64,000 bases of DNA, taken from Hydrogenophaga sp. Lineage in GTDB: Bacteria; Pseudomonadota; Gammaproteobacteria; Burkholderiales; Burkholderiaceae_C. Position 1 is the first letter of the stretch, and every line of letters starts with the position of its first letter. Below, one piece after another: positions 1 through 64,000 of this stretch. The translations under genes were made by a program, and so were the position numbers. The notes under the pieces are model-generated. The model saw only the letters and a program-made list of their open reading frames with translations, was not told where the DNA came from and did not search any database. Where the stretch lies: contig NZ_JAHCKL010000005.1 in the NCBI RefSeq assembly GCF_026125785.1, positions 62,001-126,000 of the forward strand, given 5' to 3'.

Positions 1-629
1 ACCAGCATGGCGAACTGGGCCTGACGTATCCCATCATGCGCGGCCTCGCGCCGCTGCTGGTGGCCCTGGGCAGCGGCAGCCTGATCGGTGAGTCGCCCAG
101 CGCGATGGCCTGGATCGGCGTGGTTGGCATCACCTGTGGCGTTGCCCTGGTCGGGCTGGCCCGGCCCGGGGAGGCGCTGCACCACCGCAAGGCCTTGCTG
201 TATGCGGTCGCCAATGCCGTCATCATCGCGGCCTATACCGTGGTTGACGGCCTGGGAGTGCGTACCGAGGCCAGCGCCGGAGGCCACGCCTTGCGCTATG
301 TGCTGGCGCTGTTCGTCGCCAACAGCCTGGCCTACCCTGCGCTCCTGTGGTGGCAGCGCGGGCCGGCCGGCCGGGTGCAGGCGATGGCCTATGCGCGCGG
401 CCGCTGGCCTTGGGCGCTGCTGGGCGGCGCAGCCTCCCTGGGTTCGTATGCCATTGCGCTGTGGGCCATGACCCGCGCGCCGGTGGCCAGCGTGGCGGCC
501 CTGCGCGAGACCTCGGTGCTGTTTGCCGCCATATTGGGCACGGTGCTGCTGAAAGAGAAGTTCGGCCTGCAAAGGGCCATCGGCACCGGGGTCGTCGTCG
601 CTGGCGTGATGGCGCTGCGCCTGGGCTGA
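1..629 (+). CDS. DMT (EamA) family permease, 5' end cut by window edge
   Basis: The reading frame is open from base 3, so the gene begins before the window; about 208 C-terminal residues are visible. Several hydrophobic segments and the terminal motif with LLKEKFGLQRAIG followed by a final Gly/Val/Ala-rich helix are typical of the drug/metabolite transporter superfamily, where an EamA repeat ends with a conserved Glu-Lys-x-x-x-x-Gly region. It is an inner-membrane protein, probably exporting a small metabolite, but the substrate cannot be told from sequence. The internal ATG at 36 is not the true start because the preceding codons still read as membrane-protein sequence. It is followed after 108 bases by the histidine kinase gene. 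Confidence 0.75.
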   Translation, partial: QHGELGLTYPIMRGLAPLLVALGSGSLIGESPSAMAWIGVVGITCGVALVGLARPGEALHHRKALLYAVANAVIIAAYTVVDGLGVRTEASAGGHALRYVLALFVANSLAYPALLWWQRGPAGRVQAMAYARGRWPWALLGGAASLGSYAIALWAMTRAPVASVAALRETSVLFAAILGTVLLKEKFGLQRAIGTGVVVAGVMALRLG

Positions 630-737
630 CCGCCGCATCCGTTTGCCGCCGGGCGCCGGAGACAGGTGGGGTGCCGATCATCCGGCACAATTTGTGCGTG
701 ATCCGGTGTTCTTCCCGGGCCCCCAACCACCGCACGC

Positions 738-3700
738 ATGGCCGCCGCCACTTCCCATTCCTCCGCCCCCGACCCGGGCCGTCCGCCCGCCTTCGACGCG
801 ACGACAGGCCTGCCGTTCGAGATGTTCTTCATGGCGTCGCCCTTGGCGGCCAGCATTTCGCGCGTGAGCGACGGCATGCTGCTGGCCGTCAACGACGCCT
901 GGCTGGCGCTGACAGGGCTGGGCCGCGAGGCGGCCTTGGGCCGGACCACGGTCGAACTCGGCCACTGGAAGGACCACGATGAACGCAAGCGTTTCCTGGC
1001 CCGCCTGGAAAACGGGGCCGGCGACGACCTGCAGTACCTGTGCCTGCGTGATGGCGTGGCCCACCGGGTGCGCCTGCACACCCGTGTGCTGGATGCAGGG
1101 CCGGAGCCGCTGATGCTGGTCTACCTGACCGAGGCCACGCGCGAGTTCGAGGCCGTGAACGCGCTGCGCTCGGCCAATGCGGAGCTGCAGCAGCAGGTGG
1201 CCTTGCACGCGGCCATCGAGAAGCTGGCCCAGGTGGGGCACTGGACCAACGTCGAGAACGAAGACGAGGTGGCCTGGTCGCTGGGCCTGTACGAGATCGC
1301 CGGGCTGCAACCGCAGGAGCGCATCGGCCGCAGCGAGGGGCGTGGCGGCATCCATCCCGATGATCGGCCGGCCTGGCTGGCCGCACGCGCCGCGCTCGAT
1401 GGCCGTGAGGTGAGGTTCCGCTGGCAGCGTCCCGATGGCCAGCAGCGCTGGTTTCGCACGCGCATCAGCCAGACCACGGTGGCCGGGCAGCCGCAGACCG
1501 ATTTCGGCGTGGTGCAGGACATCACGGGTGAAGTCGAGGCGCAGGCACGCCTGGCCGAGCAGCTCAAGCTGCTGCAGAACATCACCGCGCGCGTGCCCGG
1601 CATGATGTACCAGGCCCGCCTGCTGCCCGACGGGCGCAGCGTGATTTCCTACGTCAACGACGCGGCGCGCGAGATGCTGGAGGTCGAGCCGCAGGACTTG
1701 CAGCGCGATGCGCGCATCCTGTTCGACCGCGTGCACCCGGAGGACCGGTCGGCGGTGATCCAGTCGCTGGCGGTATCGGCCCGGCACCTCACTTCGTGGC
1801 GCCAGACCTACCGCGTTTGCCTGCCGCGCGGCGGCATCCACTGGTACAGCGTGGAGGCGGTTCCTCAGTGCGAGCCGGACGGCACGGTCATCTGGCATGG
1901 CTTCACCACCGAGGTGACACAGAGCCGCCTGGCAGCGCAGAAGCTGGAACGCCAGCACCGCATGCTGGAGGCTGTGCGCCTGGCGCAGGCGGTCTACATC
2001 GAAGCCGACGACAAGCGCCGCGCCTTTGAAGGACTGCTGGCCGCGTTCTTGAGCGTGACCGGCAGCACCTACGGCTTCGTCGGCGAGGTGCTGTACGACG
2101 AGCGCGAGCAGCCTTACCTGCGCACCCACGCCATCACCAACATCGCCTGGGACGCCGCATCGCGGCAGATGTACGAGGCCCAGTCCAGCGAGGGCATGGC
2201 GTTCCGCAACCTGGATACCCTTTTCGGGCATGCCCTGCGGACCGGCGAGCCAGTGATCGCCAACGACCCGGCCGCTGACCTGCGTTCGGGCGGGATGCCC
2301 GAGGGACACCCGGCGCTGTCGGCCTTCCTGGGTGTGCCGCTCGCGGTGGGGGGGCGGCTGGTGGCCATGGTGGGCCTGGCCAACCAGCCTGGCGGCTACG
2401 GCGGCGAAGACGTGGAGTTTCTTCAGCCCCTGCTGGGCGCCGTGCGGCAACTGGTTCTGGCGTGGCGCGGCCATGCGGAGCGCCGCCGCACCCGCCATGA
2501 CCTGGAAGTCACCAGCCAGCTCCTTGCCGAGAAGAGCGCGCTGCTGCAAGCCACGCTCGACAGCATCAGCCAGGGTTTGACCAAGATCGATGCGCAGGGC
2601 CGCATCCAGATCTACAACCAGCGCGTGCTGGAGCTGCTGGACCTGCCTGAGGCGGTGCTGCGTGGCCAGCCGACCAACGCGGAAATCGTGAGGTTCCAGC
2701 GTGAGCGCGGCGATTTCGGCGAAGACCTGGGGTTGGTGGAGCCCGATGCGCGGGACTACATCAGCCAGGACGGGGACACGGCAACCCCTCCCAGCTACTG
2801 GCGCAGGACGCGCGACGGCCGCACGCTGGACGTGCGGTCCCGGCGCTTGCCCGATGGTGGCCTGGTGCGCACCTTCACCGATGTCACGTCCTACATCGAA
2901 GCGCAAGAGGCATTGCGCGAGCAGCGCCAGCGCCTGGCCTGGGTGCTCGAAGCCACCCGGCCGGGCATCTGGGAGACCAACCTGGAGTCGCACACGCTGA
3001 CCGTCAACGAACGCTGGGCCAGCATGCTGGGCTACACGCTGGGCGAACTGCAGCCGATCCGGTACGAGACCTGGGAGGCCTTGGTTCACCCCGAGGACTT
3101 GCGGCGCGCCGACAAGATCCGCGACGACCATCTGGAAGGGCGTGCGCCGTACTACGAATGCGACATCCGCATGCGGCACAAGGACGGCCACTGGGTGTGG
3201 ATCAACACCCGCGGACGCGTGCACCAGCGCGACGACCAGGACCGCGCGCTCTTCATGTCCGGTACGCACATGGACATCAGCGAGCGCGTGGCGGCGCAGG
3301 AACAGGTGCGCGCGCTCAATGCCAGCCTGGAGCAGCGGGTGAGTGCACGCACCGCCGAGCTCGAACGCTCCATGCGCGACATGGAGGCTATTTCCTATTC
3401 GATCGCGCACGACCTGCGCGCCCCTCTGCGCTCGGTCAATGGCTTCGCCGCCATCGTGCTGGAGGAAGAGGCCGATCGCCTCAGCCCCGTGGGGCGGGAC
3501 ATGTTCGAGCGCATCGTGCGCTCATCGCGCCACATGGGCCAGATGCTCACCGACATGCTGGAGGTGCTGCGCGTGGTGCGGGTGGATCTGGCCCCGGTCC
3601 CGGTGGACATGCACGAGCTGGCCCACTCGGTGGCCGAGACGGTAGCGCCGCAGATGGAGCATGCCCGCATTGGCGTGGCGCGCCTGCCCCATGCGCTGGG

Positions 3701-4031
3701 CGACGCCACGCTGTTGCGCCAGGTGTTCTCCAACCTGATGGACAACGCCCTCAAGTACTCGCGCCACCAGGCCGAGCCCGAGGTGCTGGTGGGCTTCGAG
3801 CAGGCGCGCCGCGCCTACTACGTGCGCGACAACGGCATGGGTTTCGACATGGCCCACGCCGCCAAGCTGTTCGGGCTTTTTCAGCGTTTGCACCCCGGCT
3901 CGAACGTGCCGGGCATGGGCGTGGGGCTGGCCATCGTGGCGCGCATCATCGAGCGCCATGGCGGCCGCGTGTGGGCCGAGTCAGCGCCAGGTGCGGGCGC
4001 GGCGTTCTACTTCCAGCTGCCTCAGGCCTGA
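738..4031 (+). CDS. Multi-PAS/GAF hybrid-sensor-like histidine kinase (orphan)
   Basis: This 1097-residue sensor kinase has no obvious membrane segment, so it is probably cytosolic. Order of parts by eye: PAS-like modules about residues 20-135, 155-265 and 270-395; a GAF-like module about 400-575; PAS-like modules about 600-720 and 735-855; a short coiled coil; HisKA about 875-945 with phospho-acceptor His891 in the motif [12 protein letters not shown]; and a HATPase_c domain to the C-terminus with N-box [11 protein letters not shown]1 box DNGMGFD and G2 box GMGVGLAI. The H-box resembles bacteriophytochrome-type kinases. No response regulator is adjacent: the next gene is suhB on the other strand, whose 3' end overlaps this one by 10 bases. 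Signal and partner are unknown. Confidence 0.9.
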
Positions 4032-4924
4032 CCCTCATCGGCGTCGTCGCCGGGCTCCGCCTCTGGTGCCGGCTTGCGGCGCGCCTGGCGCACCGCGGCC
4101 TTGTCGCCCGCGCTGGCGAACTTGCTGTACTTGCCGGTCAGCCCCACCAACTGCCCGTAGATCTTGGGGTTGGCGGCCAGGCATTCCTTCTGCTCCAGGA
4201 AATCCGACTCGCCCGTGAAGTTGCCGATGAGGCCGCCGGCCTCGGTGACCAGCAATGCCCCGGCGGCCACATCCCAGGGGGAGAGGCCCATTTCGAAGAA
4301 GCCGTCCGTGAAGCCCGCGGCCACGTAGGCCAGATCCAGCGCGGCCGAGCCGGGGCGGCGCACGCCCGCCACGCGCGGCATCACGTCGCCGAACATCTGC
4401 AGGTAGGTCTGAAACGAGTCGCCTGGGCGGAACGGAAAACCGGTGGAGAGCAGGCAGTCGCGCAGCACGGTGCGCTTGGCCACGCGGATGCGCCGGTCAT
4501 TGAGAAAAGCGCCGCGCCCCCGCGTGGCGCAGAAAAGGTCGTTGCGGGTGGGGTCGTAGATCACGGCCTGTTCCAGCCGGTTGCCCACCATGAGCGCGAT
4601 GCTCACGCAGTAGACCGGAAAGCCGTGGATGAAATTGGTGGTGCCGTCCAGCGGATCGATGATCCAGACATGGTCCGCGCCGCCGTGCTTGCCAGGGCGG
4701 CGGCCCGACTCCTCGGCCCAGATGGCGTGGTCGGGGTAGGCGGTGAGCAGGGTCTCGATGATGGCCGCTTCGGCGGCCTGGTCGACCTCGGTCACGAAGT
4801 CGTTGGTCTGCTTGACCGAGACGCGGACCGCCTCCACATCCAGCGCCGCGCGGTTGATCAGGTTGCCGGCGGTACGGGCGGCCTTGATGGCCACGTTGAG
4901 CATGGGGTGGAGTGTGGACGACAT
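4022..4924 (-). CDS. suhB: Inositol-1-monophosphatase family protein SuhB
   Basis: A 300-residue protein of the Mg-dependent inositol phosphatase family. Metal-binding motifs are visible: EESG (residues about 70), DPLDGTTNF (about 87) and the C-terminal [11 protein letters not shown]. SuhB hydrolyses inositol phosphates in vitro; in Escherichia coli it also joins rRNA antitermination complexes. I place the start at the ATG at 4924, since the following residues [12 protein letters not shown] align with the known N-terminus; a longer open frame upstream is low-complexity. The C-terminal tail is rich in Ala, Pro and acidic residues and is longer than in enterobacteria. It is divergent from trmJ (119-base gap) and convergent with the histidine kinase. 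Confidence 0.93.
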
Positions 4925-5043
4925 GAATTGTGTTCCTCGGTGCCCTGGAAGAGGGCGCGGCAGGGGATGAGCGGGGCGTGCGCGTGCTGGCGATGCGAGC
5001 GGCGACAATAGGCGGGATTTTACCTTTGCCGGCCCGGCCCTTC

Positions 5044-5784
5044 ATGCGCACCCGATTTGTCCTCATCCAGACCAGCCACGCCGGCAATGTCGGTGGGGCC
5101 GCACGCGCCATGAAGGTCATGGGGTTTGACGACCTGGTGCTGGTGCAGCCGCGCTGGGCGAATGTGCTGCGCCGCGAGGAAACCATCCAGCGCGCCAGTG
5201 GCGCCAACGACGTGCTGGCCAGGGCGCGCATCGTCGATACCCTGGACGAGGCTCTGGAGGGCATCAGCCACTTGTGCGCCACGGCCATGACGCCGCGCGA
5301 CTTCGGTCCGCCGACCCGGGCGCCGCGTGAGCATTTCCAGGGGCTGTTCGCCCCGCAGGCCGATCTCCCCACCGGCGTGGCTTTTCTGTTCGGCAGCGAG
5401 CGCTTCGGCATGCGCAACGAAGACGTCTACCGCTGCCATGTGGCGCTGAGCATCCCGACCGCGCCGGGCTTCGGCTCTCTCAACCTGGCGGCCGCCGTGC
5501 AACTCATCGCCTACGAATGGCGCCAGGCGCTGGGGGGATTCGGCGCGCCGGTGGCGGCAGCGCCCGTTCACATTCCCGCCGACGCGCGAGCCGTGTCCGG
5601 CATGCTCGAGCACCTGGAGCGGGCCCTGGTGGCCGTGGATTTCCTCGATCCCCAGGCACCCAAGAAACTCATGCCCCGGCTGCAGCAGATGTTCAACCGC
5701 GCCGCACCCAGCGAGGAAGAAATCCACATTCTCCGAGGTGTCGCCAAGGCCATGCTGCAAACCGCCGCGCGCGCCAAAGGCTAG
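5044..5784 (+). CDS. trmJ: tRNA (cytidine/uridine-2'-O-)-methyltransferase TrmJ
   Basis: A 246-residue SPOUT-fold methyltransferase expected to 2'-O-methylate position 32 in the anticodon loop of some tRNAs. Family motifs are clear: an N-terminal [19 protein letters not shown], the mid-protein FGSERFGM, and the C-terminal knot region [20 protein letters not shown] that binds S-adenosylmethionine. The ATG at 5044 fits the usual N-terminus; the frame continues upstream but without similarity. cysE follows 10 bases after the stop, so the two are probably co-transcribed. The divergent neighbour is suhB, an arrangement also seen in enterobacteria. Confidence 0.94.
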
Positions 5785-5794
5785 ACTGCGGCCC

Positions 5795-6565
5795 ATGTTC
5801 GACCGTATCCGCTCCGACATCCAGTGCATCCTTGAGCGCGACCCCGCCGCGCGCAGCACCTGGGAAGTCGTCACCTGCTACCCCGGGCTGCACGCCGTCT
5901 GGTTGCATCGGCCCGCGCACTGGTGCTGGAACCACGGCCTGAAATGGGCAGGGCGCTTCATCTCGCACATCTCCCGGTGGTTCACCGGCATCGAGATCCA
6001 CCCTGGCGCCAAGCTGGGTGAACGCGTGTTCTTCGATCACGCCATGGGCGTCGTGGTGGGCGAGACCGCCGAAATCGGCGATGGCTGCACCATCTACCAG
6101 GGCGTGACCCTGGGAGGAACATCGCTCTACAAGGGCACCAAGCGGCATCCCACGCTGGGCAAGAACGTCGTCGTCAGCGCGGGCGCCAAGGTGCTGGGAG
6201 GCTTCGTGGTCGGCGATGGCGCCAAGATCGGCAGCAATGCCGTGGTCATCAAGCCGGTGCCCGCAGGCGCCACGGCGGTGGGCATTCCCGCCCGCATCAT
6301 CCCGAGCAAGTCCGGGGAAAGCGCCGACGTGACCGAGGCAGCGCCCAAGTTCCAGGCCTACGGCATCACCCAGGAAGACGACCCGCTGTCCCAGGCCATG
6401 CGCGGCCTGATCGACACCACCGCCAGCCAGGAACATCAGATCGCGCTGTTGTGGCAGGCGATCGAAAAACTCGCCGAGACCCGCGAACGCGACTGCGTCC
6501 CCGAAGACGCTGCGCGCAAGGAATGCTTCGAAGCCGAGAAGCTCAACCAACTCGTGGGGAAGTGA
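5795..6565 (+). CDS. cysE: Serine O-acetyltransferase CysE
   Basis: A 256-residue acetyl-CoA:L-serine acetyltransferase giving O-acetylserine, the first committed step of cysteine synthesis. The short N-terminal helical region (to about residue 60) is followed by a left-handed beta-helix of hexapeptide repeats, with the catalytic-region motifs [21 protein letters not shown] and [14 protein letters not shown], and the C-terminal [17 protein letters not shown] longer than usual tail (about 60 residues, charged) follows the repeats. The start at 5795 lies 10 bases after trmJ. A large inverted repeat begins just after the stop. Confidence 0.95.
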
Positions 6566-6570
6566 TTTCT

Positions 6571-6783
6571 CCCCCCCGCGCCGCGCCTGCGGCGCGTCAC
6601 CCCCCCCAGGGGGGCGGCATCTGCGGCCCGGCAAAGCCGGTTCCGCGATGCCCTGGGTTGGGAAGCGCCACCTCTCCGGCGCGATGGGTCTTTCATCCGG
6701 GGATGCCGTGGAACCGGCTTTGCCGGGCCACAGGCATCGCCCCCCTGGGGGGGTGACGCGCCGCAGGCGCGGCGCGGGGGGGG
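6571..6783. repeat. Large imperfect inverted repeat between convergent cysE and slyD
   Basis: Arms of about 73 bases (6571-6644 and 6709-6783) are reverse complements of each other with few differences, around a loop of about 65 bases. Each arm contains a smaller GC palindrome (CGCCGCGCCTGCGGCGCG), a C7/G6 block, and CCCGGCAAAGCCGG. It fills almost the whole gap between two convergent genes and could fold into a very strong hairpin on either strand, so it may end transcription from both sides. Related elements occur elsewhere in the window. Confidence 0.85.
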
Positions 6784-6788
6784 ACGGA

Positions 6789-7265
6789 TCAGTGATGATG
6801 CCCGTGTGCGCCGTGGGCGTGGCCGTGGGCGATCTCTTCGGCTGAGGCGGCTTTCACATCGACCACCTTGAGGGCGAAGGTGAGGTCCTCGCCGGCCAGG
6901 GGGTGGTTGCCGTCGAGGTGGACGGTGTCGCCCTTGATCTTGGTGACGGTGAAGAGGTGGCGCTGTCCCTTGTCGTCGCTGCCTTCGAGCTGTCCGCCCA
7001 CCTTCACGCCGGGGGGGAATTCCTTCTTGGGGATGGTGGTCACCAGGCTTTCGTCGCGCTCGCCGAACGCCAGCGAGGGTTGCAGGGTGATGGTGGTTTC
7101 GAAGCCGGGCTCCTGGCCTTCCAGGGCCATCTCGATGCCGGGCAGCGTGTTGCCATACCCGCCGTGCAGGTAGGCGCGTGGGGTCTTGCCGTCTTCCAGC
7201 ACCTTGCCCTTGGCGTCGGTGGCGCGGAAGGTGAGGGTGACGACGGTGTCCTTGGTGATCTTCAT
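6789..7265 (-). CDS. slyD: FKBP-type peptidyl-prolyl isomerase, SlyD-like
   Basis: A 158-residue cytoplasmic prolyl isomerase and chaperone. The FKBP core (motifs LHGGYGNTLPGIE and SLAFGERDESLV) is interrupted by the insert-in-flap region typical of SlyD (about residues 70-125, ending in GNHPLAGEDLTF). The C-terminus is a short His-rich tail, HGHAHGAHGHHH, which in SlyD binds nickel and other metals; the Escherichia coli tail is much longer and Cys-containing. The stop is 5 bases from the end of the inverted repeat. mogA lies 15 bases upstream on the same strand. Confidence 0.92.
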   Translation of the reverse strand: MKITKDTVVTLTFRATDAKGKVLEDGKTPRAYLHGGYGNTLPGIEMALEGQEPGFETTITLQPSLAFGERDESLVTTIPKKEFPPGVKVGGQLEGSDDKGQRHLFTVTKIKGDTVHLDGNHPLAGEDLTFALKVVDVKAASAEEIAHGHAHGAHGHHH

Positions 7266-7280
7266 GGAGCGGTCTTTCGT

Positions 7281-7888
<608 letters not shown>

Positions 7889-7892
<4 letters not shown>

Positions 7893-8560
7893 GCGGGTTC
7901 TTCCGTGTCGGCGCCGGTCCCGGTGTCGTCGCTATCGCTGTCGCTGCCGCGCCCCAGCGTCGCCTTGACGATCTGGAAGATGTCCCGGTAGGCCTTGCCG
8001 TGGCGAAGGGGCGCGCCCGCGTGGGCTTGCGCCTGATGGGCGGCCTGGGCATCCTTGCGGGCCTGGCGGATCAGTGCGCGCAGATGCTGCACGTCGGCAT
8101 CGGCGTCGAGCTGCAGCCATTGCGTCAGCGCGTCGTCTTCGGTGATCAGGCGGTCGCGCCATTGTTCGGCCTGGTGCAGGCTCAGCGTCTCGCGGGCGGA
8201 GCCCGTGTGCTGTTCCTCTATCACGGTCTCCACGGCGCTCACCGTTTCCGCATCGAGTGCGCGCATGAGCTTGCCGATGAACTGCATCTGCCGGCGCCGG
8301 CCCTCAAAGTTGGTGATGCGCCGCGCCTCGGCCAGCGCGTCCTGCAGCTTCTCCGGCAGGTCCAGTCGGCTCATCAGGTCGGCGCGCAGCGTCAGCAACT
8401 GCTCGCCCAGGGCCTGCAGGCGGTCGCTTTCTTTCTTCAGGTCGGTCTTGCTCATGTCCACGGAGCCTTTGAGCTCGCGCCGGAGCTCCAGGTCCAGTTC
8501 GCTGCCATGGGCGACGAATTGGCCGCGGACGAAATAACCTTTGGTGGGTTTGCGGGACAT
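7889..8560 (-). CDS. yjgA: YjgA/DarP family ribosome-associated protein (DUF615)
   Basis: A 223-residue, highly charged, helical protein of the DUF615 family, known in Escherichia coli as a factor that associates with late 50S ribosomal precursors. The N-terminus MSRKPTKGYFVRG and the core SKTDLKKESDRLQALGEQLL and GRRRQMQFIGKLMR match the family. The start at 8560 is chosen because the family begins just before such a segment; upstream codons are low-complexity. The C-terminal tail is acidic and Ser/Asp-rich. It is divergent from pmbA (70-base gap), and its stop overlaps the mogA start. Confidence 0.88.
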
Positions 8561-8630
8561 GCGGTGGCGGTGTGGGCATCGGCGCGCTCGACGGCGGCCA
8601 GGGAGGGCGGCAAGTATCATAGCTGCCGCC

Positions 8631-10055
8631 ATGAACCAAGCCCCCCAGAACCGTGCCGCGGCCACCGATGACGCCCGCCAGCCACTCCCCGGATTCCAGT
8701 ACGCCCGCGCCCAGTTCGAGGAACTGGTCGATCTGGCGCTCTCGCACGCGAAACATCTTGGCGCCGCCGACGCCGCCGCCGAGGTGTCCGAAGGCGCCGG
8801 CCTGAGCGTGTCGGTGCGCAAGGGCGAACTGGAGAATGTGGAGCGCAACCGCGACAAGTCGCTCGGCGTCACGGTCTACCTGGGCAAGCAGCGAGGCAAT
8901 GCGTCCACCTCCGATTTCTCGCCATCCGCCATCCGCCAGACGGTGCAGGCGGCCTATGACATTGCGCGCTTCACCGCCGAAGACCCGGTGGCGGGGTTGC
9001 CGGATGAGGCCGACGTGGCCGACCACCATCTCGACCTGGACCTGTTCCATCCCTGGGCGCTCACGTCCGAGGAAGCCGCGCGCATCGCGCTGGCCTGCGA
9101 GGCTGCGGCCTTCGCCACCAGCCGGCGCATCAGCAACAGCGAAGGCGCGGGCGTGTCCGCGCAGCAGTCGCATTTCTTTGCCGCCCACCTGCGGGGCGGC
9201 GAGCGTGGTCGCCCTGGCATCTTCAGCGGTGGCTACGCCAGCTCGCGCCACAGCCTGTCCGTGGCGCCCATCGCCGGCAAGGGCGCCAACATGCAGCGCG
9301 ACTACTGGTACAGCTCCACCCGCGCGCCGCAGGACCTGGCTTCGCCAGAGGCCGTGGGCCGCTACGCCGCCGAACGCACGCTGGCGCGCCTGAACGGCCG
9401 CAAGATCGCCACCACCGAATGCCCGGTGCTGTTCGAGTCGCCGCTGGCTGCCGGCCTGCTGGGCAGCTACGTGCAGGCCACCAGCGGTGGCGCGCTCTAC
9501 CGCAACACCACCTTTCTGCCCGACAGCCTGGGCAAGCGCGTGCTGGCCCGCCACATCGACATCCTGGAAGACCCGCACGTGCGCAACGGCAAGGGCAGCT
9601 CGCCGTTCGACGACGAAGGCGTGCGCACCGCCCGGCGCAAGGTGGTGAGCGCCGGGCGCGTGCAAGGCTATTTCCTCTCGACCTATTCCGCCCGCAAGCT
9701 GGGCATGCGCACCACCGGTAATGCCGGCGGCTCGCACAACCTCACATTGACCAGCCGCCTGACCCAGCCCGGTGACGATTTGCGCGAGATGTTCCGCAAG
9801 CTCGGGCGCGGTCTGTTTGTCACCGAGCTCATGGGCCAGGGCGTCAACTACGTGACGGGCGATTACTCGCGCGGTGCTTCGGGTTACTGGGTGGAGAACG
9901 GCGAGATCGCCTACCCGGTGCACGAAATCACCATCGCCGGCAACCTCAAGGACATGTTCCAGGGCATCGAAGCGGTGGGCGCCGACGCCTACAACTACGG
10001 CGCCAAGACCACGGGTTCGATCCTGGTCAACCGCATGAAGGTCGCTGGTAGCTGA
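8631..10055 (+). CDS. pmbA: Metalloprotease PmbA/TldE
   Basis: A 474-residue member of the TldD/PmbA family. TldD and TldE form a heterodimeric Zn protease that matures small modified peptides and degrades unfolded peptides; PmbA itself is the partner subunit lacking the zinc site. Family features: SVRKGELENVERN near the N-terminus, STYSARKLGMRTTGNAGGSHNL, a C-terminal GDYSRGASGYWVENGEI and a terminal AGNLKDMF region. The HExxxH zinc motif of TldD is absent, supporting PmbA. A dispersed GC-rich repeat starts right after the stop. Confidence 0.93.
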   Translation: MNQAPQNRAAATDDARQPLPGFQYARAQFEELVDLALSHAKHLGAADAAAEVSEGAGLSVSVRKGELENVERNRDKSLGVTVYLGKQRGNASTSDFSPSAIRQTVQAAYDIARFTAEDPVAGLPDEADVADHHLDLDLFHPWALTSEEAARIALACEAAAFATSRRISNSEGAGVSAQQSHFFAAHLRGGERGRPGIFSGGYASSRHSLSVAPIAGKGANMQRDYWYSSTRAPQDLASPEAVGRYAAERTLARLNGRKIATTECPVLFESPLAAGLLGSYVQATSGGALYRNTTFLPDSLGKRVLARHIDILEDPHVRNGKGSSPFDDEGVRTARRKVVSAGRVQGYFLSTYSARKLGMRTTGNAGGSHNLTLTSRLTQPGDDLREMFRKLGRGLFVTELMGQGVNYVTGDYSRGASGYWVENGEIAYPVHEITIAGNLKDMFQGIEAVGADAYNYGAKTTGSILVNRMKVAGS

Positions 10056-10056
10056 T

Positions 10057-10148
10057 GTGGCCCCCACGCTCCGCCGCTACGCGGGTCGCTGCCCCCCAAG
10101 GGGGCTGACCCCGCCTTGGGGCGGCTCGGCGGCGGGGTCGGTGGCCCT
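10057..10148. repeat. Dispersed GC-rich intergenic repeat, copy 1
   Basis: About 90 bases running from GTGGCCCCCACGCTCCGCCG to GGCGGCGGGGTCGGTGGCCC. The same element is found almost base for base at 53378-53469. It contains nested palindromes (CCCCCCAAGGGGG; CCGCC...GGCGG). It sits between pmbA and the DMT permease, which are on the same strand. No reading frame of its own is credible. Confidence 0.85.
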
Positions 10149-10213
10149 CACGCTGTGTCGCTGCCTCCCGAGGGTGGTGGCGCTTGTGCTGTGTGGCTGG
10201 CCAGGAGCGGGGC

Positions 10214-11104
10214 ATGCGGCCTGAAGCGCTGGCCTTGCTTGCTGCGGCCTGCTGGGCGGTGGCGGCGCTGTTTTCGGCGCCGGCTTCGCAACGCCTGGGG
10301 GCCATTGCCTTCAGCCGCTGGCGCATGCTGTTCGCCAGTCTCATCCTCTGGGGGATCGCGCTGGCCAGCGGCGGTTGGCGCAGCCTGGACGCTTCGGCCT
10401 TTGGCCTGCTCGCGCTCTCGGGCGTGATAGGCATCTTCATTGGGGATACCGCGCTGTTTGCCTGCATGAACCGCCTGGGGCCCCGGCGCTCAGGTGTGTT
10501 GTTCGCCACCCATGCGCTGTTCTCCGCGGTGTTCGCCTGGTTTTTCCTGGGCGAGCGTCTCTGGGGCTGGGCGCTGGTGGGCAGCGGCCTGCTGGTCGCG
10601 GGCGTGATGCTGGCCATCGTCTGGGGCCGCAGGGGCGACGAACAGCACGGTTGGGAGCAGACCCGTGGCCGTCTCGCGGTGGGCGTGGCGCTGGGGCTTC
10701 TGGCGGCGCTGTGCCAGTCGGTCGCCACGCTGATGCTCAAGCCGCTCATGGCCTCTGGCATCGATGCGGTGGCGGGCTCGGCCCTGCGCATGAGCATGGC
10801 CCTGCTGGCACACGGCCTGCTGCTGTCCACGGGCTGGAGAGGGGCGCGGCCGCTGGCGCCGATGCGCCTGCGCGATGCCGGGCTCATCTTCGGCAGTGCG
10901 GCGGTGGCCATGGCGCTGGGCATGACGCTGATCCTCCAGGCCATGAAACACGGTCAGGCCGGCCTGGTCGCGGTGCTGTCCTCGGTGACGCCCATCCTTA
11001 TCCTGCCGGTGCTCTGGCTGGTCTACCGCCGCCGGCCGGCGGCAGGGGCCTGGCTCGGGGCCGCGCTGGCGGTGACCGGCACCGCGTTCATCCTGCTGCG
11101 GTAG
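10214..11104 (+). CDS. DMT (EamA) family permease
   Basis: A 296-residue inner-membrane protein with about ten hydrophobic helices arranged as two EamA repeats, the standard size for this superfamily. The first repeat holds GDTALFACMNRLGPRRSGVL; the second ends in GAALAVTGTAFILLR. A ribosome binding site AGGAGCGG lies 3 bases before the ATG at 10214. Substrate unknown. It ends 25 bases from the convergent yqeY. Confidence 0.88.
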   Translation: MRPEALALLAAACWAVAALFSAPASQRLGAIAFSRWRMLFASLILWGIALASGGWRSLDASAFGLLALSGVIGIFIGDTALFACMNRLGPRRSGVLFATHALFSAVFAWFFLGERLWGWALVGSGLLVAGVMLAIVWGRRGDEQHGWEQTRGRLAVGVALGLLAALCQSVATLMLKPLMASGIDAVAGSALRMSMALLAHGLLLSTGWRGARPLAPMRLRDAGLIFGSAAVAMALGMTLILQAMKHGQAGLVAVLSSVTPILILPVLWLVYRRRPAAGAWLGAALAVTGTAFILLR

Positions 11105-11129
11105 CGGGGCGCCCCGCCGAGGCCGGGCG

Positions 11130-11576
11130 TCAGCCCGCGAGAGCGGCCTTCACGGCGGCCGAGACCTGGCCCATGTCGGCCTTGCCGGCCAGCCGGCTCT
11201 TCACGGCACCCATGACCTTTCCCATGTCCCCAGGGCCTTTGGCGCCGAGTTCGGCAACGATGGCGCGGACTTCGGCGGCGATCTCATCGGCCGACAGGCG
11301 CGCTGGCAGGTAGGTCTGCAAGACGGCCATTTCCGCGGTTTCCTTGTCCACCAGGTCCTGGCGGCTGGCTTTGGTGAAGGCCTCAATGCTGTCCTTGCGC
11401 TGCTTCACCAGCTTGTCCACGATGGCCACCACCATGGCGTCGTCCAGCTCCACGCGCTCGTCCACTTCCTTCTGCTTCATGGCCGCGGTGAGCAGGCGGA
11501 TGGTGCCCAGGCGTTCGCTGTCCTTGGCACGCATGGCGGCTTTCATGTCTTCGGTGATCTGGTCTTTGAGGCTCAT
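11130..11576 (-). CDS. yqeY: GatB/YqeY domain protein
   Basis: A 148-residue YqeY-like protein related to the C-terminal tRNA-binding domain of GatB; the stand-alone protein has no settled function. The start MSLKDQITEDMK at 11576 and the core DTIRLL-type segment (GTIRLLTAAMKQKEVDER) and PGDMGKVMGAVK are typical. rpsU is upstream on the same strand but an intrinsic terminator lies between them. In many proteobacteria dnaG and rpoD follow; here a convergent permease follows instead. Confidence 0.9.
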   Translation of the reverse strand: MSLKDQITEDMKAAMRAKDSERLGTIRLLTAAMKQKEVDERVELDDAMVVAIVDKLVKQRKDSIEAFTKASRQDLVDKETAEMAVLQTYLPARLSADEIAAEVRAIVAELGAKGPGDMGKVMGAVKSRLAGKADMGQVSAAVKAALAG

Positions 11577-11651
11577 GGGGGCTCCGGAATGCAAGGGGGA
11601 AAAGGAGGGAGGGAGACCGTCAAACGGGGGGTGGCGGGGCAGGGGGCCATG

Positions 11652-11686
11652 AAAAAAGCCCGCCTGAGCGTCCTCCAGCGGGCTTT
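11652..11686 (-). terminator. Intrinsic terminator after rpsU
   Basis: Read on the minus strand, AAAGCCCGC pairs with GCGGGCTTT across a 13-base loop and is followed by a T tract. It lies 37 bases beyond the rpsU stop and upstream of yqeY, so it should end most rpsU transcripts and leave yqeY to read-through or its own promoter. Confidence 0.85.
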
Positions 11687-11723
11687 CGGGCGCAACCGGC
11701 GTGGCCGGCGGCTCTCGATGCGA

Positions 11724-11936
11724 TCAGTACAGCTTTTTGGGCAGTTGCATCGAACGCACGCGCTTGTAGTGGCGCTTCACGGCAGCGGCCTTCTTGCGCT
11801 TGCGCTCGGCGGTGGGCTTTTCGTAGAACTCGCGGGCGCGCAGGTCGGTCAGCAGGCCGAGCTTTTCGATGGTGCGCTTGAAGCGGCGCAGAGCCACGTC
11901 GAAGGGCTCGTTGTCTTTCACACGGATGGTCGTCAT
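11724..11936 (-). CDS. rpsU: 30S ribosomal protein S21
   Basis: A 70-residue basic protein ([18 protein letters not shown] at the N-terminus, a Lys/Arg-rich middle, ending PKKLY), the normal length and sequence pattern of S21, the small-subunit protein near the anti-Shine-Dalgarno region of 16S rRNA. It has its own promoter at 12062-12089 and its own terminator. The leader of about 120 bases contains a CCCGTC/GACGGG hairpin. Confidence 0.97.
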
Positions 11937-12061
11937 TGGCGATAGGTATCCAGATTGCGCAGAGAGAGGTCGAACGGGAAGATCGGGCCCGGGCGACGTC
12001 GCTGCAAAGTGTCCCGTCATTAACTAGTATTGGCCGACGGGATATGCCAGCAAAGCCCGCA

Positions 12062-12089
12062 ATTATAGCCACTTCGCGGGGTCAGGCAA
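12062..12089 (-). promoter_or_regulatory. Sigma-70-type promoter for rpsU
   Basis: On the minus strand a perfect TATAAT (12062-12067) is preceded at 16 bases by TTGCCT (12084-12089). It lies in the 164-base gap between the flavoprotein gene and rpsU and points at rpsU. Confidence 0.7.
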
Positions 12090-12100
12090 GCCAGGGGCCT

Positions 12101-13312
12101 TCAGGGCGTGGGCAGGGCCTGTGCGCAGGCGTGTGCGCTGGACCAGGCCCACTGGAAGTTGTAGCCGCCCAGCCAGCCGGTGACGTCCACCACCTCGCCG
12201 ATGAAGTACAGCCCGGGCTGCCGGGACTCCAGGGTCTGGGACGACAGGTCGCGCGTGTCCACCCCGCCCAGCGTCACCTCGGCCTTGCGGTAGCCCTCGG
12301 TGCCGGTGGGCGTGAGCTCCCAGCGTGAAAGCCGCTCGGCCAGCCGCGCCAGCGCCTTGTCCGCCACCTCGGCCACGGGGCGCTGCCAGTCGCTGTCCTG
12401 TTGCACCCAGGCTTCGGCCAGCCGGCCGGGCACCAGGTGGGCGAGTTCGTTGACCAGCAGCTTGCGCGAGCGGGCCTTGGCCTGCGACAGGGCCTCGGGC
12501 AGCCGGATGTCGGGCGCCAGGTTCAGCCGGATCGGTGCGTGGTCGCGCCAGTAGCTCGATATCTGCAGCACCGCAGGCCCCGAGAGGCCCCGGTGGGTGA
12601 ACAGCAGGTCTTCGAGGAAACCCATGCGGGTTTTCTTGTCTCCGGTCTCGATGTGCACGGGCAGTGCGAGCCCTGCCAGCCCGGCATACGGTGCCCAGCC
12701 TTCGCCGTCGAAAGTCAGGGGCACCAGGCCGGGACGCGTCTCCACCAGGCGCAAGCCGAATTGGGTGGCGATGCGGTAGCCGAAGTCGCTCGCGCCTATC
12801 TTGGGAATGGAAAGGCCGCCGGTGGCCACCACCAGTGCGCGGCCGCGTACCGTGCCCTGGTGGGTGTCCACCTCGTAGGCACCGTCGCCGCCCTGGCGCA
12901 CGGCCTGCACCCCGCAGGGCTGCCAGCGCTGCACGCCGCCGGCTTCGCACTCGCGCAGCAGCATCTGGATCAGGTCTTCGGCCGAGCGGTCGCAGAAGAG
13001 CTGGCCCTTGTGTTTTTCATGGAAGGCGATGCCGTGCCGCTGCACCAGGGCGATGAAATCGGCCGGTGTGTAGCGCGAGAGCGCGGAACGGCAGAAGTGC
13101 GGGTTGGCGCTCAGGAAGTGCTTGTGCGGTGACTGGGCGTCCAGGTCGCGGTTGGTGAAATTGGCGCGCCCGCCGCCGGAAATGCGGACCTTCTCCGCCA
13201 CCTTCTCGCTGTGGTCCAGCACCAGCACGCGCAGCCCGCGCTGGCCGGCGATGCCGGCACAGAAAAGTCCGGCAGCGCCGGCGCCGATCACCACGGCATC
13301 GAATTCATGCAT
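12101..13312 (-). CDS. HI0933/YhiN family flavoprotein (NAD(P)/FAD-dependent oxidoreductase)
   Basis: A 403-residue flavoprotein with the N-terminal dinucleotide-binding motif VIGAGAAGLFCAG, the family motif ISGGGRANFTN (about residue 45-60), an internal ATGGLSIPKIGASDFGY, and the C-terminal GLYFIGEVVDVTGWLGGYNFQWAWSS. The family (COG2081) has known structures but no agreed physiological reaction. The start at 13312 gives the Rossmann motif its usual place close to the N-terminus. It is divergent from the MATE exporter with a gap of about 105 bases. Confidence 0.9.
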   Translation of the reverse strand: MHEFDAVVIGAGAAGLFCAGIAGQRGLRVLVLDHSEKVAEKVRISGGGRANFTNRDLDAQSPHKHFLSANPHFCRSALSRYTPADFIALVQRHGIAFHEKHKGQLFCDRSAEDLIQMLLRECEAGGVQRWQPCGVQAVRQGGDGAYEVDTHQGTVRGRALVVATGGLSIPKIGASDFGYRIATQFGLRLVETRPGLVPLTFDGEGWAPYAGLAGLALPVHIETGDKKTRMGFLEDLLFTHRGLSGPAVLQISSYWRDHAPIRLNLAPDIRLPEALSQAKARSRKLLVNELAHLVPGRLAEAWVQQDSDWQRPVAEVADKALARLAERLSRWELTPTGTEGYRKAEVTLGGVDTRDLSSQTLESRQPGLYFIGEVVDVTGWLGGYNFQWAWSSAHACAQALPTP

Positions 13313-13417
13313 GGCGCGCAGTGTATGCGCGGTCCTGCAGGCGGGAAGCGCCGGCAGGCATGCCGCAGAATGCAATCCCAGTGGAGCGGCTCACTTTTGC
13401 CGGCCGCTTCGAGGACC

Positions 13418-14782
13418 ATGGGACTCTCCGTGACGACACCCGCCGATCGCCCCCTGCCGATGCGCTTTCTGTGGTTTCTGGGGCCTCTGATCCTGAGCAA
13501 TGTCCTGCAGGCCCTGGGCGGCACCTTGAACAACGTCTACCTCGGGCAGATGCTGGGTGCGCGGGCCATGGCCGCGGCGGTGAGTTTCTTCCCCGTCCAC
13601 ATGTTCCTGCTTGCTTTCGTCATCGGCCTGGGCACGGGGGCCTCGATCCTGGTGGGCCAGGCGCGTGGCGCGGGGGACCTGGACAAGGCCAGGCAGGTGG
13701 CGGGTGCGGTGATCTGGGGTGGCCTGCTGCTGGGCATCGCCGTGGCCGCCATCGGTGGGGTGACGGCGGCGTGGCTGGTGCGCTGGCTGGGCACGCCAGC
13801 CGAGATCGAGGGCGACGCGGTGCGCTACGCGAGCGTCCTGATGGCGGGACTCCCCATCTTCTTTACCAGCATGCTGGCGGCTGCAGTGCTGCGTGGCATG
13901 GGCGACACGGTGACGCCCCTGCGCATGCTGGTGGTGTCCTGCCTGGTGTCGGCGGCCCTGACGCCCGCGCTGATACGGGGATGGCTGGGCTTGCCCAAGC
14001 TGGGTGTGTCCAGCGCGGCCTGGGCCCAGCTGGCGGCCACTCTGTTGGCCCTGGCCTGGCTGACCTGGCATCTGCGGCGCAGTGGGCACGGGCTGGCCCT
14101 GCACCTTCTCAGGGCCCACCTGCGGCCGCATGCGCCGGTGCTGCGCAATGTGGTCCGCCTGGGCATCCCGACCGGCCTGTTCTTCGTCACCGGCTCTCTG
14201 GCGGACATGGCCTTGCTGTCGCTGGTGAATCGCCACGGGGTGCACGCCACCGCCGCCTGGGGCGCGGTGAACCAGGTCATTGCCTACGTGCTGTTTCCCG
14301 CCATGTCCATCGCCATCGCGGCCTCCGTGTTCGCGGCGCAGGCCATCGGCGCGGGACGGCGGGAAGACGTGGGGCGCGTGGCCCGCGTGGGGCTGCTGAT
14401 GAACCTGGCACTGACGGGCAGCCTGGCACTGCTCGTGGCCCTGCTGGCACCTTTCGTGGTGTCGCTCTTCGTGAAAGACGCTGCCGTCATCGACCTGGCC
14501 GCGCAGGTCCTGCGCCTGAGCGTCTGGGGTTCCATCCTCTTCGGCCTGGCAAGCGTATTCAGTGGTGTCATGCGCGCGGCAGGCACGGTGCGTGTGCCCA
14601 CCGCTATTTCGCTGGGCTGTCTGGCGCTGCTGCTGTACCCGTTGGGCCGGCTGCTGGGAGGGGCGTTCGGACTGCCCTTTGTCTGGCTGGCCTACCCACT
14701 GACCTACGCCTGCGCCCTGCTGCTCCAGGCCGGCTACTACCACCGCATCTGGCGGCGCCGGCCGATCGCGAAGCTGGTTTGA
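13418..14782 (+). CDS. MATE family efflux transporter
   Basis: A 454-residue integral membrane protein with about twelve hydrophobic helices in two similar halves, the size and arrangement of the multidrug and toxic compound extrusion family; a conserved ASVLVGQ-type motif appears as ASILVGQARGAG in the first half. It probably exports cationic compounds with Na or H antiport. The start is uncertain: the ATG at 13418 has a GAGGA only 2 bases away; the ATG at 13460 is an alternative that loses 14 residues. It runs convergent with the desaturase gene (6-base gap). Confidence 0.88.
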   Translation: MGLSVTTPADRPLPMRFLWFLGPLILSNVLQALGGTLNNVYLGQMLGARAMAAAVSFFPVHMFLLAFVIGLGTGASILVGQARGAGDLDKARQVAGAVIWGGLLLGIAVAAIGGVTAAWLVRWLGTPAEIEGDAVRYASVLMAGLPIFFTSMLAAAVLRGMGDTVTPLRMLVVSCLVSAALTPALIRGWLGLPKLGVSSAAWAQLAATLLALAWLTWHLRRSGHGLALHLLRAHLRPHAPVLRNVVRLGIPTGLFFVTGSLADMALLSLVNRHGVHATAAWGAVNQVIAYVLFPAMSIAIAASVFAAQAIGAGRREDVGRVARVGLLMNLALTGSLALLVALLAPFVVSLFVKDAAVIDLAAQVLRLSVWGSILFGLASVFSGVMRAAGTVRVPTAISLGCLALLLYPLGRLLGGAFGLPFVWLAYPLTYACALLLQAGYYHRIWRRRPIAKLV

Positions 14783-14788
14783 ACCCGC

Positions 14789-15916
14789 TCAGCCTTTCCA
14801 GGTGAAGGGAAAGGCCAGTTGCCGGAGAAAGCCCTTGGGCACGTAGCCGCCGAGCACGCCGTAGCGCTCGGGCCAGACCCGGGGGCTGTTGACGGCGGTG
14901 CCGAACAGGTGGTCCAGGAAGGCGTAGTGCGCCGCGTAGTTCTTGTCCAGGGCTTCCTGGTCTTGGCTGTGGTGCCAGTGGTGGAAGTTGGGCGTGACGA
15001 TCAGGTAGCGCAGTGGGCCCAGGCGCACGCTGACGTTGGCGTGGTTGAACACCGCCTGGAAGCCGACAACGATGATGTAGGCATCGATCACTTCCTTGGA
15101 AAAGCCCAGCAGGAAGATGGGGCCGAGCACCAGTGTGCGGGTGATCAGCGTCTCCAGGATGTGCTGGCGCGAGCCGGCCATCCAGTCCATGTGCTCGGTG
15201 CTGTGGTGCACCGCGTGCAGGCGCCAGAGCAGCGGCACCTCGTGGTAGGCGCGGTGGGTCCAGTACTGCATGAGGTCGGCCACCAGGATGATGAGCGGCA
15301 GCGCGGCCCAGAACGGCAGTTGCGCGATCCAGCCGCGCACCCCTTCGGTCGGCACCCAGCCGAAGATGTTGTGCACCAGCAGGTTGGTGGCCAGCAGCAT
15401 GAAGCCGATGACCATGTGGTTGACGATGAAGTGGTTCAGTTCGGTCTGCCATTCCGGCCGGAAGATGGGCTGGTCCTTGCGCAGCGCGAACAGTTTTTCA
15501 ATGAAGATGAAGATCAGCGCGGAGCCCAGCAGGTCCAGGATGAACCAGTCCAGGCCGATGTAGGGCGTGCCGTCGGGGAAGTTCGGGTCCACCTCCACCT
15601 TGTGGCCGCCCAGCAGCGTGCTGAGCGTGACCACGGCGAAGGCGGCTGCCGAGAGCCAGCGCGCGCGGTTGAACAGCACGTTGACCAGGCTGAGCGCGCC
15701 GGCCACCACCAGGGCACCGAACAGGATCTGGCGCATCAGCGCCACGTCGTACTGGCGGCGCAGTTCGGGCGTGGTCAGGTACTCGGGGAAGTGAAAGGCC
15801 ATCACGCCCAGGAAGCACAGGATGGCCAGTGTGAAGGCGATGACGCCGGAAACCAGGCCCCTGCCGGGGCGCAGGGCGCCGTCGCTGCCGATGAATGCAC
15901 GCAGTTGCTTGAGCAT
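14789..15916 (-). CDS. Sterol desaturase / fatty acid hydroxylase family protein
   Basis: A 375-residue membrane protein of the di-iron fatty acid hydroxylase superfamily. The three histidine clusters that bind the iron pair are present: HRAYH from residue 221, HAVHHSTEH from 234 and HHWHH from 312. About 150 N-terminal residues add extra membrane helices ahead of the catalytic part (GVIAFTLAILCFLGVMAFHF is the first), longer than the minimal family. Substrate is unknown; lipids, sterol-like or carotenoid compounds are possible. The start at 15916 has GGAGGAG about 6 bases upstream. Confidence 0.88.
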   Translation of the reverse strand: MLKQLRAFIGSDGALRPGRGLVSGVIAFTLAILCFLGVMAFHFPEYLTTPELRRQYDVALMRQILFGALVVAGALSLVNVLFNRARWLSAAAFAVVTLSTLLGGHKVEVDPNFPDGTPYIGLDWFILDLLGSALIFIFIEKLFALRKDQPIFRPEWQTELNHFIVNHMVIGFMLLATNLLVHNIFGWVPTEGVRGWIAQLPFWAALPLIILVADLMQYWTHRAYHEVPLLWRLHAVHHSTEHMDWMAGSRQHILETLITRTLVLGPIFLLGFSKEVIDAYIIVVGFQAVFNHANVSVRLGPLRYLIVTPNFHHWHHSQDQEALDKNYAAHYAFLDHLFGTAVNSPRVWPERYGVLGGYVPKGFLRQLAFPFTWKG

Positions 15917-15989
15917 GTGTCTGCTCCTCCCACGCGCCGAAGGGCGCGTTTCCTGTGGGCAGTGTAGCGGTGGCGGCGGGGCGTGTGGC

Positions 15990-16793
15990 TCAGGCCGTGC
16001 GCGCCAGCGCGTCGGGTGCCTGCAGCGCGGCCAGGCCACCGACCACGTCGCCCACCACGATGACCGCCGGGCTGCCCAGGCCTTCATGGTCCAGCGTGGC
16101 GCGCAACTCGCCGAGCGTGGACACCGCGTGGCGCTGCGACGGCAACGTGGCGTTCTGCACGATGGCCAGGGGCGTGTGCGCCGGCAGGCCTGTAAGCAGG
16201 TCCCGCTGGATCTGCGCGGCGCTGGAGACGCCCATGTAGATCACCAGCGTGAGCCGTGCCTGGTGCGCGGTGCGCGCCAGGGCCTGCCAGTCGGTGCCGC
16301 TGTCCCCGGGCTTGGCATGGCCGGTGACGAAGACCACGCCGTGCGCATGCTCGCGGTGCGTCAGCGGCACGCCCAGGGTCGTGAGCCCGGCCAGGCCGGC
16401 GGTGATGCCGTTGACCACCTGCACCTCGATGCCAGCGGCGCGCAGGTGTTCCACCTCTTCGCCGCCGCGCCCGAAGATGAACGGGTCGCCGCCCTTGAGG
16501 CGAACCACCATCTCGCCTTCGCGCGCGGCCATGACCATGAGCTTCTCGATGAAGGCCTGCGGCGTGCTCTTGCAGCCACCGCGCTTGCCCACGTGCACGA
16601 TGCGCGCGCCAGGACGCGCATGGGCCAGCACGCCATCGCTCACCAGGTCGTCGACCAGCAGCACCGTGGCCGAGGCGATGGCCTTGACCGCCTTGAGCGT
16701 GAGCAGTTCCGGGTCTCCCGGGCCGGCCCCGACCAGGGCCACGGTACCGGGCAGGAATTCAGAGGGCGTGGGCATGGCGGGCTGCGGGTTCAT
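15990..16793 (-). CDS. cobA: Uroporphyrinogen-III C-methyltransferase (SUMT)
   Basis: A 267-residue S-adenosylmethionine enzyme that makes precorrin-2, the precursor of siroheme, the cofactor of the nitrite reductase encoded upstream in the same operon. Motifs: VGAGPGDPELLTLKA near the N-terminus, VRLKGGDPFIFGRGGEE, and a mid-protein GITAGLAG. Only the methyltransferase is present, without the dehydrogenase-chelatase part of CysG. The start overlaps the ybiB end: ATG at 16793 (35-base overlap) is chosen, while ATG at 16775 is also possible. Its position last in the nas operon supports a siroheme role. Confidence 0.92.
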   Translation of the reverse strand: MNPQPAMPTPSEFLPGTVALVGAGPGDPELLTLKAVKAIASATVLLVDDLVSDGVLAHARPGARIVHVGKRGGCKSTPQAFIEKLMVMAAREGEMVVRLKGGDPFIFGRGGEEVEHLRAAGIEVQVVNGITAGLAGLTTLGVPLTHREHAHGVVFVTGHAKPGDSGTDWQALARTAHQARLTLVIYMGVSSAAQIQRDLLTGLPAHTPLAIVQNATLPSQRHAVSTLGELRATLDHEGLGSPAVIVVGDVVGGLAALQAPDALARTA

Positions 16794-17691
16794 GGTGGGA
16801 CAGCTCTCGCAAGATGTGTTCCACCTGCGAGGCGATGGGGGTGGGTACTGGTTGTTCGCCGGCAAGCACGGCACGGATGTAAGCAGCCGTTGCAGCCGCG
16901 TCCACCGCAGGCAGCGAGGGCAGTTGCGCCAGCGGCCCGTCCTGTGCGGCCTGCACTTCTGTGCGCAGGCCGTCGCGGAACACTTCCATGCGCGGTGTGC
17001 GGCGTGCATCGGCCACGGGCTCGCCCTCGGTGCCGCGCAGCAGCAGGGCGTGCGCGCCGGTCAGCGTCCAGGTGGCGGCCATGGCGCCGGCGTATTCGGG
17101 GTGGGTGTAGCTGCCGACGATGAAGGCCGCACCCCGGCAGGGATTCATGAGCTTGACCAGGCTGTGCGCGGGATTGCGCAGGCCCACCGCGCGGCGCACG
17201 TCGAGCAGGCGCTTGAGGCTTGGCAGCAGCCGCTCGGTCGGTACGAAGGCCAGTTCACCGGGGGCGGGCGCCCGCCCGGGTTCCCGTGGCGCCACGTCCA
17301 GCGCAGCCAGCACGTCGGCGGAGGTCACGCGCCGGTCTTCGGTGGGCGTGCCGTGCAGCAGCACCGCCGCGCCCCGGCGCGCCAGCAGCAAGGCCAGCAG
17401 CGGCGTGAGCACCGGCAGCTTGCGCGCGCCGTTGTAGCTGGGCAGCACCACGGTGGGGTGGCCTGCGTCCGGCAGGCGCTGCAAACGTGCGTGTGTGGCG
17501 TCCAGGAAGCCGGCCATCTCTTCGGGGGTCTCGCCCTTGATGCGCATGGCCAGGCAGAAGCCGCCAACCTCCAGGTCGCTTACCGTGCCGTCCAGTACCT
17601 GGCCCAGCAGGTCGGCGGCCTGCGCTCGGTCGAGCGCACGCGCGCCGTCCTTGCCGCGGCCGATTTCCTTGATGTATTGGCTGATGCCCAT
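16759..17691 (-). CDS. ybiB: YbiB-like DNA-binding protein, anthranilate phosphoribosyltransferase fold
   Basis: A 310-residue protein resembling anthranilate phosphoribosyltransferase (TrpD2 group). The N-terminal YIKEIGRGKDGAR and DLEVGGFCLAMRIKGET match Escherichia coli YbiB, a protein reported to bind nucleic acid without enzyme activity. The start at 17691 matches that N-terminus. It sits between nasA (72-base gap) and cobA (overlap), so it is transcribed with the nitrate genes; no direct role in nitrate use is known. A phosphoribosyltransferase role is possible but unlikely. Confidence 0.85.
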   Translation of the reverse strand: MGISQYIKEIGRGKDGARALDRAQAADLLGQVLDGTVSDLEVGGFCLAMRIKGETPEEMAGFLDATHARLQRLPDAGHPTVVLPSYNGARKLPVLTPLLALLLARRGAAVLLHGTPTEDRRVTSADVLAALDVAPREPGRAPAPGELAFVPTERLLPSLKRLLDVRRAVGLRNPAHSLVKLMNPCRGAAFIVGSYTHPEYAGAMAATWTLTGAHALLLRGTEGEPVADARRTPRMEVFRDGLRTEVQAAQDGPLAQLPSLPAVDAAATAAYIRAVLAGEQPVPTPIASQVEHILRELSHHEPAARHAHAL

Positions 17692-17763
17692 GGTGTGCGG
17701 CGGATTGTCCGGCAAGTTTGATGACTTGTCGTTATATGCAGACATGGCCTCTGGCCGGCTGCT

Positions 17764-20580
17764 TCAGGCCGCCAGAGACGCCGTGCGCGCCGGGTGGGCC
17801 TGCACCAGCCGGCGCAGCTCGGGCACGCAGGAGCCACATTGCGTGCCGCACTGAAGCCGGTTCTGCAGGGCCGCCAGGCGCTGGCTGGCGTCGCCCTCGC
17901 AACGCGCCAGCTCGTCTGCGATGGCCGCGTCGGTCACCTGGAAGCAGGTGCAGACCGTCCGTGCGCGCGGGCCCACGTTCACCGGCGCCCTGGCCCCGGG
18001 CATGAGCAGCGAACGGCCATAGGTCTCGGCCGGCAGTTCCTCCTGCAGCACGGGCCGGATCCAGGCTTCGGCCTGCGTATCGCCCGCCAGCAGGACACCT
18101 TCCAGGCGCGTGTGACCGCCTTCTTGAACCCGCCTGACGGTGCGCCGCTGGCCGCGCTGCTGGTCGGCGTAGCGCAGGGCATCGCGCGTATCCAGCCCCA
18201 GCAAGGCCTCGATCTGCTCCAGCACCTCTGGCGCCGGAGCCACATGCCCGGCGGCGCGGAACAGCACGCCGGTGCGGCCCAAGGTGTCGGCCTGCGCCAG
18301 CGGCACACCGTTGGCAAACGGGACACAGGCCGCGAACGGAAAGCGGGCCATCAGCGCACGCAGGGCCGCGTGCGCGCCCAGGGCCTGTGCGTCCGGCAAC
18401 CAGGCCAGGCCCAGCAGGGTCCACGGCAGGTCGGCCTTGAGCACCTTCACCGCCGTGTGCTTGAGCTCGGGCTGGCGCGAGGTCGGGCAAAAAGCGGGGC
18501 TGGTGAGCGCGTTGACGCCGGCCAGCACCTCGCCATTGCTGGCCTGGCCGCCCAGGTACTCGCCGCCCCAATGCATGGCGATGAAGGCCTGGGACGGGCC
18601 GAGTTCATCGCTGGGCTGCGCCGGCACCAGGATGGCGCCACGCCGGCTCGTCACGTACACCAGATCGCCCGAACGGATGCCCTGGCGAGCCATGTCCTGA
18701 GGGTGCAGTGCCACCACGGGTTCGGGCACGTGGCCGAAGAGGCGCCCCAGCGTGCCCGTGCGGGTCATGCCATGCCACTGGTCGCGCAGGCGGCCGGTGA
18801 TCAGCGAGAAGGGGTAGCGCGCCTCGCGCGGTTCGGCCAGCGGCGCATAGGGCAGGGCGGCAAAGCGCGCCCTGCCATCCGGTGTGGGAAACACACCATC
18901 CTCGTACAGGCGCGCCCGGCCCTGGCTGTCCCCGGCGCGCAGCGGCCATTGCTGAGGGCCCTGCTGCTGCAGCATGGCGTAGGACAGGCCGGTGATGTCC
19001 AGGTCGCGGCCGCGCGTGGACTCGCGGTGCTCAAGCCAGAGGCTCTCGGCGTCCGGGTAGGGAAACAGCGTGGGCAGGCCGGGCCGCAGCCGTGCCTCCA
19101 GCCGCTGCGCGAAGTCCACCGCGATGCGCCAGTCGTGCCGCGCCTGGCCGGGCGCGGGCACCGCCGCGCGCACGCGGCTGATGCGCCGCTCGCTGTTGGT
19201 GACGGTGCCGTCTTTCTCTCCCCAGGTGGTGGCGGGCAGCAGCAGGTCGGCGTAATCGCAGGTGGCGGCGCCCGCGTAGGCCTCCTGCACCACCACGAAC
19301 TCGGCACGCTGCAGCGCGCGGCGCACCGTGGCCTGATCGGGCAGGGACTGGGCCGGGTTGGTGCAGGCGATCCAGAGGGCGCGGATCTCGCCGTCGGCCG
19401 CGGCCTGGAACATCTCCACCGCCGTTTTGCCGGGATGCGCCGGTACCGACGGCACGCCCCACAGGGCGGCCACTTCGGCGCGGTGCTCCGGGTTGGCCAT
19501 GTCGCGGTGGGCCGACAGCAGGTTGGCCAGGCCGCCCACTTCGCGCCCACCCATGGCGTTGGGCTGGCCGGTCAGGCTGAACGGTCCGGCGCCGGGTTTG
19601 CCGATCTGGCCCGTGGCCAAGTGCAGGTTGATCAGCGTGGCATTCTTCGCCGTGCCGCTGCTGCTCTGGTTCAGTCCCTGGCAATACAGGCTGAGCGTGG
19701 CGGGCGACTGCGCGAACCAGCGCGCGGCGGTGTACAGGTCTTCCTTTGGCAGGCCGCAGACCTGAGCCACCTGGGCCGGCGTGCACTCGCGCACCAGCGC
19801 GCGCAGTTCGTCGAAACCGCTGGTGTGCGCCGCGATGTAGACGGCATCGGTCCAGCCCTCCCACAGCATGATGTGCAGCAGGCCATGGAACAGCATCACG
19901 TCGGTGCCGGGCTGCAGCGGCAGGAACAGGTCGGCCAGGCTGGCGGTGTCGGTGCGGCGCGGGTCGGCCACGATCACCTTCATGGCCGGGTTCTTCTGTT
20001 TCGCGTCCTCGATGCGGCGGAACAGCACCGGGTGCGCGAAGGCGGTGTTGCTGCCGACGATGAACAGGCAACTGGCATGGTTCACGTCGTCGTAGCAGGC
20101 CGGCGGTGCGTCCGCGCCCAGGGTGAGCTTGTAGCCAGCCACGGCGCTGCTCATGCACAGGCGCGAATTGGTGTCGATGTTGTTGGTGCCGACGAGGCCC
20201 TTGGCCAGCTTGTTGAAGGCGTAGTAGTCCTCCGTCAGCAACTGGCCGCTGACATAGAAGCCGACCGCATCGGGGCCGTGGCGGTCGATGACGTCGGCGA
20301 AGCGGTCCGCCGCCAGGTCCAGCGCCATGTCCCACGCCAGAGGCTGGGGTTCGGCGCCTCGCTGCGGGCGTTGCTGCGGTTGCAGCAGCCGGGTTTGCCG
20401 CGCGACGGCGGGCAATGCCGTGAGGTGCAGCGTCTGCCCCTTGGTGCACAGGCGGCCGAAGTTCGCCGGGTGCTGGGGGTCGCCGCGCACGCCGGTGATC
20501 TGACTGCCCTGGCTCTCGATCAGCACCCCGCAGCCCACACCGCAGTAGGGGCAGGTCGAGCGGGTGGTGGTGGGTGTCAT
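17764..20580 (-). CDS. nasA: Assimilatory nitrate reductase catalytic subunit NasA
   Basis: A 938-residue molybdo-bis-MGD enzyme reducing nitrate to nitrite in the cytoplasm; no signal peptide is seen. The N-terminal [4Fe-4S] site is Cys10, Cys13, Cys17 and Cys45 (CPYCGVGCG, then LCTKG). Next come the molybdopterin domains (NSRLCMSSAV carries the likely Mo region; NATLINLHLATGQIGKPGAG) and the C-terminal dinucleotide-binding domain. Past residue about 860 is a BFD-like [2Fe-2S] domain with CTCFQV and CGTQCGSC, as in Klebsiella NasA. The start overlaps the nirD stop (ATGA). MogA, needed for its cofactor, is encoded 10 kb away in this window. Confidence 0.96.
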   Translation of the reverse strand: MTPTTTRSTCPYCGVGCGVLIESQGSQITGVRGDPQHPANFGRLCTKGQTLHLTALPAVARQTRLLQPQQRPQRGAEPQPLAWDMALDLAADRFADVIDRHGPDAVGFYVSGQLLTEDYYAFNKLAKGLVGTNNIDTNSRLCMSSAVAGYKLTLGADAPPACYDDVNHASCLFIVGSNTAFAHPVLFRRIEDAKQKNPAMKVIVADPRRTDTASLADLFLPLQPGTDVMLFHGLLHIMLWEGWTDAVYIAAHTSGFDELRALVRECTPAQVAQVCGLPKEDLYTAARWFAQSPATLSLYCQGLNQSSSGTAKNATLINLHLATGQIGKPGAGPFSLTGQPNAMGGREVGGLANLLSAHRDMANPEHRAEVAALWGVPSVPAHPGKTAVEMFQAAADGEIRALWIACTNPAQSLPDQATVRRALQRAEFVVVQEAYAGAATCDYADLLLPATTWGEKDGTVTNSERRISRVRAAVPAPGQARHDWRIAVDFAQRLEARLRPGLPTLFPYPDAESLWLEHRESTRGRDLDITGLSYAMLQQQGPQQWPLRAGDSQGRARLYEDGVFPTPDGRARFAALPYAPLAEPREARYPFSLITGRLRDQWHGMTRTGTLGRLFGHVPEPVVALHPQDMARQGIRSGDLVYVTSRRGAILVPAQPSDELGPSQAFIAMHWGGEYLGGQASNGEVLAGVNALTSPAFCPTSRQPELKHTAVKVLKADLPWTLLGLAWLPDAQALGAHAALRALMARFPFAACVPFANGVPLAQADTLGRTGVLFRAAGHVAPAPEVLEQIEALLGLDTRDALRYADQQRGQRRTVRRVQEGGHTRLEGVLLAGDTQAEAWIRPVLQEELPAETYGRSLLMPGARAPVNVGPRARTVCTCFQVTDAAIADELARCEGDASQRLAALQNRLQCGTQCGSCVPELRRLVQAHPARTASLAA

Positions 20581-20960
20581 GCCGTGGCGGTTCTGCGCGC
20601 CGGGCCCGCCACGGGGCGTGTCGGCTCGGTGGCGTGCGTGGCCAGCTCGGCCGCATCCAGATGCACCACGCCATCCTCGACCTTGACCGCGAAGCGCGGC
20701 GTGCAACCCTCGTCGGGCTCGCGGGCGCAGCCGCTGTCCAGTCCTATGGTCCAGTTGTGCAGCGGACAGGCCACCTGCGTGCCGAAGACGATGCCCTGGC
20801 TCAGCGGGCCGCCCTTGTGCGGGCAGCGGTCGAGCAGGGCGAAAACCTCGTCACGGTCGTTGCGGAACACCGCCACGTCCAGGCCACGCTCCCGCCGCAC
20901 GCAGCGCGAGCCCAGCACCGGAATCTCGTCCACCCGGACGATGGGAATCCACCCGTTCAT
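20577..20960 (-). CDS. nirD: Nitrite reductase small subunit NirD with intact Rieske site
   Basis: A 127-residue Rieske-fold protein partnering NirB. Unlike Escherichia coli NirD, which lacks cluster ligands, this protein keeps the full Rieske pattern: Cys46-x-His48, sixteen residues, Cys65-x2-His68 (CPHKGG and CPLHNW). It should therefore be able to carry a [2Fe-2S] cluster and pass electrons. The start codon overlaps the nirB stop (ATGA), and its own stop overlaps the nasA start, so nirB-nirD-nasA are translationally chained. Confidence 0.94.
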   Translation of the reverse strand: MNGWIPIVRVDEIPVLGSRCVRRERGLDVAVFRNDRDEVFALLDRCPHKGGPLSQGIVFGTQVACPLHNWTIGLDSGCAREPDEGCTPRFAVKVEDGVVHLDAAELATHATEPTRPVAGPARRTATA

Positions 20961-23452
20961 GCGGGACTCCCTTCGGTCGCGACGGAGGCCGCGTGGATGG
21001 GGATGAACTGACGGGTATCGACCGCGGCCTTCTGGTGCTCGAACCAGGGGTCGGGCTCGCCGTCCAGCGCGAACTGCAACTGCGCCCACAGCGCCTTGCG
21101 GCCCTCGGCATCTTCCAGGATGCGCTTCTTGACGTAGTCCAGCCCGACGCGGTTGACGTAATGCACCGTGCGCTCCAGGTACCAGCCTTCCAGCCGGTAG
21201 AGCTGCATGAAGGCGCCGGTGTACTCCAGCACCTCTTCGGCCGTCTTGAGCTTGGTGAAGAAGTGCGCGACCTCGGTCTTGATGCCGCCATTGCCGGCGA
21301 TGACCATTTCCCAGCCCGAGTCCACGCCGATGATGCCCACGTCCTTGATGCCGGCTTCGGCGCAGTTGCGCGGGCAGCCGCTCACCGCGAACTTGACCTT
21401 GTGCGGCGCGTACATGCGCCACATCGCGCGCTCCAGGTCCTTGCCCATCTGGGTGCTGTCCTGCGTGCCCATGCGGCACCACTCGCTGCCCACGCAGGTC
21501 TTTACCGTGCGCAGGGCCTTGGCATAGGCGTGTCCGCTGGGCATGCCAATGTCGTTCCACACGGCCTGCAGGTCCTCCTTCTTCACGCCCAGCAGGTCGA
21601 TGCGCTGGCCGCCGGTGACCTTGACCGTGGGGATCCGGTACTTGTCCACCACATCGGCGATGCGGCGCAGCTCGGCCGCCGTGGTCTCGCCACCCCACAT
21701 GCGCGGAATCACACTGTAGGTGCCGTCTTTCTGGATGTTGGCGTGGGCGCGTTCGTTGATGAAGCGGCTCTGCGGGTCGTCCCTGGCTTCCTTGGGCCAG
21801 GTGCTGATGAGGTAGTAGTTGACGGCCGGCCGGCAGGTCGCGCAGCCATTGGGCGTGCGCCAGCCCATGCCCGAGAACACCTCGGCGATGCTGAGGTACT
21901 TCTGCGTCCGGATCGCGTCCCGCACCGCCTGGTGGCCGTGTTCGGTGCAGCCGCACATGGCCTTGAGCTTGGGTGTGGCCGAGTAGTCGCCGCCGGCGGT
22001 GAACATCAGGATCTGCTCCACCAGCCCGGTGCAGGAGCCGCAGGAGGCGCTGGCCTTGGTGTGCTTGCGCACCTCCTCCAGTGTGAACAGCCCCTTGTCC
22101 TTGATGGCCTTGCAGATGCTGCCCTTGGTGACGCCATTGCAGCCGCACACCTCGTCCGTGTCGGCCATGGCGGCCGCCTTGCTGTGTCCTTCGTGGCCCA
22201 CGTCGCCGATGTTGGACTCACCGAACATCAGTCGGTCGCGGATGTCGGCCACGCTGCGACCTTCGCGCAGCAGCTTGAAGTACCAGCTTCCGTCCACCGT
22301 GTCGCCATACAGGCAGGCGCCCACCAGCTTGTCGTCCTGGATCACCAGCTTCTTGTAGATGCCGCCCGAGGGATCGCTCATCACGATCTCCTCGGTGCCT
22401 TCGCCGCCCATGAAGCGGCCGGCGGAGAACAGGTCGATGCCCGTGACCTTGAGCTTGGTGGAGGTCAGTGAACCCACGTAGCGGCCGATGCCGAACTCCG
22501 CCAGGTGCGTGGCCAGCACCTTGCCCTGCTCGAACAGCGGTGCCACCAGGCCGTACGCGGTGCCGCGGTGCGCGGCGCATTCGCCCACCGCGTAGATGCG
22601 TGGGTCGGTGGTGGTCTGCAGCGTGTCGCTGACCACGATGCCGCGGTTCACGTGCAGGCGCATGGACTCGGCCAGTGCCGTGTTGGGGCGAATCCCCACC
22701 GCCATCACCACCAGATCGGCGGGCACTTCGCTGCCGTCCTTGAAGCGAACGGCGCGCACGCGGCCGTCTTCGCTGGCCAGCAGTTCCTGCGTCTGCGCGT
22801 TCATGAGAAAGCGCATGCCGCGCGCCTCCAGGGACTGGCGCAGCAACTGGCCGGCCACGTCGTCGAGCTGGCGCTCCATCAGCCATGGGCCCACGTGCAC
22901 CACGCTGACCTGCATGCCGCGCTTCATCAGGCCATTGGCGGCCTCCAGGCCCAGCAGGCCGCCGCCGATCACCACGGCATGGCGGTACTGCGTGGCCGCG
23001 TCGATCATGGCCTGCGTGTCGGCGATGTCGCGGTAGGCCAGCACGCCCTGCAGGTCCTTGCCCGGGATGGGCAGGATGAAGGGGTGGGAGCCGGTGGCCA
23101 GGATCAGCCGGTCGTAGGGCACGCTCACCGCGTCGCCCGCGGTGGTGGTGCCATGCACCACCCGGCGAACGCGGTCCACGGTGTGCACGGTGCAGCCCGC
23201 ATGCAGGGTGATGCCGTTGTCGCGGTACCAGGCCCAGTCGTTGAGGACGATCTCCTCCAGCGTCTGCTCGCCGGCCAGCACCGGCGAGAGCAGGATGCGG
23301 TTGTAGTTGGGATGCGGCTCGGCGCCGAACACCGTGACCTCGTAGAGGTCCGGCGCCAGCCGGATGAGTTCCTCCAGCGCGCGCACCCCGGCCATGCCGT
23401 TGCCCACCATCACCAGTTTCTGCCGCGGACGCGGCGGTTGGCTCATGTCCAT
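20957..23452 (-). CDS. nirB: NAD(P)H nitrite reductase large subunit NirB
   Basis: An 831-residue enzyme that reduces nitrite to ammonium with six electrons from NAD(P)H. Order of parts: FAD/NAD(P)H oxidoreductase domain (VVGNGMAG-type motif near the N-terminus, VVIGGGLLGLEAA near residue 150, DLVVMAVGIRPNT near 245); two BFD-like [2Fe-2S] segments (CGCNGVTKGSICKAI with CGSCTGLV, then CATCRPAVN); the nitrite/sulfite reductase domain with the siroheme-[4Fe-4S] pattern CVGSEWC and CPRNC. Siroheme needs CobA, encoded at the operon end. The start is at 23452, with an alternative ATG two codons later. nrtD ends one base upstream. Confidence 0.96.
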   Translation of the reverse strand: MDMSQPPRPRQKLVMVGNGMAGVRALEELIRLAPDLYEVTVFGAEPHPNYNRILLSPVLAGEQTLEEIVLNDWAWYRDNGITLHAGCTVHTVDRVRRVVHGTTTAGDAVSVPYDRLILATGSHPFILPIPGKDLQGVLAYRDIADTQAMIDAATQYRHAVVIGGGLLGLEAANGLMKRGMQVSVVHVGPWLMERQLDDVAGQLLRQSLEARGMRFLMNAQTQELLASEDGRVRAVRFKDGSEVPADLVVMAVGIRPNTALAESMRLHVNRGIVVSDTLQTTTDPRIYAVGECAAHRGTAYGLVAPLFEQGKVLATHLAEFGIGRYVGSLTSTKLKVTGIDLFSAGRFMGGEGTEEIVMSDPSGGIYKKLVIQDDKLVGACLYGDTVDGSWYFKLLREGRSVADIRDRLMFGESNIGDVGHEGHSKAAAMADTDEVCGCNGVTKGSICKAIKDKGLFTLEEVRKHTKASASCGSCTGLVEQILMFTAGGDYSATPKLKAMCGCTEHGHQAVRDAIRTQKYLSIAEVFSGMGWRTPNGCATCRPAVNYYLISTWPKEARDDPQSRFINERAHANIQKDGTYSVIPRMWGGETTAAELRRIADVVDKYRIPTVKVTGGQRIDLLGVKKEDLQAVWNDIGMPSGHAYAKALRTVKTCVGSEWCRMGTQDSTQMGKDLERAMWRMYAPHKVKFAVSGCPRNCAEAGIKDVGIIGVDSGWEMVIAGNGGIKTEVAHFFTKLKTAEEVLEYTGAFMQLYRLEGWYLERTVHYVNRVGLDYVKKRILEDAEGRKALWAQLQFALDGEPDPWFEHQKAAVDTRQFIPIHAASVATEGSPA

Positions 23453-23453
23453 G

Positions 23454-24302
23454 TCAGGCTTTCATCGCAGCGGCAGCGCCCGCCGCTCCCTGGCGCGCGG
23501 TGGCGATGGGTTCGACCTTGCGCTGTTTCTCGTACAGGAAGGTCAGGATCTCCTGCCGGCAGTGGTTGTAGGCCGGGTTCTCGGCCAGCGCGATGCGGTT
23601 GCGCGGGCGCTCCAGGGGCACCTCCAGGATCTGGCCGACGGTCGCGGCGGGGCCGTTGGTCATCATCACCACGCGGTCCGACAGCAGCACCGCCTCGTCC
23701 ACGTCGTGGGTGATCATCATCACCGTGTTGCCCAGTTCGCCCTGGATGCGGATCACCTCGTCCTGCAGGTGGGCACGCGTGAGCGCATCCAGCGCGCCGA
23801 AGGGTTCGTCCAGCAGCAGCACCTTGGGTTCCATGGCCAGCGCGCGCGCAATGCCCACGCGCTGCTTCATGCCGCCGGAAATTTCGGAAGGCAGCCGGTT
23901 CAGCGCGTGCGACATGTTGACCATGTCCAGGTTGTGCAGGATCCAGGCCTTGCGCTCGGCCGCGGACTTGCTGTCGCGAAAGATCTTGTCCACCGCGATC
24001 TCGACGTTCTGGTAGACCGTGAGCCAGGGCAGCAGGGAGTGGTTCTGGAACACCACGGCACGGTCCGGGCCGGGCGCGTTGACTTCGCGGCCGTCCACGA
24101 TCACGCCCCCGTTCGTGGCCTTGAGCAGGCCTGCCACGATGTTGAGCACGGTGGACTTGCCGCAGCCCGAGTGACCGATGAGCGAGATGAACTCACCGCG
24201 CCGAACGTCCAGGTTGATGCCCTTGAGCACCGGGTTGACCGCGCCGCCGTTGCCGCGGAAGGTCATGTCGACCTGGGAGATGCTGAGGTATGCGTTGCTC
24301 AT
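23454..24302 (-). CDS. nrtD: Nitrate ABC transporter ATP-binding protein
   Basis: A 282-residue ABC ATPase of the nitrate/sulfonate/taurine group. Walker A GHSGCGKST, signature SGGMKQRVGIARAL and Walker B VLLLDEPFGALD are intact, followed by the switch His in MMITHDVDEA. It energises uptake with the NrtB permease and NrtA receptor encoded upstream. There is no fused NrtC-type regulatory subunit as found in cyanobacteria. The stop is one base from the nirB start, indicating tight coupling. Confidence 0.93.
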   Translation of the reverse strand: MSNAYLSISQVDMTFRGNGGAVNPVLKGINLDVRRGEFISLIGHSGCGKSTVLNIVAGLLKATNGGVIVDGREVNAPGPDRAVVFQNHSLLPWLTVYQNVEIAVDKIFRDSKSAAERKAWILHNLDMVNMSHALNRLPSEISGGMKQRVGIARALAMEPKVLLLDEPFGALDALTRAHLQDEVIRIQGELGNTVMMITHDVDEAVLLSDRVVMMTNGPAATVGQILEVPLERPRNRIALAENPAYNHCRQEILTFLYEKQRKVEPIATARQGAAGAAAAMKA

Positions 24303-24325
24303 GTGCGTGCTTCCGTTGGGTGGGG

Positions 24326-25189
24326 TCAGGCAGCCGATGTGCCGCGTGTGACGGCGCGCCCAATCCAGGCGACGATGCGGTCCAGCAGGAAGCCGATCAG
24401 GCCGACGTAGACGAGCGCGAGGATGATGTCGCTGATGCGAGAGGAGTTCCACGCATCCCAGATGAAGAAGCCGATGCCCACGCCGCCGATGAGCATCTCC
24501 GCCGCGATGATGGCCAGCCAGGACAGGCCCACGCCGATCCGCAGCCCGGAGAAGATGAAGGGCGCGGCCGCCGGCAGCATGATCTTGATGAAGTACTCGA
24601 TGCCATTGAGCCGGATCACGCGCGCGACGTTGCGGTAGTCCTCCGGGATGTTGCGGATGCCGATCGAGGTGTTGATGATGATGGGCCAGATCGAGGTGAT
24701 GAAGATCACGAAGATGGCCGACGGATGGCCGTCGCGAAAGCCGGCCAGCGAGATCGGCAGCCAGGCCAGGGGCGGCACGGTGCGCAGCACCTGGAACAGC
24801 GGGTCCAGGCCGCGCAGCGCCCAGGTGGACTGGCCCACCAGAACACCCAGGCTCACACCGGCCAGCACAGCCAGCGAGTAGCCATAGGCCACGCGCTTGA
24901 GGCTGGCCAGCAACTGCCAGGCAATGCCGACGTCGTTGCCGCCGTTGTCGTAGAACGGATGCACGATCAGCTCCCAGGTGTCTTCCACCACCTTGCTGGG
25001 TGGTGGCAGCGCCGCGCCGGGGCGCGTGCCCAGCATCTCCCACAGCACCACCAGCAGGCCGATGACCAGCAGCGGCGGCAGCACATGGTTCATGAAAACG
25101 CGGCCTGCTGACCTGAGCCAGGCGGGCAAGGCCGCCGGTGCGGCGGGCGCGGCCAGGCGGATGGGTTCAACGGTGTCGGTGGTGCTCAT
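24326..25189 (-). CDS. nrtB: Nitrate ABC transporter permease
   Basis: A 287-residue inner-membrane permease with six or so membrane helices and the cytoplasmic coupling EAA-like region seen as EDYRNVARVIRLNGIEYFIKIMLPAAAPFIFSGLRIG (shown here only by key residues: E-D-Y-R-N near 178 and L-P-A-A near 202). Belongs to the NitT/TauT family. It is 37 bases downstream of nrtA and 23 bases upstream of nrtD. Confidence 0.92.
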   Translation of the reverse strand: MSTTDTVEPIRLAAPAAPAALPAWLRSAGRVFMNHVLPPLLVIGLLVVLWEMLGTRPGAALPPPSKVVEDTWELIVHPFYDNGGNDVGIAWQLLASLKRVAYGYSLAVLAGVSLGVLVGQSTWALRGLDPLFQVLRTVPPLAWLPISLAGFRDGHPSAIFVIFITSIWPIIINTSIGIRNIPEDYRNVARVIRLNGIEYFIKIMLPAAAPFIFSGLRIGVGLSWLAIIAAEMLIGGVGIGFFIWDAWNSSRISDIILALVYVGLIGFLLDRIVAWIGRAVTRGTSAA

Positions 25190-25226
25190 GGGGCGGCTCC
25201 GGTAAGGGGCGTGCGGGGAAGACGCC

Positions 25227-26534
25227 TCAGGCGCTCTTGATGGTCTTGAGGCTCAGGCTGTCGAGGTACTTCTTCGGGTTGGCCGGATCGAACACCTTGC
25301 CATCGAAGAACTTCTCCACGCCGCGCGAGGTGGAGGTCGGGATGTCCTTGGCGGCCACGCCCAGTTCCTTGGCGGCTTCGCGCCAGAGGTCCTCGCGGTT
25401 GACCTTGGCGATCAGCGCCTTCGTGTCCAGATTGGCCGGCAGATAGCCCCAGCGGATGTTCTCCGTGAGGAACCACAGGTCGTGGCTCTGGAAGGGGTAG
25501 CTGGCATGGTCTTTCCAGAAGCGCATCTGGAACTTGCTGTTCATCTCCACCCGGCCGGTGCCGTAGTCGAAGTCGCCCTTGACGCGGTCGATCACGTCGG
25601 CCACCGGCGCGTTGATCCAGCGTCGGCGAGAGCAGATCTCGGCCACCTCGGCGCGGTTGGCCGGGTCTTCGCACCACATCTGCGCTTCCATGACCGCTTT
25701 CAGCAGGGCCTTGGTGGCATTGGGGTTGGCGCTCACGTAGTCGGCGCGCATGGCGAAGGCTTTCTCCGGGTGGTTCATCCAGAGCTCGCTGGTGGTGAGG
25801 GCCGTGTAGCCGATCTTCTGGTTGATCAACTGGCGGTTCCAGGGCTCGCACACGCAGAAGGTGTCCATGCTGCCCACCTTCATGTTGGCGACCATCTGCG
25901 CGGGAGGCACCACGATGGTGGTGATGTCTTTGTTGGGGTCCACGCCACCGGCGGCCATCCAGTAGCGGATCCACATGTCGTGCGTGCCACCGGGGAAGGT
26001 CATCGCCGCATTCACCGGTTTGCCGGTCTTCACGCGCTTGGCGAGCAGTGCCTTGGCGAACTCCTTGGTGTCCAGGCCGACCTTGAGGTCCTTGTACTCG
26101 TCACCCACCGAGATGCATTGCCCGCCCAGGTTCAGGCGCGCCAGGATCTGGATCGGCACCGGCACGTTGTTGGCGGTGACCGCGCCCGTGCTGATGAGGT
26201 AGGGCATGGGCGTGAGGATGTGCGCACCGTCGATGCCGCCCTTGCCCGAGCCCAGCACGAGGTTGTCGCGCGTGGTGCCCCAGGACGATTGCTTGAGCAC
26301 TTCCACCTCGGTCATGCCGTGCTTCTTGAAGAAACCCTTCTCGTCGGCGACGAACAGCGGCGCGGCATCGGTCAGCGCAATGAACCCCAGCTTGGCGGCC
26401 TTGGTCTCCAGTGCGCCCGACGCGCGGGCGCGGGTGCTCAACAGGCTGCCGGCCAACGCGGCCCCGCCCAGTGCGGTGGCTTTCTGGATGACGGCGCGGC
26501 GCGACAGGGGCGTGGCGTTCGACGGGTTCTGCAT
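25227..26534 (-). CDS. nrtA: Nitrate ABC transporter substrate-binding protein
   Basis: A 435-residue receptor of the NrtA/CmpA family. The N-terminus carries a twin-arginine signal (SRRAVIQKATALGGAALAG, residues about 10-28), suggesting export in folded form through Tat; mature sequence begins near residue 38. Binding-site region motifs include TDAAPLFVADEKGFFKKHG and FPGGTHDMWIRYWMAAGG. The ATG at 26534 is preceded by AAGGAG at proper spacing. It is the first gene of the operon and lies behind a sigma-54 promoter and an ANTAR-type attenuator, described separately. Confidence 0.93.
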   Translation of the reverse strand: MQNPSNATPLSRRAVIQKATALGGAALAGSLLSTRARASGALETKAAKLGFIALTDAAPLFVADEKGFFKKHGMTEVEVLKQSSWGTTRDNLVLGSGKGGIDGAHILTPMPYLISTGAVTANNVPVPIQILARLNLGGQCISVGDEYKDLKVGLDTKEFAKALLAKRVKTGKPVNAAMTFPGGTHDMWIRYWMAAGGVDPNKDITTIVVPPAQMVANMKVGSMDTFCVCEPWNRQLINQKIGYTALTTSELWMNHPEKAFAMRADYVSANPNATKALLKAVMEAQMWCEDPANRAEVAEICSRRRWINAPVADVIDRVKGDFDYGTGRVEMNSKFQMRFWKDHASYPFQSHDLWFLTENIRWGYLPANLDTKALIAKVNREDLWREAAKELGVAAKDIPTSTSRGVEKFFDGKVFDPANPKKYLDSLSLKTIKSA

Positions 26535-26586
26535 GATCAACTCCTTGAAAAGCGGCGATGAGAGGGACGAGGCACTTCGGAACCCC

Positions 26587-26648
26587 AAAACGAAAACGGC
26601 GCCCATTGCGGTCCTGGCCGCAAGGCCGGGAGCGCAATGGACGCCGTT
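26587..26648 (-). terminator. Attenuator terminator in the nrtA leader
   Basis: On the minus strand AACGGCGTCCATTGCG (26648-26633) pairs along all 16 positions, with one G-U, with CGCAATGGGCGCCGTT (26610-26595). A small inner GGCC/GGCC hairpin sits in the loop, and TTCGTTTT (26594-26587) follows. It lies 52 bases before the nrtA start, so it would stop transcription ahead of the whole operon unless prevented. Its 5' arm begins exactly at the second hexaloop. Confidence 0.88.
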
Positions 26649-26652
26649 GTCC
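26639..26652 (-). promoter_or_regulatory. ANTAR target hairpin P2 (antiterminator)
   Basis: GGAC, hexaloop AACGGC, GTCC: a 4-bp stem closing a six-base loop with A at position 1 and G at position 4. Its loop and 3' strand are the first ten bases of the terminator's 5' arm, so P2 and the terminator cannot form together. That is the layout expected for an ANTAR-protein antitermination switch. Confidence 0.8.
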
Positions 26653-26669
26653 GTGTCTGGGAAGACGGG

Positions 26670-26701
26670 GAAGAAACCAGCCGCCGTTGGCCGCCTTCTT
26701 C
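26670..26701 (-). promoter_or_regulatory. ANTAR target hairpin P1
   Basis: GAAGAAGGCGGCC (26701-26689) pairs with GGCTGGTTTCTTC (26682-26670) with one G-G mismatch and two G-U pairs, around the hexaloop AACGGC (26688-26683). The loop is identical to that of P2 and has the A1/G4 bases required by ANTAR proteins. The predicted transcript begins only a few bases before it. Confidence 0.8.
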
Positions 26702-26715
26702 GTTGCCAGCATCAA

Positions 26716-26731
26716 AGCAGTTAACGTGCCA
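26716..26731 (-). promoter_or_regulatory. Sigma-54 (RpoN) promoter of the nas operon
   Basis: TGGCACGTTAACTGCT matches the sigma-54 consensus TGGCACGNNNNTTGCW at all fixed positions but one, with correct GG-to-GC spacing. Transcription should begin near 26705 and run toward nrtA, giving a leader of about 170 bases. RpoN promoters need an activator; NtrC is the natural candidate for nitrogen genes. Confidence 0.85.
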
Positions 26732-26759
26732 GGTGTTCGGGTTTTCCCTGTAAGAACAG

Positions 26760-26772
26760 GAAGTCCTTGATT
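26760..26772 (-). promoter_or_regulatory. Probable IHF binding site
   Basis: AATCAAGGACTTC agrees with the IHF consensus WATCAANNNNTTR except for the last base. It lies between the NtrC-like dyad and the sigma-54 promoter, about 55-67 bases before the predicted start, where IHF would bend DNA to bring the activator to the polymerase. Confidence 0.5.
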
Positions 26773-26859
26773 TCCCTGCAGAAACGGCCGCCATGGCCGA
26801 TGCCCACGCAAGGCATCGATGGCGCGGCCGGCCTCAAAATGGTGCGGCGCGGAACCGTG

Positions 26860-26874
26860 GCACGAAATCCGTGC
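26860..26874 (-). promoter_or_regulatory. NtrC-like enhancer site upstream of nrtA
   Basis: GCACGGATTTCGTGC has the NtrC core GCAC-N7-GTGC as a dyad, about 155 bases upstream of the predicted start. A weaker partner, GCAC-N7-AGGC at 26831-26845, is centred 29 bases away, close to the three-turn spacing of paired NtrC sites. The flanking T and A of the full consensus are missing. Confidence 0.5.
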
Positions 26875-26887
26875 GCGATGCCGGCGG

Positions 26888-28141
26888 TCAGGGCGGGCTG
26901 TGTGGCAGCACGTCGGCCATGGCCAGCACCGCTTCGGCCACCTCGATCAGGCGGCGGTTCTGGTTCATGGCCATCTGGCGCATGGTCTTGTGCGCCGCTT
27001 CTTCGGAGAGCTGGCGGTGCGCCATCAGCAGGCCCTTGGCGCGTTCGATCACCTTGCGCTCGTTGAGGCTGGCGCGCACCGTGTCCAGTTCTTCGCCCAT
27101 GGTCTGCAGCCGGCGCGCCTGTTCCTGCACCAGCTCCAGGATGGAGCGCTCCAACTGATGGCCATAGCCCTGCGCGGGGGTGTCCGGTGCGCCTGTGGCG
27201 TTGAAGAAGGAGAGGGCGTCCGCGTCGCGGCCCGGTCTCGGAGCCAGCGCGTGGAAGCTCTCCAGCTCCCGGGTGGCGGCGGCGATCTTGTCCTCGCAGG
27301 CGCGCAGCAGGTCCAGCGCCAGCCGGTCTTCCACGCCCTTCATGCGGTCCATGCGGCGGCTGCAGCAGTCGAACCAGGTCTGGCTGAGTTGGGCGTTGAG
27401 CGGCGAGCCATGGGCGGCGGTGCACAGCACGCGCCGCAGCCGCTCCAGTTCGGCCAGGGTGGCGCCGGCCTGGCTGGCGGCCCAGAGTTCGGCCACCGGC
27501 GGGTGGCCGAACTCGCTGAACACCTGCAGGCAACGCTCCTGCGAATCGATCAGGTGCAGCAGGCGTTGCTGCCCGGCCGCATCGGCGCGGCCCGAGGCGA
27601 ACAGCGCGGAGCCCAGGGCGCGCTCCTGACCGGCGAACTCCTTGCCCTGCATGAAATTGAACAGCGCCACCAGCAGGCGTGAGATCTCCGGGTCGCTGGC
27701 GCTGTCCGCCGCCTCGAACACCACCGCCAGCAGCCCCGCGATCAGGCGCACGTAAGCGTCCGTCGCCTGGCCGGTGGACCAGGCCAGCGCAGCGATGCGC
27801 TCGCGCAGGCCGCCCAGTGCGTCCAGACCCTGCAGCACGTAAGCGATGCGGCTGAACAGGCGCGCGCCCTGGCCCTGGCGGACGGTGTCGGTGTCCAGGC
27901 TGTCGAAACAGGCGCGCAGTTCGGCCTCGGTCTGTTGGCAGGTCCGCACCTGCTGCGCCAGCATGTCGGCGAACTGCGTGCCCTGGGAGCCCAGGTACAG
28001 ATTGGAGAGCCCGCGCTCGCGCTGCAGGCCATGGACCAGGCGGCCGGTCACATTCACCAGCGCGCTGGTCAGTGCGAGCTGGCGCAGTTCGGCGATCTCG
28101 CAGCGCTTGGCCGCGACAAGAAAGGTCAGGCCCGATTTCAT
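26888..28141 (-). CDS. nasR: NasR-like nitrate/nitrite-responsive antiterminator (NIT + ANTAR)
   Basis: A 417-residue protein. About residues 25-290 form an all-helical NIT-like nitrate/nitrite-sensing region (motif [18 protein letters not shown], matching the conserved RERG arginine region of NIT domains). About residues 345-405 form an ANTAR RNA-binding domain: ERAKGLLM, then [23 protein letters not shown]. In Klebsiella, NasR binds the leader of the nas operon when nitrate or nitrite is present and blocks termination. Here the gene sits directly upstream of nrtA on the same strand, with the matching RNA elements between. The start at 28141 gives a normal N-terminus. tsaD is divergent (70-base gap). 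Confidence 0.93.
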
Positions 28142-28211
28142 GGACGTGGGGAGGGGGGGCAGACGGGTCACGCGGGAACCCCAGCAACAAGCGTGCCCGT
28201 ACACTTCTCCG

Positions 28212-29342
28212 ATGATCATTCTGGGAATCGAGTCGTCCTGCGACGAAACCGGCGTCGCCCTGGTCGACGCCAGCGGCAGTGGCACGCCGCGCCTGCTGGG
28301 CCACGCCTTGCACAGCCAGATCGACATGCACCAGGCCTACGGTGGCGTGGTGCCCGAACTGGCCAGCCGCGACCACATCCGCCGCGTGCTGCCGCTCACC
28401 GATGCGGCGCTGGCCCAGGCCGGCCTGTCGCTGCCGGCGGTGGATCTGGTGGCCCACACGCGCGGGCCGGGGCTGGCGGGCGCGCTGCTGGTTGGCTCCG
28501 GCGTGGCCTGCGCGCTGGGCTTCGCGCTGGGCAAACCGGTGATCGGCGTGCACCACCTGGAAGGCCACCTGCTGTCGCCTTTTCTCAGTGCCGATCCGCC
28601 GGTATTCCCTTTCGTGGCGCTGCTGGTCTCCGGCGGGCACAGCCAGCTCATGCGGGTGGACGGCGTGGGCCGCTACGCGCTGCTGGGCGAAACCATCGAC
28701 GACGCGGCCGGCGAAGCCTTCGACAAGTCGGCCAAGCTGCTGGGCCTGGGCTACCCTGGCGGGCCCGCGCTCTCGCGCCTGGCGCAGCAGGGCGACCCGC
28801 AGGCCTACCGCTTTCCCAGGCCGCTGCTGCACAGCGGTGACCTCGACTTCTCCTTTGCCGGCCTCAAGACGGCCGTGCTGACCCAGGTCAAGCGCCTGGC
28901 GAATGCCCGCCTGGAGGGACCGGCCACTTCGCATCTGGCGGACACCTTGAGCGAGAAGCAGAAGGCCGATGTGGCCGCCAGCGTGCAGGCGGCCATCGTC
29001 GAGGTGCTGGTGAAGAAATCCATGGCCGCGGTGCAACAGACCGGCCTGCGGCGCCTGGTGGTGGCCGGTGGCGTAGGCGCCAACGCGTGGCTGCGCGCGC
29101 AGCTCGGTACCGCCTGCGAGCGCGCCGGCGTGCGCGTGCACTACCCCGAATTGCACCTGTGCACCGACAACGGCGCCATGATCGCGCTGGCGGCCGGCAT
29201 GCGCGTGCAGGCCGGGCTGCTCACCGACGTTCCCTCGGCGTACCACTTCGACGTCAAGCCCCGCTGGCCCCTGGCCGAGCTGGCGGCGGGTTCGTCCATG
29301 GCTGTGGACCGTTCGGATACCGGGGCGGGGAAGCTTCTGTAA
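28212..29342 (+). CDS. tsaD: tRNA N6-adenosine threonylcarbamoyltransferase TsaD
   Basis: A 376-residue ASKHA-fold enzyme that transfers the threonylcarbamoyl group to A37 of tRNAs reading ANN codons, together with TsaB and TsaE. Motifs: [14 protein letters not shown] at the N-terminus, the metal-binding HHLEGH near residue 114, [10 protein letters not shown], and the C-terminal GGVGAN and CTDNGAMIA. The start at 28212 places the glycine-rich motif at the usual position. It is divergent from nasR. Confidence 0.97.
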
Positions 29343-29433
29343 TTATGAATTAGACTCCGTGCTGCTGTCACCAAGGCGACTCCGATCCGGGGTCACGCCG
29401 ATCAGCAGTTCCAACACACGGAGAGCAGCTCTC

Positions 29434-30729
29434 ATGACATTGACATCCCTACGCGGCCGTCGCGCCGTTCTTGCCGCCGCGCTGTGCATCGGTGCCCTGG
29501 GCACGGGCGCCCAGGCCCAGACCCCTGCGCCGGCCACCGGCGCCCCGATCCGCATCGCCCTGATCGAAGGCCTCAGCGGCCCGATCGCCAACACCGGCGA
29601 GGCGGTGTTTCGCAACCTCGTCTGGGCCACCGAGCGTGTCAACGCGCGCGGCGGCGTGAAACTGCCCGGCGGCAACCGGCCGCTGCTGATCGAGCGCTTC
29701 GACAGCAAGGGCCAGGCCGAGGAGGCGCTGTCGGCGCTGCGCGCGGCCACCGACCGGGGCATCTCCATCGTCACGCAGGGCAATTCGTCGGCGGCGGCCA
29801 GCGCGCTGATCGAGGCCATTGGCAAGCACAACGAGCGCGATGCCGCGCGCCAGATGCTGTTCCTGAACTATTCGGCGGTGGACCCGGCGCTCACCAACGA
29901 GAAATGCAGCTTCTGGCATTTCCGCTTCGACGCCCACGCCGACATGCGCATGAGCGCACTCATGAGCGTGCTGCGCGAAGACCGCCAGCTCAAGAGCGTC
30001 TACCTGATCGGACAGGACTACAGCTTTGGCCAGGCGGTGCTGCGCGAGGCGCGCAACCAGCTCGCCGCGCAGCGGCCGGACGTGAAGATCGTCGGCGACG
30101 AATTGCACCCCATGGCGCGCGTGAAGGACTTCCTGCCCTACGCCTCCAAGATCAAGGCCAGCGGCGCGCAGGCCGTGCTCACCGGTAACTGGGGCAACGA
30201 CCTCACGCTGCTGGTGAAGGCCGCGCGCGAGGTGGGCTTCGAGGGCAGCTTCTACACCTTCTACGGCAACGCGCTGGGCGCGCCTGCCGCCATGGGCGAC
30301 GCCGGCATCGGCAAGGTGATCGCGGTGGCCGACTGGTTCCCCAACGTGCCGACACCCGAGTCCGAGGCCTTCTACCAGGCCTTCCGCCAGCGCTACCCCA
30401 ACCCGGCCGACGACTACGTGCACATGCGCATGCAGCTCATGATCGAGGCCCTGGCGCAGGCGATCGAGCGCGCCGCAGAGGTCAACGCGGCCAGCATCGC
30501 GGCCCAGCTGGAGAAGGCCGAGGTCACGCTGGCGGGGCAGACCGCGCGCATGCGCGCGGCCGACCACCAGTTCCAGCAGCGGCTGGCCGTCGCGGTGATG
30601 GACAGACAAGGCTCCCCCGGCGTCAAATTCGACGTCGAGGGATCGGGCTACGGCTTCCGCGTGATCCGCAACCTCACCGCGCAGCAGGCCGAACAGCCCC
30701 ACCGTTGCAACATGGTCAGACCCGGATGA
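29434..30729 (+). CDS. Periplasmic substrate-binding protein, branched-chain amino acid (HAAT) type
   Basis: A 431-residue receptor with a signal peptide (residues 1-28, ending AQA) and the type I periplasmic-binding fold: IRIALIEGLSGPIANTGE, NARGGVKLPGGNRPLLIERFDSKG and YLIGQDYSFGQAVLREA. These resemble LivK-like receptors for amino acids, amides or aromatic acids. No permease or ATPase gene is adjacent. The stop overlaps the start of the aminotransferase gene (ATGA), which suggests a shared substrate, possibly an amino or keto acid. GGAGAG lies 8 bases before the ATG. Confidence 0.87.
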   Translation: MTLTSLRGRRAVLAAALCIGALGTGAQAQTPAPATGAPIRIALIEGLSGPIANTGEAVFRNLVWATERVNARGGVKLPGGNRPLLIERFDSKGQAEEALSALRAATDRGISIVTQGNSSAAASALIEAIGKHNERDAARQMLFLNYSAVDPALTNEKCSFWHFRFDAHADMRMSALMSVLREDRQLKSVYLIGQDYSFGQAVLREARNQLAAQRPDVKIVGDELHPMARVKDFLPYASKIKASGAQAVLTGNWGNDLTLLVKAAREVGFEGSFYTFYGNALGAPAAMGDAGIGKVIAVADWFPNVPTPESEAFYQAFRQRYPNPADDYVHMRMQLMIEALAQAIERAAEVNAASIAAQLEKAEVTLAGQTARMRAADHQFQQRLAVAVMDRQGSPGVKFDVEGSGYGFRVIRNLTAQQAEQPHRCNMVRPG

Positions 30730-31940
30730 CATCTTTCTCCTCGCCCCTGCCGATCCGCCCCGCCGTCGCCAACCTGGAGGCCTCGCGCATCCGCGAGGTG
30801 GCCAACGAGGGCATCGGCCGCGACGATGTGCTGGCTTTCTGGTTCGGCGAGAGCGACGAGACCACGCCGGCCTTCATCCGCGAGGCGGCGATCGCCTCGC
30901 TGCAGGCCGGCGAAACCTTCTACGCCCACAACCTGGGCCTGCCCGAATTGCGCGAGGCCCTGGCCATCTACACCGATGGCCTGCACCCGGGGCGGGGCAC
31001 CGCGCACTGGCAGGGCCGCCTGGCGGTCACCTCGGGCGGGGTCAATGGGCTCATGCTGGCGTCCCAGACCCTGGTGGAGGCGGGCGACGAGGTGGTGGTG
31101 GTCACGCCGGCCTGGCCCAACCTGGTGGCGCAGCCGCAGATACTGGGCGCCCGCATCCGCCCGCTGCCACTGCGTGTGCTCGAAGACGGCCCGCGCGCCG
31201 GGGCCTGGGCGCTGGACATGGACGCGTTGCTGGCCGCCGTCACCCCGGCCACGCGCGTGCTGATCGTCAACGCCCCGAACAACCCGACCGGCTGGACCTT
31301 GAGCGCGGCCGAGCAGCGCGCCATCCTGGCGCACTGCCGGCGCACCGGCACCTGGATCCTGGCCGACGAGGTCTACGAGCGGCTGTACTTCGCTGGCGAC
31401 ACGGCCAACGGTGCGGCCAGCAGCTTCCTGGACGTCGCCGAGCCGGACGACCGCCTCATCGTCGCCCACAGTTTCTCCAAGAGCTTCCTCATGACCGGCT
31501 GGCGCCTGGGCTGGCTGGTGCTGCCGCCCGCACTGACGCCTGCCGTGGGCAAGCTGATCGAATACAACACCTCGTGCGCCCCGGTGTTCGTGCAGCGCGC
31601 GGCGGTGCAGGCGCTGCGGCGCGGCGCCGAAGTGACGCCCGCGCTGGTGGCGCACCTCAAGGCCTGCCGCGACACCCTGGTGCCGCTGCTGCGGGCACTG
31701 CCCGGCGTGACGCTGGCCGAGCCGCAGGGTGGCATGTACGCTTTTTTCCGCCTGGCCGGGCAGGGCGACTGCCTGGATACCGCCAAGCGCCTGGTGCGCG
31801 AGGCCGGCCTGGGCCTGGCCCCGGGCAGCGCCTTCGGCCCCGAGGCGGCGGGCTGGCTGCGCTGGTGTTTTGCCAGCCGCGACCGCGACCGGCTGGCGCA
31901 GGGCGTGGACCGGCTGCGCCACTGGCTGGCTGGTCTATAA
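30726..31940 (+). CDS. Class I/II PLP-dependent aminotransferase
   Basis: A 404-residue fold-type I aminotransferase. The PLP lysine is in [15 protein letters not shown], the Asn-Asn-Pro loop is [12 protein letters not shown], the cofactor-contacting Asp is in [12 protein letters not shown], and a C-terminal Arg-containing region ends [13 protein letters not shown]. Donor and acceptor are not evident; the overlap with an amino-acid-type binding protein hints at amino acid use. Its stop codon is part of a TATAAT that may serve rpsO. Confidence 0.9.
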
Positions 31941-31941
31941 T
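31913..31941 (+). promoter_or_regulatory. Possible rpsO promoter overlapping the aminotransferase stop
   Basis: TATAAT at 31936-31941 includes the aminotransferase stop codon. The -35 region (about 31913-31918, GCTGCG) is poor. It is the only good -10 in the 112 bases before rpsO, so it is the best candidate, but unproven. Confidence 0.45.
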
Positions 31942-32052
31942 CCCCGGTTGCCGTCCGAAAGGCCGGCTTTCACGCCCGCTGCGGCTCGGGGTCCGGAGAC
32001 ATCCGGTGGCCTGTTGACTGCGGCGGGACGCCTGTCCAACCAAGGAACCATC

Positions 32053-32319
32053 ATGATCGCCCAATCCGTCAAGGCCGAGGTCGTCGCGGCCAACGCCCGT
32101 GCCGCCAACGACACCGGCAGCCCCGAAGTGCAGGTCGCGCTGCTGACCGCCCGCATCAACGAGCTGACCCCCCATTTCAAGACCCATGCCAAGGACCACC
32201 ACGGCCGCCGTGGCCTTCTGCGCATGGTGAGCCGCCGTCGCAAGCTGCTCGACTACCTCAAGTCCAAGGACGCCGACCGCTACCTTGCCCTGATCCAGAA
32301 GCTGGGCCTGCGCAAGTAA
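32053..32319 (+). CDS. rpsO: 30S ribosomal protein S15
   Basis: An 88-residue S15 protein ([42 protein letters not shown], ending LGLRK), exact family length. It binds the 16S rRNA central domain early in assembly. The ATG at 32053 has AAGGAA upstream. An intrinsic terminator follows at 32343, and pnp follows beyond it: the conserved rpsO-pnp pair. Confidence 0.97.
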
Positions 32320-32342
32320 ACGGCCTGGAACCGGCATGCAAG

Positions 32343-32377
32343 ACGCCTGAGTTGGTTCGCTGGCTCGGGCGTTTTTT
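32343..32377 (+). terminator. Intrinsic terminator after rpsO
   Basis: ACGCCTGAG pairs with CTCGGGCGT (one G-U) over a 12-base loop and is followed by TTTTTT. It should reduce read-through from rpsO into pnp. Confidence 0.88.
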
Positions 32378-32423
32378 GCTTGCAGGTCCCGTGGGTTCGT
32401 TTTTTTGATACCGGAGCCTCGAT

Positions 32424-32497
32424 CACAGAGCGAAGCTGTGTCATTCCAACCGGGCTGTGCGCCGAAAAGCGGCCAACGCCCAGTCCTGCTGGAATGG
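32424..32497 (+). promoter_or_regulatory. Candidate structured leader of pnp
   Basis: In the 215 bases between the rpsO terminator and pnp, two hairpins can form: CACAG/CTGTG (32424-32440) and CATTCCA/TGGAATG (32442-32448 with 32490-32496). In Escherichia coli the pnp leader holds an RNase III-cut hairpin used for autoregulation; these could be the counterpart, but sequence similarity was not tested. Confidence 0.35.
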
Positions 32498-32592
32498 CAT
32501 CGTGTTCTGGGTTGTTTCTCCGGATTCTGTGCAGAGAGACCTGCACGCCCCTGAATCCGCCAGGAGGCGGACGCTCTTAAAGGAGAAAAACC

Positions 32593-34713
32593 ATGAGCAT
32601 GTTCAACAAAGTCACCAAGACCTTCCAGTGGGGCTCCCACACGGTCACCATGGAAACCGGCGAGATCGCCCGCCAGTCCAGCGGCGCCGTGCTGCTCGAC
32701 ATGGACGGCACCGTGGTGCTGGCCACCGTCGTGGCCCGCAAGGAAGCCAAGGCCGGCCAGGACTTCTTCCCCCTGACCGTCGATTACCTCGAGAAGACCT
32801 ACGCCGCCGGCAAGATCCCCGGCAGCTTCTTCAAGCGCGAAGGCCGCCCCAGCGAGTACGAGACCCTCACCAGCCGCCTGATCGACCGCCCGATCCGCCC
32901 GCTGTTCCCGGACGGCTTCTTCAACGAAGTGCAGGTGGTCATCCACACCGTGTCGCTCAACCCCGAAGTGGACGCCGACATCGCCGCCTTGATCGCTACC
33001 TCGGCCGCGCTGTCGGTCTCGGGCATCCCGTTCAACGGCCCCATCGGCGCCGCGCGCGTGGGCTACATCAACGGCCAGTACGTGCTCAACCCGGGCCAGA
33101 CCGACCGCAAGAACAGCCAGATGGACCTCGTCGTCGCCGGCACGCAATCGGCCGTGCTGATGGTGGAGTCCGAAGCCGAGCAGTTGTCCGAAGACGTCAT
33201 GCTGGGTGCCGTGGTGTTCGGCCACGAACAGGGTGCCATCGCCATCGCCGCCATCAACGACCTCGTGCGTGAAGCCGGCAAGCCCGAGTGGGACTGGCAG
33301 CCGCCGGCCAAGGACGAGCCGCTGATCGCCAAGGTCGAAGCCCTGGGCAAGGCCAAGCTCGAAGCCGCCTACCAGATCCGCAACAAGCAGGCCCGCACCC
33401 AGGCCTGCCGCGAGGCCTATGCCGCCGTGATGGACGGCCTGAAGGCCGAAGGCGTGGCGTTCGACGGCGTGGCGGTGGAAGGCCTGCTGTTCAACATCGA
33501 GGCCGCCATCGTGCGCGGCCAGATCCTGGCCGGCGAACCTCGCATCGACGGCCGCGACACCCGCACCGTGCGCCCCATCGAGATCCGCAACAGCGTGCTG
33601 CCGCGCACCCACGGCTCTGCCCTGTTCACCCGCGGCGAAACGCAGGCGTTGGTGGTGGCCACGCTGGGCACCGACCGCGACGCGCAGAAGATCGACGCGC
33701 TGGCCGGCGAGTACGACGACCGCTTCATGCTCCACTACAACATGCCGCCCTTCGCCACCGGTGAAACCGGCCGCGTGGGCAGTCCCAAGCGCCGCGAGAT
33801 CGGTCATGGCCGCCTGGCCAAGCGTGCCCTGGTGGCCGCGCTGCCGAGCAAGGAAGACTTCCCCTACACCATTCGCGTGGTGTCCGAGATCACCGAGTCC
33901 AACGGTTCCTCGTCCATGGCCTCCGTCTGCGGTGGCTGCCTGGCGCTGATGGACGCCGGCGTGCCGATGAAGGCCCATGTGGCCGGTATCGCCATGGGAT
34001 TGATCAAGGAAGGCAACCGCTTCGCGGTGCTGACCGACATCCTGGGCGACGAGGACCACCTGGGCGACATGGACTTCAAGGTGGCCGGCACCACCAACGG
34101 CGTGACCGCGCTGCAGATGGACATCAAGATCCAGGGCATCACCAAGGAAATCATGCAGGTCGCTCTGGCGCAGGCCAAGGAAGCGCGCATGCACATCCTG
34201 GGCAAGATGCAGGACGCGATGGGCGAGGCCCGCACCGAGGTCTCCAACTTCGCGCCCAAGCTCTTCACCATGAAGATCAACCCCGAGAAGATCCGTGACG
34301 TGATCGGCAAGGGTGGCGCGGTCATTCGCGCGCTGACCGAAGAGACCGGCACGCAGATCAACATCGACGAAGACGGCACCATCACCATCGCATCCACCGA
34401 CTCGGCCAAGGCCGACGAGGCCAAGCGCCGCATCGAGCAGATCACCGCCGAAGTGGAAGTGGGCAAGGTCTATGAAGGCCCGGTCACCAAGATCCTGGAC
34501 TTCGGCGCCCTGGTGAACCTGCTGCCCGGCAAGGATGGCCTGCTGCACATCAGCCAGATCGCGCACGAGCGCGTGGAAAAGGTCTCCGATTACCTGAGCG
34601 AAGGCCAGGTGGTGCGCGTCAAGGTGCTCGAAACCGACGAAAAAGGTCGCGTGAAGCTGTCCATGAAGGCCCTGGCCGAGCGCCCCGAGCCGTCGCAGCA
34701 GCCGCAAGCCTGA
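32593..34713 (+). CDS. pnp: Polyribonucleotide nucleotidyltransferase (PNPase)
   Basis: A 706-residue phosphorolytic 3'-5' exoribonuclease, a trimer in the degradosome and RNA turnover. Two RNase PH domains (about residues 12-230 and 310-545; the second holds [29 protein letters not shown] and the catalytic MDFKVAGT region), an all-helical linker, then KH (about 555-615, [17 protein letters not shown]) and S1 (about 620-690, [15 protein letters not shown]) domains. AAAGGAG lies 7 bases before the ATG. Confidence 0.98.
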
Positions 34714-34723
34714 GACCGCTGGG

Positions 34724-35722
34724 ATGCCGGGCATGCAAGCCGTTGAGATCAGCGCCTATGGTGCACCCGAGGTCCTGCGCCTGGCCGAACGGCCGGTGCC
34801 GGTCGCGGGCGCGGGTGAGCTGCTGATCCGCGTCAGTGCGTCGGGCGTGAACCGTCCCGACGTGCTGCAGCGCACCGGCAATTACCCGGTCCCGCCGGGT
34901 GCCTCGGACATCCCCGGTCTGGAGGTCGCTGGCGTCATCGAGTCCGGTGACGCCGCCGCTCTGGCCGAGGCGGGCCTGCGGGTGGGTGACCGCGTCTGTG
35001 CCCTGGTGGCCGGTGGCGGCTACGCGCAGTGGTGCGTGGCGCCCGTGGGTCAGTGCCTGCCGGTGCCGCAAGGCCTGGACGATGTGGCGGCGGCGGCCCT
35101 GCCTGAAACCTTCTTCACGGTCTGGAGCAATGTGTTCGACCGTGGTCGCCTGCAGCCGGGCGAGACCCTGCTGGTGCAGGGCGGCACCAGTGGCATCGGC
35201 GTGACCGCGATCCAGATGGCCAAGGCCTTGGGCGCACAGGTGATCGCCACGGCCGGCAGCGACGACAAATGCGCCGCCTGCCTGCGCCTGGGGGCAGACC
35301 ATGCCATCAACTACCGCACGCACGACTTCGCCGCCGAAGTGGCGCGCCTGACGGAGCGCAAGGGCGTGGACGTCATTCTGGACATGGTGGCTGGCGCCTA
35401 TGTGAGCCGCGAGGTCGAGTCGCTGGCCGAAGACGGCCGGCTCGTGATCATCGCGGTGCAGGGCGGCGTCAAGGCCGAGTTCAATGCCGGCCTGGTGCTG
35501 CGCCGGCGCCTCACGGTGACGGGGTCCACGCTGCGGCCACGCCCGGTGGCTTTCAAGGCGGCGATCGCGCGGTCCTTGCATCAGCACGTATGGCCGCTGC
35601 TGGCCCAGGGCCGGATCCAGCCGGTGATCCACCAGGTGTTCAATGCCGGTGATGCCGCCGCCGCGCACACCCTGATGGAATCGAATCAGCACATTGGCAA
35701 GCTGGTGCTGACCTGGTCCTGA
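34724..35722 (+). CDS. NAD(P)H-quinone oxidoreductase, PIG3 type
   Basis: A 332-residue zinc-independent medium-chain dehydrogenase/reductase like human TP53I3 and bacterial Qor. N-terminal GroES-like part ([19 protein letters not shown]), then the nucleotide-binding part with [20 protein letters not shown]. The catalytic zinc ligands of alcohol dehydrogenases are absent. Expected to reduce quinones with NADPH. The ATG at 34724 or 34733 may be the start. It lies 10 bases after pnp and 29 before tpiA. Confidence 0.9.
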
Positions 35723-35751
35723 ACACACAGAGCACGGAGAGACGACTCGGC

Positions 35752-36498
35752 ATGAAAAAACTGATCGCAGGCAACTGGAAGATGAACGGCTCGCTCGCCG
35801 GCAACGAGGCATTGGTTAAGGCCATGCTCGAGGGCCTGGGCGCCACCGCGCCGGCCGCCGACGTGGCGCTGTGCGCGAGCGCGCCCTACCTGCCGCAGTT
35901 GCAGGCCCTGTTGCAAGGCTCGCCCATCGCCTGGGGAGCGCAGGACGTGTCCAGCCACGAGCAGGGGGCCTACACCGGCGAGGTGTCCGCCGCCATGTTG
36001 CGCGACTTCGGTTGCCGCTACGTGATCGTCGGTCACTCCGAGCGCCGCCAGTACCACGGCGAAAGCGACGAGCTCGTGGCCACCAAGGCCCAGCGCGCGC
36101 TGGCGCTGGGCATCACGCCCATCGTCTGCGTGGGCGAAACCCTGGCCGAACGCGAAGCTGGCCAGACCGAACTGGTCGTCAAGCGTCAGCTCGCCGCGGT
36201 GATCCATGCCGTGGCCCACTGCACCAGCGAGATCGTGGTGGCCTACGAGCCGGTCTGGGCCATCGGCACCGGCAAGACCGCCACGCCCGAGCAGGCGCAG
36301 CAGGTGCATGCGGTGCTGCGCGCGCAGATCGCTGCCGCCACGCAGCACCCCGAGCGTGTGCACATCCTATATGGCGGCAGCATGAATGCGGCCAATGCCG
36401 CAAGCCTGCTGGCGCAACCCGACATCGACGGCGGGCTCATCGGCGGTGCCTCCCTGAAGGCGGCCGATTTCCTGCAGATCGTGAGCGCGGCACGCTGA
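35752..36498 (+). CDS. tpiA: Triosephosphate isomerase
   Basis: A 248-residue TIM-barrel enzyme interconverting dihydroxyacetone phosphate and glyceraldehyde 3-phosphate. Catalytic residues lie in the motifs AGNWKMNG (Lys), IVGHSERR (His) and [14 protein letters not shown] (Glu and flexible loop). The order tpiA-secG-tRNA-Leu-nuoA is common in betaproteobacteria. Confidence 0.97.
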
Positions 36499-36551
36499 AC
36501 ATTCCGCGCGCGCCCAGCGGCGCGTCAGTCACAGATTTCCCCGGAGCCAAC

Positions 36552-36944
36552 ATGAACATCTTCCTGAACCTTCTGCTTGTGATCCAGATCCTCTCGGCAC
36601 TGGCCATGATCGGTCTCATCCTCATGCAGCATGGCAAAGGCGCCGACGCGGGCGCGGCCTTCGGCGGCGGCGGTGCGGGCTCGGCCAGCCTCTTCGGTGC
36701 CACCGGTGGCGCCAACTTCCTCTCCCGTACCACCGCGGTGCTGGCGGCGGTCTTCCTGGCCTGCACGCTGGGTCTGGCCTATTTCGGCAACCTGCGCACC
36801 GCACCCAGTTCGGGCAGCGTGCTCGAAGGCCTGCCCGCCGCCCCCGCGCAGCAGATTCCCGGCACCACGCCAGGCCAGGCGCCCGCCTCTGGTGCGGCCG
36901 CGCAGCCGGCCGCCGAAGGCGCGGCGCAGATCCCGGGCAAGTGA
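36552..36944 (+). CDS. secG: Protein translocase subunit SecG
   Basis: A 130-residue membrane protein with two membrane helices (about residues 3-22 and 55-75) joined by the conserved QHGKGADAGAAFGGG loop, part of the SecYEG channel. The C-terminal tail is rich in Pro, Ala and Gln and is longer than in Escherichia coli, as usual in this group. CCGGAGCC lies upstream of the ATG. Confidence 0.95.
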   Translation: MNIFLNLLLVIQILSALAMIGLILMQHGKGADAGAAFGGGGAGSASLFGATGGANFLSRTTAVLAAVFLACTLGLAYFGNLRTAPSSGSVLEGLPAAPAQQIPGTTPGQAPASGAAAQPAAEGAAQIPGK

Positions 36945-37098
36945 GCGATGCCTGAGCATGCGCGTGCTCACCGCAGGTGACACGCGATGCCGAAAATCCC
37001 CTGCTGCGCTGCAGAAAGCGCTCTTGTTTCAGGGTAAACTCTATGGGTTGTCAGCAAGGCTCGCACCTTTCCTCGCGGGCCCGGCAATGCAGACCCAA

Positions 37099-37183
37099 GC
37101 CGACGTGGTGAAATTGGTAGACACGCTATCTTGAGGGGGTAGTGGCGAAAGCTGTGCGAGTTCGAGTCTCGCCGTCGGCACCA
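37099..37183 (+). tRNA. tRNA-Leu (anticodon GAG)
   Basis: Acceptor stem GCCGACG (37099-37105) pairs with CGTCGGC (37173-37179), followed by an encoded ACCA. The anticodon stem CTATC/GGTAG closes the loop TTGAGGG with anticodon GAG at 37133-37135. The T arm is GCGAG-TTCGAGT-CTCGC. The long variable arm fits a class II leucine tRNA reading CUC/CUU. Confidence 0.96.
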
Positions 37184-37228
37184 ATATTTGGAACACGGTC
37201 CCACGCCGTGTCAGCGGAATCGACCAAG

Positions 37229-37588
37229 ATGAGCCTCGACCAATACCTTCCAGTATTCCTCTTCATCCTGGTCGGCATTGCGGTCGGGATCATCCCGCAG
37301 GTGCTCGGCTACATCCTCGGCCCGAACCTGCCCGACGCCGAAAAGAACTCCCCTTACGAATGCGGCTTCGAGGCCTTTGAAGACGCCCGCATGAAGTTCG
37401 ATGTGCGCTACTACCTCGTGGCCATTCTCTTCATCCTCTTCGACCTTGAAATCGCTTTCCTCATTCCCTGGGCCGTGGCCTTCTCCGATATCGGCGCCAC
37501 CGGCTTCATCGCGGGCGTGGTCTTCCTCGCCATCCTCACGGTGGGCTTCGCCTACGAGTGGAAAAAGGGCGCGTTGGACTGGGAATGA
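37229..37588 (+). CDS. nuoA: NADH-quinone oxidoreductase subunit A
   Basis: A 119-residue membrane subunit of respiratory complex I with three helices; the loop with [24 protein letters not shown] lies at the quinone-site region and carries the conserved Cys. The start [12 protein letters not shown] at 37229 fits; an upstream ATG at 37142 lies inside the tRNA. First gene of the nuo operon. Confidence 0.96.
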
Positions 37589-37639
37589 GTTTGTCGACGC
37601 AGGTCAGGCAGCAAGCGGCAGAACGCACTGGAGCGGTTC

Positions 37640-38119
37640 ATGATTGAAGGCGTATTCAAGGAAGGTTTCGTCACCACCAGCTACGACTCGGTGGTGAACT
37701 GGGCCAAAACGGGCTCGCTGTGGCCCATGACCTTCGGCCTGGCGTGTTGCGCCGTGGAAATGATGCACGCGGCCGCGGCGCGCTACGACATCGGCCGCTT
37801 CGGTTCCGAGGTGTTCCGCGCCAGCCCCCGCCAGTCCGACCTGATGATCGTGGCCGGCACGCTGTGCAACAAGATGGCGCCGGCCTTGCGCAAGGTCTAC
37901 GACCAGATGGCCGAGCCGCGCTGGGTGCTGTCCATGGGCTCGTGCGCCAATGGCGGCGGCTACTACCACTACAGCTACTCCGTGGTGCGGGGGTGCGACC
38001 GCATCGTGCCGGTGGACGTGTACGTGCCCGGCTGCCCGCCCACCGCCGAGGCCCTGCTGTACGGGATCATCCAGCTGCAGCAGAAGATCCGCCGCACCCA
38101 CACCATTGCCCGGGCCTGA
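37640..38119 (+). CDS. nuoB: NADH-quinone oxidoreductase subunit B
   Basis: A 159-residue subunit that holds cluster N2, the last iron-sulfur centre before quinone. The four ligand cysteines are Cys36, Cys37, Cys102 and Cys132 ([27 protein letters not shown]). It follows nuoA after 51 bases. Confidence 0.97.
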
Positions 38120-38171
38120 GCGCCTTGGCCACCAGCACCCGCTGCACGTCAACGGCCCTGAAAGAACGCTC

Positions 38172-38795
38172 ATGACCGACACCGCCCAGACTCCCCACGC
38201 CGTCGAGCCGGACGCGCTGCAGAGCACGCTCGCCGCGCTGTTGGGCGAGCGCGCCCAGTCCATCACCGTCGTGCGCGGCGAGGTCACGCTCACCGTGCGT
38301 GCGGCCGACTACTACGCCGTCATGCAGACGCTGCGCGATGCGCCGCAGTCGCGTTTCGAACAGCTCATCGACCTCTGTGGCATGGACTACCAGGCCTATG
38401 GCGATGGCCGTTGGGAAGGCGCGCGCTTTGCCGCCGTGGTGCACCTGCTGTCGGTCACCCACAACCACCGCCTGCGCGTGCGCGCGTTCTGCCCCGAGGA
38501 CGATTTCCCGGTGCTCGACTCCGTCACACCGCTCTGGGCCTCTGCCAACTGGTACGAGCGCGAAGCCTTCGATCTGTACGGCATCGTCTTCGATGGCCAC
38601 GATGACCTGCGCCGCATCCTGACCGACTACGGCTTCATCGGTCACCCGTTCCGCAAGGACTTCCCGCTCTCGGGGCACGTGGAAATGCGCTACGACGCCG
38701 AGCGCCAGCGCGTGATCTACGAGCCGGTGACCATCGAGCCGCGCGAGATCACCCCGCGCATCATCCGCGAAGACAACTACGGCGGGCTGAAATGA
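38172..38795 (+). CDS. nuoC: NADH-quinone oxidoreductase subunit C
   Basis: A 207-residue peripheral-arm subunit, separate from NuoD (not fused as in Escherichia coli). Family motif [12 protein letters not shown][17 protein letters not shown], then [11 protein letters not shown]. The next gene nuoD begins 129 bases later, the longest gap inside the core of the operon; it contains a dispersed repeat. Confidence 0.96.
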
Positions 38796-38799
38796 ACCA

Positions 38800-38890
38800 C
38801 CCTCGCAGCGCTTCGCGCCACTCCCTCAAGGGGGCGATGCCAGCCTTCCGGCAAAGCCGCTCCGTAGGCATCCCTGTGCCGGACCGTGGC
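38800..38890. repeat. GC-rich repeat-like element between nuoC and nuoD
   Basis: The segment with GCGCTTCGCGCC, CCCTCAAGGGGGCGATGCC and CCGGCAAAGCCGCTCCG resembles the arm of the inverted repeat at 6571-6783 (C-block/G-block, CGRYATC, CCGGCAAAGCCGG). Noncoding; it accounts for the unusual length of this intra-operon gap. Confidence 0.6.
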
Positions 38891-38924
38891 ATGCGGCTTG
38901 GCCTCCGTGCCGTGGAACACTGAT

Positions 38925-40178
38925 ATGGCTGAAATCAAGAACTACACCCTGAACTTCGGTCCGCAGCACCCTGCCGCGCATGGCGTGCTGCGTCTGGTGC
39001 TGGAGCTCGATGGTGAGGTCGTGCAGCGCGCGGACCCGCACATCGGCCTGCTGCACCGCGCCACAGAAAAACTGGCCGAGCACAAGACGTTCATCCAGTC
39101 GCTGCCCTACATGGACCGCCTGGACTACGTCTCCATGATGTGCAACGAGCACGCCTACTGCCTGGCCATCGAGAAGCTGCTGGGCATCGATGTGCCGGTG
39201 CGTGCGCAGTACATCCGTGTGATGTTCTCGGAGATCACCCGCCTGCTCAACCACCTCATGTGGCTGGGCTCGCACGGCAACGACTGTGGCAGCTCCACCA
39301 TCTTGATCTACGCGTTCCGCGAGCGCGAGGACCTGTTCGACATGTACGAGGCGGTGTCTGGTGCCCGCATGCACGCCGCCTACTTCCGCCCGGGGGGCGT
39401 GTACCGCGACCTGCCGGCCAGCATGCCGCAGTACCGTGCGAGCAAGGTGCGCAACGCGCGCGGCGTGGCGCAGCTCAACGAGAACCGCCAGGGCTCGCTG
39501 CTGGATTTCATCGAGGACTTCACCCAGCGCTTCCCGGTTTATCTCGACGAATACCATACGCTGTTGACTGACAACCGCATCTGGAAGCAGCGCACCGTGG
39601 GCATTGGCGTGGTCACGCCCGAGCGTGCGCTCAACCTGGGGTTGACCGGCCCGATGCTGCGCGGCTCCGGCATCGCCTGGGACCTGCGCAAGAAGCAGCC
39701 CTACGACGTCTACAGCCAGATGGACTTCGACATCCCCGTTGGCAAGACGGGCGACTGCTACGACCGCTATCTCGTTCGCATGGAAGAGATGAAGCAGTCC
39801 AACCGCATCATTGCCCAGTGCGTGCAGTGGCTGCGTGCCAACCCTGGTCCGGTCATCACCGAGAACCACAAGGTCGCGCCACCCGCGCGTGAGGCCATGA
39901 AGGCCAACATGGAAGAGCTGATCCACCACTTCAAGCTCTTCACCGAAGGTTTCCACGTGCCCGAGGGCGAGGCCTACGCGGCCGTCGAACACCCCAAGGG
40001 CGAGTTCGGCATCTACCTGGTGAGTGACGGTGCGAACAAGCCGTACCGCCTGAAGATCCGCGCCCCGGGATTTGCTCACCTCGCCACCATGGACGAGATG
40101 GCGCGAGGCCACATGCTGGCCGACGCGGTGGCCATCATCGGCACCATGGACATCGTTTTCGGGGAGATCGATCGATGA
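38925..40178 (+). CDS. nuoD: NADH-quinone oxidoreductase subunit D
   Basis: A 417-residue 49-kDa-type subunit that forms the quinone cavity with NuoB. Motifs: [15 protein letters not shown] at the N-terminus, with the conserved His pair near quinone; [19 protein letters not shown]; the C-terminal ends VFGEIDR. The ATG at 38925 gives the standard start [16 protein letters not shown]. The stop overlaps the nuoE start. Confidence 0.97.
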
Positions 40179-40690
40179 GCACCACCGCCACGCCCGTGAG
40201 CTTTTCCGAAGCCACCATCCGCCGGTTCGACCGCGAGGTCGCCAAGTACCCCGACGAGCAGCGCCAGTCGGCCGTGATGGCCTGCCTGTCGATCATCCAG
40301 CAGGAGCAGGGCCATGTGAGCACGGCCGCGGAAGCCGCGCTGGCCGAGTACCTGCGCATGGAGCCGATCGCGGTGCACGAGGTCACCACGTTCTACAACA
40401 TGTACAACCAGCAGCCGGTGGGCAAGTACAAGCTCAACGTGTGCACCAACCTGCCTTGCCAGTTGCGGGACGGGCAGAAGGCACTGCACCACCTGGAGAA
40501 GAAGCTGGGCATCGGCATGGGCGAGACCACGGCCGATGGCCTGTTCACCCTGCAGCAGAGCGAATGCCTGGGTGCCTGCGCCGATTCGCCGGTGATGCTG
40601 GTGAACGACCGCCACATGTGCAGCTTCATGAGCAACGAAAAGCTCGATCAGCTCGTCGACGGCCTGCGTGCCGCGGAGGGTCAGGCATGA
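40175..40690 (+). CDS. nuoE: NADH-quinone oxidoreductase subunit E
   Basis: A 171-residue thioredoxin-like subunit with the [2Fe-2S] cluster N1a, ligands in VCTNLPC and ECLGAC. It overlaps nuoD (ATGA) and nuoF (ATGA), so translation is coupled. Confidence 0.96.
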
Positions 40691-42042
40691 ACGCCCAGCA
40701 GATCATCAGCCAGTTCGCCGCCACCGGCGTGCAGACCTGCTTCCATGGCAGGCACATCGATCCCCAGATCTACGCCGGCCTGGACGGCCGCAACTGGTCG
40801 ATCAAGGACTACGAAGCGCGCGGCGGCTACCAGGCGCTGCGCAAGATCCTCGGCAAGACCGGCGATGGCGCGGAAGGGCTGACGCAGGACCAGGTGATCG
40901 CCACCGTCAAGGAGTCCGCGCTGCGCGGGCGCGGCGGCGCGGGTTTTCCCAGCGGCCTGAAGTGGAGCTTCATGCCCCGTCAGTTCCCGGGTCAGAAGTA
41001 CCTGGTCTGCAATTCGGACGAAGGCGAGCCGGGCACCTGCAAGGACCGCGACATCCTCATGTTCAACCCGCACATCGTCATCGAAGGCATGGCGATCGCG
41101 GCGTACGCCATGGGCATCACGGTGGGGTACAACTACATCCACGGCGAGATCTTCGAGGTCTATGAGCGCTTCGAGGCCGCGCTGGAAGAGGCGAGGGCGG
41201 CCGGTTACCTGGGCGACCGCATCCTGGGTTCGGATTTCTCCTTCCAGCTCCACGGCCACCACGGTTTTGGTGCCTACATCTGCGGCGAGGAAACCGCGCT
41301 GCTCGAATCGCTGGAAGGCAAGAAGGGCCAGCCGCGCTTCAAGCCACCGTTCCCGGCCAGCTTCGGCCTCTACGGCAAGCCCACCACCATCAACAACACC
41401 GAGACTTTCGCGGCGGTGCCTTGGATCATCCGCAACGGCGGCCAGGCCTACCTGGAGTGCGGCAAGCCCAACAACGGCGGCACCAAGATCTTCTCGGTCA
41501 GCGGCGACGTCGAGTTGCCTGGCAACTACGAGATTCCGCTGGGCACGCCCTTCTCCAAACTGCTGGAACTCGCGGGCGGCGTGCGCAAGGGCCGCACGCT
41601 CAAGGCGGTGATTCCCGGCGGCTCGTCGGCGCCGGTGCTGCCCGCGCACATCATGATGGAGTGCACGATGGACTACGACTCCATCGCCAAGGCCGGCTCC
41701 ATGCTGGGCTCGGGCGCCGTCATCGTGATGGACGATTCGCGCGACATGGTGGAGTCGCTCAAGCGCCTCTCCTATTTCTACATGCACGAGTCCTGCGGCC
41801 AGTGCACGCCCTGCCGTGAAGGCACGGGCTGGCTCTGGCGCATGGTGGACCGCATCGACAACGGCCAGGGCAAGGCCAGCGACATGGCGTTGCTCGACAA
41901 CGTGGCCGAGAACATCATGGGTCGCACCATCTGCGCCCTGGGCGACGCCGCCGCCATGCCGGTGCGCGCCATGATCAAGCACTTCCGCCACGAGTTCGAG
42001 GCCAAGATCGCCGCCGCCAGCTCGACGGCCAAGGCAGCCTGA
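40687..42042 (+). CDS. nuoF: NADH-quinone oxidoreductase subunit F
   Basis: A 451-residue subunit that binds NADH and FMN and holds [4Fe-4S] cluster N3. Motifs: [13 protein letters not shown] (NADH), [15 protein letters not shown] (FMN), and [13 protein letters not shown] with a fourth Cys in TICALGD (cluster). Confidence 0.97.
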
Positions 42043-42065
42043 ACACAAGAAGCAGCAGCAACACC

Positions 42066-44204
42066 ATGGTTGAAATCGAACTCGACGGCAAGAAGGTGGA
42101 AGTGCCCCCGGGCAGCATGGTCATGCATGCGGCCGAGAAGGCGGGCACCTACATCCCGCATTTCTGCTACCACAAGAAGCTCTCCATCGCGGCCAATTGC
42201 CGCATGTGCCTGGTTGACGTGGAGAAGGCGCCCAAGCCCATGCCGGCCTGTGCCACGCCAGTCACGCAGGGCATGATCGTGCGCACCCAGAGCGACAAGG
42301 CCGTCAAGGCCCAGAAGTCGGTCATGGAGTTCCTGCTGATCAACCACCCGCTGGACTGCCCGATCTGCGACCAGGGCGGCGAGTGCCAGTTGCAGGATCT
42401 GGCCGTGGGCTACGGTGGTTCCGGCTCGCGCTATGAAGAAGAGAAGCGCGTCGTCTTCCACAAGAACGTCGGCCCGCTCATCTCCATGGAGGAAATGAGC
42501 CGCTGCATCCACTGCACCCGTTGCGTGCGCTTCGGCCAGGAAGTGGCCGGCGTGATGGAACTGGGCATGATCCACCGTGGTGAGCATTCGGAAATCACCA
42601 CCGTCGTCGGTGACACCGTGGACTCCGAACTCTCGGGCAACATGATCGACATCTGCCCGGTCGGCGCGCTCACCAGCAAGCCCTTCCGCTACAGCGCGCG
42701 CACCTGGGAACTCTCGCGCCGCAAGAGCGTGAGCCCGCACGACTCCACCGGCGCCAACCTGATCGTGCAGGTCAAGAACAACAGCGTCATGCGCGTGCTG
42801 CCGCTGGAGAACGAGGCCGTCAACGAATGCTGGATCGCCGACCGCGACCGCTTCTCCTACGAAGCCCTGTCCAGTGACGACCGCCTCACTGCGCCCATGC
42901 TGAAGCAGGGCGGTGAATGGAAGACCGTGGACTGGCAGACCGCACTGGAGTACGTGGCCAATGGCCTGCGCCAGGTCAAGGCCGAACATGGCGCCAACGC
43001 CATTGGCGTGCTGGCCAGCCCGCACAGCACGCTGGAAGAACTGGCCCTGGCCGGCGCCCTGGTGCGCGGACTGGGCAGCCAGAACATCGATGCCCGTCTG
43101 CGCCAGGCCGACTTCGCCAACACCGCGCCCGCCGGCTCGGCGCGCTGGCTCGGCCTGCCTGTCGCCGCGCTCTCCACGCTGCAGCGCGTGCTGGTGGTGG
43201 GCTCCAACCTGCGCAAGGACCATCCGCTGTTCGCGCAGCGCATCCGCCAGGCGCAGCGCAAGGGCGCGCAGGTCCATGTGCTCAACGCCGTGGCGCAGGA
43301 CTGGGCCATGCCGCTGAAGAACGTCGTGCTGGCCGACAGTGCCGTCTGGGTGTCCGCGCTGGCCGGCATCGCCGCCGCCGTGGCGGCCGAGAAGGGCGTT
43401 GCCGCACCCGCGAATGCTGAAGTCAGCGACGCTCACCGCGCGGTGGCCAAGTCGCTGCTGGGTGGTGAGCAGAAGGCCATCCTGCTGGGCAATGCCGCGG
43501 CCCACCACGCCAAGGCGTCCAGCCTGCTCGCACTGGCCAACTGGATCGCGGAGCAGACCGGTGCCAGCGTTGGCTACCTCGGTGAGGCCGCCAACACCGT
43601 GGGCGCGCAACTCGTTGGCGCGCTGCCAGGGCCGGGCGGGCTCGACGCCGGTCGCATGCTGGGTGGCGCCCTCAAGGCCGCGATCCTGCTGCACACCGAG
43701 CCCGCGCAGGACTCCGCTGCGGGCGCTGCCGGCCTGGACAAGGCCGGCATGGTCGTCACGCTCAGCGCCTTCAAGGCCAACCTGGACGTGAGCGACGTGC
43801 TGCTGCCCGTGGCGCCGTTCACCGAAACCTCCGGCTCCTTCGTCAACGCTGAAGGCCGCCTGCAGAGCTTCCACGCCGTGGTTCGCCCCCTGGGCGAGAC
43901 GCGACCGGCCTGGAAGGTGCTGCGCGTGCTGGGCAACCTGCTGGAACTGCCGGGCTTCGACGCCGACTCCTCGCAGGCCGTGCTCGCCGCCGCGCTGCCA
44001 GGTGTGGCCTCCGGCGCGCTGGTCGATGCCGCGCGCCTGAACAACGCCAGCACGGCCGCCATCGATCTGGCCCCCGCCACCGGTGCAACCCCCTGCGTGG
44101 CCAGCATCTACCAGCTGGACGGCCTGGTGCGTCGCGCCACCTCGCTGCAATTGACCGCCGATGCGCGCAGCAACGCCAGCGCCGCGGAAGGAGCCACCGC
44201 ATGA
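42066..44204 (+). CDS. nuoG: NADH-quinone oxidoreductase subunit G
   Basis: A 712-residue subunit carrying several clusters. The N-terminal ferredoxin-like part binds [2Fe-2S] N1b (CYHKK, CRMCL, ACATPV); [15 protein letters not shown] gives the His-ligated N5; [13 protein letters not shown] with CPVGAL gives N4. The remainder is the molybdopterin-oxidoreductase-like fold without a cofactor, ending in an Ala-rich tail. The stop overlaps nuoH. Confidence 0.96.
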
Positions 44205-45277
44205 TCGATGCGATGTACAACGGCGGCCTCGGCCTGATCGCCGCCCCCTGGTGGACCGGCGCCGCCTGGCCCGTGATCTGGGCCCTGATCAAGATCGTGG
44301 CCGTGCTCGCTCCGCTGATGGGCGCCGTGGCCTACCTCACGCTCTGGGAGCGCAAGCTGCTGGGCTGGATGCAGGTGCGCCATGGCCCCAACCGCGTGGG
44401 CCCCTTTGGCCTGCTGCAGCCGATCGCCGATGCGCTCAAGCTGCTGACCAAGGAACTGATCCGCCCCAGCGCAGCGAGCAACGGCCTGTTCCGCCTCGGC
44501 CCGGTCATGGCCATCATGCCGGCTCTGGCCGCCTGGGTGGCCATTCCCTTCGGTCCGGAAGCCATCATCGCCAACGTCAACGCCGGGCTGCTGGTCATCC
44601 TGGCGATCACCTCCATCGAGGTGTACGGCGTCATCATTGCCGGCTGGGCTTCGAACTCCAAGTACGCCTTCCTCGGTGCCCTGCGGGCGTCGGCCCAGAT
44701 GGTGAGCTACGAGATCGCCATCGGCTTCTGCTTCCTGGTGGTCGTCATGACCGCCGGCAGCCTGCACCTGGGTGAAATCGTTGCCTCCCAGGCGCGGGGC
44801 ATGGGGGCCGACATGGGTCTGGGCTTCCTGTCCTGGAACTGGCTGCCCCTGCTGCCCATCTTCGTGGTCTACCTGATCTCCGGCGTCGCCGAGACCAACC
44901 GGCATCCGTTCGACGTCGTGGAAGGCGAGGCCGAAATCGTGGCCGGCCACATGGTCGAGTACTCCGGCATGGGCTTCGCCATCTTCTTCCTGGCCGAGTA
45001 CGCCAGCATGTGGCTGGTGTCCGCGCTGGCCGCGCTGATGTTCCTCGGCGGCTGGCTCTCACCCATCGCCGCGCTGGACTTCATCCCCGGCTGGATCTGG
45101 CTGGGCATCAAGACCTGCGTCGTGGTGTCCATGTTCATCTGGATCCGCGCCACCTTCCCGCGCTTCCGCTACGACCAGATCATGCGTCTGGGCTGGAAGA
45201 TCTTCATTCCCGTGACGCTCATCTGGCTGCTGCTCGTCGGCGCTCTGATGCAGACCTCGTGGAACCTCTGGAAATAA
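44201..45277 (+). CDS. nuoH: NADH-quinone oxidoreductase subunit H
   Basis: A 358-residue membrane subunit joining the membrane arm and the quinone chamber, with eight or so helices. Motifs: [21 protein letters not shown] and [19 protein letters not shown], the charged loop near quinone. Confidence 0.97.
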
Positions 45278-45292
45278 GCAGGGCGAACGACC

Positions 45293-45817
45293 ATGTCATC
45301 CACCACGGCCAACCCCTCCGTCGTCGCGCCGTTCTCGTTCCGCGACTTCCTCAACAGTTTCCTGCTGGTCGAACTGCTCAAGGGCATGGCCCTGACCGGC
45401 CGCTACGCGTTCAAGCGCAAGGTCACTGTGCAGTTCCCCGAGGAAAAGACACCGCTGTCGCCGCGCTTCCGTGGTCTGCATGCGCTGCGCCGCTACGAAA
45501 ACGGCGAAGAGCGCTGCATCGCCTGCAAGCTCTGCGAGGCCGTCTGCCCGGCCATGGCCATCACCATCGAATCCGATGTGCGCGACGACGGCACCCGCCG
45601 CACCACGCGCTACGACATCGACCTGACCAAGTGCATCTTCTGCGGCTTCTGCGAAGAAAGCTGCCCGGTGGACTCCATCGTCGAGACGCACATCTTCGAG
45701 TACCACGGCGAGAAACGTGGGGATCTGTACTTCACCAAGGAAATGCTGCTGGCCGTGGGCGACCGCTACGAACCCGAGATCGCAGCCGCGCGCGCGGCCG
45801 ACGCCCCCTACCGCTGA
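45293..45817 (+). CDS. nuoI: NADH-quinone oxidoreductase subunit I
   Basis: A 174-residue 8Fe ferredoxin-type subunit holding N6a and N6b. Ligands: Cys75, 78, 81, 85 ([12 protein letters not shown]) and Cys114, 117, 120, 124 ([12 protein letters not shown]). It is followed by an 85-base gap with an inverted repeat. Confidence 0.97.
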
Positions 45818-45826
45818 TGGAGGTCT

Positions 45827-45892
45827 GGCGTTGAGCGTTCGGCGTTCATCGTGACCCCACTTCTTCCCGCTCAACGTTCAACGCTCAACGCC
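45827..45892. repeat. Inverted repeat in the nuoI-nuoJ gap
   Basis: GGCGTTGAGCGTT (45827-45839) and AACGCTCAACGCC (45880-45892) are perfect 13-base reverse complements. Short GTTGAGC/GTTCAAC-like units recur inside (CTCAACGTTCAACGCTCAACG). It nearly fills the space between nuoI and nuoJ; no T tract follows, so it is not a standard terminator. Confidence 0.8.
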
Positions 45893-45902
45893 GAACCAAG
45901 AC

Positions 45903-46553
45903 ATGGACTACCAGACCGGCTTCTTCTACCTGTTCGCGGCGGTGCTGCTGTACGCGGCCTACCGCGTGGTCACCGCGCGCAACCCGGTGCACGCGGTGCT
46001 CCATCTCATGCTGGCGTTCTCGCAGGCGGCCGCGCTGTGGCTGCTGCTCAAGGCCGAGTTCCTGGGCATCACCCTGGTGCTGGTCTACCTGGGCGCGGTG
46101 ATGGTGCTGTTCCTGTTCGTGGTGATGATGCTCGACATCAACATCGACTCGGTGCGCAAGGGCTTCTGGCGCCACTTTCCCCTGGCCGCCGTGCTGGGCG
46201 GACTGGTCGCCGCCGAACTGATCGCCGTGCTGTGGGTGGGCTTTCCCGCGATCTCCGGCGGCGCGGTCGCTGCCGCCGACACGGCATCGCGCTCCAACAC
46301 GCACGAGCTGGGCGTCCTGCTTTACACCGAATACCTCTACCCGATCGAAATCGCCGCCGTGATCCTGCTGGTGGCGATGATCGCCGCCATCGCGCTGACG
46401 CTGCGCCAGCGCAAGGACAGCAAGGCCATCAACCCCGGCCTGCAGGTCCACGTGCGTGCCAAGGACCGCCTGGTGGTGGTGCCCATGGCCGCCACGCAGA
46501 AGGCTCCCCCCGCCGCTGCCGCGGCCAACGCCGCCGAGGAGGGCAAGGCATGA
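45903..46553 (+). CDS. nuoJ: NADH-quinone oxidoreductase subunit J
   Basis: A 216-residue membrane subunit with five helices; the third helix carries the conserved [19 protein letters not shown]. The C-terminal tail is Ala-rich. The stop overlaps the nuoK start (ATGA). Confidence 0.95.
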
Positions 46554-46861
46554 TGAGTCTCTCACTGGGTCACTTCCTCTCCGTCGGCGCGATCCTGTTC
46601 GCGCTCTCGGTGGTCGGCATCTTCCTCAACCGCAAGAACCTCATCGTTCTGCTCATGGCCATCGAGCTCATGCTGCTGGCGGTGAACATGAACTTCGTGG
46701 CCTTCTCGCACTACCTGGGCGACATGCATGGCCAGGTGTTCGTCTTCTTCATCCTGACCGTGGCCGCCGCCGAGTCGGCCATTGGCCTGGCCATCCTCGT
46801 GCTGTTGTTCCGCAACCGCTCCTCGATCAGTGTCGAGGACCTCAACGCCCTCAAGGGTTGA
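46550..46861 (+). CDS. nuoK: NADH-quinone oxidoreductase subunit K
   Basis: A 103-residue MrpC-like membrane subunit with three helices and the conserved Glu residues in [11 protein letters not shown] and [10 protein letters not shown]. Two adjacent ATG codons (46550 and 46553) can start it. Confidence 0.96.
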
Positions 46862-46907
46862 CCGAGGCCAGGGCCCACCACAAGCGAACTCAGGCAAGAA
46901 CGAACCC

Positions 46908-48938
46908 ATGAGCACCACCCTCTCCGCAAGCACCCTGCTCGCCGTACCGCTGGCCCCGCTGGTCGGGTCCGCGCTGGCCGGCATCCTGGGCACCACCTTC
47001 GGCGGCAACCTCATCGGCCGCCGTGCCTCGCACACCCTCACCATCCTGGGCGTGCTGGTCGCCTTCATCCTGTCCGCGTCCACACTCAAGAGCGTGGCGC
47101 TGGACGGCGCCCGCTTCAACGAAACCATCTACACCTGGATGGTGGTGGGTGGTCTCAAGATGGAGGTCGGCTTCCTGGTCGACGGCCTGACGGCCATGAT
47201 GATGGTGGTCGTCACCTTCGTCTCGCTCATGGTGCACCTCTACACCATCGGCTACATGGAAGAAGACGAAGGCTACAACCGCTTCTTCGCCTACATCTCG
47301 CTGTTCACCTTCTCCATGCTCATGCTGGTCATGAGCAACAACCTGCTGCAGCTCTTCTTCGGCTGGGAGGCCGTGGGTCTGGTGTCCTACCTGCTGATCG
47401 GTTTCTGGTTCAAGAAACCCACGGCGATCTTCGCCAACATGAAGGCCTTCCTGGTCAACCGTGTGGGCGACTTCGGCTTCATCCTCGGCATCGGCCTCAT
47501 CGTCGCCTATGCCGGCACCATGAACTACACCGAGGTGTTCGCCAAGTCGGGCGAACTCGGCAAGCTGGGCTTCCCGGGCACCGACTGGATGCTCATCACC
47601 GTGATCTGCATCTGTCTCTTCATCGGCGCCATGGGCAAGAGCGCGCAGTTCCCCCTGCACGTCTGGCTACCCGACTCGATGGAAGGCCCGACACCCATCT
47701 CCGCGCTGATCCATGCGGCTACCATGGTCACGGCCGGCATCTTCATGGTCGCGCGCATGTCGCCGCTGTTCGAACTCTCGGACACGGCGCTCAACTTCAT
47801 CATGGTCATCGGTGCCATCACCGCGCTGTTCATGGGCTTCCTGGGCATCATCCAGAACGACATCAAGCGCGTGGTGGCCTACTCCACGCTCTCCCAGCTC
47901 GGCTACATGACCGTTGCGCTCGGCGCCTCGGCCTACTCCGTCGCCGTGTTCCACCTCATGACGCACGCCTTCTTCAAGGCGCTGCTGTTCCTCGCGGCGG
48001 GCTCGGTCATCATGGGCCTGCACCACAACCAGGACATCCGCTGGATGGGCGGCGTGCGCAAGTACATGCCCATCACCTGGATCACCTCGCTGCTGGGCAC
48101 GCTGGCACTCATCGGCACCCCGCTGTTCTCGGGCTTCTACTCCAAGGACAGCATCATCGAAGCGGTGCACTTCAGCCACCTGCCGGCCGCCGGTTTCGCG
48201 CACTTCGCCGTCCTCGCCGGTGTGTTCGTCACGTCCTTCTATTCGTTCCGCCTCTACTTCCTGGTGTTCCACGGCAAGGAGCGCTACGACCAGAACCCGG
48301 ACGCGCACCACCACGGCGACGACCACCACGACGACCATGGCCATCATGGCGACGGCAAGCCGCACGAAACTCCCTGGGTCGTCACCGTGCCGCTGCTGCT
48401 GCTGGCCATCCCGTCGGTGGTCATCGGCTACATGACGATCCAGCCCATGCTGTTCGGCGACTTCCTCAAGGACGCCATCTTCATCGACAGCGCCGCCCAC
48501 CCGGCGCTGGCCAAGTTCGCCGAGATGTTCCACGGCCCGCTGGCCATGGCGCTGCACGCCTTCTCCACGGCGCCGTTCTACCTGGCGCTGGCGGGCGCCG
48601 TGACCGCCTGGTACATGTACCTGATCAATCCGGCGGTGCCGGCCGCCATTGGCCGCGCTCTGCGCCCGATCGTGGTGGTGCTGGAGAACAAGTACTACCT
48701 GGACTGGTTCAACGAGAACGTGCTCGCGCGCGCTGCCCGTGGCCTGGGCATCGGTTTCTGGAAAGGTGGCGACCGCGGCGTGATCGAGGCGGGCGTCGTC
48801 AACGCGAGCTGGAAGATCGTGGGCGCGGTGTCCTCGGTGGTGCGCCGCGCGCAGACCGGCTACCTCTACCACTACGCGCTCATGATGATCGTGGGCGTGC
48901 TGCTGTTCATGACGTACTTCGTGTGGCTCGCCAAATAA
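46908..48938 (+). CDS. nuoL: NADH-quinone oxidoreductase subunit L
   Basis: A 676-residue antiporter-like proton-pumping subunit. Motifs: FFGWEAVGLVSYLLIGFW, PLHVWLPDSMEGPTPISALIHAATMV and NDIKRVVAYSTLSQLG. At about residues 466-483 a loop is rich in His and Asp (HHHGDDHHDDHGHHGDG), placed between late helices. The C-terminus has the lateral helix that runs along the membrane arm. Confidence 0.96.
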   Translation: MSTTLSASTLLAVPLAPLVGSALAGILGTTFGGNLIGRRASHTLTILGVLVAFILSASTLKSVALDGARFNETIYTWMVVGGLKMEVGFLVDGLTAMMMVVVTFVSLMVHLYTIGYMEEDEGYNRFFAYISLFTFSMLMLVMSNNLLQLFFGWEAVGLVSYLLIGFWFKKPTAIFANMKAFLVNRVGDFGFILGIGLIVAYAGTMNYTEVFAKSGELGKLGFPGTDWMLITVICICLFIGAMGKSAQFPLHVWLPDSMEGPTPISALIHAATMVTAGIFMVARMSPLFELSDTALNFIMVIGAITALFMGFLGIIQNDIKRVVAYSTLSQLGYMTVALGASAYSVAVFHLMTHAFFKALLFLAAGSVIMGLHHNQDIRWMGGVRKYMPITWITSLLGTLALIGTPLFSGFYSKDSIIEAVHFSHLPAAGFAHFAVLAGVFVTSFYSFRLYFLVFHGKERYDQNPDAHHHGDDHHDDHGHHGDGKPHETPWVVTVPLLLLAIPSVVIGYMTIQPMLFGDFLKDAIFIDSAAHPALAKFAEMFHGPLAMALHAFSTAPFYLALAGAVTAWYMYLINPAVPAAIGRALRPIVVVLENKYYLDWFNENVLARAARGLGIGFWKGGDRGVIEAGVVNASWKIVGAVSSVVRRAQTGYLYHYALMMIVGVLLFMTYFVWLAK

Positions 48939-48951
48939 GAGGAACAACAAG

Positions 48952-50427
48952 ATGGGTTTGCTGAGCCTTGCAATCTGGACGCCGATCTTCTTCGGTGTCG
49001 TGCTGCTCGCCCTGGGCCGCGACGAACACGCGCCCATGGTGCGCTGGATCGCCCTGGTGGGCGCGCTGGCCGGACTGGCCGTGACGGTGCCGCTCTACAC
49101 CGGCTTCGAGCTGGGCACGGCGGCCATGCAGTTCGTCGAGCGCGGCGCCTGGATCGACACCTTCAACGTCTACTACCACCTCGGCGTGGACGGCATCTCG
49201 CTCTGGCTGGTGCTGCTGACCGCGTTCACCAACGTGGTGGTGGTCGTGGCAAGCTGGGAGTCCATCACCTCGCGCGTCAACCAGTACATGGGCGCGTTCC
49301 TGATCCTCTCCGGCCTGATGATCGGTGTCTTCTCCGCTCAGGACGCGATGCTGTTCTACGTGTTCTTCGAAGCCACGCTGATCCCGATGTACCTCATCAT
49401 CGGCATCTGGGGCGGGCCGAACAAGATCTACGCTGCGTTCAAGTTCTTTCTGTACACGCTCATGGGCTCGCTGCTCATGCTGGTGGCGCTGATCTACCTC
49501 TACACCCAGTCCGGAGGCAGCTTCGCGCTGGCCGACTGGTACAAGCTGCCGTTGAGCGGCACCGCGCAGACGCTGCTCTTCTTCGCCTTCTTCGCCGCCT
49601 TCGCCGTGAAGGTGCCGATGTGGCCGGTGCACACCTGGCTGCCCGACGTGCACGTCGAGGCCCCCACCGGCGGCTCCGCCGTGCTGGCGGCCATCATGCT
49701 CAAGCTGGGTGCCTACGGCTTCCTGCGCTTCTCGCTGCCCATCGTGCCCGACGCCTCCCACCAGTGGGCCTGGCTGATGATCACGCTGTCTCTCGTCGCG
49801 GTGATCTACGTCGGCCTCGTGGCCCTGGTTCAGCAGGACATGAAGAAGCTCGTGGCGTACTCCTCGGTGGCGCACATGGGCTTCGTCACCCTGGGTTTCT
49901 TCATCTTCAGCGACCTCGGCGTCTCCGGTGCCATCATCCAGATGATTGCCCACGGCTTCGTCTCGGCCGCCATGTTCCTGTGCATCGGCGTGCTCTACGA
50001 CCGCGTCCACTCGCGTGAAATCGCCGACTACGGCGGTGTGGTCAACACCATGCCCAACTTCGCCGCCTTCGCGCTGCTTTTCACCATGGCCAACTGCGGC
50101 CTGCCGGGCACCGCCGGTTTCGTCGGTGAGTGGATGGTGATCCTCGCCGCGGTCAAGGCCAACTTCTGGATCGGCCTGCTGGCGGCCACCGCCCTGATCT
50201 TCGGCGCCGCCTACTCGCTGTGGATGTTCAAGCGCGTCTACCTGGGCGCCATTGGCAACGACAACGTGCGGGCCCTGCTCGACATCAACGCCCGCGAATT
50301 CCTGGTGCTGGCGGTGCTGGCCCTGGCCGTGCTCTACATGGGCATCTACCCCAAGCCCTTCACCGACGTGATGGATGCGTCCGTGGCCGAACTGCTGCGC
50401 CACGTGGCCGTCTCCAAACTGAACTAA
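48952..50427 (+). CDS. nuoM: NADH-quinone oxidoreductase subunit M
   Basis: A 491-residue antiporter-like proton-pumping subunit with about fourteen helices. Motifs: [43 protein letters not shown] and [18 protein letters not shown]. Confidence 0.97.
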
Positions 50428-50440
50428 GGCCAAGCTACAC

Positions 50441-51949
50441 ATGATCGACAAGCTCAGCTGGGTTGCGGCATACCCTGAAATTCTTCTGCTGACGATGGCC
50501 TGCGTGATCGCGCTGGTCGATCTGGCCGTGAAGTCGCCGCTGCGCGGCGCCACCTACGGACTCACGCTGCTCACACTGGCCGTGGTGGCCCTGCTGCTGG
50601 GCATGGCCGGTTCCTCGGGCACCACCATCGTCGGCTTCGGCGGCATGATCGTGAGCGACCCCATGGGCAACTGGCTCAAGTGCTTCGCCAGCATCGCCAT
50701 GATGGTCACGCTCGTCTATGGCCGCGGCTACGCCGGCCAGCGCGACATGCTGCGTGGCGGCGAGATGTTCAGCCTGTCCATGCTGGCGCTGCTGGGCATG
50801 TTCGTCATGATCTCCGGCCACAACTTCCTGGTGATCTACCTCGGCCTGGAACTGCTCACGCTGTCCAGCTACGCGCTGGTGGCCCTGCGCCGCGACGACC
50901 TGCCCGCCACCGAAGCCGCCATGAAGTACTTCGTGCTCGGCGCGCTGGCCAGCGGCTTCCTGCTCTACGGCCTGTCCATGGTCTACGGCGCCACCGGCTC
51001 GCTGGACGTGACCGAAGTGCTCAAGGCCATCGCCGGCGGCGAGGCCACGCTCAAGGGATCGTCCCAGGTGCTCACGCTGGGCCTGGTGTTCGTGGTGGCC
51101 GGGCTGGCCTTCAAGCTCGGCGTGGTGCCTTTCCATATGTGGGTGCCCGACGTCTACCACGGTGCGCCCACCGCCGTCACGCTCATGATCGGCGGCGCGC
51201 CCAAGCTGGCCGCTTTCGCCATCGTCATTCGCCTGCTGGTCGAAGGCCTGGCGCCGCTCGCGGTGGACTGGCAGCAGATGCTGGCCGTGCTGGCGGTGCT
51301 CTCGCTGCTGGTGGGCAACCTCGCCGCCATCGCTCAGACCAACCTCAAGCGCATGCTGGCCTTCTCCACCATCGCGCAGATGGGCTTCATGTTGCTCGGC
51401 CTGCTGGCCGGCGTGGTGCAAGGCGCGGCCGGCCTGGACGGCGGCAACATGGCCAACGCCTACGCCTCTTCCATGTTCTACGTGGTGACGTACGTGCTCA
51501 CCACGCTGGGCACCTTCGGCGTCATCCTGCTGCTCTCGCGCAATGGTTTCGAGTCCGAGAACATCGCCGACCTCGCCGGCCTGAACCAGCGCAGCCCGCT
51601 CTACGCCGGCATCATGGCCGTGTGCATGTTCTCGTTGGCTGGCGTGCCGCCCCTGGTGGGCTTCTACGCCAAGCTGGCGGTGCTGCAGGCGCTGCTCGCC
51701 GCGCCGGGTGCTTTCTACGTGGGCCTGGCGGTGTTCGCCGTCGTCATGTCCCTGATCGGGGCCTTCTACTACCTGCGCCTGATCAAGGTCATGTACTTCG
51801 ACGCCCCCACCCAGACCGCGCCCATCGAGGCCGGCAACGACGTGCGCTCCGTGCTCTCCATCAACGGCGCGCTGGTGCTGGTGCTCGGCATCGTGCCCGG
51901 TGGTTTGATGGCGCTGTGCGCGCAGGCGGTGAGCCAGCTCTTCGTCTGA
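50441..51949 (+). CDS. nuoN: NADH-quinone oxidoreductase subunit N
   Basis: A 502-residue antiporter-like subunit, the last of the fourteen. Motifs: [38 protein letters not shown] and [18 protein letters not shown]. Confidence 0.97.
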
Positions 51950-51987
51950 CCCGCTGAACTCACCGCGGGCGGACGGCTCACACCTCC

Positions 51988-52290
51988 ATGTCGCATTCGT
52001 TTTCCGTCACGCTTGTCCTGCTGGCCGCTTTCATCGCGGCCAACCTGCCTTTCCTCAACGAGCGCTGGCTCGCCGTGTGGCCGCGCCGCGCGCCCAAGGC
52101 GCTGTGGATGCGTCTGGTGGAGCTGCTGGTGCTCTATGCCCTGGTCGGTGCGCTGGGCCTGGCGCTGGAACAGTCGGCCGGCCAGATCGCCCCCCAGGGC
52201 TGGGAGTTCTACGCCGTCACCGGTTCGCTGTTCCTGACGCTGGCCTTCCCCGGCTTCGTCTACCGCTACCTCTACCGCCGCAACCGATGA
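51988..52290 (+). CDS. DUF2818 family membrane protein
   Basis: A 100-residue protein with three hydrophobic segments (about 5-24, 44-62 and 74-92), positively charged between. It follows nuoN after 38 bases and matches the small DUF2818 protein typically found behind nuoN in betaproteobacteria; it may assist complex I, though no function is proven. The stop overlaps the next start (ATGA). Confidence 0.85.
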
Positions 52291-52907
52291 GCGCCAGTCC
52301 GGCCGACGACAGCCACCTGCGGGAAACGCCCGTGTCGCGCACCGAGCTGCTGCGCGGCCACTTCCTGCACGTGGTGCGCGACACGGTGCGTCTGCCCGAT
52401 GGTGGACAGGCCACGCGCGAATACGTGCTGCACCCCGGTGCTGTCATGGTCATCGGCCTGCTCGACGACGGCCGCGTGGTGCTGGAGCGCCAGTTCCGCC
52501 ACCCCATGCAGGCGGTCATGATCGAATTTCCCGCCGGCAAGCTCGATGCCGGTGAAGACAGCCTCGCCTGCGCGCAGCGCGAGCTGCTCGAAGAAACCGG
52601 CTATAGCGCGCGCGAATGGGCCTTTGCCGGCCGGCTCGCACCCACCATCGCCTACTCCGACGAAGTCATCGACATCTGGTTCGCGCGCGGCCTCACCGCT
52701 GGCGACCGGCGCCTGGACGATGGCGAGTTTCTCGACGTCTTCGCCGCCTCGCCCGCCGAGCTGCATGCCTGGTGTTTTGGCGGTCAGGTCATCGACTGCA
52801 AGACCCTGATCGGTTCCATGTGGCTGCAGAATGTGCAGCGCGGCGAATGGCCTCTGACCTGGCGGGCGGCCTCCCCCTTGCCGAATGGCGGAAAATCCGG
52901 CGCATGA
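52287..52907 (+). CDS. NUDIX hydrolase, ADP-ribose pyrophosphatase type
   Basis: A 206-residue NUDIX enzyme with the box [22 protein letters not shown] (the G-x5-E-x7-REx2EExG pattern intact), expected to split ADP-ribose or similar nucleotide sugars. It is coupled by overlapping codons to the DUF2818 gene before and the DUF1178 gene after. Confidence 0.92.
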
Positions 52908-53371
52908 AGGTCCTCAACCTGCAATGTGCCCACCAGCACGAGTTCGAAGGCTGGTTCGCCTCTGAAGACGACTACGCCAGCCAGCTCGCGCGAGGCCTGC
53001 TGTCCTGCCCGATGTGCGGTGACGAGCACGTCGAGAAAAAACTCTCCGCGCCACGTCTGAACCTGCGCACCGGCCGGGGCGACGAAACCGCCGCCAGCGG
53101 TGGCACCGTCGCGCTCAGCAACCACGCCACCAACCCCGAACTCGCGGCGCTGCAGGCCCGCATGCTCCAGGCCCTGCGTGAAGTCATGGCCAACACCGAA
53201 GACGTCGGCGACCGCTTTGCCGCCGAAGCACGCGCCATGCACCATGGCGAAACCGAACACCGCCAGATCCGCGGCCAGGCCAGCGCCCGCGAAGCCCTCG
53301 AACTGCTGGAAGAGGGCATAGACGTGGTCCCGCTGCCCATGATTCCCGCCACGAAGGAAACCCTTCAATAG
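52904..53371 (+). CDS. DUF1178 family protein
   Basis: A 155-residue soluble protein. The N-terminal zinc-ribbon-like part has a Cys-x-His-x-His ([13 protein letters not shown]) and CPMCGD pair; the C-terminal half is helical ([20 protein letters not shown]). Function unknown. It is the last gene of the nuo block; GC-rich repeats follow. Confidence 0.87.
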
Positions 53372-53377
53372 GGGGGT

Positions 53378-53640
53378 GTGGCCCCCACGCTCCGCCGCTT
53401 CGCGGGTCGCTGCCCCCCGAGGGGGCTGACCCCGCCTTGGGAGCGGCCCGGCGGCGGGGTCGGTGGCCCCCACGCTCCGCCGCTGCGCGGGTCGCTGCCC
53501 CCACGCCTCACCACAGCGAGCGCAGCGAGGCGTCTCAGCCCAGAGATGCCGAGGGTCCGGCTCCGCCGGCCCAAGGCATCGTCCCCCCTCCCAGCGCCGA
53601 AGGCGCGTCAGAGAGGGGGGAAGCCGCGCAGCGGCGCAGG
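53378..53640. repeat. Cluster of dispersed GC-rich repeats
   Basis: The 283-base gap between DUF1178 and gdhA (convergent) is filled with repeats: 53378-53469 is a near copy of 10057-10148; 53463-53502 begins a second, partial copy in tandem; and 53505-53640 holds other palindromic pieces (CGAGCGCAGCGAG, CCGGCTCCGCCGG, GCGCCGAAGGCGC). No gene is credible here. Confidence 0.85.
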
Positions 53641-53654
53641 GGGGTGCTGCCAGC

Positions 53655-54986
53655 CTATGGATACAAGCCGCGCAAGTCCCGCGCATGCAGGATGCGCTTG
53701 CATGCCACGATGAAGGTGGCGGTGCGCAGGCTCACCTTGTTCTCGTCCGCCACCTGCCACACGGCAGCGAAGGCTTCTTTCATGATCTTCACCAGGCGGG
53801 CGTTGATTTCGTCCTCGCTCCAGAAGAAGCTGGAGAAGTCCTGCACCCATTCGAAGTAGCTCACCGTCACGCCGCCCGCGTTGGCGATCACGTCGGGCAG
53901 CACCAGCACGTTGCGCTCGCGCAGGATGTCGTCGGCCTGCGGCGTGGTCGGTCCGTTGGCCCCTTCGATCACCATGCGCGCCTGGATGCGGGCCGCGTTC
54001 GCTTCGGTGATCTGCGCCTCCAGTGCGGCGGGGATCAGGATGTCGCAGGGCACGCTCCAGAAGGCGTCGTTGGCGATGACTTCGGCGCCGGGGAAGCCCG
54101 CCACCGAACCCTGCCGAGCCACGTGCGCCAGGAGCGCCGGCACGTCCAGCCCAGCTTCCCGGTAGATGGTGCCGCCGTGGTCCTGCACGGCCACAACCTT
54201 CGCGCCGGCCTCGGCAAACAGCTTGCCCGCCACGCCGCCCACGTTGCCGAAGCCCTGCACGGCCACACGGGCGCCCGCCACTTCCAGCCCGATGCGGCGA
54301 GCCGCTTCCACGCCCACGGTGAACACACCGCGGCCCGTGGCTTCGCGCCGGCCCAGCGAACCGCCCAGGTCCACCGGCTTGCCGGTGACCACGCCGGTGG
54401 CCGTGGCGCCTTCGTTCATCGAATACGTGTCCATCATCCAGGCCATCACCTGTTCATTGGTGTTCACGTCCGGTGCCGGAATGTCCTTGGTGGGCCCGAT
54501 GATGATGCCGATCTCGCTGGTGTAGCGGCGCGTCACACGCTCCAGTTCGCCTTGCGTGAGCTGGCGCGGATCCACGCGGATGCCCCCCTTTGCGCCGCCG
54601 TACGGCACGTTCACTGCCGCGTTCTTGATCGACATCCAGGCCGAGAGCGCCATCACCTCGGAGAGCGTCACGTCCTGGTGGAAACGCACGCCGCCCTTGC
54701 CCGGGCCGCGCGAGGTGTTGTGCTGCACGCGGTAGCCCTCGAAGTGGGCCACGCTGCCGTTGTCCAGGTGGATGGGCACGTCCACGATCAGCGTGCGCTT
54801 GGGGCGCTTGAGGGTGTCCACCCAGCGCGCCAGCTTGCCCAGGTAGGGTGTGACGCGGTCCACCTGCTGCAGATAAATGCCCCACGGCCCCAGGTGCTGG
54901 GGGTCCAGATAGGAGGGCAGGGCCTGTGTGAAAACGGCCGGGGCGCTGGTGGCGCCACCGGCCTGCGGTTGCGGTGCTTGTGACAT
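53655..54986 (-). CDS. Glu/Leu/Phe/Val dehydrogenase (NAD(P)-glutamate dehydrogenase type)
   Basis: A 443-residue amino acid dehydrogenase interconverting glutamate with 2-oxoglutarate and ammonium, or acting on a related substrate. The catalytic Lys lies in [12 protein letters not shown], with the substrate-binding [10 protein letters not shown] before it; the dinucleotide-binding [11 protein letters not shown] follows, then [13 protein letters not shown]. Strict glutamate preference cannot be proven. It would assimilate or release ammonium, linked in metabolism to the nas operon. Confidence 0.93.
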
Positions 54987-55123
54987 GTTGCGGGGTTCCT
55001 TGTGGGTGCTTTGGCCCAGGGTCCGAGCCAGGCCGAGAGCTTACGAAGCCCGCCCGCAACTGTCCAAGGCCAGGTTGCCATGCCGTCATGCATTCGGCGC
55101 ATGACCGGCCGGCGCATGCGCGT

Positions 55124-56911
55124 TCAGGCCGTGAACTGCAGAGCGGCCAGGCGCGCATACACGCCACCGGCCGCCACCAGCGTCTGGTGCGTTCCCTGTT
55201 CCACCAGCCGGCCGTGTTCCAGCACCACGATGTGGTCGGCCTGCTGCACCGTGGCCAGCCGGTGCGCGATCACCAGCGTGGTTCGGTCCTTCATGGCCGA
55301 CTCCAGCGCGGCCTGCACCATGCGTTCGCTCTGCGCATCGAGGGCGCTGGTGGCTTCGTCCAGCAGCAGCAACGGCGGGTTCTTGAGCATGGCCCGTGCG
55401 ATGGCGATGCGCTGGCGCTGCCCACCCGAGAGGCGCACACCGCGTTCGCCCAGGAAGGTGCCATACCCTTCAGGCAGCTTCTCGATGAACTCGTCGGCGA
55501 ACGCCGCCTTCGCCGCCGCGCGCACCTCCTCGTCGCTGGCGCCGGGGCGGCCATAGCGGATGTTCTCCAGCGCGCTGGTTGAGAAAATCACCGGGTCTTG
55601 CGGCACGATGCCGATGCGCTCGCGCAGCGCCTGCAGGGCCAGCCGCTGGATCGGCACGCCGTCGAGCAGGATGCGGCCTTGCGCCGGGTCGTAGTAGCGC
55701 AGCAGCAGGCCAAACACAGTGCTCTTGCCCGCGCCACTGGGCCCCACCAGCGCCACCGTGCGGCCTGGCTGCACCGCCAGGGAAAAACCGCTGAGTGCCG
55801 CCTGCGCCGGGCGCGACGGGTAGTGGAACGTGACGTCCTCGAACGCGAGTGCGCTGCCACCCTGCGGCGCGCTCGCCTGCAGCGGCTGCGCCGGTGACTG
55901 CACCGGCGACTCCAGCGTCAGCAACTCCATCAGCCGCTCGCTCGCGCCCGCCGCGCGCAGCAGGTCGCCGTACACCTCGCCCAGCACCGCCACCGCGCTG
56001 GCCAGGATGATCACGTACAGCACCGTCTGCCCCAGGTGCCCAGGGCTGATGGTGCCGGCCAGCACCGCCTGCGTGCCCTGGTACAGGCCCCAGAGCAGCA
56101 GCGCCGCCGTGCTGATGATGATGAACGCCACCAGCACCGAACGCGCCTTGGTGCGCCGCACCGCCGCCTCGAAGGCGAAGCGCGTGGAGTCCGCGAAGCG
56201 CGCCGCCTCGCGGTCTTCCGCGGTGTAGCTCTGCACGATGGGAATGGCGTTGAGCACCTCGGCCGCGATCGCGCTGGAGTCCGCCACGCGGTCCTGGCTG
56301 GCGCGCGAGAGGCGGCGCACCCGGCGGCCAAACCACATGCTGGGCAGCACCACCAGCACCAGGATCAACAGCACCTGCGTCATCACATACGGGTTGGTCC
56401 ACACCAGCATCACCAGCGCGCCCAGACCCATCACCCCATTGCGCAAGCCCATCGAGAGCGACGACCCCACCACCGTCTGCACCAGCGTCGTGTCCGTCGT
56501 CAGCCGTGAGAGCACCTCGCCGGTTTGCGTGGTCTCGAAGAACTGCGGGCTCTGCCGCAGCACATGGCTGTAGACCGCGTTGCGCAGGTCCGCTGTCACG
56601 CGCTCGCCCAGCCAGCTCACCAGGTAGAAGCGCGCCGCCGAGAACAGCCCCAGCGCCACCGCCACGGCAAACAGCAAGGCGAAGTGCTCGCGCAGCGCCA
56701 TCACCTGCTCGCCGCGCCCGGCCGGTGCGAGGCCCTGGTCGATCAGCGTGCGCAATGCCAGCGGAAACAGCAACGTGGCCACGGCGGCCAGCACCAGGAA
56801 CAGAAGAGCCAGCGCGATCTGCAGGCGGTAGGGCCGCAGGAACGGCAGCAGGCCACCGAGGGACGTGGGAGTGGTTGCGGTGGGCCGGGCGGGGAGGGTA
56901 GAGGCTGGCAT
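55124..56911 (-). CDS. ABC exporter (fused membrane and ATPase domains)
   Basis: A 595-residue half-transporter of the MsbA/lipid or multidrug type, working as a dimer. Residues about 25-310 form six membrane helices; residues about 350-590 form the ATPase with Walker [10 protein letters not shown], signature [15 protein letters not shown] and Walker [13 protein letters not shown]. Substrate unknown. It is divergent from the DUF898 gene across an AT-rich gap of 72 bases. Confidence 0.92.
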
Positions 56912-56983
56912 TGCAGCAATTCAGGTTACAAACGAAACTAAAATGAGCTACTTTGTTTTAATTCAACAACTCGAGGAGAACCC

Positions 56984-58162
56984 GTGGAGCCAGTGAAATC
57001 GTCTGCCATGCCGGCCGCTTCGCAGCCGCCATCCCCCAACCAGCTCGGGGTGGCCAGCCAGCGCCTGCCCATCCGGTTCACCGGTTCGGGCAGTGCGTAT
57101 TTCCGCATCTGGGCCGTCGATCTGCTGCTGATCGTGCTGACGCTCTCACTCTACCTGCCTTTCGCGCGCGCCCGGCGGCTGGCCTACTTTCACAGCCACA
57201 CCCTGGTGGGGCGCGACCCCCTGAGCTTCCACGCCAACCCCTGGCAGATGTTCCGCGCCCACCTCCTGCTCTTGCTGCTTGGCGGCGCGCTGTGGGCCGT
57301 GACCCACCTGTGGCCCTCACTGAATGGCCCGTCGATCCTGCTGGCCCTGGCGCTCTGGCCCTGGATGATGCATGCCGCCCTGCGCTTTCGCATGGCACAC
57401 ACCCACTGGCGCGGCCTGCCGATGGGCTTCATCGGCAGCCTGAGTGGCATCTACGGCAGCTTCTGGCCGCTGGCGGTGCCGCTGGTGCCTGCGGCCGTGG
57501 CCCTCACACTCATCATGGGTCTCGACAAGGTGAACGACCCGCTGAGTCCTTCGCTCTTCGGGCCAGGCGCCTTGTTTCTGTTCGCCATGGGCGTCGCGGG
57601 CCTCATGCTGCCGTGGGTGGGGCTGCGCTTCATGCGCTACGTCCAGTCCGGTTACACGTACGGGCAGGAGCGCACGCACATGAACCTCGCTGCCGGCGCC
57701 TTCTACGCGTTCTCGTTCAAGGTCGTCGTCTACGCCATGCTGGCGCTGGTGCTGCTGGGCATGGTCCTCTGGGGTGTGGCATGGTGGTGGCCCCACCGCG
57801 GCTATCTCCTGCTGCTGCTCGTCGTGCTCGTCAACGGCGTGTTGCCCGCGCTGGTCTGGCCCTACATATTGGCGAGGCGGCAGAACATGGTCTGGTCGAA
57901 CACGCGCTCGCAGCGTGTGCGCTTCGAGAGCCAGTTGCGTTTCCCCGCGCTCCTGCGTCTCACCTTGGGCAACCTGCTCCTGGTCCTGTTGACCCTCGGC
58001 CTCTACTGGCCCGTTGCCCGCATCCGCACCACCCGCATGCGCCTGGAGGCCGTGAGCGTGGAGATCACCGGTGAGGTGGGTGGTGCTGCGCTGGCCACAT
58101 CCACGCCCGACGCCTGGGCCGATGGCGCGGTCCACATGCTGGGCGTCGACATCGGCATCTGA
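56984..58162 (+). CDS. DUF898 (YjgN) family membrane protein, GTG start
   Basis: A 392-residue protein with about ten hydrophobic helices. The repeated motif FTGSGSAYFRIWAVDLLLIVLTL and, near the end, LRFPALLRLTLGNLLLVLLTLGLYWPVARIRTTR fit the DUF898 family (function unknown). The start is a GTG at 56984 with GAGGAG 5 bases before it. The region just upstream is unusually AT-rich. Confidence 0.85.
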   Translation: MEPVKSSAMPAASQPPSPNQLGVASQRLPIRFTGSGSAYFRIWAVDLLLIVLTLSLYLPFARARRLAYFHSHTLVGRDPLSFHANPWQMFRAHLLLLLLGGALWAVTHLWPSLNGPSILLALALWPWMMHAALRFRMAHTHWRGLPMGFIGSLSGIYGSFWPLAVPLVPAAVALTLIMGLDKVNDPLSPSLFGPGALFLFAMGVAGLMLPWVGLRFMRYVQSGYTYGQERTHMNLAAGAFYAFSFKVVVYAMLALVLLGMVLWGVAWWWPHRGYLLLLLVVLVNGVLPALVWPYILARRQNMVWSNTRSQRVRFESQLRFPALLRLTLGNLLLVLLTLGLYWPVARIRTTRMRLEAVSVEITGEVGGAALATSTPDAWADGAVHMLGVDIGI

Positions 58163-58195
58163 AGCGCACACGCGGCCCAGGCACCGGCACCGGCC

Positions 58196-59104
58196 TCAAG
58201 CCCCCAGCACCCCCAGCGCGAAAGGCAGGCTGAACATGCCCAGGAGGGTCGAGAGCGTCACCAGCCCGGCCACGTAGGGCCCGTTGTAGCCCATGCGAGC
58301 CGCCAGCACATAACAGCTCGACGCCGTGGGCACGGCGGAGAACATCAGCAGGATGGTGGTCTGCGTGGGGTCCAGGCGGAACACGCGCGCCAGGCCGAAG
58401 GCCATCAGCGGCATGCCCAGGTGCTTGACCGCCAGCACCAGCGCACCCAGCGTCTTGCCAATGGCCAGCATGCCGAACTGCATGCCCGCGCCGGCGGCCA
58501 TCAGCCCCAGCGCCAGCGACGCCTGGCCAATGCGGTTCACGGTGGGCTCCAGCCACACCGGCATCTGGAACCCCAGCAGGTTGGCCACCAGGCCCGACAC
58601 CGTGCCGATGATCAGCGGGTTGCGCGCCAGCTCGCGCACGAACCCCTTGTTGCCATGCCGCGCCATCGGCCACACCGCGCCCACGTTGAACAGCGGCACG
58701 CACACACCGATCAGCACCGCGATCATCAGCAGGCCCGGCGCGCCCGCCACCTTCTCCGCCAGCGCCAGCGCAATGAAGGAATTGAAACGGAAACCCACCT
58801 GCGCGCTGGCCGCGTGCAGCCGCACGTCCAGCCGCTTGCCGATCCACGGCCAGTGCGGCAGCGAATACGCCAGCGCGATGCCGCACACCCCCAACGCCAG
58901 ACCCGCACCCATGAGGCTGGACGCCTGCCCCAGGTCCAGCGGGCTTTTCACGATGCTGTGGAACAGCAGCACCGGGAAGAGGAAGTAATACACCAGGCTC
59001 TCCACCTGCTCCCACACCTTGCGGTTGAGCGCCGTGAAACGGCACACCAGGTAGCCGCAAAGGATGAGCGAGAAGTCCGGAAAAAGCAGTTGGGCGAAAT
59101 TCAC
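58196..59104 (-). CDS. AEC family transporter (auxin efflux carrier-like)
   Basis: A membrane protein of about 302 residues with some ten helices in two halves, typical of bacterial AEC permeases (malonate, malate or similar anion carriers). Motif FLFPVLLFHSIV and a second-half LGLMAAGAGMQFG. I take a GTG at 59104 as the start because the sequence there (NFAQLLFPDFSLILCGY) begins the first helix; a longer frame from the ATG at 59170 adds 22 basic residues of low plausibility. Confidence 0.82.
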   Translation of the reverse strand: MNFAQLLFPDFSLILCGYLVCRFTALNRKVWEQVESLVYYFLFPVLLFHSIVKSPLDLGQASSLMGAGLALGVCGIALAYSLPHWPWIGKRLDVRLHAASAQVGFRFNSFIALALAEKVAGAPGLLMIAVLIGVCVPLFNVGAVWPMARHGNKGFVRELARNPLIIGTVSGLVANLLGFQMPVWLEPTVNRIGQASLALGLMAAGAGMQFGMLAIGKTLGALVLAVKHLGMPLMAFGLARVFRLDPTQTTILLMFSAVPTASSCYVLAARMGYNGPYVAGLVTLSTLLGMFSLPFALGVLGA

Positions 59105-59367
59105 CGCGAGAGCATAGCCGCTCGCCCTGGCCGCTACCGCTCTCCGGAGCAGGCACCGTTTCGGTGCCATGCGGACGGGCTTGCGGGTAAGTACGTGGGT
59201 GATCTCCCCATGTTCAGCCAAGGCCCCAGCGTCTACAGTCCAGGGCAGACAAGGCGGGGCGCAAAGCCCCGGCACCGGGCGCCTGTCCCGCCGCATCAGC
59301 GGTTAGCATGGGCGTCGCGCTGTCTGCAACTTCCTTCCAAGAACTTTCTCACCAAGGAGTACACACC

Positions 59368-60345
59368 ATGCTTTCTCGCCGTCACATGGTTGCCATCGGG
59401 CTGGCCACTGCGTCCGTGGCCGTCACGGGCACCGCCTGGGCCCAGGCCTACCCCAACAAGGTCATTCGCCTGCAGGTGCCCTTCGCGCCCGGTGGCACCA
59501 CCGACATCATCGCCCGCGTCATGTCCGAGCCCCTGGCCAAGACCCTGGGCCAGAGCGTGGTGGTGGAGAACAAGGCCGGTGGCGGTGGCGTGGTCGGCGC
59601 CACAGAGCTTGCGCGCTCCGCACCCGACGGCTACGTGATCGGCATGGCCACGGTGTCCACCACCGCCGCCAACCCGGCCATCAACGACAAGATCCCGTAC
59701 AACACGCTGACGGACTTCACGCCCATCATCAACATCGCCGCCACGCCCAACGTGATCGCGGTGCACCCCAGCTTCCCCGCCAAGGACTTCAAGGCCTTCC
59801 TTGCCGAGCTCAAGAAGAACCCCGGCAAATACACCTACGCCAGCTCCGGCACCGGCGGCATCGGCCACCTGCAGACCGAACTCTTCAAGAGCCTCACCGG
59901 CGTCTTCATGACGCACATCCCCTACCGTGGCGCGGGCCCCGCCCTCAACGACACCGTGGGCGGCCAGGTCCCCATCATCTTCGACAACCTGCCCTCCGCG
60001 CTGCCCTTCATCAAGTCCGGCCGCCTGGTGCCGCTGGTGGTGGCCGCGCCCCAGCGCCTGGCCGTGCTGCCCGACGTGCCCACCTTCAAGGAAGTGGGCC
60101 TGGAGGCCGTGAACCGCATGGCCTACTACGGCCTCATCGGCCCCAAGGGCCTGCCGCAGGACGTGGTGGACAAGCTCTCCAGCGCCACCAAGCAAGCCCT
60201 GGCCGACCCCGCCGTGCGCAAGCGCGTGGAAGACACTGGCTCGCTCATCATCGGCAACACGCCGGCCGAGTTCGCCGCGCAGATCAAGGCCGAGTACGAG
60301 GTCTACAAGCAGGTGGTCGTCAAGCAGAAGCTCAAGCTGGACTGA
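59368..60345 (+). CDS. Bug-family tripartite tricarboxylate transporter receptor (TctC)
   Basis: A 325-residue periplasmic binding protein with a signal peptide ([20 protein letters not shown], cleavage near AWA-QA; the RR pair may be a Tat motif). Family features: [40 protein letters not shown], and [12 protein letters not shown]-like [15 protein letters not shown]. These proteins bind organic anions; ligand unknown. AAGGAG precedes the ATG. No TctA or TctB is adjacent. The stop overlaps the xerD start. Confidence 0.92.
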
Positions 60346-61274
60346 TGCACCCCGCCGATGAAGCCACCCTGGTGCAGGCCAGCGAAGGCCTCGCCGGGGC
60401 CTTCATCGACAGCCTCTGGCTGGAAGAGGGCCTCTCCCGCAACACGCTCGACGCCTACCGGCGCGACCTCGTGTTGCTGGGCCAGTGGCTCGCCACGCGG
60501 GCCAAGACCCTGCCAGAAGCCACCGAGGCCGACCTCCAGGCCTACTTCAGCGAGCGCCACGCCCAGACCCGCGCCACCACCGCCAACCGGCGCCTCACCG
60601 TCTTCAAGCGCTACTTCCGCTGGGCTCTGCGCGAACGCCACATCAGCGCCGACCCCACCCTGCGCCTGAACCCCGCGCGCCAGCCGCTGCGCGTGCCCAA
60701 GACCCTCTCCGAAGCCCAGGTGGAAGCGCTGCTGCGCGCGCCCGACACCGACACCCCCTTGGGCCTGCGCGACCGCGCCATGCTCGAACTCATGTACGCC
60801 AGCGGCCTGCGCGTGAGCGAACTCGTCACCCTCAAGACCTGGCACATGGGCCTGAACGAACACGTGCTGCGCGTCACCGGCAAAGGCAACAAGGAACGCC
60901 TGGTACCCTTTGGCCAGGTGGCCGCGCAGTGGCTGCAGCGCTACCTGAGCGAAGGGCGCGGCGACATCCTCGCCGGCCAGCAGAGCGAAGACCTCTTCGT
61001 CACCGCGCGCGGCGCCCGCGTCGGCGAAGCCATGACGCGCGCCATGTTCTGGCACCTGGTCAAGAAATACGCGCAGCAGGCCGGCATCACCGCCCCCCTG
61101 TCGCCCCACACCTTGCGCCACGCCTTCGCCACCCACCTGCTCAACCACGGCGCCGACCTGCGCGCCGTGCAGATGCTGCTGGGCCACGCAGACATCTCCA
61201 CCACCACCATCTACACCCACGTGGCCCGCGAACGCCTCAAGACCGTCGTGGCCCAGCACCATCCGCGGGGGTGA
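60345..61274 (+). CDS. xerD: Tyrosine recombinase XerD
   Basis: A 309-residue tyrosine recombinase that, with XerC, resolves chromosome dimers at dif. The N-terminal SAM-like domain is about residues 15-100. Catalytic residues are all visible: Arg in YASGLRVSELV, Lys in GKGNKERLVP, His and Arg in SPHTLRHAFATHLL, His in LLGHADISTTTIY and the nucleophile Tyr after it. It overlaps the Bug receptor by one base (TGATG). XerD is preferred over XerC by its length and overall pattern. Confidence 0.92.
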   Translation: MHPADEATLVQASEGLAGAFIDSLWLEEGLSRNTLDAYRRDLVLLGQWLATRAKTLPEATEADLQAYFSERHAQTRATTANRRLTVFKRYFRWALRERHISADPTLRLNPARQPLRVPKTLSEAQVEALLRAPDTDTPLGLRDRAMLELMYASGLRVSELVTLKTWHMGLNEHVLRVTGKGNKERLVPFGQVAAQWLQRYLSEGRGDILAGQQSEDLFVTARGARVGEAMTRAMFWHLVKKYAQQAGITAPLSPHTLRHAFATHLLNHGADLRAVQMLLGHADISTTTIYTHVARERLKTVVAQHHPRG

Positions 61275-61305
61275 GGGGGGGTGAGGGTGAGGGAGGGTGT
61301 AGCAG

Positions 61306-61389
61306 GGCTTCGACAGGCTCAGCCCGAACGGGGGAATGGGTTCACCCTGAGCCCTCCCCCCTCCGTTCGCCCTGAGCTTGTCGAAGGGC
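61306..61389. repeat. Inverted repeat of the TTCGACAGGCTCAG type
   Basis: GGCTTCGACAGGCTCAGCCC..ACGG on the left and CCGT..GCCCTGAGCTTGTCGAAGG on the right (about 61307-61332 and 61363-61388) are imperfect reverse complements. Elements with this core occur across many proteobacterial chromosomes as intergenic repeats. It follows xerD. Confidence 0.75.
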
Positions 61390-61446
61390 TCACCCACACC
61401 TGGGCTCACCCACACCTGGGCTCACCCACACCTGGGCTCACCCACC
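61386..61446. repeat. 16-base tandem repeat
   Basis: The unit GGGCTCACCCACACCT is present three times exactly (61386-61401, 61402-61417, 61418-61433) plus a fourth copy cut at 13 bases. It abuts the inverted repeat and precedes the 3' end of the DUF1439-like gene. Confidence 0.9.
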
Positions 61447-61465
61447 ACCCCAAGGCTCACCCACC

Positions 61466-62122
61466 CTAAGACAAAGCCTTGGGCACCAGCCCAATCCGCA
61501 ACCCCGTCTCCGTCACCGTGATGTTCCCCGGCTGCATGCCCATCACGTCCAGCATGCGCAAGTCCTGCGGGCGCAGCTCGTGCAACACCACCTCTTGCAA
61601 AGACTGGTCCGCCAGCGCCGGTATGTACATCTCCAGCAGCTCCACCACATTGGGCCGCAGCGTGGGGAAGCGCAGGCGGTGCAGGCGCAACTGGTGGGCG
61701 CGCACTGTGCGGTCGCTCGCTTCGTAGCGCAGGCCAAAGTCCACGTCAAAGCTGCCTTCGTGCCGCCGGTTCAGTGCTGGTCCTGCCACCTCCAGCGGCA
61801 GTTCCGCGCGCAGGCGGTTCTCTTGCGGCAGGCACGCCAGCTTCGGCGCCATCAGGTCCACATTCAGCAGCCCTGAAACCGGGTAGCGCCGGGGAAAGCG
61901 CGGTGCCACCGCCTGCTGCAACTGCGCCAGAGACACCGGGTAGCCCTGCGAGGGCGAAGGTGCCCCCTCGCCATCCGGCCCCGGCCCTTCCGCGCGCACC
62001 GCCAGCGGGAAGAGCGCCGCCGCCAGCAGCAGAAAGCGGCGCTGCCGCGCAGGTACAGACAAAGGCCAGGGCGCAGAAGGCATTCGCGCTGGTGGTGGTG
62101 GTGTCGTGGTCATCTTGCTCAT
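61466..62122 (-). CDS. DUF1439-like exported protein
   Basis: About 218 residues. A basic, Pro-rich N-terminus is followed by a hydrophobic stretch FLLLAAALFPLAVRA-E that looks like a signal peptide. The rest (SLAQLQQAVAPRFP, LHRLRFPTL, MYIPALADQSLQEVVLHEL) resembles the YceB/DUF1439 family, lipid-binding-like periplasmic proteins of unknown role. Family assignment is tentative. The start may be 62122 or 62113. Confidence 0.65.
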   Translation of the reverse strand: MSKMTTTPPPPARMPSAPWPLSVPARQRRFLLLAAALFPLAVRAEGPGPDGEGAPSPSQGYPVSLAQLQQAVAPRFPRRYPVSGLLNVDLMAPKLACLPQENRLRAELPLEVAGPALNRRHEGSFDVDFGLRYEASDRTVRAHQLRLHRLRFPTLRPNVVELLEMYIPALADQSLQEVVLHELRPQDLRMLDVMGMQPGNITVTETGLRIGLVPKALS

Positions 62123-62175
62123 GGTGATGAACGGTTCGACGCCAGCCACCCGCGCGGGTTCAGCCCAAACCGTCT

Positions 62176-62457
62176 CTATTTGTAGAACACCTCCACCGCG
62201 CCCTTGAGCTTGATCAGCAGCGGCTGGCCCTTGCGGTCCAGCGTCTTGCCCGAAGGCACCCGCACCCAGCCTTCGCTGATGCAGTACTCCGTCACGTCGA
62301 CGCGCTCCTTGCCGTTGAAGCGTATGCCCACGTCGTGCTCGAACACGGCGGCCACATGGTGCGGGCTGCGCGGGTCAATGCACAGCCGGTCGGGCAGGGC
62401 GGGGCGGGTGTTGTGGGAAGGGGTGGTGTTGGCAGAGGTGTTGTCGGTATCGCTCAT
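62176..62457 (-). CDS. DUF3297 family protein
   Basis: A 93-residue small protein with the pattern PDRLCIDPRSPHHVAAVFEHDVGIRFNG and ...GKTLDRKGQPLLIKLKG (only key parts given: C in RLCID, HDVGIRFNG, TEYCISEGWV, KLKGAVEVFY), consistent with DUF3297. Function unknown; probably cytosolic. It is divergent from the VOC gene (61-base gap). Confidence 0.8.
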   Translation of the reverse strand: MSDTDNTSANTTPSHNTRPALPDRLCIDPRSPHHVAAVFEHDVGIRFNGKERVDVTEYCISEGWVRVPSGKTLDRKGQPLLIKLKGAVEVFYK

Positions 62458-62518
62458 GCGGAGATTTTCCGCCAGAATGGCCGCAGCCCCAACCCACCAC
62501 TAGGAGACCGCACGCACC

Positions 62519-62947
62519 ATGGAAACCCATGAAATCCACCGAGGCCGCCTCATCGACCATGTGCAACTCGTGGTGAAGGACATCGAGGCCAGTCGCCGCT
62601 TCTACACCGCCATCTTCAGCGTGCTGGGCATCCCCCTGGGCGGCAGCGAAGACAGCTACTTCTGGGCCGACGAACTCTTCGTCTCCACCCCCACCAGCCC
62701 CGCCGCGCAAGGCCACCTCACCGGCCGCCACCACCTCGCCTTCCAGGCCCGCGACCGCGCCATGGTCGAGGCCTTCCACCAAGCCGCCATCGCCGCCGGC
62801 GGCCAGGACAACGGCCCACCCGGCGTCCGCCCCTACCACCCCAGCTACTACGCCGCCTTCGTCATCGACCCCGACGGCAACAACATCGAGGCTGTGTTCC
62901 ATGGGGAGGCGGAGCGGAGTGCGGATTCGGTGAAGGTGACGTTCTGA
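62519..62947 (+). CDS. VOC family (glyoxalase-like) protein
   Basis: A 142-residue vicinal-oxygen-chelate protein with two beta-alpha-beta-beta-beta modules: IDHVQLVVKDIEASRRFY, then HHLAFQARDRAMVEAFH and FVIDPDGNNIEAVFHG. The metal-ligand-like residues are His14 (DHVQL) and Glu near the C-terminus. Reaction unknown. Confidence 0.88.
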   Translation: METHEIHRGRLIDHVQLVVKDIEASRRFYTAIFSVLGIPLGGSEDSYFWADELFVSTPTSPAAQGHLTGRHHLAFQARDRAMVEAFHQAAIAAGGQDNGPPGVRPYHPSYYAAFVIDPDGNNIEAVFHGEAERSADSVKVTF

Positions 62948-63061
62948 GGACAGAGGCCAACCAACCTGGCCATGTCGATTGGGCCTCCCGTCGTTCGTCG
63001 TAGAGATACAAAGCGCTCACGGGCGTGGCGCGCTGGCCGTTCAACCCACAGGAGTCAAGAC

Positions 63062-63430
63062 ATGTCCTACATCGATGGTTTCGTGATCGCAGTCCCCACC
63101 GCCAACAAGCAGAAGTTCATGGAGCACGCACGCCAGTTCGACCCGATCTTCATCGAGCTCGGCGCCATCCGCGTCATCGAGGGCTGGGGCGACGACGTCC
63201 CCGACGGCAAGCTCACCGATTTTCGTCGCGCCGTCCAAGCCAAGGCCGACGAGACGGTGGCCTTCTCGTGGGTCGAATGGCCAGACAAAGCCACCCGCGA
63301 CGCGGCCATGAAGAAGATGGTGGAAGACCCGCGCATGGATCCGTCCAACCCCGCCAACCCGCCTATGCCCTTCGACGGCAAGCGCATGATTTTCGGGGGC
63401 TTTGAACAGGTGGTTGAAGTGAAGGCCTGA
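63062..63430 (+). CDS. DUF1428 family protein
   Basis: A 122-residue small protein of the DUF1428 (YbaA-like) family: MSYIDGFVIAVPTANKQKF, VIEGWGDDVPDGKLTDF, VAFSWVEWPDK, FDGKRMIFGGFE. It is probably a dimeric ferredoxin-like fold; function unknown. AGGAGTCAAGAC precedes the ATG at 63062. The DHFR-like gene follows after 21 bases. Confidence 0.88.
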   Translation: MSYIDGFVIAVPTANKQKFMEHARQFDPIFIELGAIRVIEGWGDDVPDGKLTDFRRAVQAKADETVAFSWVEWPDKATRDAAMKKMVEDPRMDPSNPANPPMPFDGKRMIFGGFEQVVEVKA

Positions 63431-63451
63431 GCTTCTCTGGCGAAGCACACC

Positions 63452-64000
63452 ATGGGACGCCTCACCTTCAGCATCAACGTCACCCTGGACGGTTGCGTCG
63501 ACCACCAGGAAGGCATCGCCGACGACGAGACACACGCCTTCTTCACCCGCCTCATGGACGAGGCCGAGGCCATGCTGTGGGGCCGCGTCACCTACGAGAT
63601 GATGGAAGGCCACTGGCCAGCGGTCGCCCGCGGCGATGTGCAAGCACCGCCGGCGTTGCGCGAGTGGGCGGTCAAGCTGGATGTGAAGCCGAAGTACGTC
63701 GTGTCCTCGACGCGAAAGCACTTCCCCTGGACCCACAGCCATCCCATCACCGGCGATTTGCGCACGGCCATTCAGAAACTCAAGGACGCCACGCCGGACG
63801 GCGTGCTGCTTGGCAGCGGCAAGCTGGCGGCCGAGCTGGACCGGCTGGACCTGATCGACGAGTACCAGTTGCTCGTCCACCCCAGGATCGCCGGCCACGG
63901 CCCCACCCTGTACGGGAGCGGGCTGCCCGGCACGCGCCGGCTTGAATTGATCTCGGCAAAGCCGCTGCGCTGCGGCGCGGTTGCCATGCACTACCGGCGC
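63452..64000 (+). CDS. Dihydrofolate reductase family protein (RibD C-terminal), 3' end cut
   Basis: 183 codons are visible and no stop is reached. Sequence fits the RibD_C / DHFR-like group: FSINVTLDGCVDHQEG, MLWGRVTYEMM, VLLGSGKLAAELDRLDLIDEYQLLVHP. These stand-alone proteins reduce small heterocycles or have unknown substrates. The start ATG at 63452 is weak in ribosome-binding signal. Confidence 0.8.
   Translation, partial: MGRLTFSINVTLDGCVDHQEGIADDETHAFFTRLMDEAEAMLWGRVTYEMMEGHWPAVARGDVQAPPALREWAVKLDVKPKYVVSSTRKHFPWTHSHPITGDLRTAIQKLKDATPDGVLLGSGKLAAELDRLDLIDEYQLLVHPRIAGHGPTLYGSGLPGTRRLELISAKPLRCGAVAMHYRR

Follow-up and report, generated by a model that had tools for sequence, protein, structure and literature searches.

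A probable NasR-type antitermination leader ahead of the nitrate assimilation operon of Hydrogenophaga and its relatives

The leader that precedes the nitrate assimilation operon of a Hydrogenophaga sp. is, with high probability judging from its sequence, a transcription-antitermination leader of the NasR (NIT-ANTAR) type that gates expression of the operon. It was examined within a window of 64,000 nt, i.e., the whole stretch of DNA that was analyzed. The interpretation had been proposed in a first-pass annotation of the same DNA, and is supported by the hexaloops and stems kept in relatives and by covariation scores. The mechanism is already known from Klebsiella, and the leader appears to be an added member of the NasR/ANTAR antitermination leaders; what is new concerns the promoter logic, conservation across the clade, a connection to the P11 and narK RNA families and, as the most novel part, a folded linker between the two hairpins. 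The sigma-54 box, the NtrC-like palindrome and the mini-hairpin in the P1-P2 linker are additions to the earlier annotation.

Two hairpins and a terminator in the leader

The following elements were identified:

26670-26701, minus strand: P1 hairpin, loop AACGGC (26688-26683); read from the letters and by folding, with covariation
26639-26652, minus strand: P2 hairpin GGAC-AACGGC-GTCC, the putative antiterminator; read from the letters and by folding
26587-26648, minus strand: intrinsic terminator, arms 26648-26633 and 26610-26595, followed by TTCGTTTT; by folding

The arms of P1 (5′, 26701-26689; 3′, 26682-26670) form 12 pairs with one G.G mismatch, and those of P2 (GGAC, 26652-26649; GTCC, 26642-26639) enclose a loop at 26648-26643. 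Both loops are hexaloops with A at position 1 and G at position 4 (A1/G4), closed by a C-G pair. Folded alone, P1 had an energy of -17.3 kcal/mol (0 of 200 shuffles as stable), P2 of -5.5 kcal/mol (3 of 200) and the 16-pair terminator of -43.3 kcal/mol (0 of 200). The 5′ arm of the terminator uses the P2 loop and the P2 3′ arm, and the two structures are therefore mutually exclusive; as the terminator far outweighs P2 in energy, the switch must be kinetic. When the 171-nt leader was folded whole, the terminated form was obtained (z -5.26). The earlier positions of the two AACGGC hairpins (26701-26670 and 26652-26639) thus proved exact when the minus strand was read, and the 16-bp terminator beginning at the P2 loop (26648-26595) and its exclusion of P2 through the shared segment were both confirmed.

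A strict pattern (two C-G-closed A1/G4 hexaloops 18-62 nt apart, a terminator of at least 10 contiguous pairs at the second loop, and a T-run) matched one place in the window when both strands were searched, and none in 30 dinucleotide shuffles. A general terminator scan missed the leader terminator, the loop of which is too long for the scan, and flagged P1 instead.

The NasR protein and the operon

The genes on either side of the leader are:

26888-28141, minus strand: nasR, NIT-ANTAR protein (417 aa) that presumably senses nitrate/nitrite and acts as an RNA-binding antiterminator (Pfam, PDB)
25227-26534, minus strand: NrtA-like nitrate-binding protein, predicted first gene controlled (Pfam NMT1_2, E 4.5e-103, scanned without the first codon)
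24326-25189, minus strand: nitrate ABC transporter permease (TIGR01183, 317.4 bits, cut-off 209)
23454-24317 (scanned stretch, start approximate), minus strand: nitrate ABC transporter ATPase (TIGR01184, 349.4 bits, cut-off 291.8)
20957-23452, minus strand: NirB, nitrite reductase large subunit (TIGR02374, 910.1 bits, cut-off 578)
17764-20580 (scanned stretch, start approximate), minus strand: NasC-like molybdopterin nitrate reductase (Molybdopterin and BFD-like matches)

That the adjacent upstream gene encodes a NIT-ANTAR protein was borne out by Pfam matches to NIT (E 6.7e-59) and ANTAR (E 6.8e-19); no other ANTAR domain was found in the assembly, which is 93.8% complete. NasR aligned over nearly its whole length (residues 8-408) with PDB 4akk, ‘nitrate regulatory protein’ (E 3.3e-51), and was 39-41% identical to Enterobacterales plasmid homologues among the matches listed. 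Its residues R43 and R237 align to 4akk chain positions 77 and 264 and are invariant in nine homologues. We take the nitrate-contacting arginines of the K. oxytoca NIT domain to be R49 and R236, assuming a 28-residue offset between that numbering and 4akk; R43 and R237 would then correspond to them.

The NrtA-like gene is preceded by AAGGAG at 26546-26541, and an NrtA-like gene lies directly 3′ of the leader in 78 of the 79 relatives with enough flanking sequence (the exception is L108; L107 was too short for this count). The reductase at 17764-20580 fell short of the curated cut-off with both the NasC and the Fdh-alpha model. Beyond it, a YbiB-family gene and a uroporphyrinogen-III methyltransferase gene (siroheme) occupy 15990-17745 of the window.

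A conserved, probably nitrogen-responsive promoter region

Two candidate promoter elements lie between nasR and P1:

26717-26731, minus strand: sigma-54 -24/-12 promoter box TGGCACGTTAACTGC, one mismatch to TGGCACN5TTGCW
26860-26874, minus strand: NtrC-like palindrome GCACGGATTTCGTGC, a consensus match that begins 144 nt upstream of the sigma-54 box

The sigma-54 box ends 15 nt before P1, and 104 of the 105 parsed leaders retain it; in the window alone, sigma-54-like matches with up to two mismatches were in no excess (39 versus 46 by chance). From the sigma-54 spacing that we assume, transcription would start at about 26705, which would put P1 at the 5′ end of the message. A sigma-70 promoter scan found none. 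NtrC-like palindromes, called with what we take to be the NtrC-site consensus, were present within 500 bp upstream of 67 of 77 leaders (76 named loci and the window), compared with 3.65 expected from shuffles.

The conserved promoter sites, together with the published Pseudomonas NalA leader (available text of PMC12830290 and PMC3973561), suggest a two-input AND gate, in which nitrogen limitation would start the transcript and nitrate would let the polymerase through.

Conservation and covariation among relatives

The named relatives were the best 80 of 349 found, and included Hydrogenophaga, Polaromonas, Variovorax, Ramlibacter, Rhodoferax, Xylophilus and Ideonella. A betaproteobacterial host had been proposed, in agreement with the same-genus genomes, among them Hydrogenophaga sp. 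IBVHS1. The sigma-54 box, P1, P2 and the 3′ arm of the terminator were present at all 28 nasR loci of a first set (the window and 27 same-genus genomes), with one G-U pair in the P2 of L026. P1, P2 and the terminator were found by script at 77 of the 80 named loci; in two of the exceptions (L064 and L103) the P1 stem is broken by a mismatch, as judged by eye, and the third (L107) ends 246 nt past nasR. The first-pass annotation had named the loss of hexaloops or stems beside a retained nasR and operon as evidence against its reading; relatives that keep nasR and the operon were found to keep the hexaloops and stems as well.

Loop sequences were counted in 105 parsed leaders of 108 examined; many rows represent the same species twice (85 are distinct), and the search patterns, which required A1/G4, hit the anticipated position in 105 of the 108. 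The P1 loop was AATGGC in 53, AACGGC in 38 and another A1/G4 loop in 14, and the P2 loop was AACGGC in 85 and AAAGGC in 20. The earlier observation that both loops have the same sequence holds for the window but not as a general feature, as P1 carries AACGGC in 38 of the 105 and is more often AATGGC; identity of the loops as a meaningful feature was dropped. Two types of leader were distinguished. In type I (the window, Hydrogenophaga, Polaromonas and others) the P2 loop is AACGGC and the loops are 38-43 nt apart (34 in L087); in type II (20 rows; Variovorax, Xenophilus L108, Curvibacter L050 and others) the P2 loop is AAAGGC and the loops are 28-30 nt apart.

Covariation was assessed in an alignment (A4) of 33 distinct type I leaders, all of which have the C-G closing pair on both loops. 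Changes on both sides were seen at four of six P1 pairs and at 3 of the 16 terminator pairs, with 97.0% of terminator cells paired. The joint covariation score of P1, linker helix and P2 (0.242) and that of the terminator (0.169) each exceeded all 500 shuffles and all slid versions, although the sequences are related and kinship can push scores past shuffles without structure. The number of pairs changed on both sides was no higher than in shuffles (216/500 for P1, linker and P2; 359/500 for the terminator). Three of the four P2 pairs are invariant and the fourth varies once in the 33 leaders; since P2 is nearly invariant, covariation speaks neither for nor against it.

In Variovorax-type leaders (e.g., L067, L083 and L106), P1 is preceded by an additional hairpin (AGACC/GGTCT, GGACC/GGTCC) that lies downstream of the sigma-54 box; judged by eye, most of its loops violate the A1/G4 rule. 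The P2 of a Burkholderia pyrrocinia leader (L161:4095-4108) was drawn as GGAT-AACAGC-GTCC, in which loop position 4 is A, not G.

A probable folded linker between P1 and P2

A further element lies between the two hairpins:

26655-26666, minus strand: linker mini-hairpin GTCT-TCCC-AGAC; by folding and conservation, weak in single sequences

The linker of the window is 17 nt long unfolded and 5 nt if the mini-hairpin forms, and a 70-nt cut from the window folds P1, the linker hairpin and P2 together. Type I linkers measure 18.5 ± 2.1 nt. Of 64 distinct ones, 63 formed a hairpin, after which 5.9 ± 2.0 nt stayed unpaired; in shuffled linkers it formed in a mean of 29.2 of 64 (maximum 35 in 20 rounds) and left 13.0 nt. 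Type II linkers measure 4.8 ± 0.5 nt (4-6 nt) and had no hairpin in 20 of 20. For these statistics the upper parts of P1 and P2 were constrained to form; without this constraint, the top of P1 and P2 both folded in 53 of 64 type I and 20 of 20 type II leaders, and were absent in the window stretch so cut.

Taken singly, the linker hairpins are weak: the median p against shuffles was 0.135, and it fell below 0.05 for 12 of the 65 type I linkers. In A4 only one of the four linker-helix pairs shows changes on both sides, and an out-of-register version with six pairs had no covariation support. Fisher combination gave p 2.3e-5 for 14 type I lineages (L053, L063, L105 and L018 were computed but left out) and p 6.2e-5 for eight long class linkers, values that are descriptive only because the rows were picked after the sequences were seen. 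Long linkers elsewhere also fold: a 7-bp hairpin was found in L154 (the second leader of a Hydrogenophaga-genus genome), Burkholderia pyrrocinia L161 and Ideonella dechloratans, and a 5-bp hairpin in the P11-type leader. Against shuffles, three of these long linkers reached p values of only 0.060 (L154), 0.010 (L161) and 0.053 (L163). The hairpins of Hydrogenophaga, Polaromonas, Burkholderia, Ideonella and the P11-type leader are unrelated in sequence.

The spacing between ANTAR hairpins is known to matter in E. faecalis, where, in the available text of PMC3369931, natural eut linkers are 5-12 nt long and linkers of 3 and 14 nt drastically reduce induction; the addition of 20 nt is reported to abolish EutV antitermination in vitro (PMC8934654, available text). 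The linker left after folding (~6 nt) is close to the 4-6 nt of type II and within the eut range; we lean slightly towards a role for this fast-evolving third hairpin in restoring the short P1-P2 distance that an ANTAR dimer needs, such that long linkers are tolerated. No mention of a linker hairpin in ANTAR leaders was found in the available text of the literature searched, which covered few subscription journals.

For the linker only, a different pairing was considered, in which GTC(T/C) pairs with the P2 5′ arm GGAC and, as an anti-antiterminator, would keep P2 sequestered when the RNA is in its terminated form. RNAalifold picked this pairing on A4, with columns 32-34/52-54 paired in 32 of 33 leaders each and column 35/51 in 29 of 33. 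However, it shows no changes on both sides, P2 being nearly invariant, and an A at column 35 in four sequences breaks it, while an A-U pair keeps the hairpin in two sequences. Other lineages lengthen the hairpin instead (AAGTC/GACTT in Polaromonas L093, GGTCT/GGACC in L079, TCGGGT/ACCCGA in L110 and CCGGT/ACCGG in L086), and GTC occurs in 0 of 20 type II linkers. The anti-antiterminator is therefore considered unlikely, and the spacer is the preferred reading. Spacing is the argument that a single ANTAR dimer has to contact P1 and P2 simultaneously, and the folded linker offers a cheap and direct test of that requirement.

The spacer reading does not fit every leader exactly. Linker lengths in the class range from 2 to 77 nt, and some long linkers remain long when folded; 21 unpaired nt remain after folding at the second site of G007, and L087 has a 12-nt linker without a hairpin. 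At 10 of 34 class loci (L127, L133, L138, L139, L145, L151, L153, L112, L114 and L116) automatic detection of P1 and P2 gave no result. L116 coincides with L139, and L121 with L128; the linkers of L127, L133 and L138 were delimited by eye. In L138 (G438) the linker hairpin bears an A1/G4 hexaloop of its own, AAAGCC, giving three candidate ANTAR loops.

Distribution of the leader with ANTAR proteins

An RNA model (R1) was built from 33 leaders beside nasR in Hydrogenophaga and its kin, the leader of the window included. Among 67 genomes of the genus, R1 and NasR were found in the same 52 and were missing from the same 15 (the lists were compared by reading). This co-occurrence is weak functional evidence because the two are neighbors, and a lost or unassembled region removes both. 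The class-wide tie to ANTAR genes is stronger evidence. R1 matched 36 of 369 genomes across the class, of which the genome of the window and G001 belong to the genus. Of the 35 R1 places outside the genus, 25 have an ANTAR gene on the same strand within 500 nt upstream, of which 6 also match NIT and 19 do not; 10 have no ANTAR match within that distance, and for four of these there is none on the same contig. One antisense row (G112) was dropped from the class places, and the NIT and ANTAR matches of G078 lie in two pieces. As both NIT-bearing and NIT-less ANTAR genes stand beside R1, the RNA goes with ANTAR proteins irrespective of the type of sensor; one leader shape would thus pair with NIT-ANTAR proteins (NasR) in some clades and with NIT-less ANTAR proteins (NasT type) in others.

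Several genomes carry further elements. ANTAR-only matches occur in 19 of the 67 genus genomes, not all near nasR. In G297, a protein with ANTAR and PilJ matches and a response-regulator match below cut-off is encoded ~7 kb from nasR (L158:1294-2820). G007 has a second leader of the same type (L154:3003-3138) upstream of a formate/nitrite transporter gene (PF01226), which suggests a two-site NasR regulon. In G295 (7% contamination) there are two leaders, at L155:4264-4369 and 7758-7863, each before its own NrtA-like gene, and G309 has a weaker second leader (L156:8961-9056; 31.4 bits) just before nirB.

Proposed mechanism

Under nitrogen limitation, NtrC and sigma-54 would start transcription ~4 nt before P1. 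Without nitrate or nitrite, the 16-bp terminator, which forms in the computed fold, would stop transcription before nrtA. When nitrate or nitrite is bound by the NIT domain, NasR would bind the A1/G4 hexaloops of P1 and P2 and hold P2; the held P2 would deny the terminator its 5′ arm, allowing read-through into nrtA-ntrB-ntrCD-nirB-nasC. The steps of NasR binding and read-through are proposed by analogy with Klebsiella nasF and E. faecalis eut. The linker mini-hairpin, of which the fold and conservation were computed, may assist by bringing P1 and P2, separated by 17 nt, to within ~5 nt of each other.

It could be argued that the hairpin and T-run are merely the 3′ terminator of nasR, with P1 and P2 incidental. 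The terminator is downstream of nasR on the same strand, where it would end the nasR transcript, and it may well do so too. This reading does not account for the sigma-54 box kept between nasR and the terminator in 104 of 105 leaders, for the covariation of P1 and the A1/G4 identity kept by both loops, or for the strong second leaders of G007 and G295, which do not directly follow nasR. As the sole function of the structure, termination of nasR is thus very unlikely, and an antitermination leader remains the preferred reading.

Comparison with known leaders and Rfam families

The closest known system is nasF/NasR of Klebsiella oxytoca, which in the available text of PMC3369931, PMC3369936 and PMC7496416 shares with the present leader a NIT-ANTAR protein, A1/G4 loops on P1 and P2, the overlap of P2 with the terminator, and a nitrate assimilation operon; NasR SELEX (PMC7496416, available text) also yielded a C-G closing pair on the hexaloops. 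In the Enterobacterales leader used for comparison (Pantoea deleyi), the linker is open and 9 nt long, with no hairpin; in the window it is 17 nt long and predicted to fold. The eut/EutV system of E. faecalis shares the dual hexaloop motif and the exclusion of P2 by the terminator (PMC3369931, available text), but has another sensor and operon, and its linkers of 5-12 nt contrast with the 17 nt, when unfolded, of the present one.

No Rfam family reached its gathering score at the leader, the one match in the window being a tRNA, or in eight relatives scanned; the apparently uniform NasR leader family of Hydrogenophaga and its kin is thus unflagged by Rfam. Below threshold, RF00625 (P11) matched the leader over its full length (1-139; 30.4 bits, gathering score 70) and RF03032 (narK RNA) matched with 21.1 bits (gathering score 43.2); the other sub-threshold matches were mostly microRNA models on the terminator. 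With the P11 model, which was built by others, the leader was the sole place found in its genome (E 1.3e-4).

The Pseudomonas NalA/P11 leader has the same order of parts, i.e., sigma-54 box, P1, linker hairpin, P2 and terminator, and in L111, which exceeds the P11 threshold, a NirB gene lies downstream. Its partner is NasT with NasS (PMC12830290, available text), unlike the NasR found here. NalA is described as a NasT antitermination leader in the available text of PMC12830290, and a sigma-54 box and terminator are reported for it in that of PMC3973561. P11 and NalA are both described at the nirB operon, and are probably one leader. By their anatomy, P11, filed as ‘Pseudomonas sRNA’, and narK RNA would both be ANTAR leaders, which for P11 agrees with the available text of the NalA literature; two Rfam entries would thereby be tied to ANTAR antitermination.

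A predominantly trans-acting role as a small RNA for the short terminated transcript, as claimed for P11, the closest Rfam family and one filed as an sRNA with reported effects on C. elegans behavior (PMC10977744) and on the P. aeruginosa nitrogen assimilation operon (PMC12080996; available text of both), is extremely unlikely given that the position, the exclusivity of terminator and P2 and the ANTAR neighbors fit a cis leader, as does the description of NalA (PMC12830290, available text).

Both families reach their thresholds in G220, where they lie 3.7 kb apart; the narK RNA immediately follows an ANTAR gene, and P11 precedes a NirB gene. The loci L111, L141 and L157 also bear on P11 and narK RNA as ANTAR leaders of the nas region.
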